64,000 nt of DNA from Melioribacteraceae bacterium (GTDB lineage: Bacteria; Bacteroidota; Ignavibacteria; Ignavibacteriales; Melioribacteraceae). The notes under the pieces are model-generated. The model saw only the letters and a program-made list of their open reading frames with translations, had not been told where the DNA came from and made no database searches. Within the stretch, counting starts at the first letter, position 1, and each line of letters opens with the position of its first letter. Shown here piece by piece: positions 1-64,000 of the stretch. The position numbers and the translations under genes were made by a program. The stretch covers positions 62,001 to 126,000 of the forward strand of contig JAGFIY010000104.1 of the NCBI GenBank assembly GCA_024103215.1, in the 5' to 3' direction.

Positions 1-41
1 TTATGTAGTATTTTATTTTAGTTAATTAAAATCAAATTTCT

Positions 42-722
42 ATGAAAGTATATTCAAAGCGAAAGATAATTATTTTCTGGTTAGCTATGTTAATATTTTT
101 GCCTTTAATTAAACAAATCAAAGCGCAAAATTCAACAGATTTATCAGATGCTGTTTATTCACTTAGCGAATATATTGCAGCCGCTAAGTATCTACCACAC
201 GATAATAATAGTATATATGGAATTGATTCGATTTTTTTAAAAGCAAAATCCATTTCTAATAATGATATTTCGGAAGCATTGCTTTCAACAACTTTTGCTA
301 CATTGCCTTTTAATCATATTCCTCTAATGATCCCGGTTATAAACATAAAAGTTGATATTCCTCTACCTGCGGTAGAAGATAATTTATTCAATCACAAAAA
401 TGAAAATCTCCCCTCAGGCTTCTTAATTGACAGTAAAAATCCAAATGGAGATAAAGATAAAATTGCGCATTTTTTTGGGAACGCGTTTATTGCACATTCA
501 GTTTCGTTTATAAATTTAAGCGACTTTCTCGGACTTTTAATCGAATTATTTGAGAACACTTTTTATGTCGAAGGAAGTATTGATGCGCGCGACATTATCA
601 TAAATAGGTTAGGGCAAAAGTTTGGGGAGGATCTGAAAAATGATTCCTCCATCCTCCCCTCGCAATACTTTTCTGTTTACAATTCGCTTTATCTTTTAAT
701 AGATACTACATCAAGGCTTTAG
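42..722 (+). CDS. Secreted DUF2279-like protein of unknown function
   Basis: The 226-residue product begins with basic residues and a hydrophobic stretch (about 9-28, ending IKA|Q), a typical signal peptide, so it is probably exported. I do not recognise an enzyme. Residues 137-152 carry a D-K-x2-H-x2-G-x5-H pattern (His143, Gly146, His152), followed by an acidic helix and a D-x2-D...N-x2-G stretch at 181-191. The same order of motifs occurs in the DUF2279 protein at 14614-15561, so the two are probably distant relatives. No clear Shine-Dalgarno precedes the ATG. The TAG stop overlaps the stop of the convergent dehydrogenase gene. Export is well supported; any function is unknown. Confidence 0.7.
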   Translation: MKVYSKRKIIIFWLAMLIFLPLIKQIKAQNSTDLSDAVYSLSEYIAAAKYLPHDNNSIYGIDSIFLKAKSISNNDISEALLSTTFATLPFNHIPLMIPVINIKVDIPLPAVEDNLFNHKNENLPSGFLIDSKNPNGDKDKIAHFFGNAFIAHSVSFINLSDFLGLLIELFENTFYVEGSIDARDIIINRLGQKFGEDLKNDSSILPSQYFSVYNSLYLLIDTTSRL

Positions 723-1570
723 TTGTACTTATAAAAACCTTCACCTGTTTTACGTCCAAGTTTTTTAGCAGCAACCATTTTTTTCAGCAAAGGACAAGGT
801 CTGTACTTTGTATCGTTAAAACCGTTATAAAGTACGTTCATAATATCCAGACAAACATCTAAACCAATAAAGTCAGCAAGAGTAAGCGGACCCATTGGAT
901 GATTCATCCCCAATTTCATAACTGTATCAATAGATTCAACAGTAGCCACTCCCTCATACAATGCAAATATGGCTTCGTTTATCATAGGCATCAAAACGCG
1001 GTTTGATATAAACCCTGGATAATCGTGAACTTCAACCGGGGTTTTCCCAAGCTTTTCCGACAACGATTTTATCAAATTATATGTTTCATCACTTGTGGAA
1101 TAACCTCTTATAACTTCTATTAATTTCATAACAGGGACGGGGTTCATAAAATGCATACCAATAAATCTGTCCGCTCTGCAAACCGCAGAAAGTTCGGTTA
1201 TTGAAATTGAAGATGTATTTGATGCAAAGATTGCTTCGGGTTTTATTTTTCCCTCGAGTGTTTTGAAAATTTCTTGTTTAACATTTTTGTTCTCAAAGAC
1301 CGCTTCAACTACTAGATCAGTATCTGATTCAATATTTTCAATTCCTACAACAGAAATTATATTTCCTAGAATATTTTTCTTATCATCTTCGGAAATTATT
1401 TCTTTTTTAATTTGACGGTCAAGATTTTTAGAAATTGTATTAATTGCATTGTCGCAAAATTCTTTGCTTGTTTCAGTCAATTGAACTTTGAAACCGTTCA
1501 TTGCAAAAACATGAGCAATTCCGTTTCCCATTGTTCCGCCGCCGATTACAGCTACTTTTTTTACTTCCAT
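719..1570 (-). CDS. hbd: 3-hydroxybutyryl-CoA dehydrogenase
   Basis: This 283-residue protein has the usual length of the soluble single-function enzyme, which interconverts 3-hydroxyacyl-CoA and 3-ketoacyl-CoA with NAD(P)H in the cytoplasm. The N-terminal Rossmann motif G-G-G-T-M-G lies at 10-15. The catalytic segment shows SNTSS at 117-121, His140 in GMHFMNPVP and Glu152. The C-terminal helical dimerisation domain is complete. The ATG is preceded by GAGGTG, and the gene lies 1 base after the thiolase stop, so the two form a unit for consecutive steps of butyrate/acetoacetyl-CoA metabolism or beta-oxidation. The direction of flux in the cell cannot be read from the sequence. Confidence 0.95.
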   Translation of the reverse strand: MEVKKVAVIGGGTMGNGIAHVFAMNGFKVQLTETSKEFCDNAINTISKNLDRQIKKEIISEDDKKNILGNIISVVGIENIESDTDLVVEAVFENKNVKQEIFKTLEGKIKPEAIFASNTSSISITELSAVCRADRFIGMHFMNPVPVMKLIEVIRGYSTSDETYNLIKSLSEKLGKTPVEVHDYPGFISNRVLMPMINEAIFALYEGVATVESIDTVMKLGMNHPMGPLTLADFIGLDVCLDIMNVLYNGFNDTKYRPCPLLKKMVAAKKLGRKTGEGFYKYN

Positions 1571-1571
1571 T

Positions 1572-2753
1572 TTACACCTCGTAATTCTTTACAATTAACG
1601 CTGAAGCCTCTCCACCGCCGATGCACAAACTTGCTAATCCGAATTTAGCTTTATTCTTTAACATCGAATGAATCAGAGTAACCAAAATTCTTGCTCCACT
1701 TGCTCCAATCGGGTGACCGAGCGCAACCGCACCACCGTTTATATTAACTTTTGTAGGATCAAGATTCAATAATTGATTTACCGCCAAAGACACTACAGCA
1801 AATGCTTCGTTGATTTCAAAGAGATCGATATCATCCTTTTTCATTCCTGCTTTCTTAAGCACCTTGTTGATGGCATCTGCAGGAGCTGTCGTAAATTCAA
1901 TTGGAGCTTTTGCAAACGAACTTTGCGCAACAATTTCTACAAGCGGATTCAGACCGAGCGCTTTTGCTTTTGCCTCCGACATTACAAGTAAAGCAGCGGC
2001 ACCATCATTAATCGAGGATGAATTTGCAGCAGTAACTATTCCGCTTTTATCAAATGCCGGTCGAAGTTGAGGTATCTTCTCGAATTTAACGTTGCCTGGT
2101 TCTTCGTCGATGTTTACAATCTTCTCGCCTTGTTTTGTCTTTATGCTAATATCAATTATTTCATCCTTAAATAGACCATCCTCGGTTGCCTTAAGCGCGC
2201 GTTTATATGATTCAATCGCAAAATCATCAAGTTGTTCACGGGTAAATTTAAAATCTATTGCGCAGGATTCAGCACAATTTCCCATATGGAAATCATTGTA
2301 AACATCCCACAATCCGTCTCGAATCATGCCGTCAATCAATGTCCCGTTACCGAGCCTATAACCTGTTCTAGCTTTCGTTAAATAATACGGTGCTTGCGAC
2401 ATATTTTCCATTCCGCCTGCAATAACAACCTCTGCATCACCTAATTGAATTGCTTGATGTGCCAGCATAACAGATTTTAATCCACTTCCACATACTTTGT
2501 TGATGGTCATACATTCAACTTTCTCCGGCAATCCTGCACCTATTGAAGCTTGGCGTGCCGGAGCTTGACCGGTACCAGCCGGGAGCACATTTCCCATGAT
2601 AACTTCATCTACTTCGTTCTTATCAATTTTTGTTTCATTTAATATTGAGCTGATAACTTTTGATCCGAGTTCCGGTGCTGGAATTGTTGACAATATACCG
2701 TTAAACGATCCGATTGCTGTTCGTTTCGCGGCAACGATTACAGCTTTATTCAT
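1572..2753 (-). CDS. Acetyl-CoA C-acetyltransferase (thiolase)
   Basis: A 393-residue type II thiolase, which condenses two acetyl-CoA to acetoacetyl-CoA or cleaves 3-ketoacyl-CoA. The acylated cysteine is Cys88 in NKVCGSG. His347 in ALGHPIGASGAR and Cys377 in SLCIGGG complete the catalytic set, and the GGMENMSQAPY loop is present. A GGAGG Shine-Dalgarno sits just upstream of the ATG. It is followed by hbd with one base between them. A biosynthetic (AtoB/ThlA) or degradative (FadA) role cannot be separated by motif alone; the pairing with a short-chain dehydrogenase favours C4 chemistry. Confidence 0.93.
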   Translation of the reverse strand: MNKAVIVAAKRTAIGSFNGILSTIPAPELGSKVISSILNETKIDKNEVDEVIMGNVLPAGTGQAPARQASIGAGLPEKVECMTINKVCGSGLKSVMLAHQAIQLGDAEVVIAGGMENMSQAPYYLTKARTGYRLGNGTLIDGMIRDGLWDVYNDFHMGNCAESCAIDFKFTREQLDDFAIESYKRALKATEDGLFKDEIIDISIKTKQGEKIVNIDEEPGNVKFEKIPQLRPAFDKSGIVTAANSSSINDGAAALLVMSEAKAKALGLNPLVEIVAQSSFAKAPIEFTTAPADAINKVLKKAGMKKDDIDLFEINEAFAVVSLAVNQLLNLDPTKVNINGGAVALGHPIGASGARILVTLIHSMLKNKAKFGLASLCIGGGEASALIVKNYEV

Positions 2754-2809
2754 GTTTACCTCCAGAAATGATTATGTTCTATATTAAAGATAAGAAATGA
2801 AAAATAAAT

Positions 2810-3643
2810 TTAATTGTGTTCTTCTAATTCGAATGAGAGACAACATTTGAGCTTACCACAAGGTCCGCTCAATTTAGATAAGTTTGCCGATAGATTTTGT
2901 TCGGCGGCAATGTTCGTTGAAATTCTTTTAAAGTTTGTAATAAATGAAGAGCAACAGTACTCTCTTCCACATGTACCGATGCCTCCAATTTTTTTTGCCT
3001 CGTCCCTAACACCCATTTGACGCAGCTCTATCCGTGTTTTAAATTCTCCAGCAAGGTCCTTTGCCAATTCTCTAAAATCAACACGCCCATCGGATGTATA
3101 AAAAAAGTAAAGTTTTTTTCTGTCAAATTGGTAGTGAATTCCGACTAGTTTCATCAGAAGATCATACTTTTTAATTTTTTCAAAGAATATGGGTTTTGCT
3201 CTTGTTTCATCGTAATTGTTGCGATCGAGCTGTGATTTATCGTCGTTAGTTAATTTTCTGAGAAATACAGGCATCTTTTGATCGGTGCAGCCAAGTTTCA
3301 GTTGACGAAATTCAACTATTGAATCTGTTTCTAAAACTTCTGCGAGTTCAACACCACCATCTTCCAATTGAATTAAAATTTGATCTCCCTTTGTCAGATC
3401 GACATCAAGATCTTCTGAAATTTCACAAAAGTGCCAGCCGATCAATCCCGCACAATAAGCTTCAACAACTCTTTTTTTTACTTCTTTGCTTGCGTTTGTT
3501 GTTTCTTCCTCATGAAAACAATTACAAGGATATTTATCAAGTATCAGATCGTGGTAAATTCGGTTACATTTTTCTTCGGTTTGTTTTAATTCCTCGTGGG
3601 TTAAACTTACTCTTTCCCAGAAAGAGAGATCTATGTTGTACAT
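2810..3643 (-). CDS. PSP1 domain protein (RicT/YaaT-like)
   Basis: A 277-residue cytoplasmic protein with a PSP1 domain (about 80-270). Two cysteine clusters end the domain: C225-x4-C230-C231 in GTCGREYCC, and C262-x4-C267-C268 in PCGKLKCC. In Bacillus subtilis the homologue RicT joins RicA and RicF in an iron-sulfur complex that affects RNase Y and mRNA maturation; no RicA or RicF homologue is seen here. The gene follows holB with a one-base TAATG overlap, the same neighbourhood as holB-yaaT in Bacillus. Unusually, an extension of about 75 residues precedes the domain and adds Cys26, Cys40, Cys42, Cys64 and Cys73. The molecular function here is inferred only. Confidence 0.85.
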   Translation of the reverse strand: MYNIDLSFWERVSLTHEELKQTEEKCNRIYHDLILDKYPCNCFHEEETTNASKEVKKRVVEAYCAGLIGWHFCEISEDLDVDLTKGDQILIQLEDGGVELAEVLETDSIVEFRQLKLGCTDQKMPVFLRKLTNDDKSQLDRNNYDETRAKPIFFEKIKKYDLLMKLVGIHYQFDRKKLYFFYTSDGRVDFRELAKDLAGEFKTRIELRQMGVRDEAKKIGGIGTCGREYCCSSFITNFKRISTNIAAEQNLSANLSKLSGPCGKLKCCLSFELEEHN

Positions 3644-4746
3644 TACTGGTTCCTTAATCCAAGTGCACCTAGCCCAAATATAGTATTCAGAACAATAAGA
3701 TTCAAGGAGACCTTTTTATCCATTAAAGTAATTAATCTGTCAATTTCTGCTGAAAACTCAAATATATTTACATCTGCAAAACGTTTGTTGAACTTAATTA
3801 TGGTTTCTGAAAATTTATTGAAGTAATAATTTTCTTTGCCATACTTATTTTTAACAACATCAGAGAACCATATAATTGCCAATCTCAAAGTACTACGCAA
3901 GTAATCTTCACCATATCTTTTAAGTATATCATCTACAATTGACATTGCCGTTGAATATTTTCTCGCAAGAGAATAACGTAAAATTTTGATAACATTTTCC
4001 AATATCTCATCAATATCCATTTCCGCAAGAGATAAAGCTTCGGCTATCGAACCCTCGGCAAAAGGAGCAATCTGAGCAGCTTGAGATTTCGATAAGTTTA
4101 AGTTTTCAACAAGAATATTCTCAACAAGTTCATCAGAAAGAGGTATAAAGTTAACAGTCCAGCATCGGGATTTAGTTGTTGTGAGGAGACGATCTTCATA
4201 AGGAGTTATTAAAATGAAAAAGAGGTTATGAGGTGGTTCTTCAAGCGATTTAAGCAGAGCGTTTTGAGCTTCGTTGCTCATAAGGTGTGCATCGTCAATA
4301 ATTATTGCACGATGCTTTACATCGTCAAAATTCATTGAGAGAAATCTCTTAACATCTCGGATACTTGTTATTTTTATATTTTCAGCTTTATCAATATTTA
4401 ACGGGTAATAGGGGTTTGATTTTTTCAACTCCAGTTCACGCCGGACGTCTGTCATCTGTTCATCGGATAATTTATCAAAAGGTCCATCTTCCCCTGTTTC
4501 GTTTTTACCTCTGGGAAGAGGAAAAATGTATTTTACGTAAGGCTCTTTTAATTGGGAAATGTTATTCCGAATTGATTCGCTGCTGCTCGAATTAATAAGT
4601 TTCAAAAAATTAATGGCAGCTAAAAACTTTCCAACGCCTTGTTTGCCTGTAAATAAAAGTGCGTTTGGAATTCTTTTCGAGTTGAAAATTTCGTTGAGTA
4701 TATTTAATGCTTTTTCTTGTCCGGGTACAGAATTCAAAAAATTCAT
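3643..4746 (-). CDS. holB: DNA polymerase III subunit delta'
   Basis: A 367-residue AAA+ clamp-loader subunit, part of the complex that loads the sliding clamp at replication forks. The Walker A-like loop is GKQGVGKF near residue 34. Further on are IIDDAH (Walker B region), the NALLKSLEEPP sensor segment and an SRC motif, which places the protein with delta' rather than tau/gamma. The four zinc-binding cysteines found between Walker A and B in E. coli delta' and DnaX are absent; an acidic, lysine-rich insertion lies there instead. It overlaps the PSP1 gene by one base and follows the DUF2795 gene by 15 bases. The identification rests on motifs and gene neighbours. Confidence 0.88.
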   Translation of the reverse strand: MNFLNSVPGQEKALNILNEIFNSKRIPNALLFTGKQGVGKFLAAINFLKLINSSSSESIRNNISQLKEPYVKYIFPLPRGKNETGEDGPFDKLSDEQMTDVRRELELKKSNPYYPLNIDKAENIKITSIRDVKRFLSMNFDDVKHRAIIIDDAHLMSNEAQNALLKSLEEPPHNLFFILITPYEDRLLTTTKSRCWTVNFIPLSDELVENILVENLNLSKSQAAQIAPFAEGSIAEALSLAEMDIDEILENVIKILRYSLARKYSTAMSIVDDILKRYGEDYLRSTLRLAIIWFSDVVKNKYGKENYYFNKFSETIIKFNKRFADVNIFEFSAEIDRLITLMDKKVSLNLIVLNTIFGLGALGLRNQ

Positions 4747-4761
4747 CGGATGAAAACCGGA

Positions 4762-4989
4762 TTAAGTATATTCGTCTTCATCCATAAAGAAGAAATCTTC
4801 GTCGCTAGGATAGTCAGGCCAAATATCTTCGATAGTTTCATATATTTCGTCATCGTCTTCAAGTTCTTTAAGATTTTCAATTACTTCAAGAGGTGCACCA
4901 ATCCTATCAGCATAATCGATGAGTTCATCTCTCGTAGCTGGCCAAGGAGCATCATCCAGATATGAAGCCAATTCAACAGTCCAAATCAT
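4762..4989 (-). CDS. Small acidic DUF2795 protein
   Basis: A 75-residue, very acidic protein without a signal peptide or cysteine. The first 45 residues match the DUF2795 pattern: an LASYLDDAPWPATRDELIDYADR-type segment followed by a predicted helix. The tail is almost entirely Asp/Glu/Phe/Tyr. DUF2795 has no firm biochemical function that I know of. The gene lies between the M23 peptidase gene and holB with short gaps of 18 and 15 bases, so it is probably cotranscribed with them. Its small size and position support a real gene rather than a chance frame, because neither flanking gene overlaps it. Confidence 0.75.
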   Translation of the reverse strand: MIWTVELASYLDDAPWPATRDELIDYADRIGAPLEVIENLKELEDDDEIYETIEDIWPDYPSDEDFFFMDEDEYT

Positions 4990-5007
4990 TGGGAAAAATC
5001 CTCCGGA

Positions 5008-5937
5008 TTAATCGTTTGAGACAATTTCAAAAAGATCGATATCGTCATAAATGAAGTTTCTTGGATTTAACGGAACACCCTCGTATCTTACTTCGTAATG
5101 TAAGTGAGGTCCGCTTGAAAGGCTGCCTGATCTTCCGGTCAAACCGATTAAATCGCCGCGTTTAACCTTTTGTCCCTTCTTTACAAGCAGTTTAGATAAG
5201 TGAAAATAGTTAGTTTGATAACCAAAACCGTGGTCTAATTCGATTGTGATACCGGCACCGCTTTTTCTTCCGGCAAAAACTACTTTTGCGTCACCGGTTG
5301 CATAAATTTCTGTTCCAACATCTGCGATTATGTCAATTCCGTTATGCATTCTCCTAACTTTAAGAATTGGATGGAAGCGTAATCCAAAACTGTCCCCATA
5401 TTGTCCTACAGTAGGTTTAATTGCCGGAATAGCCTTGAATAAATCATCGTTGTATTTTAATTTCTGTTCGATTTCCGTATAGTTGTTTTTCTCGAATTCA
5501 AGTTTCGCAGAAACGTGGGTTACATAATCGTCTAGCCTTGAAATTAAATTTTCCAAATCAGAAGAAGTTTCGGGAATAATGTCCTCGAATACAGAACCAC
5601 CAATACCAATAATACGATCTTCTTCGGTTAATGGTTCAAGGTCAACTGCCAATCTCAGGCTTTTATCTGTTTCCGCAAGTTTAGTTATCTGCTCGTCTAA
5701 CTTTTTATATCTATCAAATAATTCAACAAATTTTGTTTCGAGATTTTTGTTCTCTTTTTCAAGCGCTTCGATTTCCGCATCCGGATTCATAATCTCATTT
5801 GTAACATAATACACACCGAAAATAAAAAGAGATGCGATTAGGGTAAAAAATGCTGTTAGAAAGATAAACTTGCTGTAGAAATTTTTGATTTCAACAAACT
5901 TCAGCTTGTCTTTTGAAAAGTAGTAAAATTGTCTCAT
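5008..5937 (-). CDS. Membrane-anchored M23 family metallopeptidase
   Basis: A periplasmic murein endopeptidase or amidase activator of the LytM/EnvC type. It has one N-terminal membrane segment (about residues 22-44 of the chosen form), a coiled coil rich in Glu/Lys/Leu (about 50-95) and a C-terminal M23 domain. The domain shows GDSFGLRFHP, then MHNGIDI (zinc His and Asp), NYFHLS and the HLH pair in SGPHLHYEVR, so all zinc ligands are present. I chose the ATG at 5937. A longer frame reaches a TTG at 5976, but that TTG is part of a strong -35 element; an ATG at 5952 is also possible. The gene follows hprK. Confidence 0.88.
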   Translation of the reverse strand: MRQFYYFSKDKLKFVEIKNFYSKFIFLTAFFTLIASLFIFGVYYVTNEIMNPDAEIEALEKENKNLETKFVELFDRYKKLDEQITKLAETDKSLRLAVDLEPLTEEDRIIGIGGSVFEDIIPETSSDLENLISRLDDYVTHVSAKLEFEKNNYTEIEQKLKYNDDLFKAIPAIKPTVGQYGDSFGLRFHPILKVRRMHNGIDIIADVGTEIYATGDAKVVFAGRKSGAGITIELDHGFGYQTNYFHLSKLLVKKGQKVKRGDLIGLTGRSGSLSSGPHLHYEVRYEGVPLNPRNFIYDDIDLFEIVSND

Positions 5938-5947
5938 ATTGGTTGCG

Positions 5948-5976
5948 AACATATTAAAATTAAGGCTATTTGTCAA
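5948..5976 (-). promoter_or_regulatory. Putative sigma70-type promoter for the M23 gene
   Basis: A perfect TTGACA -35 (5971-5976) and a TATGTT -10 (5948-5953, 4 of 6) are separated by exactly 17 bases. A transcript would begin near 5941, only a few bases before the ATG at 5937, so a nearly leaderless message is implied. The region is AT-rich, so a chance match cannot be excluded. Confidence 0.35.
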
Positions 5977-5990
5977 CAGCCGAATGTCGT

Positions 5991-7004
5991 TTACTCAAAA
6001 TCATGTTCAAAATAATCGATAACTCTATCCATATTTTGTGAATTTCTGTCAATTTTATTCAAAAGTCTTTTCTGTAGCACTTTTGCCGGATCGTATCCGT
6101 AATGTTTTAGTAAATAATTCAACGCAATAACTTCCGAAATTACAGTGATATTTTTGCCCGGAATTATGGGTAATTTCACGTGAGGGATATCAATTCCGCA
6201 AACATCAACTGAACTATCCTCAAGACCGGTTCGAGTATATTCTTGTCCATCATCCCAAATTTCCAATTCAATTACGACTTCAAGTCTTTTTTGAAAACGT
6301 ATTGCTCTGATTCCGAACATACTTCTCACGTCAATAATTCCTATGCCTCTAACTTCCATAAAATGTTTAATCATATCTGTACCGGATCCGAGGAGAATTC
6401 CCTCACCTTTTTTTGTTAGAATCACAACATCGTCAGCTACAAGTCTGTGTCCCCTTTCTACGAGGTCAAGAGCAACCTCACTTTTGCCCACCCCAGATTT
6501 TCCCATAAACAACATACCAACGCCGTAAACATCAACAAATGAACCGTGAACGCTCATTCTAGGAGCAAACTGATCATCAAGAAAATCTCCGACTAAATAA
6601 ATAAGTTTTGTTGTCGGATAATGGGAGCCGAAGACCGGTATCTTTTTTTCATTAGCCAAATTGAGTATTTCAGGAAAAGGTTTGTTTTTATCAGTAATGA
6701 TTATGCAAGGGATTTCGAAATCGAATAACCGTGTAAGCACCTCTGCTCTTTGCTTGGAAGAAAGTTTTTGCAAATATTTCATTTCGGTGTTGCCGAAAAC
6801 TTGAACTCTAGAAAAAGAAAATAATTCCACAAACCCGGCAAGAGCCAAACCGGGTCTGTGTAAATTCTGTTCGATAATTAGTCTATCAAATCCAACCTGG
6901 TCCGAAAGGAGTTTAAGGTTAAATCTTTCTTTTGCATTATGGTAGAAAAATTCAACAGAAATATTCTCCTTACGTGCAAGGTTTTGATTTTTAAATTGCT
7001 TCAT
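5991..7004 (-). CDS. hprK: HPr kinase/phosphorylase
   Basis: This 337-residue bifunctional enzyme phosphorylates HPr on Ser46 with ATP and removes the phosphate again. The N-terminal domain (1-130) is followed by the catalytic HprK domain with His153 in the HGSFVD segment, the P-loop GKSGVGKS at 168-175, Asp191-Asp192 and the signature MEVRGIGIIDV at 216-226. Its expected partner, HPr with Ser46, is encoded at 47956-48222. It overlaps hpf by four bases (7001-7004). With Enzyme I also in the window and no sugar permease visible, a regulatory rather than sugar-transport role is likely, but EII genes may lie elsewhere. Confidence 0.95.
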   Translation of the reverse strand: MKQFKNQNLARKENISVEFFYHNAKERFNLKLLSDQVGFDRLIIEQNLHRPGLALAGFVELFSFSRVQVFGNTEMKYLQKLSSKQRAEVLTRLFDFEIPCIIITDKNKPFPEILNLANEKKIPVFGSHYPTTKLIYLVGDFLDDQFAPRMSVHGSFVDVYGVGMLFMGKSGVGKSEVALDLVERGHRLVADDVVILTKKGEGILLGSGTDMIKHFMEVRGIGIIDVRSMFGIRAIRFQKRLEVVIELEIWDDGQEYTRTGLEDSSVDVCGIDIPHVKLPIIPGKNITVISEVIALNYLLKHYGYDPAKVLQKRLLNKIDRNSQNMDRVIDYFEHDFE

Positions 7005-7303
7005 CTTTTTTTAGCGATTCTTTTTGTTTTTAATTTCTTAAGCTGTCTTTCCAACTTTTCGATTGCAAGATCAACTGATTTACCGAAATCTTCACTATTT
7101 TCAGCAGCCGATAGAGTCTTTCCAGGTACTTGAAGCACGATTTCGGCGGTTTTGATACTATCTTTTGGGTGTGTAAAACTTAATACCACGTTAGCATCCA
7201 ATATGTCACTGTTAAATTTTTCCAAAGACTTTAATTTGGAAGTTATGAAATCTTTTAACGATTCTTTTGCACGGAACTTGCGGGAAGTAATGATGATGTT
7301 CAT
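7001..7303 (-). CDS. hpf: Ribosome hibernation promoting factor, short form
   Basis: A 100-residue HPF/RaiA-family protein that binds the 30S decoding region of idle ribosomes. It shows the family fold pattern: MNIIITSRKFRAKESLKDFI at the N-terminus, the KLKSLEKFN helix, a strand with VVLSFTHP and a basic C-terminal helix with many Lys/Arg. It lacks the C-terminal dimerisation domain of long HPF, so it matches the short type. AAAGGAG precedes the ATG at a good distance. It lies between a Xer recombinase gene and hprK in one transcription unit. An HPF gene near hprK/PTS genes recalls the rpoN-hpf-pts neighbourhood of proteobacteria, though rpoN is not here. Confidence 0.9.
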   Translation of the reverse strand: MNIIITSRKFRAKESLKDFITSKLKSLEKFNSDILDANVVLSFTHPKDSIKTAEIVLQVPGKTLSAAENSEDFGKSVDLAIEKLERQLKKLKTKRIAKKR

Positions 7304-7314
7304 AGCAATCTCCT

Positions 7315-8214
7315 TTACGATTTTGGATGACTTTTTTTGTGAATGGTTTTTAATCTTTCTATACTAACTTGAGTATAAATTTGTGTTGTAGATAAATTTT
7401 CGTGACCTAAAATTTCTTTTACTGAAAGCAGATCGGCACCGTTGTCAAGCATATGGGTTGCAGCCGAATGTCTTAAAACGTGGGGCGACTTTTTTGAAAT
7501 ATCGCTCACCTTTGCAATGTATTTGTGCACGTAATTGTAAACAAGTCTAGGATAAAGTTTATTGCCGTTCAATGTTCTAAAAAAAAATTCGGAACCGTTT
7601 GATTTTGGAAAGCAGCTTAGATATTGTTTGATAACTTCGATTGATTTTGTGCCGATTGGAACAGATCGAAATTTATTCCCCTTACCCTGAACACTGATTG
7701 TCCCCCGGCTGAGATCAAAATCGGAATATTTCAGATTACAGAGTTCTGATACTCGCAATGCGCAACCGTATAATAGTTCGAAAATTGCTTTGACTAAAGA
7801 TGCAGCTTTCTGGTCCTCCTTTTCATTAAGCAATCTAATAATTTCCAGATAAGAAGCAAGAGGCAGAACCTCGGGAAGTTTTCTTCGGCTTTTGGGATTT
7901 GAAATCTGTTTGACCGGATTTTCCTCCAAAATTTCGTTGTTTACCAAAAATTTAGTAAATGTGCGCAATGCAGATAGTTTTCTTGATATTGAAGTTTTTG
8001 ATAATTGTTTATTGTTTAGGAAAACAAGATAAATCTTGATCTTTTTTTCGGTAATTTCATCAGGATTTTTAATCTTCTGTTCGTCACAGAAATTCAAAAA
8101 ATCTTCAAGATCATTCTGATAGGCAATTATTGTATTCCGAGACAATCTTCTAACTGCGGATAATTCTTGGAGAAATGAATTCAAATAAAATTTAATATCC
8201 ACTGAGTTATTCAT
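7315..8214 (-). CDS. xerC: Tyrosine recombinase of the XerC/XerD type
   Basis: A 299-residue site-specific recombinase expected to resolve chromosome dimers at dif. The N-terminal SAM-like core-binding domain occupies about 1-100. The catalytic domain carries the complete set: Arg in GCALRVSEL, Lys in the QGKGNKFR turn, HVLRH with His and Arg, His in LGHENLSTTQ and the nucleophile Tyr in the following IYTQV. The length is normal for XerC/D. The choice between XerC and XerD is not secure. It lies inside a housekeeping operon upstream of hpf with no attachment-site repeats or cargo, which argues against an integrase of a mobile element. Confidence 0.88.
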   Translation of the reverse strand: MNNSVDIKFYLNSFLQELSAVRRLSRNTIIAYQNDLEDFLNFCDEQKIKNPDEITEKKIKIYLVFLNNKQLSKTSISRKLSALRTFTKFLVNNEILEENPVKQISNPKSRRKLPEVLPLASYLEIIRLLNEKEDQKAASLVKAIFELLYGCALRVSELCNLKYSDFDLSRGTISVQGKGNKFRSVPIGTKSIEVIKQYLSCFPKSNGSEFFFRTLNGNKLYPRLVYNYVHKYIAKVSDISKKSPHVLRHSAATHMLDNGADLLSVKEILGHENLSTTQIYTQVSIERLKTIHKKSHPKS

Positions 8215-8280
8215 CAGAAATTCGAGTGATTGAAAAATTTTTACTCATAAAAGACTAATAAGTTCCGGATGTATAAAGAA

Positions 8281-8739
8281 TTAATTTATACGATCGGAAG
8301 AATAGAGCAATACCCTGCTGCCGGGAAGAATTTCCGAATTGAAATCAACAAGTGAGATGAAAATTATCCAGTTTATATCTTCTTTAGTTATATCACCTTC
8401 GGGAAACAATAATATTTGTTCCATTATCATTTCCATATCGTCAGTATCAACCAACCCTACATTCATTAAGTAAATCAAGTAATTGATGTTCTCTTTACCG
8501 AGAATTTCTTTTTCCTCATCGGTTAACACCCTGAATGCTTTTTTATCTCTTACTTTAGCACCGGAGATTTTGTGTACCAAAATTTTATCGTAAATCAAAC
8601 TGAAAGCTGCACTAACAGTCTGCTTATCGAATTCATTTCTTTCGGATAGAATCTTGCTTATTTCATCTAGGGAAATTTGGTTTATGTTTATCCCTTCTAG
8701 AATTTTTGCGAGAACTTCTACAATTTTAGCAGTCATCAA
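8281..8739 (-). CDS. smg: Smg family protein (DUF494)
   Basis: A 152-residue cytoplasmic protein matching the Smg/DUF494 family. The C-terminal half has the recognisable run VDTDDMEMIMEQI, then FPEGDITKEDINWIIFISL, which parallels E. coli Smg. The family is widespread but its biochemical role is not established; in E. coli it lies near dprA and def. The first 14 bases overlap the end of ybeY (8726-8739), so the two are translationally coupled or at least cotranscribed. A 66-base gap separates it from the downstream Xer gene. I am confident of the family and not of any function. Confidence 0.78.
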   Translation of the reverse strand: MMTAKIVEVLAKILEGININQISLDEISKILSERNEFDKQTVSAAFSLIYDKILVHKISGAKVRDKKAFRVLTDEEKEILGKENINYLIYLMNVGLVDTDDMEMIMEQILLFPEGDITKEDINWIIFISLVDFNSEILPGSRVLLYSSDRIN

Positions 8740-9178
8740 TTTTTATTTTTCTCTTAATTAAAGAATTAAATTCGGTTACCAGTTCATCTTCTTTTTCGCG
8801 CATTATTTCCCGATCTTTTTCTAATTGATCGTCAAACCCGCAAAGGTGAAGAATGCCATGTATAATTAATCTGGCAACCTCATTTTCCGGAGATACTTTC
8901 CATTTTTCTGCATTCTGAAAAGCATCATATAAAGATACATAAATTTCCGCATCAATAATATGCAAATTTTCGGAATAATTAAAAGTAAGAATATCCGTGC
9001 TGTAATCGTGATTAAGGTATTGTTTGTTAATTTTTCTTATGTAATCAGGATCCACAAAATTTATAATTAGAGAAACTAATTTTAGATTCAACTTTTTTAT
9101 TAAAGCAGCAGTTAAACTATGAATTTCACGTTTATCCAGAGAAAATTTTTGGTTTTTGTTGACGGTTAAATTCTTCAC
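8726..9178 (-). CDS. ybeY: Endoribonuclease YbeY (rRNA maturation factor)
   Basis: A 150-residue UPF0054 metalloprotein, involved in 16S rRNA 3' end maturation and 70S quality control. The metal site motif reads HGILHLCGFDD at 107-117: His107 and His111 are present, and the third ligand, usually His, is Asp117 here. The N-terminal part has the expected INKQYLNHDYSTDILTF segment. It overlaps the MBL-fold gene by four bases (ATGA) and smg by 14 bases. The substituted third ligand is reported here as seen; similar changes are known to me from Bacteroidota YbeY proteins, so I do not take it as loss of function. Confidence 0.9.
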   Translation of the reverse strand: MKNLTVNKNQKFSLDKREIHSLTAALIKKLNLKLVSLIINFVDPDYIRKINKQYLNHDYSTDILTFNYSENLHIIDAEIYVSLYDAFQNAEKWKVSPENEVARLIIHGILHLCGFDDQLEKDREIMREKEDELVTEFNSLIKRKIKIDDC

Positions 9179-10047
9179 TTAAAATTTATTTCTAATTTTT
9201 CTTCTGACAAAAAACAATTTGTGCTCGATTTCATATCAGCAAGATAAGACTGTGTATTGCGAAGAATCTCTTCTAATTTCGCATCATTGTAATTTGGATC
9301 ATAGTGGAATAAGAAAAGATTTTTTACTCGCGCAAGATTTGCAAAATGCGAAACCGCAAGATTGTTGGAATGTCCCCATCCGACCTTCGATTCATAATCA
9401 GTTGGATCATACATACAATCGTGCAATAAATAATCAGCATTTTTTGCAAATTCTATCAAGTCACCATTTTTGTCGAGAATACATTCATCGCTTATCTTTT
9501 TAGCGCAGTCATTTTGATAAATTTCATTATCTGTCATATAAACAAACCTGGTATGTTGATCGATCAATTTGTATGAAAGCGTTAGTCCTGAATGATGATT
9601 TCGAATTGTGTAGATATCTATATCATAGAGTTTCAAATTTTCTTCAGCCGAAACGGGAAAATAATTTATCTTTGCTTTAAGGATATCTGACTTCACCGGG
9701 AAATATTCCGACTGCATTTGAATATCAATAATATTTTTTACCGTTTCAATATTAACTGCAGGTGCGTATAAATTGATTGTATAATTTTGCAGATACATTG
9801 GTTTGAAGAACAGCAAACCTTGTATGTGATCCCAATGGGAATGAGTTATAAAAATGTTGACTTCTTTTTGTTTTGAATGTTCCAGGAGACAATCGCCGTA
9901 CTCTCTTATTCCGCTTCCGGCATCCAGCACAAGGTGATTCCCGTTATCTGCAACAATCTGCACGCAGGGCGTATTGCCTCCGTATTTTATTGTTCCCTTA
10001 CCCGGTACCGGGATTGAACCTCTTGTTCCCCATATTTTTATTTTCAT
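9175..10047 (-). CDS. MBL-fold metallohydrolase
   Basis: A 290-residue beta-lactamase-fold protein. It opens with the WGTRGSIPVPG strand-loop found in a group of RNase Z/PhnP-like hydrolases, followed by VLDAGSG and the metal motif HSHWDHIQG (H-x-H-x-D-H). Later ligands are His in RNHHSG, Asp in MTDNE, HDCMYDPTDY and His in FLFHYDP near the C-terminus. It resembles proteins often annotated as MBL-fold hydrolases acting on phosphodiesters, but the substrate cannot be fixed. It overlaps ybeY by four bases and the carbonic anhydrase-like gene by four bases, so it belongs to a tight translationally linked cluster. No signal peptide. Confidence 0.85.
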   Translation of the reverse strand: MKIKIWGTRGSIPVPGKGTIKYGGNTPCVQIVADNGNHLVLDAGSGIREYGDCLLEHSKQKEVNIFITHSHWDHIQGLLFFKPMYLQNYTINLYAPAVNIETVKNIIDIQMQSEYFPVKSDILKAKINYFPVSAEENLKLYDIDIYTIRNHHSGLTLSYKLIDQHTRFVYMTDNEIYQNDCAKKISDECILDKNGDLIEFAKNADYLLHDCMYDPTDYESKVGWGHSNNLAVSHFANLARVKNLFLFHYDPNYNDAKLEEILRNTQSYLADMKSSTNCFLSEEKLEINFK

Positions 10048-10595
10048 TCTTCCATCCGGGATATATACTTTAACGACTCGATTGTTGTCTTCGAATATTC
10101 AACATAACGGTCCGCACTCTTTTGGAATTCCTCCAGTTCGGCGAATGTTAAATCTCTAATAATTTTTGCTGGTACACCTGCGACAAGTTTTCCCGTAGGA
10201 ACTCTAAAATTTGGAGGGACTAAACACCCTGCTGCAACAAATGAGTTCATTTCTATAATAGCTCCGTCTAGAACTATCGCCCCAATTCCTACGAGAGAAA
10301 AATCTTCGACTGTACATCCGTGCAGTTTAACACTGTGGCCGATTGTAACACCATTTCCTATAATTAAAGGATGGGTGTCATTTGTGACGTGAAGCATCGA
10401 GCAATCTTGCACGTTTGTCTGAGATCCAATTCTAATAAAATTTACATCTCCTCTCACAACAGAATTATACCATACACTTGAATCTTCCCCAATTTCAACA
10501 TCGCCGATAATTTTAGTGCCGGATGCAATGAAGACATTCTTTCCTAATTTTGGGTAAATACCTTTATACGGAAATATTTTCATTTCGTTCATCAT
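10044..10595 (-). CDS. Gamma-class carbonic anhydrase-like hexapeptide protein
   Basis: A 183-residue left-handed beta-helix protein of the YrdA/CaiE group. Hexapeptide repeats ([LIV]-G-x4) run from about residue 20 to 140. The three zinc histidines typical of this family are visible: His in SMLHVTND and two in TIGHSVKLHGC. A C-terminal amphipathic helix follows. Members related to Cam of Methanosarcina are called gamma carbonic anhydrases, but many YrdA-type members have no demonstrated hydration activity. It overlaps the MBL gene by four bases and is 15 bases downstream of the CtpA protease gene. The start could also be the ATG five codons later. Confidence 0.88.
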   Translation of the reverse strand: MMNEMKIFPYKGIYPKLGKNVFIASGTKIIGDVEIGEDSSVWYNSVVRGDVNFIRIGSQTNVQDCSMLHVTNDTHPLIIGNGVTIGHSVKLHGCTVEDFSLVGIGAIVLDGAIIEMNSFVAAGCLVPPNFRVPTGKLVAGVPAKIIRDLTFAELEEFQKSADRYVEYSKTTIESLKYISRMEE

Positions 10596-10610
10596 ACACA
10601 GAGAAGATAA

Positions 10611-12209
10611 TTAATAATTCATCAACATTGATTGTGCTAAATCAAATAGAGAAATTGATTTCATAATTTGTCTATCGTCATAAGTTCTGATTCTAAACCA
10701 TGCTTCCTCACCATAAATCTCTCTTGCAAGATAAGCTTTAAGAAGTTTTTCGATCTCATCCGAAGATTTCTCAATATCAGCTTCCGAAAGTTCCGTCTCA
10801 TAAGTTATAAAATCATAAAAGCTGGATAAAAATTTAGGTTTCAGTTCTTCATAGAACTTATTGAAATTCAACTTTTCAAAGACTACATCTGATTTTTTTA
10901 ACTCATTGTTATCAAAATGAGATCGTACATACTTATAAAATAAGTTTTTTCGAAGAAGAGTTACTGTAGTTACACTTATCGAATCATTATGAACTATATA
11001 ATCCGGTGTTATACCACCTTTTTCGTAAACTTTGCGCCCGCCTTTTGTAGTAAATACTTTAATTGTCGTATCAGCCTCAGATGTATGATTATAATTCTCA
11101 CCGTCCTGAAGAGAATCAACATTGTAATGAAGATAAGATAATTTTTTATTTGAATAATCTTTTTGAATAGCTCTGCCGCTCGGAGTGAAATATTTCGCAA
11201 TGGTTAATCTAATTGCAGATTTATCATCAAGCATAACGGGTCTCTGCACAAGTCCTTTCCCATAAGTTGTTGTTCCAACAACCAATCCTCTGTCCCAGTC
11301 TTGAACAGCTCCTGCAACAATTTCCGATGCACTTGCACTACCTTCGTTAACAAGAACAATCAAGGGAATCATATCCGTTTTATCATCCTCTTCGGCAAAA
11401 AATTCCTCATCGAAGCTGTTGTCTCTCCCTTGTGTATATACAATAAGCTTATCCTTAGTAAGAAAAAAATCAGCAACCTCTTGGGCTTGATAAAGATAAC
11501 CACCGGGATTATCACGAAGATCGAACAAAAGATTTTTCATCCCTTGATCAAGAAGAGATTCAAATGCAGTTTCTAATTCCTTTGAAGAAGTCTCTGAAAA
11601 TTTTGAGAGTCTCACATAACCAATCGAATCCGTAATCATAAATGCCGCATCAACTGAGTTCAATGCAATTTCGTCACGGATAATATTGTACTCGATTTCT
11701 TCATCGGTCGAAGGTCGGTAGATTGTAATATTTACTTCTTCACCTTTCTTGCCTCTAAGTTTCATCATAACATCGCGGTTAGTTAACTCAATTGCCGATT
11801 CATTTTCAATTTCAATAATTCTATCGCCGGATTGTATTCCCAGAATCTCGCTTGGTCCGCCTTTTATTGCTGTAACAACATTTATCGTATCGTCGATGAT
11901 TGTAAACTCGATGCCAATGCCACCGAACTGTCCGGTAAATTCATCGTCTATTAAATTTTGATCAACAGGCGGAATGTAAACGGTGTGGGGATCAAGATTC
12001 TTAAACATCCCGTTAATCGCATCTTCGATCAACTTTTCGGATGAGATTTCGTCGAGGTAGTATTTTTTTGTGTAATAATAAGCTTCCTCAAACTTGTCAA
12101 GCTCACCATTTTCTTCACTTGGGAAATATTTTGTTATATTCAATCCAATACTGACGCCTACTAAAAGAAGCAGTATGGCAGAGAAGAGACTAACTTTTTT
12201 ATTGAACAT
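10611..12209 (-). CDS. S41 family carboxyl-terminal processing protease
   Basis: A 532-residue periplasmic serine protease of the CtpA/Prc type. An N-terminal membrane anchor or signal (about 5-27) is followed by a helical region, a PDZ domain (about 85-170, GGIGIEF...GDRIIEIENE) and the S41 core. The catalytic serine sits in NEGSASASEI and the catalytic lysine in TTYGKGLVQR. The tail beyond about 400 is family-variable. Such enzymes trim or degrade envelope proteins from the C-terminus. It overlaps the upstream Wzi-like gene by one base (TAATG) and heads into the carbonic anhydrase-like gene. Confidence 0.92.
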   Translation of the reverse strand: MFNKKVSLFSAILLLLVGVSIGLNITKYFPSEENGELDKFEEAYYYTKKYYLDEISSEKLIEDAINGMFKNLDPHTVYIPPVDQNLIDDEFTGQFGGIGIEFTIIDDTINVVTAIKGGPSEILGIQSGDRIIEIENESAIELTNRDVMMKLRGKKGEEVNITIYRPSTDEEIEYNIIRDEIALNSVDAAFMITDSIGYVRLSKFSETSSKELETAFESLLDQGMKNLLFDLRDNPGGYLYQAQEVADFFLTKDKLIVYTQGRDNSFDEEFFAEEDDKTDMIPLIVLVNEGSASASEIVAGAVQDWDRGLVVGTTTYGKGLVQRPVMLDDKSAIRLTIAKYFTPSGRAIQKDYSNKKLSYLHYNVDSLQDGENYNHTSEADTTIKVFTTKGGRKVYEKGGITPDYIVHNDSISVTTVTLLRKNLFYKYVRSHFDNNELKKSDVVFEKLNFNKFYEELKPKFLSSFYDFITYETELSEADIEKSSDEIEKLLKAYLAREIYGEEAWFRIRTYDDRQIMKSISLFDLAQSMLMNY

Positions 12210-13876
12210 TATAATTTAACTCCAAGCCCAAGAATAGATTGCACATACGCTTCTGATCTATTGATGATTAAACTACGGTCAACAATACTCAACATTCCAC
12301 TAATAACAATATTTTTTATCGGTTCATACCGCAGTCCTAATTCAAAACTATTAGAATATTCTAAAATTCCATCTAGATGTCCTGCATTCTCACTGTCTCC
12401 AACTCTGTGGCCTACTTCAAACTCTCCGCCATGATTCACAAGCAAATTGCCTTCCGTATCATATTCATTTGCTCCGTGAATTGTATGAACATATTTAAAT
12501 GAAACGTCAAGTCTATTCAATGGAAAATAATCTAATTTGAAAATAAAATTTGAACTGTTCGGTTGAATTGTTCCAACAAGCGGGAACCCTAAACTTGAGT
12601 AGTTGTTTTCTTTTATTCTATGAGTATAAACGTAAGGATCGACTCTAATAAATTGAAATGCAGCATCAATGGGAACATAATTATAGAAAAGTGAGGTTGA
12701 TGCTCCTGCTTCTAATACCGTTTGATTTCCATACCACTTAGTTCCCAATTGACCGAAATTGATATCATCAATTAAAAGTGTTGCATATAATTTTAATCCG
12801 GATATCGAATTATTTGAGATATCAAAAAATAATAAAGAATTATCCCTGTCCTGATTGATATGTTCTATGCTTTTATAAAAATTGAACGGATTCAAATAAG
12901 ACAGATCCATGTTTCTGTTAGCATAAATTATTACTTCACCGACTCCGAGGGAAAGATGGTTTGAGATTTTAACACCAAATCTGTGGTAAACGAAATATTT
13001 GTCTGCAACAGTTTTTATTCCTTCCTGCACTGGGTCAATATAAAGCGAATCCGAACCAAGAAGTTTCCCATGATAATGAGAAAACGTAAATGCTTTATAC
13101 TTAAAGCCAAGATGCAGATAATCCATCGGAGGCGAGTTATCGGAGAGCACTGTTTTTATTATTCCTTGCCCCAATCTCACCCTATCTCTTCCGATTTTAA
13201 ATCTTATAAAGTCATAATCAACAGCAAAATAACCTTCGGTTTCATCATAATATTCGTTTCCAATACCTTCTTGAAACCTTGTAAGTTTATAGTTGTATCT
13301 CAATCCTTCGTATGTTCTTGCCAGATCTTTATCACCGAAGTATGAGCCGTTAGTTGCTTTTATAAAAAAACCAAAATTATCTAAAAAACTTCCCCTCAAA
13401 ATTCCGCCGAAGTTAAAAAGCGTTGAAGTTTTATTCTCATCCAAATTAGAATCATGCTTATATATGTTAATTCCATTGGCAACAAAATTCAAGAAGATAT
13501 TTGCCCTTGAACTATCCTCATAGAAATATATAAACTTTTCTTTCTGTGAAAAATGATCTTCTATAGAATTTCCCGAAAACAAAGATGTATAATTTTCTGT
13601 TGTACGATTAATATCAAATTCAAATTCGTTTAGAAAATCAATCAATCTTCTTTTATCTGAATCAATCAGTTTCTCTTTATTGCCACTAAGTTCGATCAAG
13701 TAAGAAGAAATTTCCCTTCTTGTTTTGGGTATTTCAAAAACATCGTAGTTTTGAATCAAATTTAATCTTTCCATTCTTTCTAGAAACGGATAGATATTAT
13801 GATCAACTTCGACATATCCGGTTTGCGCCTCAAGTAATACCGGTAGCATAAGCAGCAAAATCAAATATTTTTTCAA
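12209..13876 (-). CDS. Outer-membrane barrel protein, capsule assembly Wzi-like
   Basis: A 555-residue protein with a clear signal peptide (MKKYLILLLMLPVLLEAQ). An early segment with the pattern PFLERMERLNLI...KTRREISSYL is followed by many alternating aromatic/hydrophobic strands, as expected for a beta-barrel. The order matches the Wzi-like capsule assembly family common in this group; E. coli Wzi is an outer-membrane lectin that anchors capsule. The neighbouring glycosyltransferase and DUF2279 genes agree with a surface-polysaccharide or envelope role, but no capsule cluster is present. The family assignment is probable and the function is inferred. Confidence 0.7.
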   Translation of the reverse strand: MKKYLILLLMLPVLLEAQTGYVEVDHNIYPFLERMERLNLIQNYDVFEIPKTRREISSYLIELSGNKEKLIDSDKRRLIDFLNEFEFDINRTTENYTSLFSGNSIEDHFSQKEKFIYFYEDSSRANIFLNFVANGINIYKHDSNLDENKTSTLFNFGGILRGSFLDNFGFFIKATNGSYFGDKDLARTYEGLRYNYKLTRFQEGIGNEYYDETEGYFAVDYDFIRFKIGRDRVRLGQGIIKTVLSDNSPPMDYLHLGFKYKAFTFSHYHGKLLGSDSLYIDPVQEGIKTVADKYFVYHRFGVKISNHLSLGVGEVIIYANRNMDLSYLNPFNFYKSIEHINQDRDNSLLFFDISNNSISGLKLYATLLIDDINFGQLGTKWYGNQTVLEAGASTSLFYNYVPIDAAFQFIRVDPYVYTHRIKENNYSSLGFPLVGTIQPNSSNFIFKLDYFPLNRLDVSFKYVHTIHGANEYDTEGNLLVNHGGEFEVGHRVGDSENAGHLDGILEYSNSFELGLRYEPIKNIVISGMLSIVDRSLIINRSEAYVQSILGLGVKL

Positions 13877-13877
13877 T

Positions 13878-14612
13878 TTATCGTACCTGTTCCCATTCTT
13901 TAGATAATGACTTTTTCATAATAATAACGAAAATACTGTTTAGCAACCACCTGAAGAAAATTGTAAAGTGTCCATATTTTCTATATCTGCGGGGTGACTC
14001 ATATATTTCAAATTTTCGGGTGAACACAATTCCCCCAAGTTTTCTTATTCTTTTGTAAAGATCAAAATCTTCTCCAGCAGCGAGTGTTTCATTATAACCA
14101 CCAACATTGTTGAAGATTTCTTTTCTTATTATATGACATTCACCTCTGCCCATACCTACTGCAATAATGTTAAGCAAATGAAAATAATTGTTGTAGAAAG
14201 TCTGAAAAACTCTATCAATAAATTTTGTTTCCTCAGGGAAAACTTTTACGGGACATGTAATTGCAAGTGTTTGTTTGTTTTGAAACTCAATCTCAATTAA
14301 AGTGAACAACTGCCTAACATTTGAAACTCTTACGTCACCATTTAGAAATATAAGATAATCACTTTCTGCATCCTCTGCTCCGCGGTTTCTGCCCCTTGCA
14401 ATATTCTCATTATTGCCGTTTGATGAGATAATTTTAGTTCCAAATTTTTCGGCGACTTTTAACGTGTTATCTTTACTTCCGCCATCCGAAATAATAATTT
14501 CAAAATTAAACTCCTTCCTTAGATCCTCATCATTGAATTGCTCAAGAAGTTTCGGAAGAAGTTTCTCTTCATTCAATGTAGGAATTATTATTGAAAATTT
14601 TGGTTGAGACAT
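13878..14612 (-). CDS. Family 2 glycosyltransferase
   Basis: A 244-residue GT-A fold transferase. The N-terminus has SIIIPTLNEEKLL, then ISDGGSKDNT, and the metal/nucleotide site appears as FLNGDVRV where many members have DxD. An AGEDFDLYKRIRKLGG segment holds the acceptor-side acidic residues. A hydrophobic C-terminal stretch (about 215-235) may anchor it to the inner membrane. The sugar and acceptor cannot be predicted. It lies two bases from the DUF2279 gene upstream and one base before the Wzi-like gene, making a small envelope group. Confidence 0.88.
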   Translation of the reverse strand: MSQPKFSIIIPTLNEEKLLPKLLEQFNDEDLRKEFNFEIIISDGGSKDNTLKVAEKFGTKIISSNGNNENIARGRNRGAEDAESDYLIFLNGDVRVSNVRQLFTLIEIEFQNKQTLAITCPVKVFPEETKFIDRVFQTFYNNYFHLLNIIAVGMGRGECHIIRKEIFNNVGGYNETLAAGEDFDLYKRIRKLGGIVFTRKFEIYESPRRYRKYGHFTIFFRWLLNSIFVIIMKKSLSKEWEQVR

Positions 14613-14613
14613 A

Positions 14614-15561
14614 TTAAAATACTATCATAAAAAATGCGGTATTTGGAGTAACCCTTATCCCCGGCATTGGAAAATGAAAATAATTTAGTGTGTTTTTTAT
14701 AAATTGCCACACTCCTCCATAGAGGGGAATTTGCTCCCAATCGATATCAAGCGCAAGATAAAATTCCCGAGTGCCTTCACCGCTGCCAGATAAATCGCTC
14801 ACTCCCATCCCTACTGAAAGCATCAAAAATGATGGCCAATATTTCGAAAGATCATCCGGAAGGATTTGTTTCATTCTAAAACCCAGCCAATAAATTTGAC
14901 CTTCATAATCATCGATAAAATTCCCGTCGTGATCACCGTTTCTGTATTCTTCCGTTGGAATGTAACTAAACTTGGGCTGAATGTTTTTTAAGTACGGGAA
15001 GTAGTATTGACCCAAATAAAAAAGTGCACCCCCAAGGTCGAACAAAGCATCACCGGGACTAAATCCCCAATTTTGCCCAAAACCATCTTCGATCTCCACA
15101 TACATCTGAAAAAGAAATGCAAGCGATGCAGACCAGATTGCAGATTCTTCAGCTTGCATATTTGCTGCTTCAAATCCGCCGGAAAAAACATGAGCAATTA
15201 AATTTGTACCGTAAAAGTGACCGATCTTATCGATCCAAAGCGCATAATTCCAATCGTTTACTACACGAAACTTACTTTTTTCATCGCGCCACCATGCATT
15301 GTATTGCACTACGTGAACCGCAGCTGCGGCGGCTCCGATTGCTGTTCCGACACTGCCGAGCATCCAGTAATCAAGTTCCTGCTTTAACGGATCTTGCTTT
15401 TCAATCATATACTTTAGTTCGGCAAGACTTCTTGGTTTGTATAGTATTTTTTCTTTCCGCCCGTTCAAGCTATCTAAAGCCGAGGGCGAATCGAGAATTT
15501 GAGCCGACAAGAAATTGTTAGCCACAACCAAAAAGATAAGCAGATGAAAAATATGCTTCAC
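14614..15561 (-). CDS. DUF2279 (YfiM-like) membrane-associated protein
   Basis: A 315-residue protein with a signal peptide (first 20 residues, LSA|Q). The DUF2279 core spans about 65-190: a hydrophobic segment, then D111-K112-x2-H115-x2-G118-x5-H124, an acidic Glu156/Glu158 helix and a GFSPGDALFDLGGALF stretch with Asp171 and Asp175. The C-terminal third looks like strands ending in a Phe. The family is uncharacterised. The His and Asp residues also occur in order in the gene at 42-722. It starts ten bases from the lysS stop. No catalytic role is proposed. Confidence 0.75.
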   Translation of the reverse strand: MKHIFHLLIFLVVANNFLSAQILDSPSALDSLNGRKEKILYKPRSLAELKYMIEKQDPLKQELDYWMLGSVGTAIGAAAAAVHVVQYNAWWRDEKSKFRVVNDWNYALWIDKIGHFYGTNLIAHVFSGGFEAANMQAEESAIWSASLAFLFQMYVEIEDGFGQNWGFSPGDALFDLGGALFYLGQYYFPYLKNIQPKFSYIPTEEYRNGDHDGNFIDDYEGQIYWLGFRMKQILPDDLSKYWPSFLMLSVGMGVSDLSGSGEGTREFYLALDIDWEQIPLYGGVWQFIKNTLNYFHFPMPGIRVTPNTAFFMIVF

Positions 15562-15570
15562 TATTTTTCT

Positions 15571-17073
15571 CTATTTATCAGGTCTCATATGCGGAAATAG
15601 AATCACATCCCTAATCGAGGGTTGATTTGTTAATAACATCACTAGTCTATCTATACCAACACCTAGACCAGCTGTCGGTGGCATTCCATACTCCAAAGCT
15701 CTTACGTAATCAGAGTCAATTTGATGAGCTTCTTCATCACCTTCTTCTCTCATCTTATTCTGTGCTTCAAACCTTTCTTTTTGATCGATAGGATCGTTAA
15801 GTTCGCTGAATGCGTTGCATATTTCTCTTCCTAAAACATATCCTTCAAATCTCTCAACCAGACCAGCTTTGCTTCTGTGTTTCTTTGCTAAAGGCGAAAG
15901 TTCAAGCGGATAATCAACTACAAAAGTCGGCTGCATTAAAGATTCTTCAACCGATAGTTCAAAAAGAATATCAATCAATTTGCCCTTACTTTCTCCCCCT
16001 TTTAATTCTCCGCCTCTGCGTTTAACTTCGGTGCGGAGCTTTTCGGTTTCTTCTGTAAGAACATCAATACCGGTTTTATTTTTAATTTCATCAACCATTG
16101 AAATTCTTTTCCAAGGGGCTTTAAAGTCCACTTCGTTTCCTTCAATATTGAACTTTGTCATACCGAATACATTTTTGCAGATGTGACCGAACATTTCTTC
16201 AACAAAATTCATCATCCATTCATAATCTTTATATGCGACATAAAGTTCAAGCATAGTAAATTCCGGATTATGAGTTCTATCCATTCCTTCATTTCGAAAA
16301 TCCTTAGATATTTCATATACACCTTCAAAACCTCCAACAATAAGCCGCTTAAGATAAAGTTCATCAGCTATACGCATATATAATTTCATATCAAGCGCAT
16401 TATGATGGGTAACAAAAGGTTTTGCTGCGGCACCGCCATAAATTGTTTGAAGAATCGGAGTTTCAACTTCAAGCAATCCTTGGTTATCCAAAAATCTTCT
16501 TATTTCACTTATAATTTTAGAACGTTTTATGAACACTTCTTTCACTTCGGGATTTACAATCAAGTCGACATAACGTTGCCTGTAACGAAGTTCTTTATCG
16601 GCAAATTGATCGTGAATAACTTTGTTGCCTTGTTCGTCTGTTGTTTCTTTTGCGATCGGAATAGGTCGTATTGACTTTGCAAGGATTTGAATATCTTTAC
16701 AATGAACTGAGATTTCACCGGTTTTAGTTTTAAATACAAAACCTTCCGCGCCTATGATATCCCCGATATCCATCAACTTAAAGGCAGTGTACTTTTCTCC
16801 GATCTCATCCCGCTTCAAGTAAATCTGAATCTTGCCGCCGGCATCTTGAATATGAGCAAAAGATGCTTTTCCCATCCTTCGAATAGCCATTACTCTTCCG
16901 GCGATTCTAACATCCTTTGATTCAAGTTTTTCGAAATTATTTTTTATTTCTGCCGAGTTAGAATTTATATCATAACTATAAGCATAAGGTTCAATACTCA
17001 GTTTTTTAAGTTCAGCCAATTCCTCGTGTCGTCTGGCTACTAAAGTATTATAATCGGGTTGTTGATTTTCCAA
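15571..17073 (-). CDS. lysS: Lysyl-tRNA synthetase, class II
   Basis: A 500-residue cytoplasmic enzyme that charges tRNA-Lys. An OB-fold anticodon-binding domain (about 55-155) is followed by the class II core. Motif 2 is seen in [18 protein letters not shown], and motif 3 in [13 protein letters not shown] with the arginine that binds ATP. The start is a TTG at 17073 preceded by GGGAGG, which decides the start. It sits between the envelope genes downstream and rluB upstream, 17 bases from the latter. Length and motifs are standard; nothing unusual is seen. Confidence 0.97.
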
Positions 17074-17090
17074 AATTCCTCCCAGTACTT

Positions 17091-17789
17091 CTATACTTTT
17101 TTAATATTTTTGATTTCGTGAGATGTGAGTTTTCTATACTCACCTCTTCTCATATTTAATGTGGTAAAATCTCCGAATTTAATCCTATCAAGTTTCTTTA
17201 CCGATAAACCTACTAGATCAAACATCTTCTTTACGAAATGATTTCTACCCTCTTCTGTCGATACAATAACCAAATCACGTTTTTCCTTTTTTGGAAAACT
17301 CATAGTGATAAATCTGCTTTTTCTTCCGTCAAGGATAATCCCACGCAAAAGTTTTTGTTCGATTTCGGGTGTAAGTTCCTCATTCAGTTTAACCTCGTAT
17401 TCTCGGATATACTTGTTTGAAGGATGTGTAAGCTTGTTGGCAAAATCTCCGTCATTTGTGAGTAAAAGTACTCCGGTTGTGTTAAAATCTAATCTGCCTA
17501 CAGGAAAGATTGTACTTTTTGTCTCAATCAAATCAATAACAGTTTTTCTGTTTTTCTCATCCAAAGTTGTTGTTACAACTCCTTTCGGTTTATTGAGAAG
17601 ATAGTAAACAAATTTTTCAGCTTTAATTTTTTCCCCGTCGAACTTAACAACATCTTTATCCTCATCAATTTGAAAGCCTAATGAAGTAATTACTTTTCCG
17701 TTGACCGAAATTCTGCCAGACTCTATAAGTTCATCAGCTTTTCGTCTCGATGCAATTCCGCACTGAGAAATATATTTATTCAACCGCAT
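17091..17789 (-). CDS. rluB: Pseudouridine synthase of the RsuA/RluB family
   Basis: An enzyme that converts a uridine of 23S (RluB) or 16S (RsuA) rRNA to pseudouridine. The S4 domain begins [22 protein letters not shown], and the catalytic aspartate lies in [18 protein letters not shown]. The CDS start is placed at the ATG opening that S4 segment; a frame 14 codons longer exists inside scpB but lacks conservation. With this start the gene overlaps scpB by 14 bases. Neighbouring scpA-scpB-rluB order is common in bacteria. The choice of RluB over RsuA is based on this neighbourhood. Confidence 0.9.
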
Positions 17790-18441
17790 TTTCATCATCC
17801 TCTTCTTCCATATCTTCGATATCAACTTCATTTTCTAGTTGTTCTTCGAGTGCGTTCATCATTATTCTATTTCGCTGTTCTATAAAATCGGCATCCTTCA
17901 TTATCTCCTCTATTTCGCGCGGCTTTGGAAGGTCTTCCAAATTATTAAGTCCAAAATATTTTAAGAACTCTTCGGTGGTTGAATAAAGTAAAGGTCTACC
18001 GATGGTTTCAGCTCTTCCTTTAATCGTTATAAGATTTTTTTCGAGCAACGTGTTTATCATATAATCGCTGTTAACACCGCGTAACGTTTCAATTTCCGGT
18101 TTTGTAATAGGCTGTTTATAGGCAATAATAGCAAGGGTTTCAAGCGCTGCTTGGCTCAATCTTCTTTTTGATTTTTCAGTTGAAAGATAACCGAGATATT
18201 TTGAAAATTCCGGTTTTGTTGCGTAAGAATATCCATTAGCAATTCTAACAATTTCGTATGAACTTTCCGATTCCTTATATCTTTCGTTCAACTGATTAAC
18301 AGTATCATCAACGTCTTTATTGTTGATATCAATATCCTCGCCGTCAATATCTTTAATTGCTTTTGTTATCTCTGAAGCGGAAATAGGTTCGTCTGCGGCA
18401 AAGATTAAAGATTCGATTATGTTGAAATAAATCTTATCCAT
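17776..18441 (-). CDS. scpB: Segregation and condensation protein B
   Basis: ScpB is the winged-helix kite subunit of the Smc-ScpAB condensin that organises and segregates chromosomes. The protein shows the family start MDKIYFNIIESLIFAADEPIS, two winged-helix units and the conserved central run LSQAALETLAIIAYKQPITKPEIE. The C-terminus is a long acidic tail (many Glu/Asp after about residue 195). I chose the ATG at 18441; nine more codons upstream are open but lie inside scpA. It overlaps scpA by 8 bases and rluB by 14 bases. Confidence 0.93.
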   Translation of the reverse strand: MDKIYFNIIESLIFAADEPISASEITKAIKDIDGEDIDINNKDVDDTVNQLNERYKESESSYEIVRIANGYSYATKPEFSKYLGYLSTEKSKRRLSQAALETLAIIAYKQPITKPEIETLRGVNSDYMINTLLEKNLITIKGRAETIGRPLLYSTTEEFLKYFGLNNLEDLPKPREIEEIMKDADFIEQRNRIMMNALEEQLENEVDIEDMEEEDDENAVE

Positions 18442-19153
18442 TTCCCAAGCTGTAAAGTTCGAAGTCATTGAAATTTATTGATTCACGCAGACCTAATTTC
18501 CCCATTTTGACCATTTCGAGTAAAGCTATAAAAGTAACTACAATTCTAATTTTTTCCCGCATATCTTTTACTAATTCAAAAAACTTGACACTTTTACCTG
18601 CTTCGATTTTCTCGGATATAAAATCGATTTGCTGTTCAATCGAAACGTTTATTTTTCTTATCTGATGAACATTTCCCTTTGGTCTTTCTTCGAGTACTTT
18701 TCTGAATGCTTTCATCAAATCAAAAAGAGTTATGTTCTTAAGCAGTGCATCAAACTCCGGGGGTGCTTCTTTTTCATCGGCATCATAATAACCTCTAAAC
18801 TGCCTTTTGCGCTGATTTGATTCCATCAGTGCAAGCTCCTCTGTCATTTCTTTGTAACGTTTATATTCAAGAAGAGCCTTTACCAAATCAGCCCGGGGAT
18901 CAATTTCCTCACCTTTATCATCTGTTTCTCTCGGAAGAAGCATTCTCACTTTGATCTGCATCAAGGTAGAAGCCATCAGAATAAAATCACCAGCTGCTTC
19001 AAGGTCGAGTTGTTTAATTAGAGCAACGTAAGAAATGAATTCCTTGGTGATATAAGAAATTGGTATATCGTAAATATCAAGTTCATCCCGCTTAATAAAA
19101 AATAGAAGAAGATCTAGCGGTCCTTCGAATTGTTGTAAACGAATCTTATACAT
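18434..19153 (-). CDS. scpA: Segregation and condensation protein A
   Basis: ScpA is the kleisin that bridges the two Smc heads. The 239-residue protein opens with the diagnostic FEGPLDLLLFFIKRDELDIYDIPI stretch near residue 9 and carries the middle ASTLMQIKVRMLLPRE segment. The C-terminal winged helix (FIALLEMVKMGKLGLRES) binds the Smc cap. It overlaps trpS by one base (TAATG) and scpB by 8 bases, so expression is linked. The smc gene itself is not in this window. Confidence 0.95.
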   Translation of the reverse strand: MYKIRLQQFEGPLDLLLFFIKRDELDIYDIPISYITKEFISYVALIKQLDLEAAGDFILMASTLMQIKVRMLLPRETDDKGEEIDPRADLVKALLEYKRYKEMTEELALMESNQRKRQFRGYYDADEKEAPPEFDALLKNITLFDLMKAFRKVLEERPKGNVHQIRKINVSIEQQIDFISEKIEAGKSVKFFELVKDMREKIRIVVTFIALLEMVKMGKLGLRESINFNDFELYSLGNG

Positions 19154-20133
19154 TAACCTAATTTCATTTTTTCTCTTACCAAATGCATTGTTTCTTCGGC
19201 TTCTTTTTTTGCGCGTTTTTCACCGTCGAGTAATATCTCTTTAACTTCGCTTATGTTTTGCTCGTAATAATTTCTTTTCTCACGAATCGGATCAAGATAG
19301 TTGTTTATTCCTTCAGCACACTTTAATTTGCATTCTACACAGCCAAGTTCACCGGATCTGCATCCTTTTTCAATTTCATCAACTAGTTCAGGATTAAACT
19401 TTTTATGATATGTAAACACGAGACAGACTTCCGGTCTGCCGGGATCGTTTTTTCTAACCTTTAGCGGATCTGTAACTGCTTTTCTAAGTTTTTGGTTGAC
19501 AGTTTCCGAATCGTCAGCTAACAAAATAGTATTGTTCAACGATTTACTCATCTTCGCGCTGCCGTCAAGCCCCGGAAGTCTTGCAAATTTTGTAAGCATT
19601 GGTTCAGGTTCCGGGAAAACCTCGTCGTAAACATTATTAAATCTTCGTCCGATTTCTCTTGCAATTTCGATATGCGGAACTTGATCTTCCCCAACCGGCA
19701 CTGCATTACCACGATAAAGTAAAATATCTGCGGCTTGAAGAACGGGATAACCAAGATGTCCAAAAGTTATGTTCTCAATATGAAGATCCCTTACCTGATC
19801 TTTAACTGTTGGGTTTCTTTCCAATCTAGCAGATGTAATCAACATCGTAAAGATCAGAAACAGTTCAGTGTGTTCTTTGATCTGTGATTGACGAAACATA
19901 GGACTTTTTACCGGATCCAATCCCGCAGCCAGCCAATCTATAAGCATATGAATTGTGTTTTCGTAAACGGAATCGGTTTTTAAATCAGTTGTAAGAACGT
20001 GATAATCTGCAATCAAGTGATAATTTTCGTATTTATCCTGCAGCTCAACCCAATTTTCCAACGCTCCGACGAGATGACCGATATGGAGTTTTCCGGTAGG
20101 ACGCATTCCGCTGAGTATTCTCTTTTTGCTCAT
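19153..20133 (-). CDS. trpS: Tryptophanyl-tRNA synthetase with predicted [4Fe-4S] motif
   Basis: A 326-residue class I synthetase that charges tRNA-Trp. HIGH appears as LHIGH (16-20) and KMSKS at 194-198 (AKMSKS). The anticodon-binding region has four cysteines, Cys237-x20-Cys258-x6-Cys265-x2-Cys268. This closely matches the cluster-binding spacing known from Thermotoga maritima TrpRS (C-x22-C-x6-C-x2-C), so an iron-sulfur cluster is predicted; a further Cys272 lies nearby. The length is normal. It overlaps scpA by one base. Whether the cluster exists in vivo is inference from spacing. Confidence 0.96.
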   Translation of the reverse strand: MSKKRILSGMRPTGKLHIGHLVGALENWVELQDKYENYHLIADYHVLTTDLKTDSVYENTIHMLIDWLAAGLDPVKSPMFRQSQIKEHTELFLIFTMLITSARLERNPTVKDQVRDLHIENITFGHLGYPVLQAADILLYRGNAVPVGEDQVPHIEIAREIGRRFNNVYDEVFPEPEPMLTKFARLPGLDGSAKMSKSLNNTILLADDSETVNQKLRKAVTDPLKVRKNDPGRPEVCLVFTYHKKFNPELVDEIEKGCRSGELGCVECKLKCAEGINNYLDPIREKRNYYEQNISEVKEILLDGEKRAKKEAEETMHLVREKMKLG

Positions 20134-20204
20134 AATTTCCCGATTTTTTCTTCAAAATAAGTTGTAAAGATAATCAATTTATTATTCAGAATGAGCGGTC
20201 AATT

Positions 20205-20701
20205 TTAATGAAACAGAAACGTTTTCCATTCCTTATCAACTCTGCCTGCACTGCTTTTGATGTAGCTAATATGATCGGGTTTAAACGGCTGTGATTTCAT
20301 TTTCATGTTCGCTTCTTCCGGTGTTCTATTACCTTTTTTATTGTTGCATGGCAGACATGCAGCAACAAGATTTTCCCAAGTATCTTCACCGCCCCTGGCT
20401 TTTGGAATTACATGATCAACAGTTAAGGGAAGGTCACCTCTTCCGCAGTAGGCGCATTTATGGTTATCACGTTTCAGAATATTTTTTCGTGTAAGTATAA
20501 TTTTTTTGTAAGGAACACGAATAAATCTGGAAAGTCGAATAACGCTCGGCCAAGGAAATTGACTGCTAACCGAATTTATAAATACATCTTCCCTCTGCGA
20601 TACAAGCTCGGCTTTTTCAAGAAACAGTAATATCAGTGCTTTCTTAACTGTGCATATCGTTAACGGTTCATAGCTTTGATTTAATAGAAGAACCTTTGCA
20701 T
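20205..20701 (-). CDS. HNH endonuclease; start codon out of frame by one base
   Basis: The conserved frame encodes an HNH nuclease of the small chromosomal type. It reads from a KVLLLNQSYEPL start through VIRLSRFIRVPYKK to a zinc-bound HNH core: CAYC, then DHVIPKARGGED, WENLV, CLPC and NNKKGNRTPEEA, ending near KTFLFH. The frame is open from 20780 down to its TAA at 20205, but it contains no ATG, GTG or TTG before the last 30 or so residues. The ATG at 20699-20701 lies exactly where the family begins, but one base out of frame: adding one A to the AAA run at 20695-20697 would give Met-Gln-Lys-Val-Leu-Leu-Leu. An indel, a sequencing error, frameshifting or a rare start (TTA or ATT) are the options. 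Its cellular role is unknown. Confidence 0.75.
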
Positions 20702-20754
20702 TTAACTTCCCGTTTCGATGAATATGATTCCCGAAGACTTCCTCCGAATGTATA

Positions 20755-21852
20755 TTATATTTTTGAAATAATTCCGCCTGCTAAAACATAACCGTTTTCG
20801 TCGTAAAGAACCATCGACTGCCCTGGTGTTATCGCGCTTTTGGGTTCAGAAAAAGAAATTCTAATTGAGTTTTCATCCGCAGATTTTATCACCGCAAAAC
20901 TTCCTTTATCCGAATAACGTATTTTTGCGGTTACAACATCACCGGAAATTAATTTATTTACAGAAACATAATTTATATCCTCGGCGAGAAGCTCGGTTTC
21001 AAGCAAGTCTTCTTTATCACCGAGAATAATATTGTTGTTCTCGATATCAATTTTTTTCACATAAGTAGGATGTCCCAACGCAACTCCTAAACCTCGTCTC
21101 TGTCCAACAGTATAGAATGGAATACCTTTGTGAGTACCTACCTTTTCACCCTTATAAATAAAATCACCGGACTCAATCCCCTCGATTTGCTCTGGAATTC
21201 TCTCGCGTAAAAACCTTTCGTAATTATTATCAGCAACAAAACAAATTTCTTGACTGTCGGGTTTGTTAGCAGTTTTCAATCCAAATTCTTCTGCCAATTT
21301 TCGCACTTCATCTTTTTTAAACTTTCCGAGCGGTAACAATGTCCGGCTCAAACTTTCTTGCGTCAAACCCCATAAGGCATATGTTTGATCTTTTCTGTTA
21401 TCGGAAGAATTTTTTATTCTGAATCTTTTCATCTTTTCATCGTAGTCAATTGATGCATAATGTCCGGTAGCGATATATTTTGCATCAAGATCATCGGCTT
21501 TCATTAAAAGCTCTTCCCACTTTATTTCGCGGTTGCAGACAACACACGGATTTGGTGTTCTGCCGCTAAGATACTCATCAATAAAATTATCAATTACAGC
21601 TTTCTCAAACGATTTTGTAAAATCAACTGTATAATGAGGAAAATCAAGCAAATTTGCTACATTTTTTGCATCAAATATCGCATCAAGCGAACAACAGCCT
21701 GACTCATGCTTGGGTGCGCCGCCAACCTCCATGAATCCCCAAGTTTTCATCGTTATTCCGATAACATCGAATCCTTCTTTTTTTAGTAATGCGGCTGCAA
21801 CGGAAGAATCCACTCCACCGCTCATTGCCACAATAACTCTATTTTCGTTCAA
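20755..21852 (-). CDS. mnmA: tRNA-specific 2-thiouridylase
   Basis: A 365-residue enzyme that puts sulfur on U34 of tRNA-Lys, -Glu and -Gln using ATP and a persulfide relay. The PP-loop SGGVDSS lies at 11-17. The two catalytic cysteines are Cys103 in PNPCVVC and Cys204 in SQEICFV. The C-terminal beta-barrel ends with SPGQ-type residues (ITPGQSMVLYD). An extra CC pair sits at 53-54 after the P-loop. The start is TTG, with AAGGAC five bases upstream. Its 3' end is 50 bases from the family-conserved start of the HNH gene. Confidence 0.96.
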   Translation of the reverse strand: MNENRVIVAMSGGVDSSVAAALLKKEGFDVIGITMKTWGFMEVGGAPKHESGCCSLDAIFDAKNVANLLDFPHYTVDFTKSFEKAVIDNFIDEYLSGRTPNPCVVCNREIKWEELLMKADDLDAKYIATGHYASIDYDEKMKRFRIKNSSDNRKDQTYALWGLTQESLSRTLLPLGKFKKDEVRKLAEEFGLKTANKPDSQEICFVADNNYERFLRERIPEQIEGIESGDFIYKGEKVGTHKGIPFYTVGQRRGLGVALGHPTYVKKIDIENNNIILGDKEDLLETELLAEDINYVSVNKLISGDVVTAKIRYSDKGSFAVIKSADENSIRISFSEPKSAITPGQSMVLYDENGYVLAGGIISKI

Positions 21853-21934
21853 ATCAAGTCCTTTCGTCCTTTTTAAACATAAAATTTAATGAAAATAGGT
21901 CCAATTTTCTATGTAGAAAGAGAGAAGCAGCAGA

Positions 21935-22324
21935 TTAGTTACTTTTGGTGCCGTTTGAATAAATTATTGCAAAACATGTAACATAATTTTCCGAATGGCT
22001 CATAGTGATTTTGAGAGATTTTTCTTTACCTAAAAATTCACTCATATTTCCGCGCAAATTTACTTTTGGGAGACCGTTTTTTTCGTTTACAATATCAATA
22101 TCTTTCCATCTAAAACCTTTACTCCAGCCCGTAGCAAGAGATTTTGCAATAGCTTCTTTTGCGGCAAACCGTGCTGCAAGATGCTGAAACTTATTCTTTT
22201 TGCTTAAACAATAATTTAGTTCATTCTCTGTAAAAATTTTGTTGAGAAAAAGATCCCCGAATTTTTCAACGCTTTTCTTAATCCTCTCAATTTCAATTAT
22301 GTCGATACCAATTCCAAATATCAT
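21935..22324 (-). CDS. acpS: Holo-[acyl-carrier-protein] synthase
   Basis: A 129-residue AcpS-type phosphopantetheinyl transferase that moves 4'-phosphopantetheine from CoA to a serine of ACP. Conserved features are GIGIDIIEIERIKK at the start (Asp at 8), the F-A-A-K-E-A motif in AARFAAKEAIAKSL with the metal Glu, and the SHSENYVTCFAI strand near the end. The first codon abuts the ggt stop. An 82-base gap follows before mnmA, with no convincing terminator in it. Length and motifs are standard. Confidence 0.95.
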   Translation of the reverse strand: MIFGIGIDIIEIERIKKSVEKFGDLFLNKIFTENELNYCLSKKNKFQHLAARFAAKEAIAKSLATGWSKGFRWKDIDIVNEKNGLPKVNLRGNMSEFLGKEKSLKITMSHSENYVTCFAIIYSNGTKSN

Positions 22325-24013
22325 TTAATATCCTATTGCTGATCCAAATCCTCTTTTATCCGAAGCACCAAAATACACATTTTGCTCCTGATCAACAAAA
22401 ATTGCCTGCACTCTCCCCACAATTCTTTTATTACCAATTATGTGTTTTCTTTTAATTAGATTAGAGATTACATCATCCGAAAGACCGAAATTTTCATAAT
22501 CAAGTCGATCCGGTCTCCATTGATGATGAATTCTCGGAACATCAACAGCTTGTTTGATGTCCATTCCGAAATGAAGCACATTTATTAAAACTTGAATAAC
22601 GGATGTTATGATTGTTGATCCGCCAGGCGCACCTAAAATTAAAATCGGTTGATCGTTTTTTAATACAATTGTAGGGCTCATCGAACTAAGCATCCTTTTC
22701 CTGGGTTCAATTTTATTAGCTTCACTCCCAATTAAGCCAAACTGATTAGGTTCCCCGGGTTTTGAACTAAAATCATCCATTTCATTATTAAACAAAAAGC
22801 CAGCACCTTCGCAGACAATTTTGCTTCCGTATGCAGAATTAATTGTTGTAGTAACGCTTACAGCATTGCCTTCCGAATCGATAACACTGTAATGGGTTGT
22901 TTCGTGAGATTCTATTTGATTAAAGTCTCCGGGATAAATTGTTTCAGCAGAAGCTGCAGTATCAGAAATTTCGTTAAAAATAATCTTTGAATATTCTTTT
23001 GAAATTAAAACATCGACCGGCACTTGATAATATTCCGGATCACCAATATGCTTCGAGCGGTCTGCAAATATTCGTTTGAAAATCTCCGATAAATAATGAA
23101 TGTAATTTGAACTTCCCCATTGCTGTTTTGCGAAATCAAAATTCTCAAAAATATTCAACGATTGAATTACAGCAATTCCGCCAGATGATGGTGGGGGCAT
23201 CCCGATTATTTCATAATCATTAAAACTTCCTTTCAATACTTTTCGCTCGATCACAGAATAATTTTCCAAATCTCCATGTGTAATTATTCCGCCCAACTTA
23301 TGCGACATGGTTACAATTTTATCAGCCGTTTCACCTCTATAAAATCCCTCCGGACCATTTATCTTTATCAACTCTAATGTGGATGCCAAATCTTTTTGAA
23401 CCAACAAATCACCGTTTTTATATTTGCTGCCGTTATTCGTAAATATTTTTTTGGATGATTCGTACTTACAAAATTCATCATAAAAACTATTTAACAATTC
23501 AGCCTGGTAAAACTCCAATTCGAATCCGTTCCTTGCCAATGCGATCGCGGGTAAAATAACCTCCTCAAAACTAAGTTTACCGTACTTTTGATGTGCGTAG
23601 TGAAGTCCTGCAACAGAACCGGGAATTCCAATAGAAATTATTCCTTCTCTGCTGAGTGAAGGAAGATACTCTCCGTTTTCATTCAAATACATTTCGGGAT
23701 GAGCGAATTCCGGAGCCGTTTCCCTAAAATCTACCGAGGTGTTTGTCCCATCGCTGTGGTGCAAAATCATAAAACCGCCGCCACCTATATTACCCGCATA
23801 AGGATAAACAACCGCGAGTGCAAAGCCCACACCAACTGCTGCGTCAACGGCATTACCGCCTTTTTTTAGAATGCTTATTCCAACTTCTGAAGCAAGCCGA
23901 TGAGCTGACACAACCATTCCGTTTTTACCGGAAACCGGATAGTCTGCTGTTAATGAAACATGTGTGAATATAAATATGAAGAAAAGATAACTAGAAAATG
24001 TTCGCATCGACAT
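22325..24013 (-). CDS. ggt: Gamma-glutamyltransferase
   Basis: A 562-residue periplasmic Ntn-hydrolase that hydrolyses or transfers the gamma-glutamyl group of glutathione and similar compounds. A signal peptide covers about 1-23. The precursor cleaves itself in front of Thr372 in ETTHYSV, which becomes the nucleophile. Downstream residues that hold the substrate are present: NSAYGSK, NNEMDDF, a LSSMSPT segment and the oxyanion GAPGGS. GGGGA precedes the ATG at 24013. The gene starts inside the end of the MCE gene (23-base overlap). Confidence 0.94.
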   Translation of the reverse strand: MSMRTFSSYLFFIFIFTHVSLTADYPVSGKNGMVVSAHRLASEVGISILKKGGNAVDAAVGVGFALAVVYPYAGNIGGGGFMILHHSDGTNTSVDFRETAPEFAHPEMYLNENGEYLPSLSREGIISIGIPGSVAGLHYAHQKYGKLSFEEVILPAIALARNGFELEFYQAELLNSFYDEFCKYESSKKIFTNNGSKYKNGDLLVQKDLASTLELIKINGPEGFYRGETADKIVTMSHKLGGIITHGDLENYSVIERKVLKGSFNDYEIIGMPPPSSGGIAVIQSLNIFENFDFAKQQWGSSNYIHYLSEIFKRIFADRSKHIGDPEYYQVPVDVLISKEYSKIIFNEISDTAASAETIYPGDFNQIESHETTHYSVIDSEGNAVSVTTTINSAYGSKIVCEGAGFLFNNEMDDFSSKPGEPNQFGLIGSEANKIEPRKRMLSSMSPTIVLKNDQPILILGAPGGSTIITSVIQVLINVLHFGMDIKQAVDVPRIHHQWRPDRLDYENFGLSDDVISNLIKRKHIIGNKRIVGRVQAIFVDQEQNVYFGASDKRGFGSAIGY

Positions 24014-24899
24014 TTAAACCGTCCCCCTTTAGCTGCTCGAGAACGATTTTCATTAAAGAATTTGTTTGATCGAGCATTTTTTTCAGATCTACTAAAAGTG
24101 AATCTTTATAAAGAATTTTTCCGAGGTTATTATTTGATGATTTAGTTTCGGTAATAAGATCATCGGCATTTTTTATTAATGCGTCAAGATTGAATGTTGC
24201 GTTGTTAATCGAAATGAACAATGAATCTATTTGATCCCTGTTTTGTTCGATCAAATCGGCAGCGGAAGTTGATAATCTGTTTCCATTTTTAATAAGATCA
24301 CTCAATTCATCCTTATTCTCCGAAATTAGTCCATTTAGATTCGAAACCAGATTTGATACTTGGATTAAATTATCGTTTATATTTTCACCAAGTGTGCCGT
24401 CGGCGAGCAATGTATTTACTCCTTCCAGTGCAGCTTTAACCTCTTTAACCACACTAACTAAATCTGCTTCAACATTGTGAAATAAACTCATCACACTGGT
24501 TATATCACCATAAAAATAACCTTTTTGAATTTTTGAGTAATCAAGAGTTTGAGTTGCAATACCGGGAGAAATTTCAATTTTTTTACCTCCCATTAAATCG
24601 AGCATTGTGATTGAAAATAGTGCGTCGGATTTTAGTTCAATGTTTTCGTCGATACTGATTGATACTAAAACACCGCTTTCACTGATTGTTAGATCCTCAA
24701 CATGACCGCTTCTAACTCCGTACACGGTCACAAGATCGCCTATCTCTAAACCGGGGACTTGGGGGAATTCAATTTTTACAAGCTGTTTATCGGAAAATAC
24801 TGAAATATTTTTTGCCCACATTAAAACGAGGACAAAAACAATTATGCCTGCTAAAACAGTAATCCCAACCTTAATTTCAGTTTTCTTTTGTTCTTCCAT
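23991..24899 (-). CDS. MlaD/MCE family protein
   Basis: A 302-residue protein with one N-terminal membrane helix (about 11-30), one MCE domain (about 38-115, PQVPGLEIGDLVTVYGVRSG) and a long helical C-terminus (about 130-300). MCE proteins such as MlaD form hexameric rings that carry lipids between membranes with an MlaE/MlaF ABC transporter. No MlaE or MlaF gene is in this window, so its partner must be elsewhere. The gene overlaps both the small membrane-protein gene upstream and ggt downstream by 23 bases. The substrate is unknown. Confidence 0.85.
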   Translation of the reverse strand: MEEQKKTEIKVGITVLAGIIVFVLVLMWAKNISVFSDKQLVKIEFPQVPGLEIGDLVTVYGVRSGHVEDLTISESGVLVSISIDENIELKSDALFSITMLDLMGGKKIEISPGIATQTLDYSKIQKGYFYGDITSVMSLFHNVEADLVSVVKEVKAALEGVNTLLADGTLGENINDNLIQVSNLVSNLNGLISENKDELSDLIKNGNRLSTSAADLIEQNRDQIDSLFISINNATFNLDALIKNADDLITETKSSNNNLGKILYKDSLLVDLKKMLDQTNSLMKIVLEQLKGDGLNVDANIF

Positions 24900-25248
24900 A
24901 GTTTTTAAATTTCTTTTTTATTTCTAAAAAATCGGCACTGTCGAGAGATATATCAGATAACTTTTGTTTCACGAATTCGATCATCTCATCTTTGCCGGAT
25001 CTAACTGCTTTCAATTCATTCTCGGAAAGTTCTCCTAAATAATCACCCACATATATCTTTACCGAATCCAAATATTCGCTTTCGATAATTCTTAATTTTT
25101 GATCTTCAAGATAATCATTAAATTCTTCTTCAAACTTGATTATCGCTCTATCCGCAACTTGTTTACCGTACCTACCGCCAACGTAATAAGCAATACCTAT
25201 AAAAACCGGAATTAGCAGAATAAATTTTAAAAGGCATCCTCTTTTCAT
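24877..25248 (-). CDS. Small single-pass membrane protein
   Basis: A 123-residue protein that I do not recognise. It has one hydrophobic segment (about 7-25, LLKFILLIPVFIGIAYYVGG) and a charged, helical remainder with possible coiled-coil character. It overlaps the MCE gene by 23 bases and the CNNM gene by 4 bases, so it is made from the same transcript. A role beside the MCE protein is possible but rests on position alone. Confidence 0.65.
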   Translation of the reverse strand: MKRGCLLKFILLIPVFIGIAYYVGGRYGKQVADRAIIKFEEEFNDYLEDQKLRIIESEYLDSVKIYVGDYLGELSENELKAVRSGKDEMIEFVKQKLSDISLDSADFLEIKKKFKNYGRTKEN

Positions 25249-26534
25249 TCCCCGTCCGGTTGATCAATAATATCAATCTGAACAGAATATATTCTTTTAT
25301 TTTCCAATTTCTTCACTGTGAATCTAAATCTATCAAAAACAAAGTTATAATTCTCTTCCGGAATTGTACCCGCTTGATTAAAGATAAATCCACCAATAGT
25401 TTCATAATCGTCGTTTTCTGATGAGAGGTCGGTCTCAAGAAGTTCGTTAATTTCATCTATATCAACTTTTCCTAACACGATATAAGATCTTTCAGAAAGT
25501 TTAACGATTGGGGTTTCTTCTTTATCATATTCATCAACAATTTCTCCCACGATTTCTTCAAGTATATCTTCCAGAGATATAAGACCTGAAGTACCACCAT
25601 ATTCATCCACAACGATACCCATATGAAGTTTTTTGCTCTGGAACTCCTGCATCAATTCACTTATAAGTTTTGTTTCAGGAACAAACATTGCATTTCTCGC
25701 AAGAGAAACCAACGTAAAGTTTTGAACTTGATCTTTTTCCCTTAAAAATTTCAGCAGATCTTTTGCATAAATTATTCCCTTAATATTATCGAGATTATCT
25801 TCATACAGAGGGAGTCGACTATGACCTGAATCAGTTATGATTTTCATCACCCCTTCAAGTGAAGTATCGACAGAAACGGCTGTAATATCAACCCGGGGCG
25901 TCATCACTTCGCGTGCCATCACTTCCCTAAACGAAACGAGTCCGTGAATCAGTTCTTGTTCATCTTCAACTATAGTCCCTTTTGCGGCACTAATATCAGC
26001 TAATTCACTCAATTCAGAGTTTAAAATTGCAGTTTTACGTGCATCTGGTTTTATTTTTGAAAAAACAATTCTTATCAAATCCGAAAGCACTTTTGCTATT
26101 GGGTAAATTAAAATACTGACCCAATAAAGTGGAATAGAAATGATTTTTGCAAATTGAACCGGATAACGGGAAGCATAAATTTTCGGGGTGATTTCGCCGA
26201 AGATAAGAATTAAAATGGTCAGAATAATAATTTGCAGCATGAGCATTAGGTCAATAGCTATATCATTAGCAAACGCTATTTCGATGGCTAAGGTTACCGC
26301 TACAATTGAAGCTGCGACATTTACAACCGTGTTGCCCAGTAATATAGTTACGAGTAATCTTCGGGGGTGCTCTAACAATAGGTGAATGTATCTACCCACC
26401 AAATTACTAGAATTTATTTCCTTAAGTCGTTTTTTTTCGAGAGAAAATAAAGCTACTTCCGAACCGGAAAAGAATGCAGATGAAAAAAGTAATACAAATA
26501 ACAGAATAAGTTTTGAATACGACTCAGTTTCCAA
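25245..26534 (-). CDS. CNNM/CorC family transporter (hemolysin C-like)
   Basis: A 429-residue inner-membrane protein. The DUF21/CNNM membrane domain covers about 1-180 with SAFFSGSEVALFSL near the start and several hydrophobic helices. A pair of CBS domains follows (about 200-320, VMTPRVDITAV and DEYGGTSGLISLEDI), then a C-terminal CorC_HlyC domain (about 335-425, DEINELLETDL). Relatives export Mg2+ or Co2+; the GldE gliding protein of Bacteroidota also has this layout. No gliding genes are nearby, so ion transport is the plainer reading. Confidence 0.88.
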   Translation of the reverse strand: METESYSKLILLFVLLFSSAFFSGSEVALFSLEKKRLKEINSSNLVGRYIHLLLEHPRRLLVTILLGNTVVNVAASIVAVTLAIEIAFANDIAIDLMLMLQIIILTILILIFGEITPKIYASRYPVQFAKIISIPLYWVSILIYPIAKVLSDLIRIVFSKIKPDARKTAILNSELSELADISAAKGTIVEDEQELIHGLVSFREVMAREVMTPRVDITAVSVDTSLEGVMKIITDSGHSRLPLYEDNLDNIKGIIYAKDLLKFLREKDQVQNFTLVSLARNAMFVPETKLISELMQEFQSKKLHMGIVVDEYGGTSGLISLEDILEEIVGEIVDEYDKEETPIVKLSERSYIVLGKVDIDEINELLETDLSSENDDYETIGGFIFNQAGTIPEENYNFVFDRFRFTVKKLENKRIYSVQIDIIDQPDGE

Positions 26535-26568
26535 AAATTAGTTAATCCCTTGTTGTTTACAATATCAT

Positions 26569-26985
26569 TTAAAACGGAAGATCATCGTCCGTAACCCCAG
26601 ATGATTCCGAGCTTGTTTTAGCATCAGAAAATTCAGATTGTTCCGAACTATCAGTTTTAGTGTCAAGTAATATAATCTTTTCCGAAACAATTTCTGTAAC
26701 ATATCTTGTGTTACCTTCTTTATCTTGATACGATCTTTTTGAAAGTCGTCCTTCTACATAAACTTTTTTCCCTTTTTTGAGGCCCTCTTTGAAATAATCG
26801 CTAAGCCCAAAAGAAACCACATTATGCCAAGTCGTTTCGTTTACCCAATTATCTTCCTTTCCTTTGTAGCTGTGTTGAGTTGCAACAGAATAAGAACTAA
26901 CCGAAACGTTGTTGTTTGTGAATCTGTGTTCAGCATCTTGACCGAGATTTCCGATGATCATTATTTTATTCAACGTGAAAGCCAT
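26569..26985 (-). CDS. ssb: Single-stranded DNA-binding protein
   Basis: A 138-residue SSB. The OB fold spans about 4-105 (MAFTLNKIMIIGNLGQDAE, TTWHNVV, KKGKKVYVEGRLSKRSY). A Ser/Asp-rich linker leads to the acidic tip DDDLPF, the docking site for repair and replication proteins. AGGAGG precedes the ATG. It has its own 78-base leader downstream of the SPOR gene. Whether this is the main or an accessory copy cannot be told here. No LexA-box-like palindrome of the kind found before lexA is visible upstream. Confidence 0.95.
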   Translation of the reverse strand: MAFTLNKIMIIGNLGQDAEHRFTNNNVSVSSYSVATQHSYKGKEDNWVNETTWHNVVSFGLSDYFKEGLKKGKKVYVEGRLSKRSYQDKEGNTRYVTEIVSEKIILLDTKTDSSEQSEFSDAKTSSESSGVTDDDLPF

Positions 26986-27063
26986 GTTTTCCTCCTAATT
27001 TTTAATTGGATGATAATTACAACTTTAAAATAATAAATAAATTTAAATAAGCAAGACACTTAA

Positions 27064-27489
27064 CTATTCAACGGTAATAATAAAGGCATCTCTGAAAGCA
27101 TCATTTTGCCAGAGAAGATTTCTTACTTTTTCTGCTTCGGTTCTGGTCGTAAACGGAGGAAGTTGAACAACATATAATCTTACTGTTGTGCTGAACGAAA
27201 TACTCATCTTCCAATCTGTTTTCGTTTGATTTTCAAGAACGAATCTTTTGGCTCTTTCTTCAGAACTAAAAGCACCAACTTGAACAATAAAATTTCCCGT
27301 TGATTTTCCCATCTCATCCGTATCAGAATCCTGGCCTTCATCTACTGTTTCAATTTCATAATTCGAGATATCGTCAAACACATAAATATCTTGTTTACTG
27401 CTATCCTCAGTTGTACTTTCCTCAGAGGATGAACAACTTATTGCTGTAATCATCAGAAATAAGAGAAGTGTTATTGTGCTGTTTTTCAT
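27064..27489 (-). CDS. SPOR-domain lipoprotein
   Basis: A 141-residue protein with a lipoprotein signal (MKNSTITLLLFLMITAISC) and a C-terminal SPOR domain (about 70-140, FIVQVGAFSSEERAKRF, ending in two strand-helix halves). SPOR domains bind glycan strands lacking stem peptides, often at the division septum. I placed the start at the ATG that opens the signal peptide. An in-frame TTG 13 codons earlier would run through the terminator hairpin of the SGNH gene and is rejected. The ATG lies only three bases after that terminator's U-run, and no Shine-Dalgarno is visible. Confidence 0.82.
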   Translation of the reverse strand: MKNSTITLLLFLMITAISCSSSEESTTEDSSKQDIYVFDDISNYEIETVDEGQDSDTDEMGKSTGNFIVQVGAFSSEERAKRFVLENQTKTDWKMSISFSTTVRLYVVQLPPFTTRTEAEKVRNLLWQNDAFRDAFIITVE

Positions 27490-27492
27490 AGT

Positions 27493-27519
27493 AAAAAAAG
27501 GGGATGCAGAGCACCCCCT
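27493..27519 (-). terminator. Rho-independent terminator after the SGNH gene
   Basis: On the minus strand AGGGGGTGC and GCATCCCCT pair over nine positions (one G-T) around a three-base loop and are followed by seven T residues. It begins a few bases after the SGNH stop codon and closes the fadL-SGNH unit. Confidence 0.85.
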
Positions 27520-27524
27520 ATTAG

Positions 27525-28913
27525 TCAATAATTAAAAATATCTAATATATCTTTTGAAACTTTTGGAATTCCGTATTTACCCAAACTTGCATTAGAAAGT
27601 TCAAGACTTGCCGGAAGAGTAGAAATATTAATTCCCTGTATCTGAGCCCCATAATGATTGTTTATTGTGTAAATAAATTTATTTGCAATAATACCATAAC
27701 CTCTTGTCGTCGGATGAACACCATCCAAACTAAATAATCCGCCAGTGCCATAAGCGCTTGTAAACTGAAGTCCATCAACACTCAAACCGTTCTGCCTGAT
27801 CTCTTTTAATTCTCTGTTAATATCAACCAGAGCAAAACCATATTTGCGTGTTTCTCTCCAAATTGTGGCGTTATAGCTATTTATCACATCCAATGAATTA
27901 ATTACTTCCGGTTTGTCCAAAATCAATCGATTAGGCCAAGGATTTTGTGGTGTTAATCCAAAAGGATAATTCGTATCGACATACGGAGGAACCGGAATAC
28001 CATTATCGCTGTAATACTTGCCGGTCTGATCACCAAGATAATCGGTTGCGAAAGAAGCATTAAGTGGAATTAAATGCTGAAGCGCAATAAGATCATCCGG
28101 AGTTGCTAATCCAATTGGTGGATTTCCGGTACTAAGTTCAAACACTAATCCCTGTACTTGAGAATTTTGCTGTTGTAATTCTTTAAGTGCCAAACCAAGT
28201 CCAGGACCAACGGTTGTAAAGAAGGGTATCGTCGTGATATCCGGAATATTTGCAACCGCGGCTTTAGTACCAGATTGTGCCAATGCTCCCATAAGCTGAG
28301 CATAAAGTTGACTGAATATCTGCGTTGGGGTATGAGGAATTGCTCCTCCGTTTGCAGCATGACCGAGAATATCATTATTTCCTACCCATACGGTCATGAA
28401 TGTAGGATTTAATGAGAGAGCTTGTTGGAGAGCGGTACCTTGACCCCTTAGTATTAGATCAAACATCGGGCTGCCTGAAAGGCTAGTTTCAGAACTTGTT
28501 GCCAGCAAAACATCCGGGAGAAGTGCACCAGGTATTCCCATATTGTTATAAGCAGCGCCATAGTTAGTGTTTAGCGGCTGACCGGGAGTTGTGTTTATCG
28601 TTGAAACAAACGGAGAAAGTGAAACTACTTCCATTCTTCCACCCAAACCCGGATCACTTATTAACGGTTGTTCGTAAGATGTTTGAACTTGTCTTGCAAT
28701 CAATGCACCAAAAGAGTTTGCTTGAGATGATTCATATAGTGCGTTGCTTTGCAGACCTGCTGTTAAACTATTTCCTATTGAAACAAATTTAGAAAAATTT
28801 GCAGCACCCGTAGGTGGAGCGGCTGGAGCGTTGAGTTCGGTCTTAGTATCGCATCCAATAAAAATACCGGCTGCAATTAAAAAACTGAGTAATAATTTAT
28901 TAAGGTTTTTCAT
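27525..28913 (-). CDS. SGNH/GDSL-family lipoprotein hydrolase
   Basis: A 462-residue lipoprotein with lipobox LIAAGIFIGC (Cys21). The SGNH blocks are present: Ser49 in SIGNSLT (Asn in place of the usual Asp of GDS), Gly in NMGIPGA, Asn in WVGNNDILG and Asp/His in LDGVHPT. It therefore looks like an active esterase or lipase exposed at the outer membrane or in the periplasm. It follows the FadL-type porin gene by 20 bases, a pairing that suggests release of acyl chains and their uptake. The substrate is not known. A strong terminator follows the stop. Confidence 0.88.
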   Translation of the reverse strand: MKNLNKLLLSFLIAAGIFIGCDTKTELNAPAAPPTGAANFSKFVSIGNSLTAGLQSNALYESSQANSFGALIARQVQTSYEQPLISDPGLGGRMEVVSLSPFVSTINTTPGQPLNTNYGAAYNNMGIPGALLPDVLLATSSETSLSGSPMFDLILRGQGTALQQALSLNPTFMTVWVGNNDILGHAANGGAIPHTPTQIFSQLYAQLMGALAQSGTKAAVANIPDITTIPFFTTVGPGLGLALKELQQQNSQVQGLVFELSTGNPPIGLATPDDLIALQHLIPLNASFATDYLGDQTGKYYSDNGIPVPPYVDTNYPFGLTPQNPWPNRLILDKPEVINSLDVINSYNATIWRETRKYGFALVDINRELKEIRQNGLSVDGLQFTSAYGTGGLFSLDGVHPTTRGYGIIANKFIYTINNHYGAQIQGINISTLPASLELSNASLGKYGIPKVSKDILDIFNY

Positions 28914-28933
28914 AATTTCTAATCTCCTCTATC

Positions 28934-30187
28934 TTAAAACTTAAATGATAAATTTACGCCAAACAAGTGTGCTTCCGAATTGTACACCCCATTAAAAGGA
29001 GCAAATCCATCAGTATAGCTAACTTCGGAATTATAAATTGTACGTTCTCTAAATTTCAAATAGAGGTAGGCAACATCAAGTGTGAAATTATCCATTAAAT
29101 CCAATCCAAATCCAATATTGTAGCCGAATCTGTCTGCATCGGGAAGAGTAGGTTCAACCAACTGTGATTTAACTGGGTTAGTATCGTACAAAAGACCGCC
29201 TCTTAGACTAAAGCCGGATCCGAAATCGTATTCACCTCCGAGCCTATAGATGAAACTGTCTTTATAATCTCTAAGTGCGGAAGAAACAACCGGCTTTCCG
29301 TCCTCACCCATAAATTCGTCGAATGTAACTTCCAGTTTATCATAGCTGCTCCAGCCGACATACTGGAAATCAAATGAAAGAGTCCAATTCTCATCAGGAT
29401 AAATTCCTATACCAAAAGTTGCATTTAAAGGTGTGGTAAGCGGAGCACTGATTGCTCCTTTCGGAATCCTCCCTTCGAATTGTGAAGGTGCTTCCACAGT
29501 TGCATCACCCTCAAATTTAATCTCTGTTTCACTTCGGAATGATGCTCCAAAAGAAAGCATTTCCGTAGGTTGATAAAATGCAGCAACGTTAAATCCGTAT
29601 GCAGTCCCGTCTCCCTCAAGATGTATTTTTGCATCGGCATTAAATGGACTTAATTGTTGATATCTTTCAATTATAACATCCCCATAAACAAATGTACCGC
29701 CTACAGCAATTGAAAAATCATCGGTCAATTTATAAGCAATATTTGCATTGAAAAAGAATGTTCTAACTTCTGTATCAAGTGCGATGTATCGACCCGGCCA
29801 ATCTTCTTCCCAGGTTGTACCGAGTCCAAAAGGATTGTTTACTCCTATACCTGCCGCCCAATCTTCGCTTATTCTGTGGGTTAGATAAAAATTAATTGGT
29901 GTAAATATTTGATCTTTGACTTTATATTCATCTATTGCAGGAGCAGGTCCTCTAAACACCGCATCGGGTTTAATTAGTGAAACACCGGCATAAATCTGAG
30001 TGCCTTCTAAGCGTGTTAATGCTGCCGGGTTGAAATATACGGCGGATGCATCATCTGCTATAGCTGTAAAAGCACCGGCCATTGCCATCGCTTTTGCGCC
30101 ATGTTCGTTTATTTGGAAACCGCTGGAATAGATTTCGTTGCTAATTAAAGCAACAAATAGTAATGGAAGTAAAAGTTTTTTACTCAC
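28934..30187 (-). CDS. OmpP1/FadL-family outer-membrane transporter
   Basis: A 417-residue barrel protein with a signal peptide (to about residue 20, ending SSG). The FadL pattern FQINEHGAKAMAMAGAFTAIADDASAVYFNPAALTRL is visible in parts near the N-terminus and forms the plug or hatch. The strands end in a C-terminal Phe (LSFKF). FadL proteins move long-chain fatty acids or other hydrophobic compounds across the outer membrane. The start is GTG with GGGAGG upstream. It is cotranscribed with the SGNH lipoprotein. Confidence 0.9.
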   Translation of the reverse strand: MSKKLLLPLLFVALISNEIYSSGFQINEHGAKAMAMAGAFTAIADDASAVYFNPAALTRLEGTQIYAGVSLIKPDAVFRGPAPAIDEYKVKDQIFTPINFYLTHRISEDWAAGIGVNNPFGLGTTWEEDWPGRYIALDTEVRTFFFNANIAYKLTDDFSIAVGGTFVYGDVIIERYQQLSPFNADAKIHLEGDGTAYGFNVAAFYQPTEMLSFGASFRSETEIKFEGDATVEAPSQFEGRIPKGAISAPLTTPLNATFGIGIYPDENWTLSFDFQYVGWSSYDKLEVTFDEFMGEDGKPVVSSALRDYKDSFIYRLGGEYDFGSGFSLRGGLLYDTNPVKSQLVEPTLPDADRFGYNIGFGLDLMDNFTLDVAYLYLKFRERTIYNSEVSYTDGFAPFNGVYNSEAHLFGVNLSFKF

Positions 30188-30261
30188 AGAACCTCCCTCA
30201 ATTAATTTTGGAATGATTGAAAATAATTATTTAATAAAATAAAACCAATAATCCTAATTGA

Positions 30262-30765
30262 TTATTCTACTATGAGAAGGACAGTATTTTTTTCGACAGA
30301 AGTGCCCGCTTTAACTTTTACTTCCGTAACAATACCGTCAACCGGAGAATGAATTTCGTTTTCCATTTTCATCGCTTCTAATATAAGCAATGTTTCCCCG
30401 GTTTTTACTTCAGACCCAACTGTTTTATTTATTTTAATCACCATTCCCGGCATTGGTGATGTAATCATTTTCTGCGAAGATTCTGCTTGAACCGCTTTCA
30501 TCACTTCTACTGCTTTATCTCGTAATCTTGAACGAACAACTGCAATGAAATAATAACCGTCTATCAGAAATCTTAATTCGTCTTTTCCGGTGTTATCGAC
30601 AGTAACGTCATAAACTTTGTTATCAATATTTACCAAGTATGAATATTCGGAATTTTTCGATACTTCAAAGGATATCGTTTTATTATTAATATTAATTTTT
30701 TCTTTGGCCGGAAAATTCACTTCGTTCATTTTTCCGTTTACATAAGCAATGTAGGTTTTACTCAT
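30262..30765 (-). CDS. Biotin carboxyl carrier protein of an acyl-CoA carboxylase
   Basis: A 167-residue protein with a C-terminal biotinyl domain (about 97-167). The biotin-bearing Lys133 is in EAMKMEN, with the PMPGMVIKI strand before it. The N-terminal part (1-90) resembles the linker domain of propionyl-CoA or pyruvate/oxaloacetate-type carboxylases more than fatty-acid AccB. It overlaps the biotin carboxylase gene by 8 bases. The carboxyltransferase subunit is not in this window, so the acceptor (acetyl-CoA, propionyl-CoA or a keto acid) remains open. Confidence 0.88.
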   Translation of the reverse strand: MSKTYIAYVNGKMNEVNFPAKEKININNKTISFEVSKNSEYSYLVNIDNKVYDVTVDNTGKDELRFLIDGYYFIAVVRSRLRDKAVEVMKAVQAESSQKMITSPMPGMVIKINKTVGSEVKTGETLLILEAMKMENEIHSPVDGIVTEVKVKAGTSVEKNTVLLIVE

Positions 30766-32251
30766 CTATCAACCCCCATTTATTGCCTTGGGTACATGAA
30801 TTAAGTTTAGGCTGAAGCGATGATTCTTTTTCGGCTAAATATGAGCTCAGCAAAATTGCTACAATCTCATAATGCTTGGGGGCAGATTCTTTCCATTTAT
30901 CCGGAAGTAACGGAAAAAATTCTTTGGAAATGAAATCTATGTCAAACGTTCCTTCAAGAAAACTTTTTTGTGCTAAAACCCATTTACACATTTGAATATT
31001 TGTGTTAACTCCGGAGATATGATATTCACCCAGCGCTCGATCCATTCTACTGATTGCTTCGCTGCGGTCAAAACCGTGCGCGATCAATTTCGTCAGCATC
31101 GGATCGTAATTAAGCGATACTTCGGAGGAAAGTTCAATCCCTCTATCAACTCTAATTCCGGGTCCAGACGGAAGTCTATGATATTTTATTTTCCCCGTGG
31201 AGGGAGAAAAATTTGATTCGGCTTCCTCGGCATAGATTCTGCATTCGATTGCATGTCCGTTGATCTTTACGTCTTTTTGATCAAAAGATATTTTATTTCC
31301 TGCCGCAATTTTAATTTGTTCTTTCACAATATCGATTCCCGTAATCATTTCGGTAACAGGATGTTCTACTTGCAGCCGGGTATTCATTTCAAGAAAATAA
31401 AAATTCTTTTTTGCGTCGATTAAAAATTCGATGGTTCCTGCGTTAAAATAATCGACTGCTTTTGCGGCTTCGATTGCAGCTTCGGTTATCTTAGCTCGAG
31501 TTTTACTATCTACAAATGCGGAGGGAGCTTCCTCGATAATCTTTTGATGTCTTCTCTGCACCGAACATTCTCTTTCAAAAAGGTGACGGTAATTTCCGTA
31601 TTCGTCAGCAATAACCTGAACCTCAATATGCTTAGGATTTTCAATGAACTTTTCAATATAAACATCGTCGCTTCCAAATGCTTTTTGGGATTCGCTTTTT
31701 GCCATCTCCCAAAACGAAATCAACTCTTTTTTCGATTCAACTTTGCGCATGCCCTTCCCGCCTCCGCCGGCTGCGGCTTTCAACATAATCGGGAAGCCAA
31801 TCTCCTCAGCTATTTTTATCAATTCTTTTTCACTATGGATCGCTTTTATTGTGCCAGGAACTATTGGAACTCCACTTTTCTGCATTATTTCTCTCGCCGA
31901 AGTCTTTTCACCCATTGCCTTGACAGAATTTACTGAAGGTCCGATAAATTTAATTCCGGCCTTATCCGTCATCTCAATGAATGAAGAATTTTCGGAAAGA
32001 AAACCGTAGCCAGGGTGAATGGCATCGGCATTTATTTTTTTCGCAAGTTCTATAATATTATTCCCGTTGAGATATGATTCAGAAGCATTGGAAGGTCCTA
32101 TGTGATAAGCCTGATCCGCAATGCGCACGTGAAGAGAATTTTTATCCGCATCCGAATAAACAGCAACTGAAGTAATTCCCATTTCGCGGCAGGCTTTAAC
32201 AATCCTAACGGCAATCTCGCCTCTGTTGGCTATTAGAATTTTTTTAAACAT
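30758..32251 (-). CDS. Biotin carboxylase subunit
   Basis: A 497-residue ATP-grasp enzyme that carboxylates biotin on the carrier protein using ATP and bicarbonate. It begins MFKKILIANRGEIAVRI and has the GYGFLSEN loop, the glycine-rich KAAAGGGGKGMR loop, catalytic MNTRLQVEHPVTE and a C-terminal biotin carboxylase domain. The C-terminus runs about 50 residues past the usual AccC end, as in PccA-type subunits. Its neighbour encodes the carrier. It starts two bases after mutS2. Confidence 0.93.
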   Translation of the reverse strand: MFKKILIANRGEIAVRIVKACREMGITSVAVYSDADKNSLHVRIADQAYHIGPSNASESYLNGNNIIELAKKINADAIHPGYGFLSENSSFIEMTDKAGIKFIGPSVNSVKAMGEKTSAREIMQKSGVPIVPGTIKAIHSEKELIKIAEEIGFPIMLKAAAGGGGKGMRKVESKKELISFWEMAKSESQKAFGSDDVYIEKFIENPKHIEVQVIADEYGNYRHLFERECSVQRRHQKIIEEAPSAFVDSKTRAKITEAAIEAAKAVDYFNAGTIEFLIDAKKNFYFLEMNTRLQVEHPVTEMITGIDIVKEQIKIAAGNKISFDQKDVKINGHAIECRIYAEEAESNFSPSTGKIKYHRLPSGPGIRVDRGIELSSEVSLNYDPMLTKLIAHGFDRSEAISRMDRALGEYHISGVNTNIQMCKWVLAQKSFLEGTFDIDFISKEFFPLLPDKWKESAPKHYEIVAILLSSYLAEKESSLQPKLNSCTQGNKWGLIDE

Positions 32252-32253
32252 TT

Positions 32254-34599
32254 TTACTCAATTTCAACAATTGTTATTCCCTCACCACCGGCTTCAATTT
32301 TTGCAAAATAATAATTTTTTACGTGTTCATGTTGTTTTAAAATTTCCTGAACCAAATTTTTTAAGACCCCTGTCCCCTTTCCGTGTAAAATTTCCACAAG
32401 TTGATTGCCCGAACTATAGGCCTCATCAAGATATTTAATAACTTCAAACTCTGCTGTTTCCGGTTTCATTCCACGGATATCAAGTCTTAGATTCTGTAAT
32501 GGATGATTAAATGAATAAGGATTATAGCTTTCACTTTTTTCTTTTGGCTTGGACGATGAGATTATATCTTTCACCTTAACCTGAAGTTTTATAGAACCGA
32601 CAAGAATTGTTGCTTTATTTTTCTCATTGTTAAGTTCGATTAATTCACCCGAAGTATTTGTGTTTAAAACCGAAACGTAGTCACCAACTTTAATTTTCTT
32701 ACTTGAGCTTGTACCTTTGTCGATATACTTTTCGAATTTTACATCGTGACTTTTTTTCAAGCTTTCGATTTTTTCTTTCGCTTCTCTAATTGTTTCTTTT
32801 TTAGCGTTTGATTCACGAATATTTCGTACGGCATTTTCAACAGTTTTATTTATATCCTTGAGATATTCTTCCGCTTCGAATTTAGTTTTCTCTAGAATTT
32901 CTTTTTTTTGAGTTTCTAAACGTTCAACTTTTTGTTCGTAAAGATTCGTTAATCCCTTTAATCTTGTGTTTTCAATTTCAAGCTGATTTAGCTTTATTCT
33001 TAAACTATTGGATTTATTTTCAAGATCGATCAATAAGTTTTCAATCTTATTTTTATCTGAATCCATAAATTCTTTTGCGTTTTGAATCAAATGTTCTGAA
33101 AATCCAATTCTTTTTGCAATTTCAAAAGCATAACTCGAACCGGGAATTCCTTGATTAAATTTATAAGTTGGAACAAGTTTTTCTGTATCGAATTCCATAC
33201 TCGCATTTTCGAAACCATCAATATCGTGAGCAAAAACTTTTAGGTTACCATGATGAGTAGTTGCCAAAACAAGTGACCCGGTTTTCTGCAACTGAATTAG
33301 AATTGAAGTAGCAAGCGCCGATCCCTCATTCGGGTCGGTTCCAGTACCAATCTCATCTAGTAATACGAGAGAGTTTTCGCAAGCTTCGTTAAGAATTGAA
33401 TTGATATTGCTCAAATGTGAACTGAAGGTACTCAGATCATCTTCGATAGATTGCTTATCTCCGATATCCACAAGTACGTTATTAAAAAAATGCAAATTCG
33501 AATCTGGTCCCGCCGGTATGTGAATTCCCGAAAGCGCAAGAAGAGTTAATAATCCCACAGTTTTAAGAACAACAGTTTTTCCACCTGCATTCGGACCGGT
33601 AATGATTATAACCTTATCATTTCTGATTTGAAGATCGAGAGGGATTGTGTTTTTTTGTCCTAGTTTTTTTAAAAGAAGCGGATGACGAGCATTTATTAAA
33701 TTGATCTTTTCATTTTCGTTAAAAGTAGGGAAACCACCGATAATTTCGAGCGAGTATTTTGCTTTTGCAAATACCGAATCAATCTTTGCTATTGAGCGGA
33801 GTGTTTGTTTTAGAAGCTCTGCTGATTTACCGATATGACTTGTTAGCTCTCTAAGGATTCTCTCAATCTCTCTTTTCTCGGCGAACGAAAGTGTAAGTAT
33901 CTCGTTGTTAAGTTCAAGTGTTTCTTCGGGTTCGATATATACTGTTTGTCCGGTTGAAGATTCGGAATGAATAAATCCTCTTACTTGTCTTTTATGCTCC
34001 GCTTTTACGGGAATAACGATTCTTCCATCGCGTTGAGTAGTATATTCTTCTTGAACTAGATATGCATCGCTTAACTGCTTAAGAATTTTGTTAACTATTT
34101 TTCTAAGCTGGCTTCCTTTTGCAATAATTTCCTTTCTTATTTCCGCCAATTTGGAACTTGCTCTATCGCTTATCTCCCCCGACTCAGTAAAAATTTTGTT
34201 TATGTTATGTTCAAGATTTTTATCTACAAGCAGAGTTTCCTCAAATGTACTTTTAAGTAATTTTGTGTTGGCACTTATATATTGCCTCAACCTTCTTGAA
34301 ACCGCTAAAAGTGATGAAATTGATCGGAGTTCTTTTGTGCTGAGAACCACACCTTCAATTTTTGTTTTGCTGATCGCTTCAAACAGATCGGGAATATACT
34401 CAATCGGAGGATAATCAAATTCGATTAAAGCATCTTTTGCTTCAGTTACTAAATCACCTTCCTCAACTGCGTATTTTTTTGATTCAAATGGTTGAGAGTT
34501 TAAAATTAATTGATTACCGTTTTGAGTTGATGTATAATTAGCAATTAAGGACAAAACTTTTACATATTCTAATTGTTCTAAAACCTCAGAGCGAATCAC
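32254..34599 (-). CDS. mutS2: Endonuclease MutS2
   Basis: A 781-residue MutS-family protein lacking the mismatch-recognition domains. The core and clamp helices (1-300) are followed by the ATPase with GPNAGGKT and LLDEIGTGTDPNEG. A long coiled coil (about 510-630) leads to a C-terminal Smr nuclease domain (about 700-781, LDIRGMKPETAEFEV and LHGKGTGVLK). MutS2 limits recombination and, in Bacillus, also acts on collided ribosomes. It overlaps cvpA by 14 bases. Confidence 0.95.
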   Translation of the reverse strand: MIRSEVLEQLEYVKVLSLIANYTSTQNGNQLILNSQPFESKKYAVEEGDLVTEAKDALIEFDYPPIEYIPDLFEAISKTKIEGVVLSTKELRSISSLLAVSRRLRQYISANTKLLKSTFEETLLVDKNLEHNINKIFTESGEISDRASSKLAEIRKEIIAKGSQLRKIVNKILKQLSDAYLVQEEYTTQRDGRIVIPVKAEHKRQVRGFIHSESSTGQTVYIEPEETLELNNEILTLSFAEKREIERILRELTSHIGKSAELLKQTLRSIAKIDSVFAKAKYSLEIIGGFPTFNENEKINLINARHPLLLKKLGQKNTIPLDLQIRNDKVIIITGPNAGGKTVVLKTVGLLTLLALSGIHIPAGPDSNLHFFNNVLVDIGDKQSIEDDLSTFSSHLSNINSILNEACENSLVLLDEIGTGTDPNEGSALATSILIQLQKTGSLVLATTHHGNLKVFAHDIDGFENASMEFDTEKLVPTYKFNQGIPGSSYAFEIAKRIGFSEHLIQNAKEFMDSDKNKIENLLIDLENKSNSLRIKLNQLEIENTRLKGLTNLYEQKVERLETQKKEILEKTKFEAEEYLKDINKTVENAVRNIRESNAKKETIREAKEKIESLKKSHDVKFEKYIDKGTSSSKKIKVGDYVSVLNTNTSGELIELNNEKNKATILVGSIKLQVKVKDIISSSKPKEKSESYNPYSFNHPLQNLRLDIRGMKPETAEFEVIKYLDEAYSSGNQLVEILHGKGTGVLKNLVQEILKQHEHVKNYYFAKIEAGGEGITIVEIE

Positions 34600-35161
34600 T
34601 TTGATTTTCCTTTATGAATGAAGTATCCTGAAGTTCGGGAAGTGTAAAATTCTCTTTCCGCTCAATGTAGTCCTCAATAAAATCTTTAGCAGTTGAATCC
34701 GCACCAAGAGTGAAATCAATGACTGTTGGAACAACACTATAAACCTCATTAAAAACAATCGAATCTTCCCTGTCTTCCTGATCAGGAATTCCAAAAATGT
34801 TTAGAAAAAGTAAAAAACCGCTTATAAAAAAAAGTGTTTGAATAGCGCCTGCAATTCCACCAAATAGCTGGTTAAAAAACCTGTTAACTTTATCCAACGG
34901 ATGCACCAATCTTTTGATTATCGAAAAAACAAAAATTGCCACAATAAAAATGATCAAGCCGGCGAAAAAATTTGAAAGGTAATCCTCATTGTTGAAAATT
35001 GGATTTAAGTAAATTCCGAATTCTTCGGAATAAGTAAAAGCCAAGTAAACTGCAACTATAAGCCCAATCAAACCTATAAGCTTTCTGACAAGACCGTCTT
35101 TATATCCCAAAAGAAATCCAATCAAAAGAATTGCAAAAATTATAATATCCAAATAATTCAA
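34586..35161 (-). CDS. CvpA family membrane protein
   Basis: A 191-residue inner-membrane protein with four hydrophobic segments: about 4-22, 26-44, 64-84 and 103-122. The early LDIIIFAILLIGFLLGYKDG and LVRKLIGLIGLI segments are typical of the CvpA family. The C-terminal 60 residues are charged and likely cytoplasmic. E. coli CvpA is needed for colicin V production and bile-salt resistance, but the general role is unsettled. CvpA next to mutS2 is a frequent arrangement. It overlaps yqeY by four bases and mutS2 by 14 bases. Confidence 0.85.
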   Translation of the reverse strand: MNYLDIIIFAILLIGFLLGYKDGLVRKLIGLIGLIVAVYLAFTYSEEFGIYLNPIFNNEDYLSNFFAGLIIFIVAIFVFSIIKRLVHPLDKVNRFFNQLFGGIAGAIQTLFFISGFLLFLNIFGIPDQEDREDSIVFNEVYSVVPTVIDFTLGADSTAKDFIEDYIERKENFTLPELQDTSFIKENQSDSL

Positions 35162-35610
35162 CCGGCGCTCAATACTTTTTCTACAATTTCCTTTATTAAC
35201 TTACCATCTGCTTTACCTTTTAACTGTTTTATAGATGCAGGCATTAATTTTGCAAAATCTGTTTTTGAAACTGCTCCAATTTCGTCAGCAATCTTCTTTA
35301 CCTCAGCTTCAACTTCCTCAACAGAAAGCTGTTTTGGAAGATACGATTGAATTATTTCCAACTCTGCTCTTTCCTTATCTGCAATATCTTGTCTTCCTGC
35401 ATTTTCGTATTGTTCAATCGCTTCTTTCCTTTTTTTTGCGGCACTCGTAAGAAGATTAATTTCTTTTTCTTCATTCAATTCTTCATGAGAACCACTTTTT
35501 TCGAATTCCAAAATCAGTGCTCTGATTGAACGGATAGTTTCAAGCTTAATTTTGTCTTTCGAACGCATTGCGTCTTTTAAGTCGTTGTTGATTTTTTCTT
35601 TAAGTGTCAT
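35158..35610 (-). CDS. GatB/YqeY domain protein
   Basis: A 150-residue protein consisting of the YqeY domain related to the C-terminal helical part of GatB, the amidotransferase subunit that binds tRNA. Seen features are LKEKINNDLKDAMRSKDKIKLETIR at the start, EIIQSYLPKQLS in the middle and KQLKGKADGKLIKEIV near the end. Stand-alone YqeY proteins have no firm function. AGGTGA lies just before the ATG, and only about 15 bases separate the ATG from the end of the exbD terminator. It heads the yqeY-cvpA-mutS2-biotin carboxylase unit. Confidence 0.9.
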   Translation of the reverse strand: MTLKEKINNDLKDAMRSKDKIKLETIRSIRALILEFEKSGSHEELNEEKEINLLTSAAKKRKEAIEQYENAGRQDIADKERAELEIIQSYLPKQLSVEEVEAEVKKIADEIGAVSKTDFAKLMPASIKQLKGKADGKLIKEIVEKVLSAG

Positions 35611-35625
35611 AATTCACCTACTATA

Positions 35626-35666
35626 TAAAAAAAAAGGCAGACCGTAAAATAACTACAGCCTGCCTT
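35626..35666 (-). terminator. Rho-independent terminator after the exbB-exbD-exbD unit
   Basis: On the minus strand AAGGCAG and CTGCCTT form a seven-pair stem that frames a larger inner loop with a further GCT/GGT-type mismatch region, followed by a run of T residues. It lies 20 bases after the exbD stop. Confidence 0.7.
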
Positions 35667-35685
35667 AAATGTAAAATAAAATATT

Positions 35686-36099
35686 CTACTGCTTCAGCAT
35701 CGCGGAGTAATTTATTCTACGTGCGTCAGCTTTTCTAAGTTCCTGCTGAATATCTGTTACTATGCCCATATCCGAGTTTTTGTCCACTCTAAGAGATACA
35801 ATTACGTTGGGCAGTTGAACTCTTTTTGAGTACATAATAGGACGAACTTCTTCTAGTTTAACAAGATTATCGTTAAGCTGAATATTTCCGTTATTTCCGA
35901 CCCAGATATATGAGATTAATCTTTTGTTTTCAATTTTTTCAATGGCTTCTGCTTCCGGAAGTTTAAATTGTACAAGGACATCAACTTCTCTAAGTGTTGT
36001 AGAAACCATAAAAAACAAAAGCAGCATAAAAACTATATCCGGCATAGAAGCTGTTGGAATTTCTTGTTTTGTTGTTGCTCGTTTTTTTTCGAATTTCAT
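35686..36099 (-). CDS. exbD: ExbD/TolR family biopolymer transport protein (second copy)
   Basis: A 137-residue protein with a short basic cytoplasmic start, one membrane helix (about 20-38) carrying the essential acidic residue in MPDIVFMLLLFFMV, and a periplasmic domain. With ExbB it converts proton flow into movement for TonB-dependent import or Tol-type envelope work. I placed the start at the ATG at 36099. A frame 11 codons longer overlaps the upstream exbD gene and lacks the family pattern. A terminator follows it. Confidence 0.9.
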   Translation of the reverse strand: MKFEKKRATTKQEIPTASMPDIVFMLLLFFMVSTTLREVDVLVQFKLPEAEAIEKIENKRLISYIWVGNNGNIQLNDNLVKLEEVRPIMYSKRVQLPNVIVSLRVDKNSDMGIVTDIQQELRKADARRINYSAMLKQ

Positions 36100-36109
36100 T
36101 TTATGTCCC

Positions 36110-36643
36110 TTAAATTTTTTCCGGTTCGGCAATCGATATACTGATCGGTATTTTTTCTCTCACAAGTGAGCTTTCCTCAGGAATAAGATCATCGAACTTT
36201 TTGCCATAATTTGCCATTGAATATTCTTCCCATACCTCGTGATAAGCGCCTTTAACCTGATCGAGAGCTTGAATATAGAGATTATAATTAGTCTTTCGAT
36301 CAGTTTTTATGGATACAACCAATTTTTTGTTCGCAGGTAAATCAATCTTACTTTTAATTCTTTCAATAAGATTCTGCTTAATTTGAGGTATAGCAATAGC
36401 TTCGCCGTTTAAGAGTACGTCACCGTTTTCATTAATAAGCAACGCCGCCATCCTATCCTTTGAAAGAGGTACTACTTCCTGCTCTTCTGGAGGAAGATAT
36501 TCCGGCAGTGTTAACCCGATCCCGGTATCAACGTCGATAACAGTTGCAACAAGGAAGAATAACAACAAAAGAAAAGCTATATCTGCCATAGAACTTGTTG
36601 GAATTTCAGCAGATCTACTTCCTTTCTTTTTTAATAATACCAT
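36110..36643 (-). CDS. exbD: ExbD/TolR family biopolymer transport protein (first copy)
   Basis: A 177-residue paralogue of its neighbour. The segment SMADIAFLLLLFFLVAT holds the membrane Asp. The periplasmic domain is longer and contains KKLVVSIKTDRKTNYNLYIQALDQV. Two different ExbD copies after one ExbB is the usual layout in Bacteroidota and relatives, where heteromeric stators are likely. It lies 32 bases after exbB and ten bases before the second exbD. Confidence 0.92.
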   Translation of the reverse strand: MVLLKKKGSRSAEIPTSSMADIAFLLLLFFLVATVIDVDTGIGLTLPEYLPPEEQEVVPLSKDRMAALLINENGDVLLNGEAIAIPQIKQNLIERIKSKIDLPANKKLVVSIKTDRKTNYNLYIQALDQVKGAYHEVWEEYSMANYGKKFDDLIPEESSLVREKIPISISIAEPEKI

Positions 36644-36675
36644 TTCAATATCTCTTTGATTTAGTTAATTAACCG

Positions 36676-37359
36676 TTATTTTTTCATTTCGTAAAGTGCA
36701 TCTATTAATTCTATCGAACTTTCTTCCATATCAGCAACAAGTTTGTCGATTCTGGCAACAAACAAGTTGTAGAAAAATTGAAGAATAATAGCTGTTACGA
36801 GACCGAATAATGTTGTTAAAAGAGCTACTGAAATACCGCCTGCAACAATTCCGGGAGAAATTTGAGCGGCTTCAGAAATAGCATCAAATGCTTCGATCAT
36901 ACCCTGAACCGTTCCGGTAAAACCAAGCATCGGTGCAATGGTAATAAAAGTAGAAATCCAGATAAGACCTCTTTCAAGGAATCCCATTTCTATAGCGCCA
37001 TAAGCCATAATAGCTTTTTCGGAGGCTTCAATACCTTCATCTGCTCTCAACAAACCTGCATGAAATACTGAGGCAATAGAGCCTCTAGTGTTTTCACATA
37101 ATTTGATAGCAGCATCAACACCACCACTGGTGAGAGCTGATTTTACGTTTACGATAAATTTTTTGGTGTTCATTGATGCTCTTGATAACGTCCAAAATCT
37201 TTCAATACTGAACGCTAATCCGAGAACTAAACATGCAAGAATGGGCCACATAAACCCACCACCTTGATTGAATTTTTCCTGTAAGTAGGTAATTACTCCA
37301 GTATCTTCCGCTTGCTGGATAACACCGGTAATAAATCCCAACACCTCTGTGATTTGCAT
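36676..37359 (-). CDS. exbB: MotA/TolQ/ExbB proton channel protein
   Basis: A 227-residue inner-membrane protein with three membrane helices (about 34-52, 130-152, 170-192). The conserved channel region is visible as GLIWISTFITIAPMLGFTGTVQGMIEAF, and the last helix as VAGGISVALLTTLFGL. GGAGG precedes the ATG. The upstream region holds a possible promoter flanked by a spaced inverted repeat. A TonB gene is not in the window. Confidence 0.92.
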   Translation of the reverse strand: MQITEVLGFITGVIQQAEDTGVITYLQEKFNQGGGFMWPILACLVLGLAFSIERFWTLSRASMNTKKFIVNVKSALTSGGVDAAIKLCENTRGSIASVFHAGLLRADEGIEASEKAIMAYGAIEMGFLERGLIWISTFITIAPMLGFTGTVQGMIEAFDAISEAAQISPGIVAGGISVALLTTLFGLVTAIILQFFYNLFVARIDKLVADMEESSIELIDALYEMKK

Positions 37360-37431
37360 AAAAAATATCCTCCGATATTATTATTTTATTTTAGTGAAAA
37401 TCTTTGTAAACGACACAAATTAACTTCAAGA

Positions 37432-37460
37432 AGATTAACGATTTAAGAAAACAAAGTCAA
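37432..37460 (-). promoter_or_regulatory. Putative promoter of exbB-exbD-exbD
   Basis: TTGACT (37455-37460, 5 of 6 to the -35 consensus) and TAATCT (37432-37437, weak) are 17 bases apart, about 70 bases before the exbB ATG. It lies in a 149-base gap between two genes on the same strand. The -10 match is poor, so confidence is low. Confidence 0.3.
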
Positions 37461-37488
37461 TAAAGAAATTGGGTTTGCAAATCGTTAA
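37435..37488. repeat. Spaced inverted repeat around the exbB promoter
   Basis: TTAACGATTT at 37435-37444 and AAATCGTTAA at 37479-37488 are exact reverse complements, 34 bases apart. One arm covers the putative -10 and the other lies upstream of the -35. The centres are 44 bases apart, close to four helical turns, which suits a pair of half-sites for a regulator. It could still be chance in AT-rich DNA. Confidence 0.55.
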
Positions 37489-37508
37489 CACCATATTTAA
37501 CAACAACT

Positions 37509-38531
37509 TTACTTAATTATCTTAAATTTAGCACCAACAGAAAAATGATCGCTGTAGCCTCCAAGATAGCTTCTTCCTCCGAATGTTGGAATTGAAGCAC
37601 CTTTGTAATTTCCTTCTTTAGTTACAATAAATTCAGGTTTTATAATTTCAAAACTGCCGCAAACAAAGTCGAAATTTTTACTATCTAATAGTCCGCGCGA
37701 TACAATTACTTGATCAAGCATATTCCAATCGCCTCTGTACAAGTATGTTCCTTCTCCTCTTAAAAAGACTTCTGTAGCTAAATTAAATAGTTTGAACGAC
37801 CTATCCAATTCCTCTCCGCAGAAAAGATCGGCTGCTTCTAATTCTTCAACCACGGATACGTTGTTCGGCTCATCGTTGAGATCACCCAATATGATTATGT
37901 TTGTATTTTCATCAGTTAATAGTAATTCATCAACCCGATTTTTGAGTGTTTGTGCTGCTGCAATCCTGTTTGGTTCTGATCTTTCCAATCCGCCGGATCT
38001 CGAAGGCCAATGGTTTACAAAAATAAAGAATTCTTCTCCGCTTATATGTTTCAATTGTACTTCGAGAATTAATCTCGTAGGCCAATCGTCAGGAAGCCTC
38101 ACGTCTAATCCTTGATGCGATACATATTCAAATTTCTCTTTATTATAAAGAAGACCATTATCGATCCCACGGTTATCGGGACTTTCAGCATAAGCGATTC
38201 CATAATCTACATCTAAGCGATTTTTTAATCTTTCAAGGATCTCAAAATTCTCTACTTCCTGGACACCCAAAACATCAGGACCATTTTGATTATTCATGAA
38301 CTCAATAACTTTTTTTAGGTTTTCAATTTTTTGCGATAATTTATGTTCGTTCCACTGCCTTCTGCTTGACGGTAAAAACTCCTCGTCATCAATTGCCGGA
38401 TCATCCTCGGTATCAAACAGATTTTCAAGATTCCAGCTAGCTAAATAAAATGAATCTGCTACCACTGCCTCTTGAGGGTAGATGGATACGACCAAAATTA
38501 GGAACAAGCTTATAAAACTGATTTTTTTCAT
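37509..38531 (-). CDS. Exported endonuclease/exonuclease/phosphatase family protein
   Basis: A 340-residue protein with a signal peptide (MKKISFISLFLILVVSIYPQ). The metal-dependent EEP fold is complete: ASWNLENLF, GVQEVEN with the metal Glu, FVNHWPSRSGG, ILGDLNDEP and the terminal SDHFSV. The family includes DNase I, nucleases, sphingomyelinases and inositol phosphatases; an exported copy may act on extracellular DNA or on phosphate esters. It is divergent from polA with 90 bases between them and is not clearly in an operon. Confidence 0.88.
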   Translation of the reverse strand: MKKISFISLFLILVVSIYPQEAVVADSFYLASWNLENLFDTEDDPAIDDEEFLPSSRRQWNEHKLSQKIENLKKVIEFMNNQNGPDVLGVQEVENFEILERLKNRLDVDYGIAYAESPDNRGIDNGLLYNKEKFEYVSHQGLDVRLPDDWPTRLILEVQLKHISGEEFFIFVNHWPSRSGGLERSEPNRIAAAQTLKNRVDELLLTDENTNIIILGDLNDEPNNVSVVEELEAADLFCGEELDRSFKLFNLATEVFLRGEGTYLYRGDWNMLDQVIVSRGLLDSKNFDFVCGSFEIIKPEFIVTKEGNYKGASIPTFGGRSYLGGYSDHFSVGAKFKIIK

Positions 38532-38548
38532 AGGTTATAAATCACTAT

Positions 38549-38577
38549 TTGTTTTCCATTATTATATTTTCTAAAAT
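38549..38577 (+). promoter_or_regulatory. Putative polA promoter
   Basis: TTGTTT (38549-38554) and TAAAAT (38572-38577) are separated by 17 bases, 45 bases before the TTG start of polA, in a 90-base divergent region. Both boxes deviate from consensus and the region is AT-rich. Confidence 0.35.
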
Positions 38578-38621
38578 AGGAAAAATGAAACTAAGATTTA
38601 CATTTTAATTGAGGTGAAAAT

Positions 38622-41387
38622 TTGGCAAAGAAAAAAACTTTTGTAATAATCGATGCGATGGCTTTGGCTTATAAAGCTTATTTTGCTTTTATAAGCAGAC
38701 CTTTAAGCACATCAAAGGGGGAACCTACCTCCGCTGTTTATGGATTTGTGACACAATTATTCAAGATTATTGAAGATACTAATCCTGATTTCCTTGCCGT
38801 TGCTTTCGATTCAAAAGAAAAGACTTTCCGACATGAAAAGTATGATAAATATAAATCCACACGTGCCGAAATGCCTGAAGATATGATTCCTCAGTTGGAT
38901 AGAATAAAACAAGTTATCGATGCATTTAAAATTCCGCTTTACATTCTTCCAGGTTACGAAGCTGACGATTTAGTAGGAGCAGCAGTAAAGAAAGCAGAGA
39001 AGGAAGGAATTTTTTCTTATGCCGTTACACCCGATAAAGATTACGTACAATTGATAACAAAAAATATTCATGTTATAAAACCCGGAAAAAGCAACGAGGA
39101 TATTATTATCCTCGATGAACAGCATGTAAAAAATGAATTCGGCTTTGAACCGATTCAAATGATTGACTATCTGGCTTTAGTCGGCGACTCATCCGACAAC
39201 ATTCCCGGCGTTGCTGGAATTGGACCTAAAACGGCTGTTCCGTTAATTCGCGAATTCGGCTCAATCGAAAATCTTTATAAAAATATTGAGAAAATAGATA
39301 AGAAAGGGGTAAAAAATAAATTAATTGACTCGAAAGAAAATGCTTTCCTTTCCAAAGAACTTGCTACAATAATTACAGATATAGATTTCGAGATTGATTT
39401 TGACAAAGCAAAATTTACTAAACCAGATTTCGATACACTTGTCAAGTTATTTGCTGAATTAGAATTTAAAAACTTCGAATCGAAGCTGACAAAAATTTTC
39501 AGCAGTGGTGAAAAAGATGAGGAAATAATAATCGAAGAAAATCACGATCAGTTCAATAAAGATAATGTTAAATACCACCTCGTTAATGATGAAACCGAAC
39601 TTGATAAACTTGTAAAAAGATTGGAGAATGCAAAGTTATTCGTGTTCGATACTGAAACCGATTCTCTGAACATTTATAAATTGAATCTTGCCGGAATCTC
39701 ATTTTGTATCAAACCGGGAGAAGCTTTTTTTATACCGACAAAACCAAAGTCCGAAGAAAGCGATTTATTCACAAAAGATTTTAGTAACAGATTAGAGACA
39801 GACCTCGTTATAGAAAAACTAAAGAATGTTTTTGAAAATGAAAAAATAAAGAAAGTCTGTCAAAACGGTAAATACGATATCGCGGTTCTGCGAAATTACG
39901 GTGTGTCGGTAAATGGATTTTATTTCGATACAATGCTTGCAAGTTATATTCTTGATCCCGATCAAAAACATGGGATGGACGAACTAGCTAAAAAATATTT
40001 GGGCTACACTCCAATCTCGATAAAAGAGTTAATAGGGGTCAAAAAGGACGCTTCAAAAATTTTCGAAGCTGATCTTCAACAGCTTTCGGATTATGCAAGT
40101 GAGGATGCTGATATTACATACCGTCTTTACGAAGTGATGAAAAAGGAACTTGAAACAGAAAACTTGATGAAACTTGCTGAAGAAGTTGAATTTCCGCTTG
40201 TGGAAGTTTTAGAAGAAATGGAGCGAACAGGAATTAAGATAGACCCCCGTACTCTAAAATTACTTAGCGAAAATCTGCAGGATATGCTCGATGAAATTAT
40301 AGATTCGATTTATGACTATGCAGGGGAAGAATTTAACATAAATTCCACAAAGCAGCTCCAAGTAGTATTGTTTGAAAAATTAAGACTTCCGAAAACAAAA
40401 AAAACTAAAACTGGTTTTTCAACTGATGCCTCGTCTTTGGAAGGACTTAAGGGAGAACACGAAATTATTGAATTGCTGCTTGATTACAGACAGTACTCAA
40501 AATTAAAATCAACTTATGCTGATGCTCTTCCAAAAATGGTTGAAAAAACCACAGGAAGAATTCACACAAGTTATAATCAGACAGTTGCGTCAACGGGTAG
40601 ACTTTCAAGTCTTGATCCAAACCTCCAAAATATTCCTATCAGAACCGAATTAGGTAAAGAAATAAGAAAAGCATTCGTTCCCACTAATAAAGACTATGTT
40701 CTGCTCAGTGCGGATTACAGTCAAATTGAATTAAGAATTATGGCAAGCATTTGTGAAGATGAAGCTTTAATAAAAGCATTTAAAGACGAAGAAGATATTC
40801 ACAGAAGTACCGCAGCACATGTGTTTATGGTTGATCCAAGCGAAGTGACACCGGACATGCGCCGCAAAGCAAAAGAAGTGAACTTCGGAATACTTTACGG
40901 TATCGGTCCGTTTGGATTGAAGAATAGGCTTGGCATAACACAAAATCATGCGAAAGAAATCATTGATACTTATTTCAACACTTTTAAGAATGTGAAAAAA
41001 TTTATGGATGACGCAATCGAAAATGCAAAGGCGAAGGGTTACGCTGAAACTTTATTGGGAAGGCGCCGTTACTTAAAAAACATAGGAAGCAGCAACCGGG
41101 TCGTAAGACAATTCGAAGAGAGAGTGGCAATCAATATGCCAATTCAAGGAACAGCGGCAGACATGATAAAAATTGCTATGATTAATATCCATAATGAGTT
41201 GAAAAAGCAAAAATTTAGATCTAAGATGGTTCTTCAAGTTCATGATGAGCTGGTGTTTGATGTCTATAAAAATGAATTGGATGAAATAAAGGCGATAGTG
41301 ATTGAATTAATGGAGAACGCGATGCCGCTTAATGTACCGGTAAAAGTTGATACCGGAATAGGCAGCAATTGGCTTGAAGCACATTAA
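38622..41387 (+). CDS. polA: DNA polymerase I
   Basis: A 921-residue three-domain enzyme for Okazaki fragment processing and repair. The 5'-3' flap nuclease occupies about 1-290 (GYEADDLVGA, VGDSSDNIPGVAGIGPKTA). The 3'-5' exonuclease domain (about 325-510) keeps its metal residues in FDTETDS, QNGKYD and YASEDADIT, so proofreading should be active. The polymerase domain has DPNLQNIP, SADYSQIELR, the RRKAKEVNFGILYG helix and QVHDELVFD. The start is TTG, fixed by GAGGTG six bases upstream. It converges with the next gene, leaving one base between stop codons. Confidence 0.97.
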   Translation: MAKKKTFVIIDAMALAYKAYFAFISRPLSTSKGEPTSAVYGFVTQLFKIIEDTNPDFLAVAFDSKEKTFRHEKYDKYKSTRAEMPEDMIPQLDRIKQVIDAFKIPLYILPGYEADDLVGAAVKKAEKEGIFSYAVTPDKDYVQLITKNIHVIKPGKSNEDIIILDEQHVKNEFGFEPIQMIDYLALVGDSSDNIPGVAGIGPKTAVPLIREFGSIENLYKNIEKIDKKGVKNKLIDSKENAFLSKELATIITDIDFEIDFDKAKFTKPDFDTLVKLFAELEFKNFESKLTKIFSSGEKDEEIIIEENHDQFNKDNVKYHLVNDETELDKLVKRLENAKLFVFDTETDSLNIYKLNLAGISFCIKPGEAFFIPTKPKSEESDLFTKDFSNRLETDLVIEKLKNVFENEKIKKVCQNGKYDIAVLRNYGVSVNGFYFDTMLASYILDPDQKHGMDELAKKYLGYTPISIKELIGVKKDASKIFEADLQQLSDYASEDADITYRLYEVMKKELETENLMKLAEEVEFPLVEVLEEMERTGIKIDPRTLKLLSENLQDMLDEIIDSIYDYAGEEFNINSTKQLQVVLFEKLRLPKTKKTKTGFSTDASSLEGLKGEHEIIELLLDYRQYSKLKSTYADALPKMVEKTTGRIHTSYNQTVASTGRLSSLDPNLQNIPIRTELGKEIRKAFVPTNKDYVLLSADYSQIELRIMASICEDEALIKAFKDEEDIHRSTAAHVFMVDPSEVTPDMRRKAKEVNFGILYGIGPFGLKNRLGITQNHAKEIIDTYFNTFKNVKKFMDDAIENAKAKGYAETLLGRRRYLKNIGSSNRVVRQFEERVAINMPIQGTAADMIKIAMINIHNELKKQKFRSKMVLQVHDELVFDVYKNELDEIKAIVIELMENAMPLNVPVKVDTGIGSNWLEAH

Positions 41388-41388
41388 C

Positions 41389-42090
41389 TTAATCAAACAC
41401 GAAGTAATAGATAAGTACTCCAAAATTAATTTGCAGAAGCGCGAATGCAGCAGCACTGAACACATCATATCTGTCCGTATCATCTAAATATCCTTTATCT
41501 CGAGTTTCAAGATAAGTATCGTAGGAATCATCAGCTTTCATCTTAAAGTACGCTGCTGAAGCCCCAAATGCCACAGCGCTTCCGAAAAGAGCCTTGAACC
41601 AAAATGTATCTATAAATTTTACTGACGGTTCGATACCTGTAAACTTTAGTTCGATGTTTGTGATCGGCTTTAGTTCATCAACCGGCATACTTATAGGAGC
41701 ATAACCATTTTTGAATATTTTGTATTCATCGGATCGTGGGACAAAAGCTAAAGGAGTTTTCCCAATAATTGAGGAATCGTCAGATATAAATGCATCGTGA
41801 GGGTTCGAATTTAATATAATTTTTTCATTGAAATTATATTCGTAAACATTTGGTGAGTCATCATTTACAAAGATAGTATCAGTGATTTTTTGAGGATTGA
41901 AGATTCTGTCAGATTCAAAAATTTCCAAACAATGTTCCCCCGGTTTAATTTCTGTCTCAATTCGTCCATTGCCTATTAAGTTTTCGTTGATAAAAATAAG
42001 CGAAGATTCAACATTGGTAATAATCTCTATCTTCTTTGACTGAGAGAACAAACTTAAGGGAATGAGTAATATGTAAATTATTTTACGCAT
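41389..42090 (-). CDS. Exported PEGA-like domain protein with C-terminal membrane segments
   Basis: A 233-residue protein with a signal peptide (MRKIIYILLIPLSLFSQ). Two PEGA-like beta repeats follow: about 18-80 (FINENLIGNGRIETEIKPGEH) and about 95-150 (AFISDDSSIIGKTPLAF...KIFKNGYAP). Two hydrophobic stretches lie near the C-terminus. PEGA domains are small, surface or periplasmic modules without a known activity. I set the start at the ATG at 42090, one base after the stop of the upstream propeller gene; 14 further open codons upstream would overlap that gene. It is the last gene of the 46-41.4 kb envelope unit. Confidence 0.7.
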   Translation of the reverse strand: MRKIIYILLIPLSLFSQSKKIEIITNVESSLIFINENLIGNGRIETEIKPGEHCLEIFESDRIFNPQKITDTIFVNDDSPNVYEYNFNEKIILNSNPHDAFISDDSSIIGKTPLAFVPRSDEYKIFKNGYAPISMPVDELKPITNIELKFTGIEPSVKFIDTFWFKALFGSAVAFGASAAYFKMKADDSYDTYLETRDKGYLDDTDRYDVFSAAAFALLQINFGVLIYYFVFD

Positions 42091-42091
42091 T

Positions 42092-43237
42092 TTACTCCGC
42101 AAATTTATATGCATGAATTTCGCCTTTATCAACTCCGAAGTAAATCATATCATTGTAATAAACAGGAGTCATTTTGACTCTTCCTCTAAACTCGATTTGA
42201 TTAAGCAGCGTTCCATCTTCTTTACTTATGATCTCAACTTTGTTCTTTTGATTCACTTGAATTAAAATATTATTGAATACGAGAGAAGATGTGTTATACA
42301 GTCCATCCGAACCAGCCCCCCAGTTAAGTGTTCCTTTTATTTTATCAATAGAATAAAGCTTTCCATTTAGATTACCTATGTAAACAGATTTATTATCAAG
42401 CGAAGGAACTGATTTGATTTTTCCGTCTGTTAAGAATTTCCATACTACTTCACCCGAAATTAGATTAATGCAGTAAATTATTCCGTCATTATCTCCGAGA
42501 TATGCTTTCTCGTTTTCTATTATCGCTCCGCTTTCGAAACCGTTCGATATTTTTTTTCTGTAATTCAATTTACCGTCGGAAATTCTTGCCGAAATTATTT
42601 CACCATTTTGATTTGCCCAAAATATATTCAAGGAATCTGCTGCAGGATCGAAAAAAGTTTGCGTTTTCGTTTCGACTTCATAATCAATCTGCCCGATATA
42701 ATTTATTTTCAATAGTTTCCCGCCGTTTGTTATGATAAGAATTCCCTCATCAGTTTTCACCATTTCGTTATCAACTGCTTCGTCGAGTTCAATTCGATTA
42801 ATCACGTTCGATCGAAGAAAATCATAATAAAGGACCTCAGATTTTTCAGATTCGGAAATATTATTCAGATAAAAAAATCGCTTCCTGTAAACAACCGGCG
42901 TTATCGGGACTTCACCGGTTTCCTTTTCAACACCAATTTCGAGTCCTGTATTTGCATCGAGACAATAAATTCTGCCAACTAAAGTAGGAACAAATAAATA
43001 TCTATCGATGGCACTTAAGCTTGCGTTGTGATAGCTTCCAATAGTTGAGGCATCCCAAACAAATTCAAGCGAATCGCTTACATTAATCGGATAATAAAAA
43101 TTTCTTTCAGAAGATCCGCCGAATTGTTCAAAAACTGTTGCATTTCCCGGGATTCCTTCCAGAAGAATAATTTTCGAACAGGATGCAAGCAGCAAACATG
43201 TAATAAAGATTGTGAATCGTTTTTTCAAAAATCCCAC
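42092..43237 (-). CDS. PQQ-like beta-propeller lipoprotein
   Basis: A 381-residue lipoprotein (lipobox LLLASC after the basic start). The rest consists of WD/PQQ-like propeller blades, each with a pattern such as IYCLDANTGLEIG, IYCINLISGEVVWKF, LYSIDKIKGTLNWG and VEIISKEDGTLLNQ. This resembles BamB-type scaffolds of outer-membrane assembly, though BamB identity cannot be claimed. It overlaps the barrel/protease fusion gene upstream by 13 bases and is followed by the PEGA gene after one base, so the three are cotranscribed. Confidence 0.82.
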   Translation of the reverse strand: MGFLKKRFTIFITCLLLASCSKIILLEGIPGNATVFEQFGGSSERNFYYPINVSDSLEFVWDASTIGSYHNASLSAIDRYLFVPTLVGRIYCLDANTGLEIGVEKETGEVPITPVVYRKRFFYLNNISESEKSEVLYYDFLRSNVINRIELDEAVDNEMVKTDEGILIITNGGKLLKINYIGQIDYEVETKTQTFFDPAADSLNIFWANQNGEIISARISDGKLNYRKKISNGFESGAIIENEKAYLGDNDGIIYCINLISGEVVWKFLTDGKIKSVPSLDNKSVYIGNLNGKLYSIDKIKGTLNWGAGSDGLYNTSSLVFNNILIQVNQKNKVEIISKEDGTLLNQIEFRGRVKMTPVYYNDMIYFGVDKGEIHAYKFAE

Positions 43238-46038
43238 CCGAAGAAAAACTGATAAAATAATCTCGGTTGAAGCCGTTTAAAATCATCCTCGATTTTCTTT
43301 CCGATATCATAACGAAATGTTACAACGTTAAAAAAGTTGATTCTTAAACCAACCCCAATGCTCCCTAAAGTTTTTTCATATTCGTCATCCCAAGCACTTC
43401 CCGCGTCAAAAAATGCAGCTCCTCTGATGCTTGAAAAACCAAGCCCGAAGAATGGGAAATTAATAACAAGTTGATCAATGAGGGGAAAGCGAAGTTCGAG
43501 AGAAGAAACCCACAATTTTTCACCTCTAATGGACCACCGAGGCCAGCCTCTTATATCCCAGCTTCCACCTCCAAAATATCTTCGCGCATTTTTACCATGA
43601 TTTGCATAGAGCGAAAGCCTTGCGGCAATAGCTGATCGTAAAGAGAGTCGGAAATACTGCCTGTAGTCTGCAATCACCGAATAATAATTCTCGTTGCTGT
43701 ATTTAACATCGCTTGTGTAACCAAGTAAAAATCTAAATCTTGTGCCGTCGAGAGGACCTGTTGGGCCCCACAGTGTATTATCAAAAATCCAAGACAAACT
43801 ATTTGAAACAAGCACAGATTGCCTTGGAATAATCGACTCGGACAATTCTTTATCCGAGTTTGCAAAAGTTATGTTCGCTTCGAGTCTCTGGAAAGTCGAA
43901 ACCGGATAAATCAACGAAAAGAATCCTCCGAAACTTCTCTCGTAAAAGAAATTGTCAGATTCGCGGATGTCGTACCGTCTTCCGTAAAAGTTAAAAATAC
44001 CGAAACCATAATTGGTTCTTTTACTGAAGTTTATTTTGGAAATAGATAAATTAAAACTTTTAAGAAATTCACTCTGCACTTCCGCCGTATTATAAAGGAA
44101 AAATATATAACGGTCGTTCCCGAGTAAATCCGAAATTGAAAATATTGCACCTCCCCTTGCGCCATAAACCGGATCCGCAATTATTTGAGAAAAGGCATAA
44201 TCAAGGGTGTATTCTTTTTCGTATTTAAGTCTGTCGAATTCTGCTATCTGTTTTACATTTTTTGCTCTCCAAATTTCGGGTGGTTTATGGAAATCAAACT
44301 TAACACTTGCCAATTGAGAATCCGGAATTGAATTTAAGTTAAGAGAATAAAACTGAAATGATGATTTTTCAAATGCAGATGTTACGATTGTAGAATCATC
44401 AATAAAATCAAAGTCAAAAATGCTTGTTACAAAACGTGTATGCTGCCGCATTCCCAACGGTTGATCATCCTTTATTTCAAGTTCCCAAATATTAAATGCT
44501 CCATCATAGTCTGAACTGAAATAAAGTTTTGAATAATCCTCAGAATAATGAGGCTGGTTTGAATTCGCATCAATATATGTAAGATACTTGAGATTTCCTT
44601 TTTCCAAATCGTATTCAAACAAGTTGTACTTTTGGCGAAACTTTCCACCGGTTCGATCTGACGAAAATATAATTTTATTATTTTCCTTATTAAAGATCGG
44701 TGTAATATCCGAATAATAATCATTAGTAATTCTTTGAAGTTTTTGGGAGGAAAATTCAAAAACATATAAATCACTGAAGCCTTTTTGATCGATTGCTGAA
44801 AAAACCACACGTTTACCATCAGTTGAGAAATTTGGCGATTCAATGGAAATTAATTCATCCCAATTATATGTTTTAATAAGTTCGTCCTCTAAAAGCGAGT
44901 AAAGATGAAGCACATCTGAACCACCCATTTTTGTTACAAACACCACTTGATCATCAAAAAGATCGATTGAATTTTTCAATGCGTGAAAAGTTTCAAAAAT
45001 TTCCTCCTTTTCACCGCGAAGAATCAATTTTGGTTCTGCATATTTCTTGGAGTTCGGTTGAAAAGGCAGATTAAATATCGATGTGTAACCTGTTCTGTTT
45101 CCGATAAAAATAATTGACGTTGTGGAATCTGTTTTATGGATTCGAGGAGAGAAATTGAATCCGAAATTCGTCAGCTTTTTTGAATCAATATGATGCGGTT
45201 TTTTTTCGGCGAACAAAGGATAATATTTCTGCTTCACATAGAATATCCATTTATCGTCAACTGTTTCAATTGATTCTCCCAATGTGAAGGAAACAACATC
45301 GTTGAAACTTCTGAATCTCCAAAAATTTTCCATAAACTGTAAAATTTTATCTTCGCCGTATGTTTCTGAAATAAACTGTAGAAAAATCTGTCCTTCTTTA
45401 TACATCAAGAATGAACCGTAAATTCGATTAATGTCGCTCAACGAAAAGAAATATTCGTTTGTAACGGCATCCCGCAGCATCATTTCTGCTTGAGTGTCCC
45501 AGTGATAAGACCAATATTCTGCTAGACCTTCAACAAACCATAATGGCGGAAGATGATCGGCTCGCACTCTATGATCGCGAAGATTATTTAACACTTTGCT
45601 GGTCATAAACACGTGCACAAGTTCATGCCTTATAACATGACGAAATTGTTCAAGATTGCCGAGATATGGAATGACAACCCTTCCTTTCAGAAATTCGAAG
45701 AACCCGCCGACACCTTCCGGAATGAAGCCAGGTGTTATATTTGTCTGTTGAAAATGAATGTGAGTGTTGTAAAAAATTAGAGGAATTGTTGAAACAACAA
45801 CGTGATCAAATTTAATTTGTAATTCTTTATAAGCTTCCTCCGCGTAATATGCTCCAATCTCAGCCATTTCCTCGAATTCGCCATAATAATAAATATTAAA
45901 GTGTTCCGTTTTTAGTAGTTTCCAATCGAATTCGTCGTACTGAATTTTGTTTCTACCGAAAAAATATAATTGAGCTTGAACGGAAGTCGTAAGCAGAAAT
46001 AATGAAATGAATAATAATATTGTTGGATTTTTTTTCAA
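43225..46038 (-). CDS. Gluzincin protease / PD40 propeller / BamA-type barrel fusion
   Basis: A 937-residue outer-membrane protein with three parts. After the signal peptide (1-23), a zinc metalloprotease-like domain has HELVH at 138-142 and the third ligand in WFVEGLAEYW (Glu170). Residues about 270-600 hold TolB-like PD40 repeats, seen as SPNFSTDGKRVVFSA, TPIFNKENNKIIFSSDRTG and QPHYSEDYSKLYFSSD. Residues about 650-937 form a BamA/TamA-type surface antigen barrel, with the RYFGGGSWDIRGWPR motif and the C-terminal strand ending FFFGWDF. Whether the HExxH site is active is unknown. It leads the three-gene unit. Confidence 0.85.
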   Translation of the reverse strand: MKKNPTILLFISLFLLTTSVQAQLYFFGRNKIQYDEFDWKLLKTEHFNIYYYGEFEEMAEIGAYYAEEAYKELQIKFDHVVVSTIPLIFYNTHIHFQQTNITPGFIPEGVGGFFEFLKGRVVIPYLGNLEQFRHVIRHELVHVFMTSKVLNNLRDHRVRADHLPPLWFVEGLAEYWSYHWDTQAEMMLRDAVTNEYFFSLSDINRIYGSFLMYKEGQIFLQFISETYGEDKILQFMENFWRFRSFNDVVSFTLGESIETVDDKWIFYVKQKYYPLFAEKKPHHIDSKKLTNFGFNFSPRIHKTDSTTSIIFIGNRTGYTSIFNLPFQPNSKKYAEPKLILRGEKEEIFETFHALKNSIDLFDDQVVFVTKMGGSDVLHLYSLLEDELIKTYNWDELISIESPNFSTDGKRVVFSAIDQKGFSDLYVFEFSSQKLQRITNDYYSDITPIFNKENNKIIFSSDRTGGKFRQKYNLFEYDLEKGNLKYLTYIDANSNQPHYSEDYSKLYFSSDYDGAFNIWELEIKDDQPLGMRQHTRFVTSIFDFDFIDDSTIVTSAFEKSSFQFYSLNLNSIPDSQLASVKFDFHKPPEIWRAKNVKQIAEFDRLKYEKEYTLDYAFSQIIADPVYGARGGAIFSISDLLGNDRYIFFLYNTAEVQSEFLKSFNLSISKINFSKRTNYGFGIFNFYGRRYDIRESDNFFYERSFGGFFSLIYPVSTFQRLEANITFANSDKELSESIIPRQSVLVSNSLSWIFDNTLWGPTGPLDGTRFRFLLGYTSDVKYSNENYYSVIADYRQYFRLSLRSAIAARLSLYANHGKNARRYFGGGSWDIRGWPRWSIRGEKLWVSSLELRFPLIDQLVINFPFFGLGFSSIRGAAFFDAGSAWDDEYEKTLGSIGVGLRINFFNVVTFRYDIGKKIEDDFKRLQPRLFYQFFFGWDF

Positions 46039-46116
46039 AATCTATCCGGTATTTTGAAAACAATAATTGCTGAATCTAAATTCAAACTTAAATCCTTGCA
46101 GTATGCCCGGAATTAA

Positions 46117-46145
46117 ATTGTATGAGCTAAATAAAGTTTTGTCTG
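46117..46145 (-). promoter_or_regulatory. Putative promoter of the barrel-fusion unit
   Basis: CAGACA (46140-46145, 4 of 6) and TACAAT (46117-46122, 5 of 6) are 17 bases apart in the 155-base gap between ptsI and the fusion gene. The predicted leader is about 70 bases. I see no clear hairpin terminator for ptsI in this gap. Confidence 0.35.
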
Positions 46146-46193
46146 CCGGAAATCAATGTAAAAAAAACTATCCTTTCTTTATTTGTCATTTTC

Positions 46194-47966
46194 TCAGTTC
46201 TTAGTCTGAAAGATTCGCTCCGTATTGTCGGTAACGTTTTTTTCGAAGAATTGTGTTAAGGCGGTTCTTATTTGTTCCTCCGAAGAATATTTTAAGCACT
46301 GTTTCGCAAGGTTTTCAACATCGCTGTATTTTATGCTTCTCACAATTTTTTTAACAGTCGGAACCGAAGCTGCTGAAACGCTAATCGAATCCATACCAAG
46401 TCCCACAAGCAGAGGAACTGCTAACGGATCAGCTGCCATCTCTCCGCAGATACTTACTTTAGCCCCGCCGGATTTTGCATTATCAATTAAATGAAAGAGT
46501 GTGCGTACAATTGCGGGATGAAATTCTTGATATAAACTGTTAACGATTTCATTTCCGCGGTCAACTGCAAGAATATATTGTATTAAATCATTTGTACCGA
46601 TACTAAAGAAGTCAACTTCTTTGGCAAATTCTGACGCCATAATTACTGCCGAGGGTACTTCTACCATAATTCCAAGACTTATATTTTCGTCAAATGAAAT
46701 GTTATTAGTTTTAAGCTCTGTTTTACATTCCGCTACATATTCTTTAAATGTTTTAATTTCCTTAAGTGAAGTAACCATAGGAATCATAAACTTAATATTC
46801 TTGTGAGTACTTGCACGTAGAACTGCTTTGATTTGTGTTTTAAAAAGATCCGTATTATCAAGAAGAAACCTAATTCCACGCCATCCCAAGAACGGATTTG
46901 GTTCTTTTACATCCAGTGGAAGCACTTTATCGCCGCCGATATCGAATGCACGAATTATAACCTTTTCGGGATAAATTTTTTCAGCGAGATCAGAATAAAT
47001 CTGATACTGTTCCTCTTCATCCGGAAAATGATTTAATCCGTCAAAAAGTTGTTCGGTTCGAACAAGTCCAATTCCCTCGGCTCCGTTTTCAAACATAAGG
47101 ATCAATTCTTCAGATAAATCTAAATTGCCGCGAATAATAATTTTCCTTCCGTCAATGGTTTCGGCGGGTAAATCCCTCAGTTTAGAAAGCTCTTCATTAT
47201 AAATGGAGAGTCGTTCCATCTTCTCAAGATAGAAGTTACGCTGTTCGTGGGTTGGATTTACAATCACATAACCGTGGTAGCCGTCAATTATCAGCTCATC
47301 ATTTTCGTTAATGATTGTTGATGCATCGTGAACACCGAGTACAGCCGGAAGTTTAAGTGACCGTGCAACAATTGCAGCGTGAGATGTTAACCCTCCGGTA
47401 TCTGTCACATATCCTTTTACATTTACTCGCGAGAAAAGAACCGTATCGGCAGGAGTTATATTATTAGTCACGACAACCACTTCATTCTTGATTTTCGAAA
47501 TCCATTTTTTCTTTCTAATATTTCGGATGATTCTATTTTTAATATCCTCAATATCATGTGATCGTTCTTTCATATACGATTCATTGGAATCGATCATTAA
47601 TTTTTGGTATTTGGATATTTCATCATCAACAATAAATTCGGGTTGAATCTTTTCCTTTCTTATTCTAGAGTGAATGGTATCAAGCAGGTACGGATCATCA
47701 AGTATCATAATTTGAGCTTCAAAAATTGCCGCACGTTTTTCGCCGAGTTTATCAACAGCCAGACCGAAAATTTTCTTAAGTTCAGATTTTGATTTTTCAA
47801 TAGCTTCGTCTAAACTTTTGATTGCCTGTTCAACATCAGTTATTTGTTCCTTAGATACCGATTCTACTTCCTTTTTATAAAGGAATGCGTTTGCAATGTA
47901 AACGCCGGGTGCGGCAGGAATTCCTTTTAAAACATTTTTATATTTTTCATCGAGTTTAAAGTTCAT
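46194..47966 (-). CDS. ptsI: Phosphoenolpyruvate-protein phosphotransferase (Enzyme I)
   Basis: The enzyme takes phosphate from phosphoenolpyruvate and passes it to HPr His15. Seen are the start segment KGIPAAPGVYIANAF, the phosphohistidine loop GGLTSHAAIVARSL, the PEP-binding FDIGGDKVLP and NPFLGWRGIR, and the C-terminal SIGTNDLIQY and KVSICGEMA. The size is about 590 residues, as expected. The ATG at 47966 is chosen; a TTG five codons earlier is also in frame. It overlaps ptsH by 11 bases. Confidence 0.95.
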   Translation of the reverse strand: MNFKLDEKYKNVLKGIPAAPGVYIANAFLYKKEVESVSKEQITDVEQAIKSLDEAIEKSKSELKKIFGLAVDKLGEKRAAIFEAQIMILDDPYLLDTIHSRIRKEKIQPEFIVDDEISKYQKLMIDSNESYMKERSHDIEDIKNRIIRNIRKKKWISKIKNEVVVVTNNITPADTVLFSRVNVKGYVTDTGGLTSHAAIVARSLKLPAVLGVHDASTIINENDELIIDGYHGYVIVNPTHEQRNFYLEKMERLSIYNEELSKLRDLPAETIDGRKIIIRGNLDLSEELILMFENGAEGIGLVRTEQLFDGLNHFPDEEEQYQIYSDLAEKIYPEKVIIRAFDIGGDKVLPLDVKEPNPFLGWRGIRFLLDNTDLFKTQIKAVLRASTHKNIKFMIPMVTSLKEIKTFKEYVAECKTELKTNNISFDENISLGIMVEVPSAVIMASEFAKEVDFFSIGTNDLIQYILAVDRGNEIVNSLYQEFHPAIVRTLFHLIDNAKSGGAKVSICGEMAADPLAVPLLVGLGMDSISVSAASVPTVKKIVRSIKYSDVENLAKQCLKYSSEEQIRTALTQFFEKNVTDNTERIFQTKN

Positions 47967-48222
47967 CGAATCCACGCTCAAAGTAAGATTTAATCTCTTT
48001 TAATGCTTCTTGCTCATCAACACCGTCAAATCTTAAAATAAGTTTCGAACCTTTCGCTGCAGCTAATGTCATAACACCAATTATGCTCTTCCCGTTTATT
48101 GACAGACCATCCTTAATAATAAAAAAATCTGATTTATATCTGGATGCTAGTTTTACAATCGTCGCAGCAGGGCGAGTATGAAGCCCTGAATCGTTTATAA
48201 TTTTTACTTCTTCTTCAATCAC
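47956..48222 (-). CDS. ptsH: Phosphocarrier protein HPr
   Basis: An 88-residue HPr with both regulatory sites at canonical positions: His15 in SGLHTRPAA and Ser46 in NGKSIIGVM. Ser46 is the target of HPr kinase, encoded at 5991-7004. Its start overlaps the prenyl synthase stop by one base, and its end overlaps ptsI. No EIIA, EIIB or EIIC gene is in the window. Confidence 0.96.
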   Translation of the reverse strand: MIEEEVKIINDSGLHTRPAATIVKLASRYKSDFFIIKDGLSINGKSIIGVMTLAAAKGSKLILRFDGVDEQEALKEIKSYFERGFDEL

Positions 48223-49199
48223 TAATTCTTTCTTCCGCTAAGATCATTAACCAACCAAATTAGAGTTTCTTTGTAGTTTGAGTCCTTAATTGAGTTAAGA
48301 CTTTTTATTGCTCTCCTATTAAAATATAATATTTCTTTTTCAGTATCGTCAAGTACGCCTAATTTTTCGTACAATTTTTTGAATTTAGAAACGTCTTTCC
48401 TTTTAATTCCATGATTACGGATGAAACTTTTAAGCAGGTTTTTATCATCTCCTTTCGCATTTTGCATCGCTTTTAGAAATAGAAAGGTCTTCTTACCTTG
48501 TATTAAATCTCCGCCGATCATTTTTCCGAATTTATCTTCCGAACCAAATATATCCAGCAGATCATCTCGTAGTTGAAATGCAATACCGGTATTGAGACCA
48601 TAATTTTCAAGGGCTCGAATTGTTTTCGGATCGGCCCCGCCCAATCGAGCACCTATTGAACAGCATACTTCAAGAAGTGCGGCAGTTTTTTTCTTTATCA
48701 TTTTTAAGTAATCGTCTATCGAAACATTTGCTGAGGTTTCAAATGCTTCGTCGTAACTTTGCCCTTCACAAACTTCGACAATACCTTGTGAAAATATGTT
48801 TATAACTTTTTTGTTGTTATCGCTGCAGTCTTTAAGCAAATAATTGTAAGCATGGGCGATAAGATTATCACCTGTCAGAATCGCAGTGTTCGAATCATAC
48901 TTTTTGTGCACTGTCTGATTGTTCCTCCGTTTATCAGCGTTGTCCATAATGTCGTCATGAACAAGTGTAAAATTGTGAAACAATTCTACGGCAACTGCAG
49001 CATTTTTTACTTTATTAACGTTCCCTCCGGCTGCACCAGCTGACAACATTACAAGAATAGGTCTCAAACGTTTTCCTCCACTCTTCATAATGTAGGCAGA
49101 AGGATCGTAAAGTGTGCGCGGCAAATAACTTTCGAATAATTTCTGAAATTTTTGCTCAAGTGATTTTCGATATTTTTCGTACAGAAGTTGACTCGTCAT
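48222..49199 (-). CDS. Polyprenyl (geranylgeranyl/farnesyl-type) diphosphate synthase
   Basis: A 325-residue trans-prenyltransferase that condenses isopentenyl diphosphate with allylic diphosphates. The first Asp-rich motif is HDDIMDNADKRR (Asp82, Asp83, Asp86), and the second is QLRDDLLDIFG near 217. An aromatic residue, Phe77, sits five positions before the first motif, a feature that limits chain length in short-chain synthases, so a C15-C20 product is more likely than a long quinone tail. This is inference. It lies 10 bases after the IPP isomerase gene. Confidence 0.9.
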   Translation of the reverse strand: MTSQLLYEKYRKSLEQKFQKLFESYLPRTLYDPSAYIMKSGGKRLRPILVMLSAGAAGGNVNKVKNAAVAVELFHNFTLVHDDIMDNADKRRNNQTVHKKYDSNTAILTGDNLIAHAYNYLLKDCSDNNKKVINIFSQGIVEVCEGQSYDEAFETSANVSIDDYLKMIKKKTAALLEVCCSIGARLGGADPKTIRALENYGLNTGIAFQLRDDLLDIFGSEDKFGKMIGGDLIQGKKTFLFLKAMQNAKGDDKNLLKSFIRNHGIKRKDVSKFKKLYEKLGVLDDTEKEILYFNRRAIKSLNSIKDSNYKETLIWLVNDLSGRKN

Positions 49200-49209
49200 A
49201 AAATAATGC

Positions 49210-50250
49210 TCAATAGTAATCTGATACTTTAATTAATTTATTTTCTCTAAGTTCTTTTAAGTCTCTAGAATTTGTTAGGTACATAACTTTTTTAATAGTT
49301 GAGATCCACTCCTCAATAACTTCAATTAATTTTTCGGCACCCGCATTTTTTAATAACCGAAAAAATGTTCCGGCAGAAGCAACAAGATCAGCACCTAGAG
49401 CAATTGACTTAGCTGCATCGAAACCATTTTTAATTCCGCCCGAGCCAATTAAAATAAAATTATAATTTTCCTTTAATTTATTTACGTCCTTAATACAGAA
49501 TGAAGTGGGTAATCCCCAATCCCAGAAGAGTTCATCCGCGTTTTTTTCATTACGCAAGTATTCAACAGCAGACCAACTAGTACCTCCCGCTCCCGCAACA
49601 TCCACGCCTTTAACACCTATCTCTAATAATTTTTCAGCTGCTTCTCCGTTTATTCCGCTTCCAACTTCTTTTACAATCACCGGAATAGTGATTTTCCTAA
49701 TCAAACTTTCCAAATTATTTAATAGTCCCTTGAAATTTGGTTCTCCTCGGTGTTGAATTAATTCTTGAAGCGGATTAACATGAACAACTAAAGCATCAGC
49801 CTCAAGTGAATCAATAATAAATTTATAGTCCTCTAGTTTAATTCCTTGTGCAACCTGAGCCGCCCCGATATTCGCTAAGATCGGGACATCCGGTGCAGCT
49901 TCTCTAATTATTGAAAACGATTTTAATTTTGCTCTATCTTCAATAAGTGCTCTTTGACTTCCAGAGCCAATCGGAATTTTTAAGTGCTGCGCAACTTTTG
50001 CCAGTTCGTGATTGATGTTTTTAGATTCATTAACACCTCCCGTCATACAAGAAATAATTAACGGTGCGGAAATTGTTTTATTAAAAAACCTTTGTGCGAT
50101 GTCAATTTGCTCTAAATTCAGTTCAGTGATTGCATAGTGCTTAAAATCATAGTATTCGAAACCAGCCGTTTTATTTCTGAAATTTGCTTTGTCCGTGCTG
50201 CAGATTTCGATGTGATCTTTTTTCCTTTTTGTAATTTCGTCGCTGCTCAT
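49210..50250 (-). CDS. fni: Type 2 isopentenyl-diphosphate delta-isomerase
   Basis: An FMN- and NADPH-dependent enzyme that interconverts isopentenyl and dimethylallyl diphosphate, unrelated to type 1 Idi. Characteristic segments are ITKRKKDHIEICS near the start, ISCMTGG, GSQRALIE, NIGAAQ, HVNPLQELIQHRGE, VIVKEVGSGI, GVDVAGAGGTSW and IGSGGIKNG. It acts with the prenyl synthase immediately downstream. I chose the ATG at 50250; a TTG two codons earlier is the alternative. Confidence 0.95.
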   Translation of the reverse strand: MSSDEITKRKKDHIEICSTDKANFRNKTAGFEYYDFKHYAITELNLEQIDIAQRFFNKTISAPLIISCMTGGVNESKNINHELAKVAQHLKIPIGSGSQRALIEDRAKLKSFSIIREAAPDVPILANIGAAQVAQGIKLEDYKFIIDSLEADALVVHVNPLQELIQHRGEPNFKGLLNNLESLIRKITIPVIVKEVGSGINGEAAEKLLEIGVKGVDVAGAGGTSWSAVEYLRNEKNADELFWDWGLPTSFCIKDVNKLKENYNFILIGSGGIKNGFDAAKSIALGADLVASAGTFFRLLKNAGAEKLIEVIEEWISTIKKVMYLTNSRDLKELRENKLIKVSDYY

Positions 50251-50304
50251 AACCAATGAATAGATTAAAATTAAATAAAGATAAGAAAATTACTGTTTAT
50301 TAAC

Positions 50305-52155
50305 TTATCTGCTTTTTGAAAATGTCTTAATTATTTTTCCTTTGTAAAATATTTCTGAAACTTTTCGTCGCTTTCTAACTGCATTAATTACGTACATTTC
50401 ATCAGCATTCAGCAGGTGCTCAATCGTTAAAACCTTCTCTTTCAGGTTGTTTTGATCAATCATTAATTTTCGATAGTTACCCGCCAGCAAACCACAATCA
50501 ACGGGGGGAGTAAAAAAATCATCACCTAATGACAGAACAATATTTGAAATTGAGCCTTCAGTCAATTCGTCCAGGTTATTGAAAAAAATAACTTCATCAA
50601 ATCCATCTGCAACGGCTTTTTTATATTCCTCATCGTATAATTTACGCTGGGTGGTTTTGAAATAAAAATAATTTTCTTTCGGGCTTGTGCGAGTTTCAGA
50701 AACAATTATTTTGAGATCATCATTTGAATCTTCAATCTCGGTTATTTCGGATTTACACTCACCCCACTTCGAAAGCAGAAGTTTGTACTTAAACCTTTTT
50801 TCTCGCGAGAGGTTCTTGATGTCATCGTTTATTCTATCCAACAATTTTTGTCGATTGAATATGAACAAAAAATGGTCAGCAGTTTTCCGCAATCGATCCA
50901 AATGATAATCTATCAACTCAATTGAGTTTTCCTCGATCAACATCGATTCGAATATCTCGAAATATTCTGAAGACTTTGTCAAAAAATTTGATTTCAAAAT
51001 CGATTCTTTCCATTCTTCGTCCTCTTTGCTGTCCCATATAATTCCGCTTCCTATCCCTATCTCTCCTTTATATGTCTTTAGTTCAATTTCCAAAGTTCTT
51101 ATCGGAATATTAAAAACAGTTTTTTCATCGCTCAAAAAACCTATTGCACCTGTATAAATTCCTCTTCTGCTCGATTCCAATTCGTGAATTATCTCCATCG
51201 TTCTCAATTTTGGCGCGCCGGTTATTGAGCCACAAGGAAAGATTGCTTCGAAGATATCGCAAAGATTATTTGTTGCTAATTCGCCTGTAACTCCTGATGT
51301 CATCTGATAAACCGACTCATATTTTTCAATTTTATGCGGTTCGATGACCTTAACACTTCCGGTTCTGCAAATTCTGCCCAGATCATTTCTTAGCAAATCA
51401 ACAATCATTGTATTTTCTGCTCTATCCTTCTCGGAATTATAAAGAGTATTCGAATAAATTATATCTTCAGCGAAATTCTTTCCCCGTGAAATAGTTCCTT
51501 TCATCGGACGAGATGAAATATCACCGTTTTCGATTTTAAAGAAAAGTTCGGGAGAGATTGAAACAATGAGTTTGTTTCCGCAATTTAAGATTGATGTATA
51601 TTTAGCAGATTGATTATAAATTAATCCTGTAATTAAAGCTACAAGATTATTTTTTACATCAAAGTTTGCTTTAAAAGTAAAATTTACCTGATATGTATCC
51701 CCTTGTTCAATGTAATTTTTAATCTTTTTTATCGATTCTTTGTAAGTTGATTCATCGATATCAAAATGTAGATCATCAATTTGCCAATTGTTTTCTTTAA
51801 GTAAATCTATTGCAGAGGAATGATCTATTTCATTCGATTCGAACTCATTAAAGTCATTAGTACAATAGAATTTTAAGAAAGGACTATCATTTTTATCATC
51901 GATTAGATTAAATAATCGTTCCTCAAAAGCATATCCCGCTTCGTAAGTAACATAACCGTAACAAAAATTGAATTTGTTTTTTAATTCATCTAAACTTTTA
52001 AACGATTGTCTAATCTCAGAAAGATTTTTAATTTCTATAGATTCAAATGGGCTTTTAAGAAGCAGTGTTTTTTGATCTTCCTTAATAGGCGGAGAATAGA
52101 ATAATGCCGAACCCGGGTTATCAATTACGAATTTTATTAAAGAAATAATATCCAT
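50305..52155 (-). CDS. pabB: Aminodeoxychorismate synthase component I fused to 4-amino-4-deoxychorismate lyase
   Basis: A 616-residue fusion for p-aminobenzoate, the folate precursor. The N-terminal PabB part (about 1-360) has the lysine motif RPMKGTISRG, the RAENTMIVDLLRNDLGR segment and GSITGAPKLRTMEII. The C-terminal class IV PLP enzyme (about 370-616) has YKKAVADGFDEVIFFN, LTEGSISNIV and TPPVDCGLLAGNYR. Both steps after amination are thus on one chain; the glutamine amidotransferase PabA is not seen here. A strong -35 lies upstream. It is the first gene of the unit leading to ptsI. Confidence 0.93.
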   Translation of the reverse strand: MDIISLIKFVIDNPGSALFYSPPIKEDQKTLLLKSPFESIEIKNLSEIRQSFKSLDELKNKFNFCYGYVTYEAGYAFEERLFNLIDDKNDSPFLKFYCTNDFNEFESNEIDHSSAIDLLKENNWQIDDLHFDIDESTYKESIKKIKNYIEQGDTYQVNFTFKANFDVKNNLVALITGLIYNQSAKYTSILNCGNKLIVSISPELFFKIENGDISSRPMKGTISRGKNFAEDIIYSNTLYNSEKDRAENTMIVDLLRNDLGRICRTGSVKVIEPHKIEKYESVYQMTSGVTGELATNNLCDIFEAIFPCGSITGAPKLRTMEIIHELESSRRGIYTGAIGFLSDEKTVFNIPIRTLEIELKTYKGEIGIGSGIIWDSKEDEEWKESILKSNFLTKSSEYFEIFESMLIEENSIELIDYHLDRLRKTADHFLFIFNRQKLLDRINDDIKNLSREKRFKYKLLLSKWGECKSEITEIEDSNDDLKIIVSETRTSPKENYFYFKTTQRKLYDEEYKKAVADGFDEVIFFNNLDELTEGSISNIVLSLGDDFFTPPVDCGLLAGNYRKLMIDQNNLKEKVLTIEHLLNADEMYVINAVRKRRKVSEIFYKGKIIKTFSKSR

Positions 52156-52189
52156 TAGCAGAAAAAGTTAAGTTAATCAAATATAGTTT

Positions 52190-52218
52190 CTTTTATTATT
52201 TTGCACTAGTTTTGTCAA
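52190..52218 (-). promoter_or_regulatory. Putative promoter of the pabBC-fni-prenyl synthase-pts unit
   Basis: A perfect TTGACA (52213-52218) stands 17 bases from TAAAAG (52190-52195) in the divergent region before the MFS gene. A TATATTTG element, resembling the Bacteroidota -7 box, lies a little further downstream, so the -10 used is uncertain. Confidence 0.4.
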
Positions 52219-52243
52219 ATCATCTTAAACGGTCGAATTAAAA

Positions 52244-53572
52244 ATGCAGAAACCTAGATTAAGTTTTTGGCAAATATGGAACATGAGTTTTGGATTTTTA
52301 GGAATCCAATTCGGTTTCGCACTTCAAAATGCAAACGCAAGCAGAATTTTACAAATTTTCGGAGCAGATGTTCATGAACTTTCTTGGTTCTGGCTAGTTG
52401 CTCCTCTGACCGGATTAATAGTCCAACCGATAATCGGTCACTATTCTGACAATACTTGGACTAGGTTAGGAAGGCGAAGACCATATTTCTTAGCCGGTGC
52501 AGTAGCAGCAAGTCTTGGATTAGTGTTGATGCCTCGTGCTGATATTTTTATTGCATTTTTGCCGCCACTATGGGTAGGTGCCGGTCTTTTAATGATTATG
52601 GATGCATCAATAAACGTTGCAATGGAGCCGTTTAGAGCGCTTGTCGCGGATAAACTTCCATCAGATCAAAGGACACTCGGTTTTTCGGTTCAGACTGTGC
52701 TAATAGGAATAGGAGCAGTAATTGGTTCATGGTTGCCTTATATATTAACATCATTGCTTGGAGTATCAAACGAAGCCCCCGAAGGTTCGGTTCCAACAAA
52801 TTTGATATTATCATTTTTAATCGGCGCAATTGTACTGATCGGTACAATTGTATTAACTGTATCGACAACCAGTGAATATTCACCCGAAGAACTTGAAAAA
52901 TTTTCGGACGATGAAACTGTGGTAGAAGAATCAGAGAAGAAAAGCATTTTTGATATTTTTTCGGATTTTAAGAATATGCCCCTTACAATGAGGCAATTAA
53001 GTTATGTTCAATTCTTCAGCTGGTTTGGGTTGTTCGGTATGTGGGTCTTCACAACACCTGCTATCGCACATCACATTTTTGGATTATCTCTCTCGGATAC
53101 ACATTCTAAAAGTTACCAAGATGCCGGAGATTGGGTTGGTGTAATTTTCGGAGTTTATAATGCCGTTTCCGCGGTCTTCGCCTTCTCATTGCCCGCTATT
53201 GCCGCAAAAATCGGACGAAAGAAAACGCACAGCATCTCCTTGATAATCGGTGCAGTTGGACTACTTTCGATTTATATTGTACCTGATAAATATTGGCTTC
53301 TCCTCTCAATGACATTTGTGGGTGTTGCTTGGGCAAGTATTTTGGCAATGCCTTATGCTATACTTGCAGGTTCCATTCCCCCCAAAAAGATGGGTGTTTA
53401 TATGGGAATATTTAATTTTTTCATCGTGATTCCACAAATAATTAACGCTATAATCGGCGGGCCAATAGTGAAGTTTTTGTACGGCGGAAATCCGGTTTAC
53501 GCTTTATTAACAAGCGGGGTTTCATTCTTGATAGCAGCAATTCTGGTAAACAGAGTTAAGGAAGTAGATTAA
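52244..53572 (+). CDS. MFS transporter, SLC45-like sugar transporter group
   Basis: A 442-residue inner-membrane protein with twelve predicted helices. The loop after helix 2 reads GHYSDNTWTRLGRRRPYFLAGA, the extended MFS motif of sucrose/maltose transporters of the SLC45 and GPH-like type. A similar basic loop, IAAKIGRKKTH, follows helix 8. A charged central loop (about 210-245) separates the halves. The substrate is likely a disaccharide, by family only. It is a lone plus-strand gene, and its stop codon overlaps that of the convergent GNAT gene. Confidence 0.85.
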   Translation: MQKPRLSFWQIWNMSFGFLGIQFGFALQNANASRILQIFGADVHELSWFWLVAPLTGLIVQPIIGHYSDNTWTRLGRRRPYFLAGAVAASLGLVLMPRADIFIAFLPPLWVGAGLLMIMDASINVAMEPFRALVADKLPSDQRTLGFSVQTVLIGIGAVIGSWLPYILTSLLGVSNEAPEGSVPTNLILSFLIGAIVLIGTIVLTVSTTSEYSPEELEKFSDDETVVEESEKKSIFDIFSDFKNMPLTMRQLSYVQFFSWFGLFGMWVFTTPAIAHHIFGLSLSDTHSKSYQDAGDWVGVIFGVYNAVSAVFAFSLPAIAAKIGRKKTHSISLIIGAVGLLSIYIVPDKYWLLLSMTFVGVAWASILAMPYAILAGSIPPKKMGVYMGIFNFFIVIPQIINAIIGGPIVKFLYGGNPVYALLTSGVSFLIAAILVNRVKEVD

Positions 53573-54129
53573 GTTAAATATTTTCTCATGATTGGGCGGC
53601 TCTCGGATCTGCGTATTACTTCTTCAAATCCATTTTTTCTGAATGAAGAAACGAATCCAGTCCAAGCAAATGTATCCGGATATTTTTCTAATTTATCAAC
53701 CGGATAACCTTCGAGAATTTTTATCCCTTGTTTTCTTGCTATAGTTTCCACTTTTTTAACCAGTTCTGTTGCTATGCCTTTGTTTCTATAATCTTTATGA
53801 ATATAAAAACAAACAATCGATAACACTTCTGCATTATCAATTACTTTGAGATTACGAGAACTACTAAGGCGCGGCAGTTCATTTCGTTTAGCAAATGAAC
53901 ACCACCCAACCGGTTTTTTTTCGTGATAAGCTAAAATTCCGGGGGAGGTATCAGTCTTTGCTATTTTCTTCATCAAGTTTTTATTCCCGGTTCCCTTATT
54001 CTTTTCAAATTCTTGTGAATTCAAACGCCAGTACATACACCAGCAGCCTCCGCATGCACCTTTTTCTCCGAACAACTTTTCAAAATCACTCCAATTTGCT
54101 GTACTTAAAGTTTTATACGTTAAATTCAA
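53569..54129 (-). CDS. GNAT family N-acetyltransferase
   Basis: A 186-residue acetyl-CoA-dependent transferase. The acetyl-CoA loop is seen as IHKDYRNKGIATELVKKV (R/Q-x-x-G-x-G/A type), after the strand EVLSIVCFY. The N-terminal third has an unusual Cys/Trp cluster, ACGGCWCMYWR, found in one GNAT subgroup. I prefer the TTG at 54129, which has GAGG six bases upstream, over an in-frame TTG five codons earlier. It overlaps ogt by 17 bases and lies downstream of lexA-ogt. The acceptor is unknown. Confidence 0.82.
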   Translation of the reverse strand: MNLTYKTLSTANWSDFEKLFGEKGACGGCWCMYWRLNSQEFEKNKGTGNKNLMKKIAKTDTSPGILAYHEKKPVGWCSFAKRNELPRLSSSRNLKVIDNAEVLSIVCFYIHKDYRNKGIATELVKKVETIARKQGIKILEGYPVDKLEKYPDTFAWTGFVSSFRKNGFEEVIRRSESRPIMRKYLT

Positions 54130-54640
54130 TTTTATCCTCTTCAAAAAAACTCAATTGTTTTTCGGAACCGGAGAAAAATTTTTCGTGTGATAAGAGCCAC
54201 TGTTTTCGATTTAATCCACCGGCGTAGCCTGTCAGATCATTATTTTTTCCAACAATTCTATGGCAAGGAATAATTATTGGAATAGGATTTTTTCCATTTG
54301 CATTTCCAACGGCTCTTACTGAATTCTTATCCCCTATTTGAAGAGCAATCGTTTCGTATGATACAGTTTCGCCATAAGAAACTTCACTCACAAGATTCCA
54401 AACATTTATCTGAAAGTCGCTTCCTTCCGGTGCAAGTGAAAGATCGAACTCCTTAAGTCCTCCATCAAAATATTTATTCAGCTGGTCTTTACATTTTTCA
54501 ATTATCGGATTGATATCGGAAAAAGTTAATTCATGCGAATCAAGAAAATTGATGCTTAGTATTGCAGAATCAGAAGCTGAAATTCTCAAACTTCCGATGG
54601 GAGAATCTATATCATGCTTATAAACTTTATTTTCAAACAT
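54113..54640 (-). CDS. ogt: Methylated-DNA--protein-cysteine methyltransferase
   Basis: A 175-residue suicide repair protein that moves the methyl group from O6-methylguanine or O4-methylthymine to its own cysteine. The active site is Cys126 in IIPCHRIVG. The DNA-binding helix-turn-helix is in ETVSYETIALQIG...SVRAVGNANGKNP, and the arginine finger is visible. A short tail extends past the usual end. It is 19 bases after lexA, so a DNA-damage link is plausible. Confidence 0.95.
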   Translation of the reverse strand: MFENKVYKHDIDSPIGSLRISASDSAILSINFLDSHELTFSDINPIIEKCKDQLNKYFDGGLKEFDLSLAPEGSDFQINVWNLVSEVSYGETVSYETIALQIGDKNSVRAVGNANGKNPIPIIIPCHRIVGKNNDLTGYAGGLNRKQWLLSHEKFFSGSEKQLSFFEEDKIEFNV

Positions 54641-54659
54641 TTTTGCCTCGCGAAAAATT

Positions 54660-55271
54660 TTAATTAAATCTTCGGTAAACTCCTACGACCACACCAACTA
54701 TTTTAAATCCAAAGTAAGTTTTGGATATAACAATCGGTTCGTATTCCGGATTTTCCGAATGGAGTTCAATCTTGTCATTATTTGAATAATATTTTTTAAC
54801 AACGGCCGAATCATCCAAAACAGCTACAACCAGTTTTCCGTTTTTTGGTGATAAATTTGGATTTACTATAACAATATCTCCGCTGAAAATATATGCATCT
54901 TTTAAACTGTCGCCTTTCACCTTTAACAGAAATGATTCCTTTGGCATATAAGCAATTGAAGGAAGCATCACATTATCTATCGAATCGGGATAAATCGTAA
55001 GCGGATTGCCGGCAGCTACTTCTCCTAAAATAGGTGTGGGTGAAAAAATTTTTTCTTCAATGTTAACCGAAATACCGCGTGATGATTTTGGATGTCGATT
55101 TATATATCCTTTTCGCTCTAAAGAATTTAGATGCTGCTGGACGGTTGATCTATTTGATAAATTCAGACTTTCGGCTAGCTCGGCAAGTGTCGGAGGCATC
55201 CCGAAATTAGATTTATGCCTAATAATTTTTTCCAATACTTCTCGCTGTCGGGGTGTAATGTCAGATTTCAT
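54660..55271 (-). CDS. lexA: LexA repressor
   Basis: The SOS repressor. The N-terminal winged helix-turn-helix (MPPTLAELAESLNLSNRSTVQQHLNSL) is followed by a self-cleavage site Ala-Gly in GEVAAGNP and the catalytic dyad Ser in GDSLKDAY and Lys in SAVVKKYY (Ala90-Gly91, Ser125 and Lys162 counted from an ATG three codons upstream). I start at the ATG at 55271, because the earlier ATG at 55280 lies inside the operator palindrome. The gene sits under a good promoter with that palindrome at its start site, so autorepression is likely. It leads lexA-ogt-GNAT. Confidence 0.95.
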   Translation of the reverse strand: MKSDITPRQREVLEKIIRHKSNFGMPPTLAELAESLNLSNRSTVQQHLNSLERKGYINRHPKSSRGISVNIEEKIFSPTPILGEVAAGNPLTIYPDSIDNVMLPSIAYMPKESFLLKVKGDSLKDAYIFSGDIVIVNPNLSPKNGKLVVAVLDDSAVVKKYYSNNDKIELHSENPEYEPIVISKTYFGFKIVGVVVGVYRRFN

Positions 55272-55275
55272 AATT

Positions 55276-55293
55276 ACCATACAAATGTATGGT
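55276..55293. promoter_or_regulatory. Probable LexA operator (palindrome)
   Basis: ACCATACA-AA-TGTATGGT is a perfect 8+2+8 inverted repeat. It begins 3 bases past the -10 box and covers the expected transcription start of lexA, where a bound repressor would block initiation. It does not resemble the Bacillus GAAC-N4-GTTC box. Confidence 0.7.
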
Positions 55294-55295
55294 AC

Positions 55296-55324
55296 AATCT
55301 ACAAAAATTTTCCGCACTTGACAA
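55296..55324 (-). promoter_or_regulatory. lexA promoter
   Basis: TTGTCA (55319-55324, 5 of 6) and TAGATT (55296-55301, 4 of 6) are 17 bases apart. Initiation would fall about at 55289, inside the palindrome, giving a leader of about 18 bases. Confidence 0.6.
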
Positions 55325-55343
55325 TGTGAAAATCGAAATATTG

Positions 55344-58300
55344 TTAAGCAAAAATACGTTTGAGTGAATCAACTAATTTATCGTGGAGAACCGGTTTAGA
55401 AATGAAATCGTTGAAACCGGCTGCAATGAATTTTGCCTTATCACCCGGAAGAACATATGCAGAAACAGCTATTACCGGAACATCCTGGTAAGCAGGCATT
55501 TTCCTTAATATATGAAGTGCATCAAGCCCGTTGTACTCACCTTGAAGATTAATATCCATAACAATAAAATTAAAACTCTTTGATTTTAAAAGCGGAATTG
55601 CTTCCTCAAAGCTTGCGCAGAACTCAACGCTTTTTAACTCTTTCATCTGAACTTTAAAAAGTATTTGCGAATCAACTTGATCTTCCACGCATAGACAGTT
55701 AAGTTCGGAAAGTTCTAATTCAGCAAGTTTTTCTAACCTGGGTTCGTGCATTTGATGAACAGCTTCAGTTTTTTCTTTACTTGCTTTTACAAGTGGTTCC
55801 TGTTTTTCTTTCTTCGGTTCTAATTTAGGTTCTTTTACTTTTACTACATCCCTCGTTTCTTTTCCTTCAAGAGAAACTGTCTTTCCTAAATTCTTTGCTT
55901 TGGATTCAGCTTCAAGATTTATAGGAAAAATTATAGCATATTCTGTTGCTTCATTATCTTTCTGAAATACCTCTATCTTTTCGGCAAGGATTTCAACAAG
56001 TTTTCGCGCAAGTCTAATGGTAAATCTGCTTATACCAAAAGCATGACGAATTATCGATTCGTCGACAGTGAAAAGCTCTCTTAAATTTTTCAGCAGCCCC
56101 GCAGAAACACCTGTTTTTGAATCTTTAACACTTATAATAAACTCTTTATCGTCCCTGGGATAAGCAGAAAGATATATTTTCTTCTCTTTGGTCATTTGAA
56201 TTGAAAACTTTAGAAAGAGCGAAACTAAAGTTAGGAAACGCTGTTTGTCGGAATGAAAAGTCAAAGAAGAAGAAATTTTGCTATAATCAAGTTCAACATT
56301 TTTTGATTCTGAAGTTTTTTTAATGTTTTCTTCAATATTAGGAAGAAGTTCAACAAAGTTTATTTCATCGGAAGAAATATGGATTTCGTTCTGCTCCATA
56401 TGAGAATATTCAACAGCTGTATCCATCGTTTGGAGCAGCACTTTTTGATTTTCCGATATGATTGAAGCAGCTTCCTTTTGATCATCGCTCGGATTCGGAA
56501 TGCTCTCCATTAGTTCCTGCGTAAATCCTACAATTACATTTATTGGCGTCAGCAATTCGTGGAATAAATTTGAAAGGAATGACGGGTCAAGTTTTCCTGT
56601 AGTGATCTCGGATTTGTTTAAACCTTTCTTCGATGTTTCTTCGACTAACTTCATCTCTTTCAGAATTAATGAGAAAGATTCTATCTCATTGTTAAATCCA
56701 ATATGCGGCGTTGATACAAGTTTTACCTCGCTCAAATCACCTTTAACATTCTTCATACTTATAATGAACTGCTGTGTATCCTTAGCGTCGGAGTGAAACA
56801 CATTTGTGTTTATTTTTGCCCGGTCTCCGTCGGATAACAGACTTAAAAAAGGACGTTCTTTAAGATCTTGGAAAATAAATCCAAAATTATCAGTAACGGA
56901 TTTATTACAGTAGGTTATAAATCCATCCTTATCCGTAAATATGACCGAATCACTAGTGTTTTCGAATAATACTTTGTAAATGTTTAGCTCTTTTTTGTTC
57001 TCGACGTTCTTCGTCACATCTCGAATTACATTCAGTTGACTAGCTTTATTTTCAAAAGTTGTGGATACTTTATTTATTTCCACCAAAACTGAGGTACCGT
57101 CTTTTTTCTTGTGTCTCCAAGGTCCTGTAAATACGCCTTCTTTCGATTTCTTGTTTGAACTTTCAAGTAGTGTTTGAATATCTTCCGGAGCATATAAATC
57201 CGTTAGATCCATCTGTAAAAATTCATCACGTTTATAGCCGTACAATTTTAGTGCCGCATCATTCACATCGAGAAACTTTAGATTTTCGACTTCATAAAGA
57301 AACACCGCTTCGGGCGTATTTTTCATAAGTAATTCGTACATATTTTCCTTTGAAGATTTCTTACTACTTATATCCGTAATTTCCATGAAAGTTAAGATAT
57401 ACTGATTGTTACCTTTAGAATCTGTTTCTTCAGCAATTCTGATCCTCATTTTCTTTAGTTTATCATTTACCGAGAAAGTATGCCAAATATCTACGTCAAA
57501 TTTTCGATTCTCAATATGCAGCTTAACTTTTTTGAATAGATCCGAATCGGTAATCTGTTTTAAATCACTTCCCGCTAATTTTTGTGATTGTTCTAATTCA
57601 AAAATTTCAGAATATTTTTTGCTTACTGTAACAATGGAAAATTCGTTATTGATTAGAATGAAAGGTATGCTTAATTGTCTCAATAAAGCATGCTCAGTAT
57701 CGATTGATTCTGATGAGGCAAATAATTCTGTCTCTGTTTTTGCAAATCCAATCATTGCAATAACCTGTTTGTTCAAGTCCAATAATGGAATTTCTGATAT
57801 TATAACTTTATTACCGAACTGCTTTTCCAAACTGCTGATACCATGGTATCGTATTCCTTGAGAAGTTTCCTTGATATATGAATTAATGGCGTTATAAAAT
57901 TGAGATAAATATGTAGGAAGAAATTCAGTTTCACTTTTGTTTTCAAGTTGTTCTTGTTTAAGATTAAAAACCGAAGCAAATAGTTTGTTTACAATAACGT
58001 ATTTTGCATCCGGCATCTTTATCCAAAACGGACATTTAAGCTCATCAATTTTTTTTCTTATCCGCTTTTTATCAACCAGTGTAAAAGGAAAAGATGCTTT
58101 AATATCTGCTACTATTTCAAGAATTTCCTTATTAGCTAAACTTTCAAGTTCGATCGCACCTTCCATTTTTAAGGGGGCTTCGGTTTTTTCGTTTATCGAT
58201 TTTCCATACAATAAAGAAAAAGTAATAATAAAGTTTTGAGTATTATCTACTGTTATTGGCGTGATTATCACATTAAAATAATCGGGGTCTTTTTTATTTC

Positions 58301-58547
58301 TAAATGTAATTTCTGCTTCCTCGGTTACCGATTTCAGGTAATTCTTAGATTCGAGTAAAAGTCTTTCCAATGTTTGAATTGATGAACCGGAAAAATAGCC
58401 GAGAAAATTCTCCCCCTCATTTAGTCCGAAAATCAAGTTATTAGTGACTTTATTAAATTTCCTTAACTTAAAATCAGCATCAACAATAAATGATGGTTCC
58501 GAAAGATTATGAAAAAATACTTGCTCTATATTTGGGTCTAACAACAT
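55344..58547 (-). CDS. Multi-PAS hybrid histidine kinase-like protein with degenerate ATPase and a receiver domain
   Basis: A 1067-residue cytoplasmic protein without clear membrane helices. Five PAS-like units lie at about 10-115, 172-270, 287-395, 405-515 and 525-635. A HisKA-type segment has His663 in LFHELLTPIN. The ATPase-like region (about 760-880) lacks the N-box Asn (Leu777 in its place), has DSKTG where DxGxG is expected, and has a poor G2 box. A charged linker (880-940) leads to a receiver domain (950-1067) with phosphoacceptor Asp998 and Lys1051. It may be a pseudokinase that receives or senses rather than makes phosphate. It starts one base after the Fn3 gene. Confidence 0.85.
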   Translation of the reverse strand: MLLDPNIEQVFFHNLSEPSFIVDADFKLRKFNKVTNNLIFGLNEGENFLGYFSGSSIQTLERLLLESKNYLKSVTEEAEITFRNKKDPDYFNVIITPITVDNTQNFIITFSLLYGKSINEKTEAPLKMEGAIELESLANKEILEIVADIKASFPFTLVDKKRIRKKIDELKCPFWIKMPDAKYVIVNKLFASVFNLKQEQLENKSETEFLPTYLSQFYNAINSYIKETSQGIRYHGISSLEKQFGNKVIISEIPLLDLNKQVIAMIGFAKTETELFASSESIDTEHALLRQLSIPFILINNEFSIVTVSKKYSEIFELEQSQKLAGSDLKQITDSDLFKKVKLHIENRKFDVDIWHTFSVNDKLKKMRIRIAEETDSKGNNQYILTFMEITDISSKKSSKENMYELLMKNTPEAVFLYEVENLKFLDVNDAALKLYGYKRDEFLQMDLTDLYAPEDIQTLLESSNKKSKEGVFTGPWRHKKKDGTSVLVEINKVSTTFENKASQLNVIRDVTKNVENKKELNIYKVLFENTSDSVIFTDKDGFITYCNKSVTDNFGFIFQDLKERPFLSLLSDGDRAKINTNVFHSDAKDTQQFIISMKNVKGDLSEVKLVSTPHIGFNNEIESFSLILKEMKLVEETSKKGLNKSEITTGKLDPSFLSNLFHELLTPINVIVGFTQELMESIPNPSDDQKEAASIISENQKVLLQTMDTAVEYSHMEQNEIHISSDEINFVELLPNIEENIKKTSESKNVELDYSKISSSLTFHSDKQRFLTLVSLFLKFSIQMTKEKKIYLSAYPRDDKEFIISVKDSKTGVSAGLLKNLRELFTVDESIIRHAFGISRFTIRLARKLVEILAEKIEVFQKDNEATEYAIIFPINLEAESKAKNLGKTVSLEGKETRDVVKVKEPKLEPKKEKQEPLVKASKEKTEAVHQMHEPRLEKLAELELSELNCLCVEDQVDSQILFKVQMKELKSVEFCASFEEAIPLLKSKSFNFIVMDINLQGEYNGLDALHILRKMPAYQDVPVIAVSAYVLPGDKAKFIAAGFNDFISKPVLHDKLVDSLKRIFA

Positions 58548-58548
58548 C

Positions 58549-60378
58549 TTATTTTGCTCCTGGTGTTTGAGTAACCGGATCAGAATACTCTGAATAACCT
58601 TGGTTAAAAATTGCTCTGATTCGGTAAGTGTATGTTACGCCAAAGTTCAATCTCTCATCAAGATACTGGAAGGTATTTGGTCCGGATTGTTTTACTACAC
58701 GGTATTCGGAATCCTGCTGCCAGCTTAATTTTCGTTCGAGGCTGAAACCTAATTTCGGTTCAACAATATCGGTCCACTCCAATAATATCGAATTATTTGG
58801 TCTTGATTCTGCTGTTAAAATTATTCGGTCGGAACCGGATGTTCCGTCAGTTCCAACAGTATTTGAAAATTCGGAAGTTAATTCGCCTCTGTATGAACGA
58901 ACTTTGAAGTAGTAAGTAAGTCCGTTATCCGGGAGAAGAACATTATCGGCAATTGTATTCGGCGGATAAGATTTATATAAGAAAAATTCATCATTTACAC
59001 CGTCTTGTCTCCATAATTGGAAACCGTCTTCGTCGCTCGAATTATCCTCCCAGTTCAACAGGTATAAATTAGTGTCAACTTCGGAAATTCTCAAATTTGT
59101 TGGAGGATTCGGCGGAAGTTCAGGAACAATCACAACAGCCTCATTTGAATAATCGGTATAGAAATCGTATGTAGTATAATGTCTGGCTCTATAATAATAA
59201 GTATTTCCCGCTACAACGGTATTATCGGTAAATGTTGTTACGTTTGCATCAACTTCGGCAAGTTCTGTGTAAGAACCACTTGCCCCGCGTTTTCTTTCGA
59301 TGAACGTTCCATCCTCATAGAAAGTATCGTCAGTCCATTCAAGAACAACGTTCCTTGCTGTACTGTCAAAAGTTGCCTTCAAGTTTTTTGGGGGAGGAAT
59401 ATCTTCCGGAAGCGTTGTAACATTTGCGGGTGTTGACCATTCACTTTCCGAAGTGCTGGTAAACGATTGCACACGATAACTGTAAGTTGTATTCGCGATT
59501 AATCCTTCATCCAAATATTCCTTGTTGGATACAATTGCGATCTGCCGATAATCCGTGCTGGTTAAACTTGATCGCTGAATTCTGTAGCCAAGTTTTGGGA
59601 TAGGATTATCGTCCCAATTTAACTGAACTTTAGTCGCACCAAGCGCAGTTGCGGTAAGATTAGTTGGTGCTTCATCGGGATCGTCAGCAGTGCTTACTTC
59701 ATTTGAAAAAGGGGATCTGCCAAATTTATTCTTTGCAGAAACTTTATAATAATAAGTTATAAATCTCGAAAGTCCGTCGTCGTTTGTACGTTCGGTGTTT
59801 GCCGGGAAAATCTTATAGGGTGTAGTGCCGTAACTTCCATCGGCACCTTCCTTCCTCCAAAGTTCATAGTTCGATTCGTTATCAGAACTATCGTCCCATT
59901 CAAGATTAACGGAAAAGCTTGTGGCATTCCCGTCTAATTTTGTTAGTCTTAAATTTATGGGAGCTCTTGGCGGACTAGTGTTTTCCTGAACATAAATTCT
60001 TTCCTGAACTTCACTTGTTGTATACTTATTTTCGGTAGTCGCTACGTTTACAAAATAACTTATTCGAGTAAAAAGCAAGGAAGAGTCGATGTTCAAATAC
60101 AATGGAGTTTCATTGCTGTTTCCTTCTGCTTCAAATATCTCTACAAAATCACCGTTATTGATTATGACTTCAAACTGCTTAAGTTCCTTTCTTGCGGGAT
60201 TTGTTATTTTATAAGTGATAAAATTACTCCCGACCTGAACAGTATCACCAGTCGTCGGATCCAGCAGAGTAATTGTTACTTTATCATTAGGATTATCCAC
60301 GCCAGATTCTACGCAGCCAAACATAATGATTCCCGTGAGCAGAAGCAGAATTCGAATAAATGAATATAGTTTGTCCAT
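58549..60378 (-). CDS. Fibronectin type III repeat lipoprotein
   Basis: A 609-residue lipoprotein (lipobox LLTGIIMFGC). About five Fn3 modules make up most of the chain; their borders show APINLRL, APTNLTA, PPKNLKA and PPTNLRI-type starts, W-D/T-D centres (LEWDDSS, LNWDDNP, LEWTDDT, LNWEDNS) and YYYKV/TYTYRI ends. A shorter Ig-like domain precedes them. Such arrays usually present or space out surface ligands; no enzyme domain is visible. The ATG at 60378 is chosen because it opens the signal peptide. It lies between the deacetylase-like gene and the PAS kinase. Confidence 0.8.
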   Translation of the reverse strand: MDKLYSFIRILLLLTGIIMFGCVESGVDNPNDKVTITLLDPTTGDTVQVGSNFITYKITNPARKELKQFEVIINNGDFVEIFEAEGNSNETPLYLNIDSSLLFTRISYFVNVATTENKYTTSEVQERIYVQENTSPPRAPINLRLTKLDGNATSFSVNLEWDDSSDNESNYELWRKEGADGSYGTTPYKIFPANTERTNDDGLSRFITYYYKVSAKNKFGRSPFSNEVSTADDPDEAPTNLTATALGATKVQLNWDDNPIPKLGYRIQRSSLTSTDYRQIAIVSNKEYLDEGLIANTTYSYRVQSFTSTSESEWSTPANVTTLPEDIPPPKNLKATFDSTARNVVLEWTDDTFYEDGTFIERKRGASGSYTELAEVDANVTTFTDNTVVAGNTYYYRARHYTTYDFYTDYSNEAVVIVPELPPNPPTNLRISEVDTNLYLLNWEDNSSDEDGFQLWRQDGVNDEFFLYKSYPPNTIADNVLLPDNGLTYYFKVRSYRGELTSEFSNTVGTDGTSGSDRIILTAESRPNNSILLEWTDIVEPKLGFSLERKLSWQQDSEYRVVKQSGPNTFQYLDERLNFGVTYTYRIRAIFNQGYSEYSDPVTQTPGAK

Positions 60379-60405
60379 ATATCTAATCACCAATGGTGTT
60401 ATAAA

Positions 60406-62094
60406 TCAATAATTACCGGAATTTTCAAAAACCAATTCAATCGACTCTCCCCTTTTAATTGATTTTACAACGATAATCCTTTTACCGGAAGTATCAATAA
60501 AATCTCTTTTAATTAACCTATTGTCAGTGATCGAATAAAAATTAAGAATTTCATTTGAAACTATGGTTACATCATCCATTGATTTTTCACCGGAATTTTT
60601 AATTGCAAAACTATATTTGGAAGAATTCAGCTTATCTACGGACACATGTAAATTCCGGTGATCATTTAATCTTCCGAAAATCTCTTTCGAACTTGTAATC
60701 CATGAATTATTCTGATTAAAATAAGAAATTGCTCTTAAAATCTCAGTTTTATAATCACAATTTTTAAAAGCACTTCGCGGAATGGATAAATTAAAATAAA
60801 GTCCTTCTTCATCGATTTTTGCAAATAAATTCTTTGTGAAATGAATAAATTCGTTACAATCTTCAAGTGAAAATTCTTTAACAGTAAGCGCAGCATCAAT
60901 TTTTAACGGCGTTAGAATTAAACTCCCCTCAACAAGACTGTAATAGTTTTCATTAAGAAGACTTTTACATTCACAGTATAACGCATCAAACCCTTCATCC
61001 GCAAGTGCTTTAACATTTCCCGGACTTAACAAAGTCGTATTCAGAAATACTGTACTAAGTTTTTCGCCAAACGATGATTCAAAATAGTTGTTATAACTTG
61101 TGATTGTAGTTTTAAACTTATCCGAGGAAAGAAATTTTTCGGACATGTCAAGAGTAAGATTCTTGTAACTATTCAATTTCAATTTTGATTCAGAGAAAGG
61201 AGTTACGACCAAATCAAAATCAATTTTATTTTTCTTAAAATAAGTTACAAGTTCATCCTCAAAATTATTCAATTGAAGTGCAACCGCAGAATTTTTTGCA
61301 TCGGGCCAAGGACTGATTGTAACAACCGGTTCAGAGAGCAAATCCTTTAATGCATTAAGATACAACCTCTCTAAATTTTTAATGTTGTTCGAACTGTTTA
61401 ATGGATCAAAACTTTGAAAACCAAACCAATAAAATTTGCCATTATTAATTTTTCCTTTTATGATCCCAGGATATTTTGAAAAAGGATTGTATCCTTGAAA
61501 AATCTCTAAATTTGTCTGCCAATAGCCGAAATTTTCAATATCATTTTTTCCCGAGTGAATTGTTAATGGAATAAAATTATCATTAAAGTTTGTTACATAT
61601 CCAAACTCCAAACCGCTAGTTACCGGCTGTTTTGCTTTAAGCGAGAGCAAGTATTTCATTCCTGGATGAAAATCATTCTTGTAATATTCAAACCCCAAAA
61701 TTGAACCGAAAAGGTTATTCTCAAACTGTGTACCGTATCTATCCATTATACCAAATTCACCGTTAATTAATAGATTCCCTCCAATTTCAAAAAAATATTT
61801 TATTTCATCATAAGCTGCATAGTCGACACATAAAACATCAAAGGCAATCAGCAACGAATATCTTTCATCAAGTTCATTATCAATTTCGTCATCATTTACG
61901 ATATCAAATTCATATCCATTACGGAACAACAATTTTTTCCATTCTTCAAAGTAGGAGTTATAAGGTTTGTTTAGTTTTTCTAAAACAGATTGTGTTCTAG
62001 ATGGATTAACGAGAAGAATTTTTGCGTTTGAAGGAAAAACAAATTTGCCCGGGAAAAATATTACGAATACTATGTATAAAAATAAATTTTTCAT
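60406..62094 (-). CDS. Exported GATase-like/deacetylase-like protein (paralogue B)
   Basis: A 562-residue exported protein (signal MKNLFLYIVFVIFFPGKFVFP) that I do not recognise as a characterised family. An N-terminal class I glutamine-amidotransferase-like fold (about 25-240) shows the pattern YSLLIAFDVLCVDYAAYDEIKYF then GGNLLINGEFG and ends GKFYWFGFQSFD, without a catalytic Cys. A middle domain (about 260-465) resembles polysaccharide deacetylases but has no metal DD or HxxxH. The C-terminal 90 residues look Ig-like. It has the same order of parts as the next gene upstream. The ATG at 62094 opens the signal peptide. Confidence 0.7.
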   Translation of the reverse strand: MKNLFLYIVFVIFFPGKFVFPSNAKILLVNPSRTQSVLEKLNKPYNSYFEEWKKLLFRNGYEFDIVNDDEIDNELDERYSLLIAFDVLCVDYAAYDEIKYFFEIGGNLLINGEFGIMDRYGTQFENNLFGSILGFEYYKNDFHPGMKYLLSLKAKQPVTSGLEFGYVTNFNDNFIPLTIHSGKNDIENFGYWQTNLEIFQGYNPFSKYPGIIKGKINNGKFYWFGFQSFDPLNSSNNIKNLERLYLNALKDLLSEPVVTISPWPDAKNSAVALQLNNFEDELVTYFKKNKIDFDLVVTPFSESKLKLNSYKNLTLDMSEKFLSSDKFKTTITSYNNYFESSFGEKLSTVFLNTTLLSPGNVKALADEGFDALYCECKSLLNENYYSLVEGSLILTPLKIDAALTVKEFSLEDCNEFIHFTKNLFAKIDEEGLYFNLSIPRSAFKNCDYKTEILRAISYFNQNNSWITSSKEIFGRLNDHRNLHVSVDKLNSSKYSFAIKNSGEKSMDDVTIVSNEILNFYSITDNRLIKRDFIDTSGKRIIVVKSIKRGESIELVFENSGNY

Positions 62095-62162
62095 TTTCTG
62101 ATACCGGGTGTACACACATGTTGCTTTAAGCTGATTATTGTTATATCAGTTTGTTTTAAAGT

Positions 62163-64000
62163 TTATTCTCCAACGTTTTCGAAATCGATTAGAAGCAGCC
62201 TCGAATCGCCCGGTTTCAGATCTTCTATAAATAAGTAAAGAACGTTTGAATTTGGATCAAACTGAAATTCCGGGATTATTGTGTTGATGATATCGGAGCT
62301 AATTTCAATATTTTTTACCGGTTTGTTCATATTAACCTGAACGACAAAATCATCGGTGTTTCGCTCTTTTGGATTTGATACTTCAACAACAATGCGTCTT
62401 TTACTCCTAGTTTCATATCTAATTTCGATACCGCCTCGTTTGAACCACCATTCTTTAAGTTCTTGAATTGAAGTCACCCAAACATTTTTTTCACGCAGGT
62501 ATTTCATTACGTCGTTTATTACCGACGCATATTCAGCTTTCAACTGGTAATCAGTGTGCACCTTAAGTACATAAAGCCCGCCTTCGAAGAGAAGCCTGTC
62601 TATATCTTCTTCATAGGTATATCTCTGAAAATTAAGATCGGTTAAGCCATACTCACCTATAATCTTTTTATCATCACGCGAGGTAATTGTTATTCCTAGG
62701 AGATTATGATCGCCTCTGATAAGTTTTTCGGGAACCGATCTGTCTGTAAGCGAATCTGTGATAACGAAATCCATTCCAGCAGACGATAATGCCTGGAGTG
62801 TATTTTCATCATAAAATCCGAAGAGAGGCATAATTCCTTTTACTCTAGTGTTAGTTATTTTACTAAGAGTATCACTTCCAACTACAATCGAAGAATACTG
62901 AACATCTTGCTGATAAAGATTAGATAATGTGTCCCCAATAAATTCCAGAAAACCGACATCCACAATCGCACCAAAATCCCCGTATTTTGAAAGAGACTTA
63001 ATCAAAGAGGGATGTTGAGCTGCAACATAAGGGTCAACAAAAAAAGTTGCTGGATATTTATTTCGTTTTAATATTCCAACAAGATTATTAACGTTATAAA
63101 TCTCTTCGGAAAGCGTTGGAGTAAATATAGCAGCGGCTTCATAAGGTGCAGGCCAGTCTTTCACATAACCGGTCGGTTGATAAGTTAACCAATGGATTGA
63201 ATTAATAAATAAACGATCGAAGAAAATATAATCTTCCTGTTTTCCGATTACCGAGTTCAACTCGAAACCGAACCACACAAATCTGCCTTTTCCGTACGAA
63301 CCGTATGCAATTCCTGCACTTTTACTTATTTCTTCACGCACCAAACCCATCTCGCGACGATAATCGTACCAATAGCTGACTTGAACTGTTCGAGGTTCTA
63401 GTATCTCAGCATATATGGGTCTATCCCAAGTAGCAATGTCAAGAGTGTAACCGGTTGGAATTCCGCCGGTTAGAGGCAAATTTCCTCTCAAGGTATGTAT
63501 TCGTTTAAACTCAGTTCTATCGAGTTCTTTGGTAAATTTCATTCCATAAACTTCAGTAAAAAAGTCCCAACCTCTCCATTTTGCCTCGTCGGAATAAGTA
63601 GCGGTTCCGCTCGTTGCGAAAACGCTTCCACCGGATTCAAGATATTTTTTTATCTGAATTAATTGTTTGTCGCTAAGTGATTTTGATCCGGGAAGAACAA
63701 GAATTCCATAATCGAAAAACTCACCGCGCTCAATGGTTTGGTCTCCGATAATTGTATAATTTTTTTTATGTGATTTCAGAAATGTTTCCCAAGTATCAAT
63801 ATTATCACTTAACCAAGTTGATTCATCACCAAGTAAATTTTGAGTGTACTCAGAATAGAGAATTGCTATTTGCTTATCACCTGCAGATAGGATATAGTTA
63901 ATGTTCTTCTTTGTCGGGAGGATTTCATCAATTTCATAGTTGCCGTAAACACCCTTGAGTATGATTAAATAAACCAGAAGACAAGCCACAAGTAAAACAA
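62163..64000 (-). CDS. Exported GATase-like/deacetylase-like protein (paralogue A), 5' end outside the window
   Basis: A protein of at least 610 residues. The reading frame is still open at the right edge; a GTG at 63989 could start it, but the hydrophobic N-terminus (VLLVACLLVYLIILKG) suggests that the true start lies beyond. After the membrane or signal segment, a GATase1-like domain (about 30-270) has YGILVLPGSKSLSDKQLIQI, then GGSVFATSG and GRFVWFGFELN. A deacetylase-like domain (about 280-510) follows, again without the DD or HxxxH metal sites. The C-terminus (520-608) is Ig-like. The substrate is unknown. Confidence 0.75.
   Translation of the reverse strand, partial: VLLVACLLVYLIILKGVYGNYEIDEILPTKKNINYILSAGDKQIAILYSEYTQNLLGDESTWLSDNIDTWETFLKSHKKNYTIIGDQTIERGEFFDYGILVLPGSKSLSDKQLIQIKKYLESGGSVFATSGTATYSDEAKWRGWDFFTEVYGMKFTKELDRTEFKRIHTLRGNLPLTGGIPTGYTLDIATWDRPIYAEILEPRTVQVSYWYDYRREMGLVREEISKSAGIAYGSYGKGRFVWFGFELNSVIGKQEDYIFFDRLFINSIHWLTYQPTGYVKDWPAPYEAAAIFTPTLSEEIYNVNNLVGILKRNKYPATFFVDPYVAAQHPSLIKSLSKYGDFGAIVDVGFLEFIGDTLSNLYQQDVQYSSIVVGSDTLSKITNTRVKGIMPLFGFYDENTLQALSSAGMDFVITDSLTDRSVPEKLIRGDHNLLGITITSRDDKKIIGEYGLTDLNFQRYTYEEDIDRLLFEGGLYVLKVHTDYQLKAEYASVINDVMKYLREKNVWVTSIQELKEWWFKRGGIEIRYETRSKRRIVVEVSNPKERNTDDFVVQVNMNKPVKNIEISSDIINTIIPEFQFDPNSNVLYLFIEDLKPGDSRLLLIDFENVGE

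Follow-up and report, generated by a model that had tools for sequence, protein, structure and literature searches.

The locus

We analysed a stretch of 64,000 nucleotides, referred to as the window, from Melioribacteraceae bacterium (assembly GCA_024103215.1), which covers positions 62001-126000 of contig JAGFIY010000104.1. The right-hand end of the window carries four adjacent minus-strand genes, here called PDA1, PDA2, FN3 and HK (Table 1). All four open reading frames lie where a first-pass annotation of this DNA had placed them. Of the intergenic gaps given there (1, 27 and 68 bases), the first stands, while the longest possible starts reduce the others to 12 and 47 bases, the larger values belonging to downstream ATG starts. 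This tight spacing agrees with the single transcript that had been inferred for the four genes.

When the window is extended to the right the operon runs on along the same strand, and five further genes are found: SM, GT2, TPR, a KaiC-like gene and GH9. These are numbered on segment L002 (contig 114001-134000), in which a position equals the window position minus 52000. Scanned with Rfam for riboswitches and leader RNAs, the 20-kb locus gave nothing above the gathering threshold.

Table 1. Genes of the operon and one PF00990-matching gene
Feature	Length (aa)	Position	Strand	Basis
GH9 endoglucanase		ends L002 18532	-	Pfam
KaiC-like protein	424	L002 17099-18373	-	Pfam
TPR/beta-barrel outer-membrane protein	958	L002 14216-17092	-	Pfam/NCBIfam
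GT2, processive-type polysaccharide synthase	481	L002 12614-14059	-	Pfam/NCBIfam
SM, small membrane protein	182	L002 12100-12648	-	by eye: one membrane segment, basic stretch, long tail
PDA1	632	window 62163 to past its end (start 61 bases outside, L002 12061)	-	ORF call, assembly, Pfam, model
PDA2	569	window 60406-62115	-	ORF call, Pfam, comparison with relatives
FN3, Fn3-repeat lipoprotein	614	window 58549-60393	-	ORF call, Pfam, orthologues
HK, multi-PAS hybrid pseudo-histidine kinase	1067	window 55344-58547	-	ORF call, Pfam, orthologues
PF00990-matching protein		loci L188-L198; own copy L197 100-1983

Two neighbouring features are recorded for completeness. A gene for a 206-residue protein, judged by sequence to be a LexA-like repressor, follows HK (window 54660-55280), and many relatives (loci L036-L074) have an open reading frame of about 206 residues, matched by size, after HK at a larger gap. 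Far from the operon, window 12209-13876 gives a weak match to the capsule assembly protein Wzi and adjoins an S41 peptidase gene.

Conservation within the Ignavibacteriales

Of 58 related genomes, 50 carry PDA1, and the full-length copies, our own excluded, share 42-67% identity. The named carriers belong to the Melioribacteraceae, the Ignavibacteriaceae and other Ignavibacteriales, and include Stygiobacter electus as well as MAGs that bear the label Melioribacter roseus; for many of the MAGs with PDA1 the label is coarse, e.g. Bacteroidetes. We read the surroundings of PDA1 in 40 relatives, giving with our own a set of 41 loci, several of them truncated at contig ends. The order GH9, KaiC, TPR, GT2, SM, deacetylase-like, Fn3, kinase-like is kept in 40 of the 41. 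Contig ends bear on the counts for the individual genes, which are 41 of 41 for GT2, 40 for SM, 39 for HK, 36 for FN3, 35 for TPR, 33 for the KaiC-like gene and 29 for GH9. Conservation over 40 related loci far exceeds chance.

The spacing of the genes is similarly regular. KaiC-like and TPR genes are separated by -4 to 26 bases in each of the 33 loci, SM and PDA1 mostly share a fixed overlap of 10 bases, and the median gap between FN3 and HK is 8 bases; the distance to GT2 from the gene before it (TPR or an SGNH gene) never falls below 94 bases. The SGNH/GDSL-type protein just mentioned is found in 16 of the 41 loci (e.g. L045 13070-14335), encoded between TPR and GT2, a place where our own genome has none, and possibly acts on acyl groups of a polymer.

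The KaiC-like family is present in 51 of the 58 genomes and its distribution follows that of PDA1: both occur in 49 genomes, neither in six and one alone in three (Fisher p = 5e-6). In some genomes, e.g. G036, G038 and G043, the KaiC-like gene and PDA1 are on different contigs. The two halves of the operon can therefore be separated, which counts against the interpretation that we favour below.

These comparisons bear on the first-pass proposal that the four genes are in themselves a dedicated envelope or polysaccharide sensing system. A PAS/HisKA/receiver protein does adjoin tightly spaced genes for exported carbohydrate-fold proteins, and the envelope and polysaccharide theme of that proposal is backed by the sequence evidence. 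A stand-alone unit is not supported, because a synthase, an outer-membrane exporter and a KaiC-like regulator adjoin it just outside the window. In the relatives the order PDA1, FN3, HK is kept, but PDA2 is present in only about six of the 41 loci, and PDA1 stays with the GT2, SM and KaiC-like genes even in loci that lack FN3 and HK. We consider a self-contained sensing system very improbable, and reject it in favour of a reading in which the four genes make up the 3′ half of an operon for polysaccharide synthesis and export.

An older core outside the order

A search of 296 genomes across the phylum found distant relatives of PDA1 in other families. In seven distant loci (L164, L165, L168, L169, L171, L172 and L173) KaiC, TPR and GT2 genes are followed by PDA1-type genes, and SM is recognised in L164, L167 and L171. 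Several distant loci carry a second PDA copy directly behind PDA1. At L171 a longer antisense open reading frame masked the PDA1 frame in the gene call, which lists the second copy only. Profiles of GH9 and HK had no match in the distant loci, and that of FN3 had one marginal match, on the opposite strand. The core shared with distant families thus predates the four-gene unit of the first-pass annotation. GH9, FN3 and HK count as accessories rather than core, because the searches of the distant families did not recover them; they look like later gains of the Ignavibacteriales. PDA2 may be the same gene as the distant second copy, although a tree of the PDA2 copies has long branches.

Synthase, exporter and endoglucanase

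The best NCBIfam model for GT2 is PgaC/IcaA (TIGR03937), at 210.5 bits and thus below the cut-off of 422.3. The NodC and cellulose synthase models score GT2 below this, and the BcsA model (TIGR03030) gives 76 bits against a cut-off of 699, with no PilZ match. The DxD, ED and QxxRW motifs are kept across the aligned relatives, and the GH9 catalytic motifs DAGD and NE are likewise conserved. The TPR/barrel protein scores 51.5 with the PgaA model (TIGR03939, cut-off 366.65), through its TPR portion only. No solved relative was detected when the beta-barrel profile was compared with the PDB, which again counts against our favoured interpretation.

A conserved GH9 active site invites a different reading, that the locus serves the uptake and degradation of environmental polysaccharide, with GH9 cutting cellulose, the TPR/barrel and Fn3 proteins importing or binding it and HK sensing the products. 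These bacteria are cellulose degraders, and the genome paper on Melioribacter roseus lists GH9 genes as cellulases, while assigning GT2 genes only generally (PMC3534657). The most constant neighbours, however, are a processive-type GT2 and the small membrane protein that partners it, the synthase core persists in distant families without a GH9-type gene, and Pfam recognised no sugar-import gene in the operon. We regard uptake as quite unlikely and continue with synthesis and export.

PDA1, PDA2 and the Fn3 lipoprotein

The two PDA proteins had been described as exported paralogues of one architecture. A GATase/GH42-trimerisation-like N-terminal domain is indeed common to both, below the Pfam cut-off, but Polysacc_deac_1 passes the cut-off in the 632-residue PDA1 only. 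We built an AlphaFold2 model of PDA1 (26 sequences, pLDDT 83), in which a membrane helix is accompanied by an alpha/beta domain, a barrel like that of deacetylases and a C-terminal domain rich in beta-strands. Its Foldseek matches include CE4 deacetylases, a CE4 pseudoenzyme, GH42 trimerisation and ThuA-like domains, human NDST1 and PelA; for PelA (9cgy) the E-value is 5.8e-9, but over the whole chain the TM-score is low and the rmsd high. The structure prediction suggested in the first-pass annotation thus points to CE4, ThuA and PelA folds.

In profile alignments the CE4 metal-binding histidine positions of PDA1 hold other residues, and the CE4 base and metal motifs (D, H-xxx-H) are absent in all the PDA1 rows shown, from near and far lineages. 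These degraded motifs back the earlier description of the carbohydrate folds as non-catalytic. Other, near-invariant residues (TDSLTDRSVP, RDD and YTYEED) suggest that PDA1 keeps a binding role. By its sequence PDA1 is a predicted membrane-anchored periplasmic protein with a degraded CE4 domain. PDA2 is a fast-evolving paralogue of it, apparently exported, without a recognisable catalytic motif. At L073 7239-9056 a PDA2-type paralogue has, unlike other copies, a D...HxxxH CE4 pattern and is possibly still an active deacetylase.

Pfam finds four Fn3 stretches in the FN3 protein. A hydrophobic leader ending in cysteine is present in all 36 orthologues read, in agreement with the predicted lipoprotein, and a lipobox expression is matched by 22 of them.

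The hybrid pseudo-histidine kinase

In HK, Pfam recognises PAS repeats, HisKA and a receiver, with HATPase_c below the cut-off only. The five PAS units claimed at first are only partly borne out, with two of them clear and four stretches in total from PF00989. The receiver is as had been described, and it and HisKA are recognised in 18 of 18 orthologues, HATPase_c in two of 18 (E<=0.01). The N and G boxes of HATPase_c are lost in HK, and this loss of the ATP-binding boxes bears out its earlier description as a pseudokinase. HisKA residues H663, E664 and T667 and receiver residues D998 and K1051 are invariant in the 18 orthologues. The HExxT motif is known from HisKA phosphatases. Kinase activity appears unlikely in most orthologues; HK may instead be a phosphatase or a phosphorelay element, with which HExxT and the receiver are compatible.

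The KaiC-like protein, SM and c-di-GMP

The KaiC-like protein resembles the RecA-like domain of KaiC (Pfam, Foldseek). The Walker lysine is an arginine in most copies, and the catalytic glutamate pair of KaiC, at the position we take it to occupy, was not seen in the copies examined. In the C-terminal 150 residues the predicted order of strands and helices is compatible with GGDEF. Matches to GGDEF_2 in four of 12 and to GGDEF in three of 12 are all below the cut-off, and distant copies match weakly (GGDEF_2 at best 1e-4, GGDEF 0.01, PelD_GGDEF once at 0.09). Aligned by hhalign with the Ignavibacteriales' own degenerate GGDEF family, the tail gave a negative result, which, like the matches below the cut-off, counts against the favoured reading. 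The I-site RxxD is found in most of the distant copies only. Comparing the tail with the PDB gave mainly alpha-helical adaptor proteins, matches that we judged spurious.

In BcsE a KaiC-like NTPase with a degraded Walker A motif is joined to degenerate REC and GGDEF domains, and the single-pass protein BcsF recruits BcsE through a cytosolic tail (PMC7439463, PMC11470070). The end of the SM tail is conserved across the relatives and, by analogy, SM could play the part of BcsF toward the KaiC-like protein.

A PF00990-matching protein of about 620 residues occurs in the 12 genomes searched, usually once per genome, and lacks the GGDEF motif in the copies checked. We do not propose control by c-di-GMP, given that a search confined to PF00990 gave matches without that motif. 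The Ignavibacteriales may lack diguanylate cyclase activity.

Promoters

We scored sigma-54-like sites against the textbook -24/-12 consensus with our own weights, set after the motif had been noticed, and a threshold of 16 of 20.5. Sites scoring at least 16 occur in 85% of the leaders of KaiC-like genes and in 85% of those of GT2, in most cases 23-43 bases upstream of the start. Among 196 other genes the figure is 13%; HK reaches 31%, and GH9, TPR, SM, PDA1 and FN3 0-12%. A TCTCA-N3-TGAGA palindrome, in most cases some 90-125 bases upstream of the KaiC-like start, scores at least 8/10 in 70% of these leaders versus 6% elsewhere. Our own KaiC-like leader has both the sigma-54-like element and the palindrome (L002 about 18408-18423 and 18473-18485); our GT2 leader has neither, a further point against the favoured reading. 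RpoN and about 21 sigma-54 activators are present. A regulon search with TCTCA-N3-TGAGA gave few exact sites, those outside the operon lying near unrelated genes or in coding sequence, and identified no enhancer-binding protein for the palindrome. In most relatives (loci L036-L074), sigma-54-dependent promoters seem to head both halves of the operon, at the KaiC-like and GT2 genes, with the palindrome farther upstream.

The somewhat raised frequency of such sites in HK leaders, together with the lack of HK and FN3 in distant families, would fit a functionally separate HK, and perhaps FN3, that is on the transcript by position only. In 39 of 41 loci HK nonetheless comes after the other operon genes, close behind FN3. 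We think this separation unlikely; it would qualify the export interpretation and not replace it.

Comparison with known systems

PelA has four domains, a hydrolase, a mixed alpha/beta domain related to ThuA and IFT52, a deacetylase and a beta-rich domain (PMC12022489). PDA1 matches the last three, and the operon further resembles Pel in its TPR/barrel exporter and a possible degenerate GGDEF regulator (cf. PelD). It differs in having GT2 in place of a GT4 PelF with PelG, and in a PDA1 that has no N-terminal hydrolase and has lost the deacetylase residues.

The likeness to Pga/Ica (PNAG) systems consists of a GT2 nearest PgaC/IcaA, a TPR and barrel exporter, a small membrane protein and a periplasmic protein of deacetylase fold. 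Here, however, GT2 reaches 210 bits against a cut-off of 422, there is no active PgaB-type deacetylase, and KaiC-like, GH9, Fn3 and pseudokinase genes are added.

With the type II Bcs system of Escherichia coli the operon shares a KaiC-like pseudo-NTPase with a possible degenerate GGDEF domain (cf. BcsE), a single-pass protein with a cytosolic tail (cf. BcsF), and endoglucanase and TPR/barrel partners (BcsZ, BcsC). In contrast, no BcsA with PilZ and no BcsB, BcsQ or BcsR was recognised, the endoglucanase is GH9 and not GH8, the KaiC-like protein has no recognised middle REC* domain, and c-di-GMP is probably unused. The likeness of the KaiC-like protein and SM to BcsE and BcsF is a prediction that does not imply homology.

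A survey of synthase-dependent operons mentions neither Ignavibacteria nor KaiC in its text (PMC7112194), and we found no description of this gene combination in the open-licence literature.

Discussion

Judged from the sequences, the four genes most likely form the downstream end of an operon for synthase-dependent exopolysaccharide secretion that is conserved throughout the Ignavibacteriales. We conclude this because of the gene order, the GT2 and GH9 active sites, the domain content and the conserved core in other families. The operon would represent a new mosaic form within the known types of exopolysaccharide secretion, whose polymer identity and signalling mechanism we infer. Several of its proteins may be enzymes without catalytic residues that now serve as scaffolds or sensors.

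We propose that GT2 and SM would polymerise a beta-linked polymer and extrude it through the inner membrane. PDA1, with PDA2 where present, would act as a non-catalytic, PelA-like guide that binds the chain and leads it through the periplasm to the TPR/beta-barrel exporter. GH9 would trim or release chains, and the Fn3 lipoprotein may anchor or present the polymer at the envelope. The KaiC-like protein, of BcsE-like build, would be tethered to the synthase through SM's cytosolic tail, much as BcsF tethers BcsE. Through its intact HExxT motif and receiver, HK could serve as a phosphatase or phosphorelay element that tunes synthesis or sigma-54-dependent transcription.

More tentatively, and with rather less than even confidence, we suggest a distinct class of machine that is found order-wide and makes a polymer of unnamed kind. 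It would combine a Pga-like synthase, a PelA-like pseudo-deacetylase guide and a BcsE/BcsF-like pseudo-KaiC module, with a pseudo-histidine kinase and sigma-54 in place of c-di-GMP.

What is known of biofilm polymer machines comes mostly from Pseudomonadota and from some Gram-positive bacteria. A system across the Ignavibacteriales that mixes parts of three known systems, with inactive enzymes at its centre, would show which of these parts can be interchanged. How pseudoenzymes guide a polymer, and how such a machine works where no intact diguanylate cyclase was found, both become testable here. The finding also calls for caution in annotation, as a GH9 'cellulase' in these genomes may serve polymer synthesis and not cellulose degradation.
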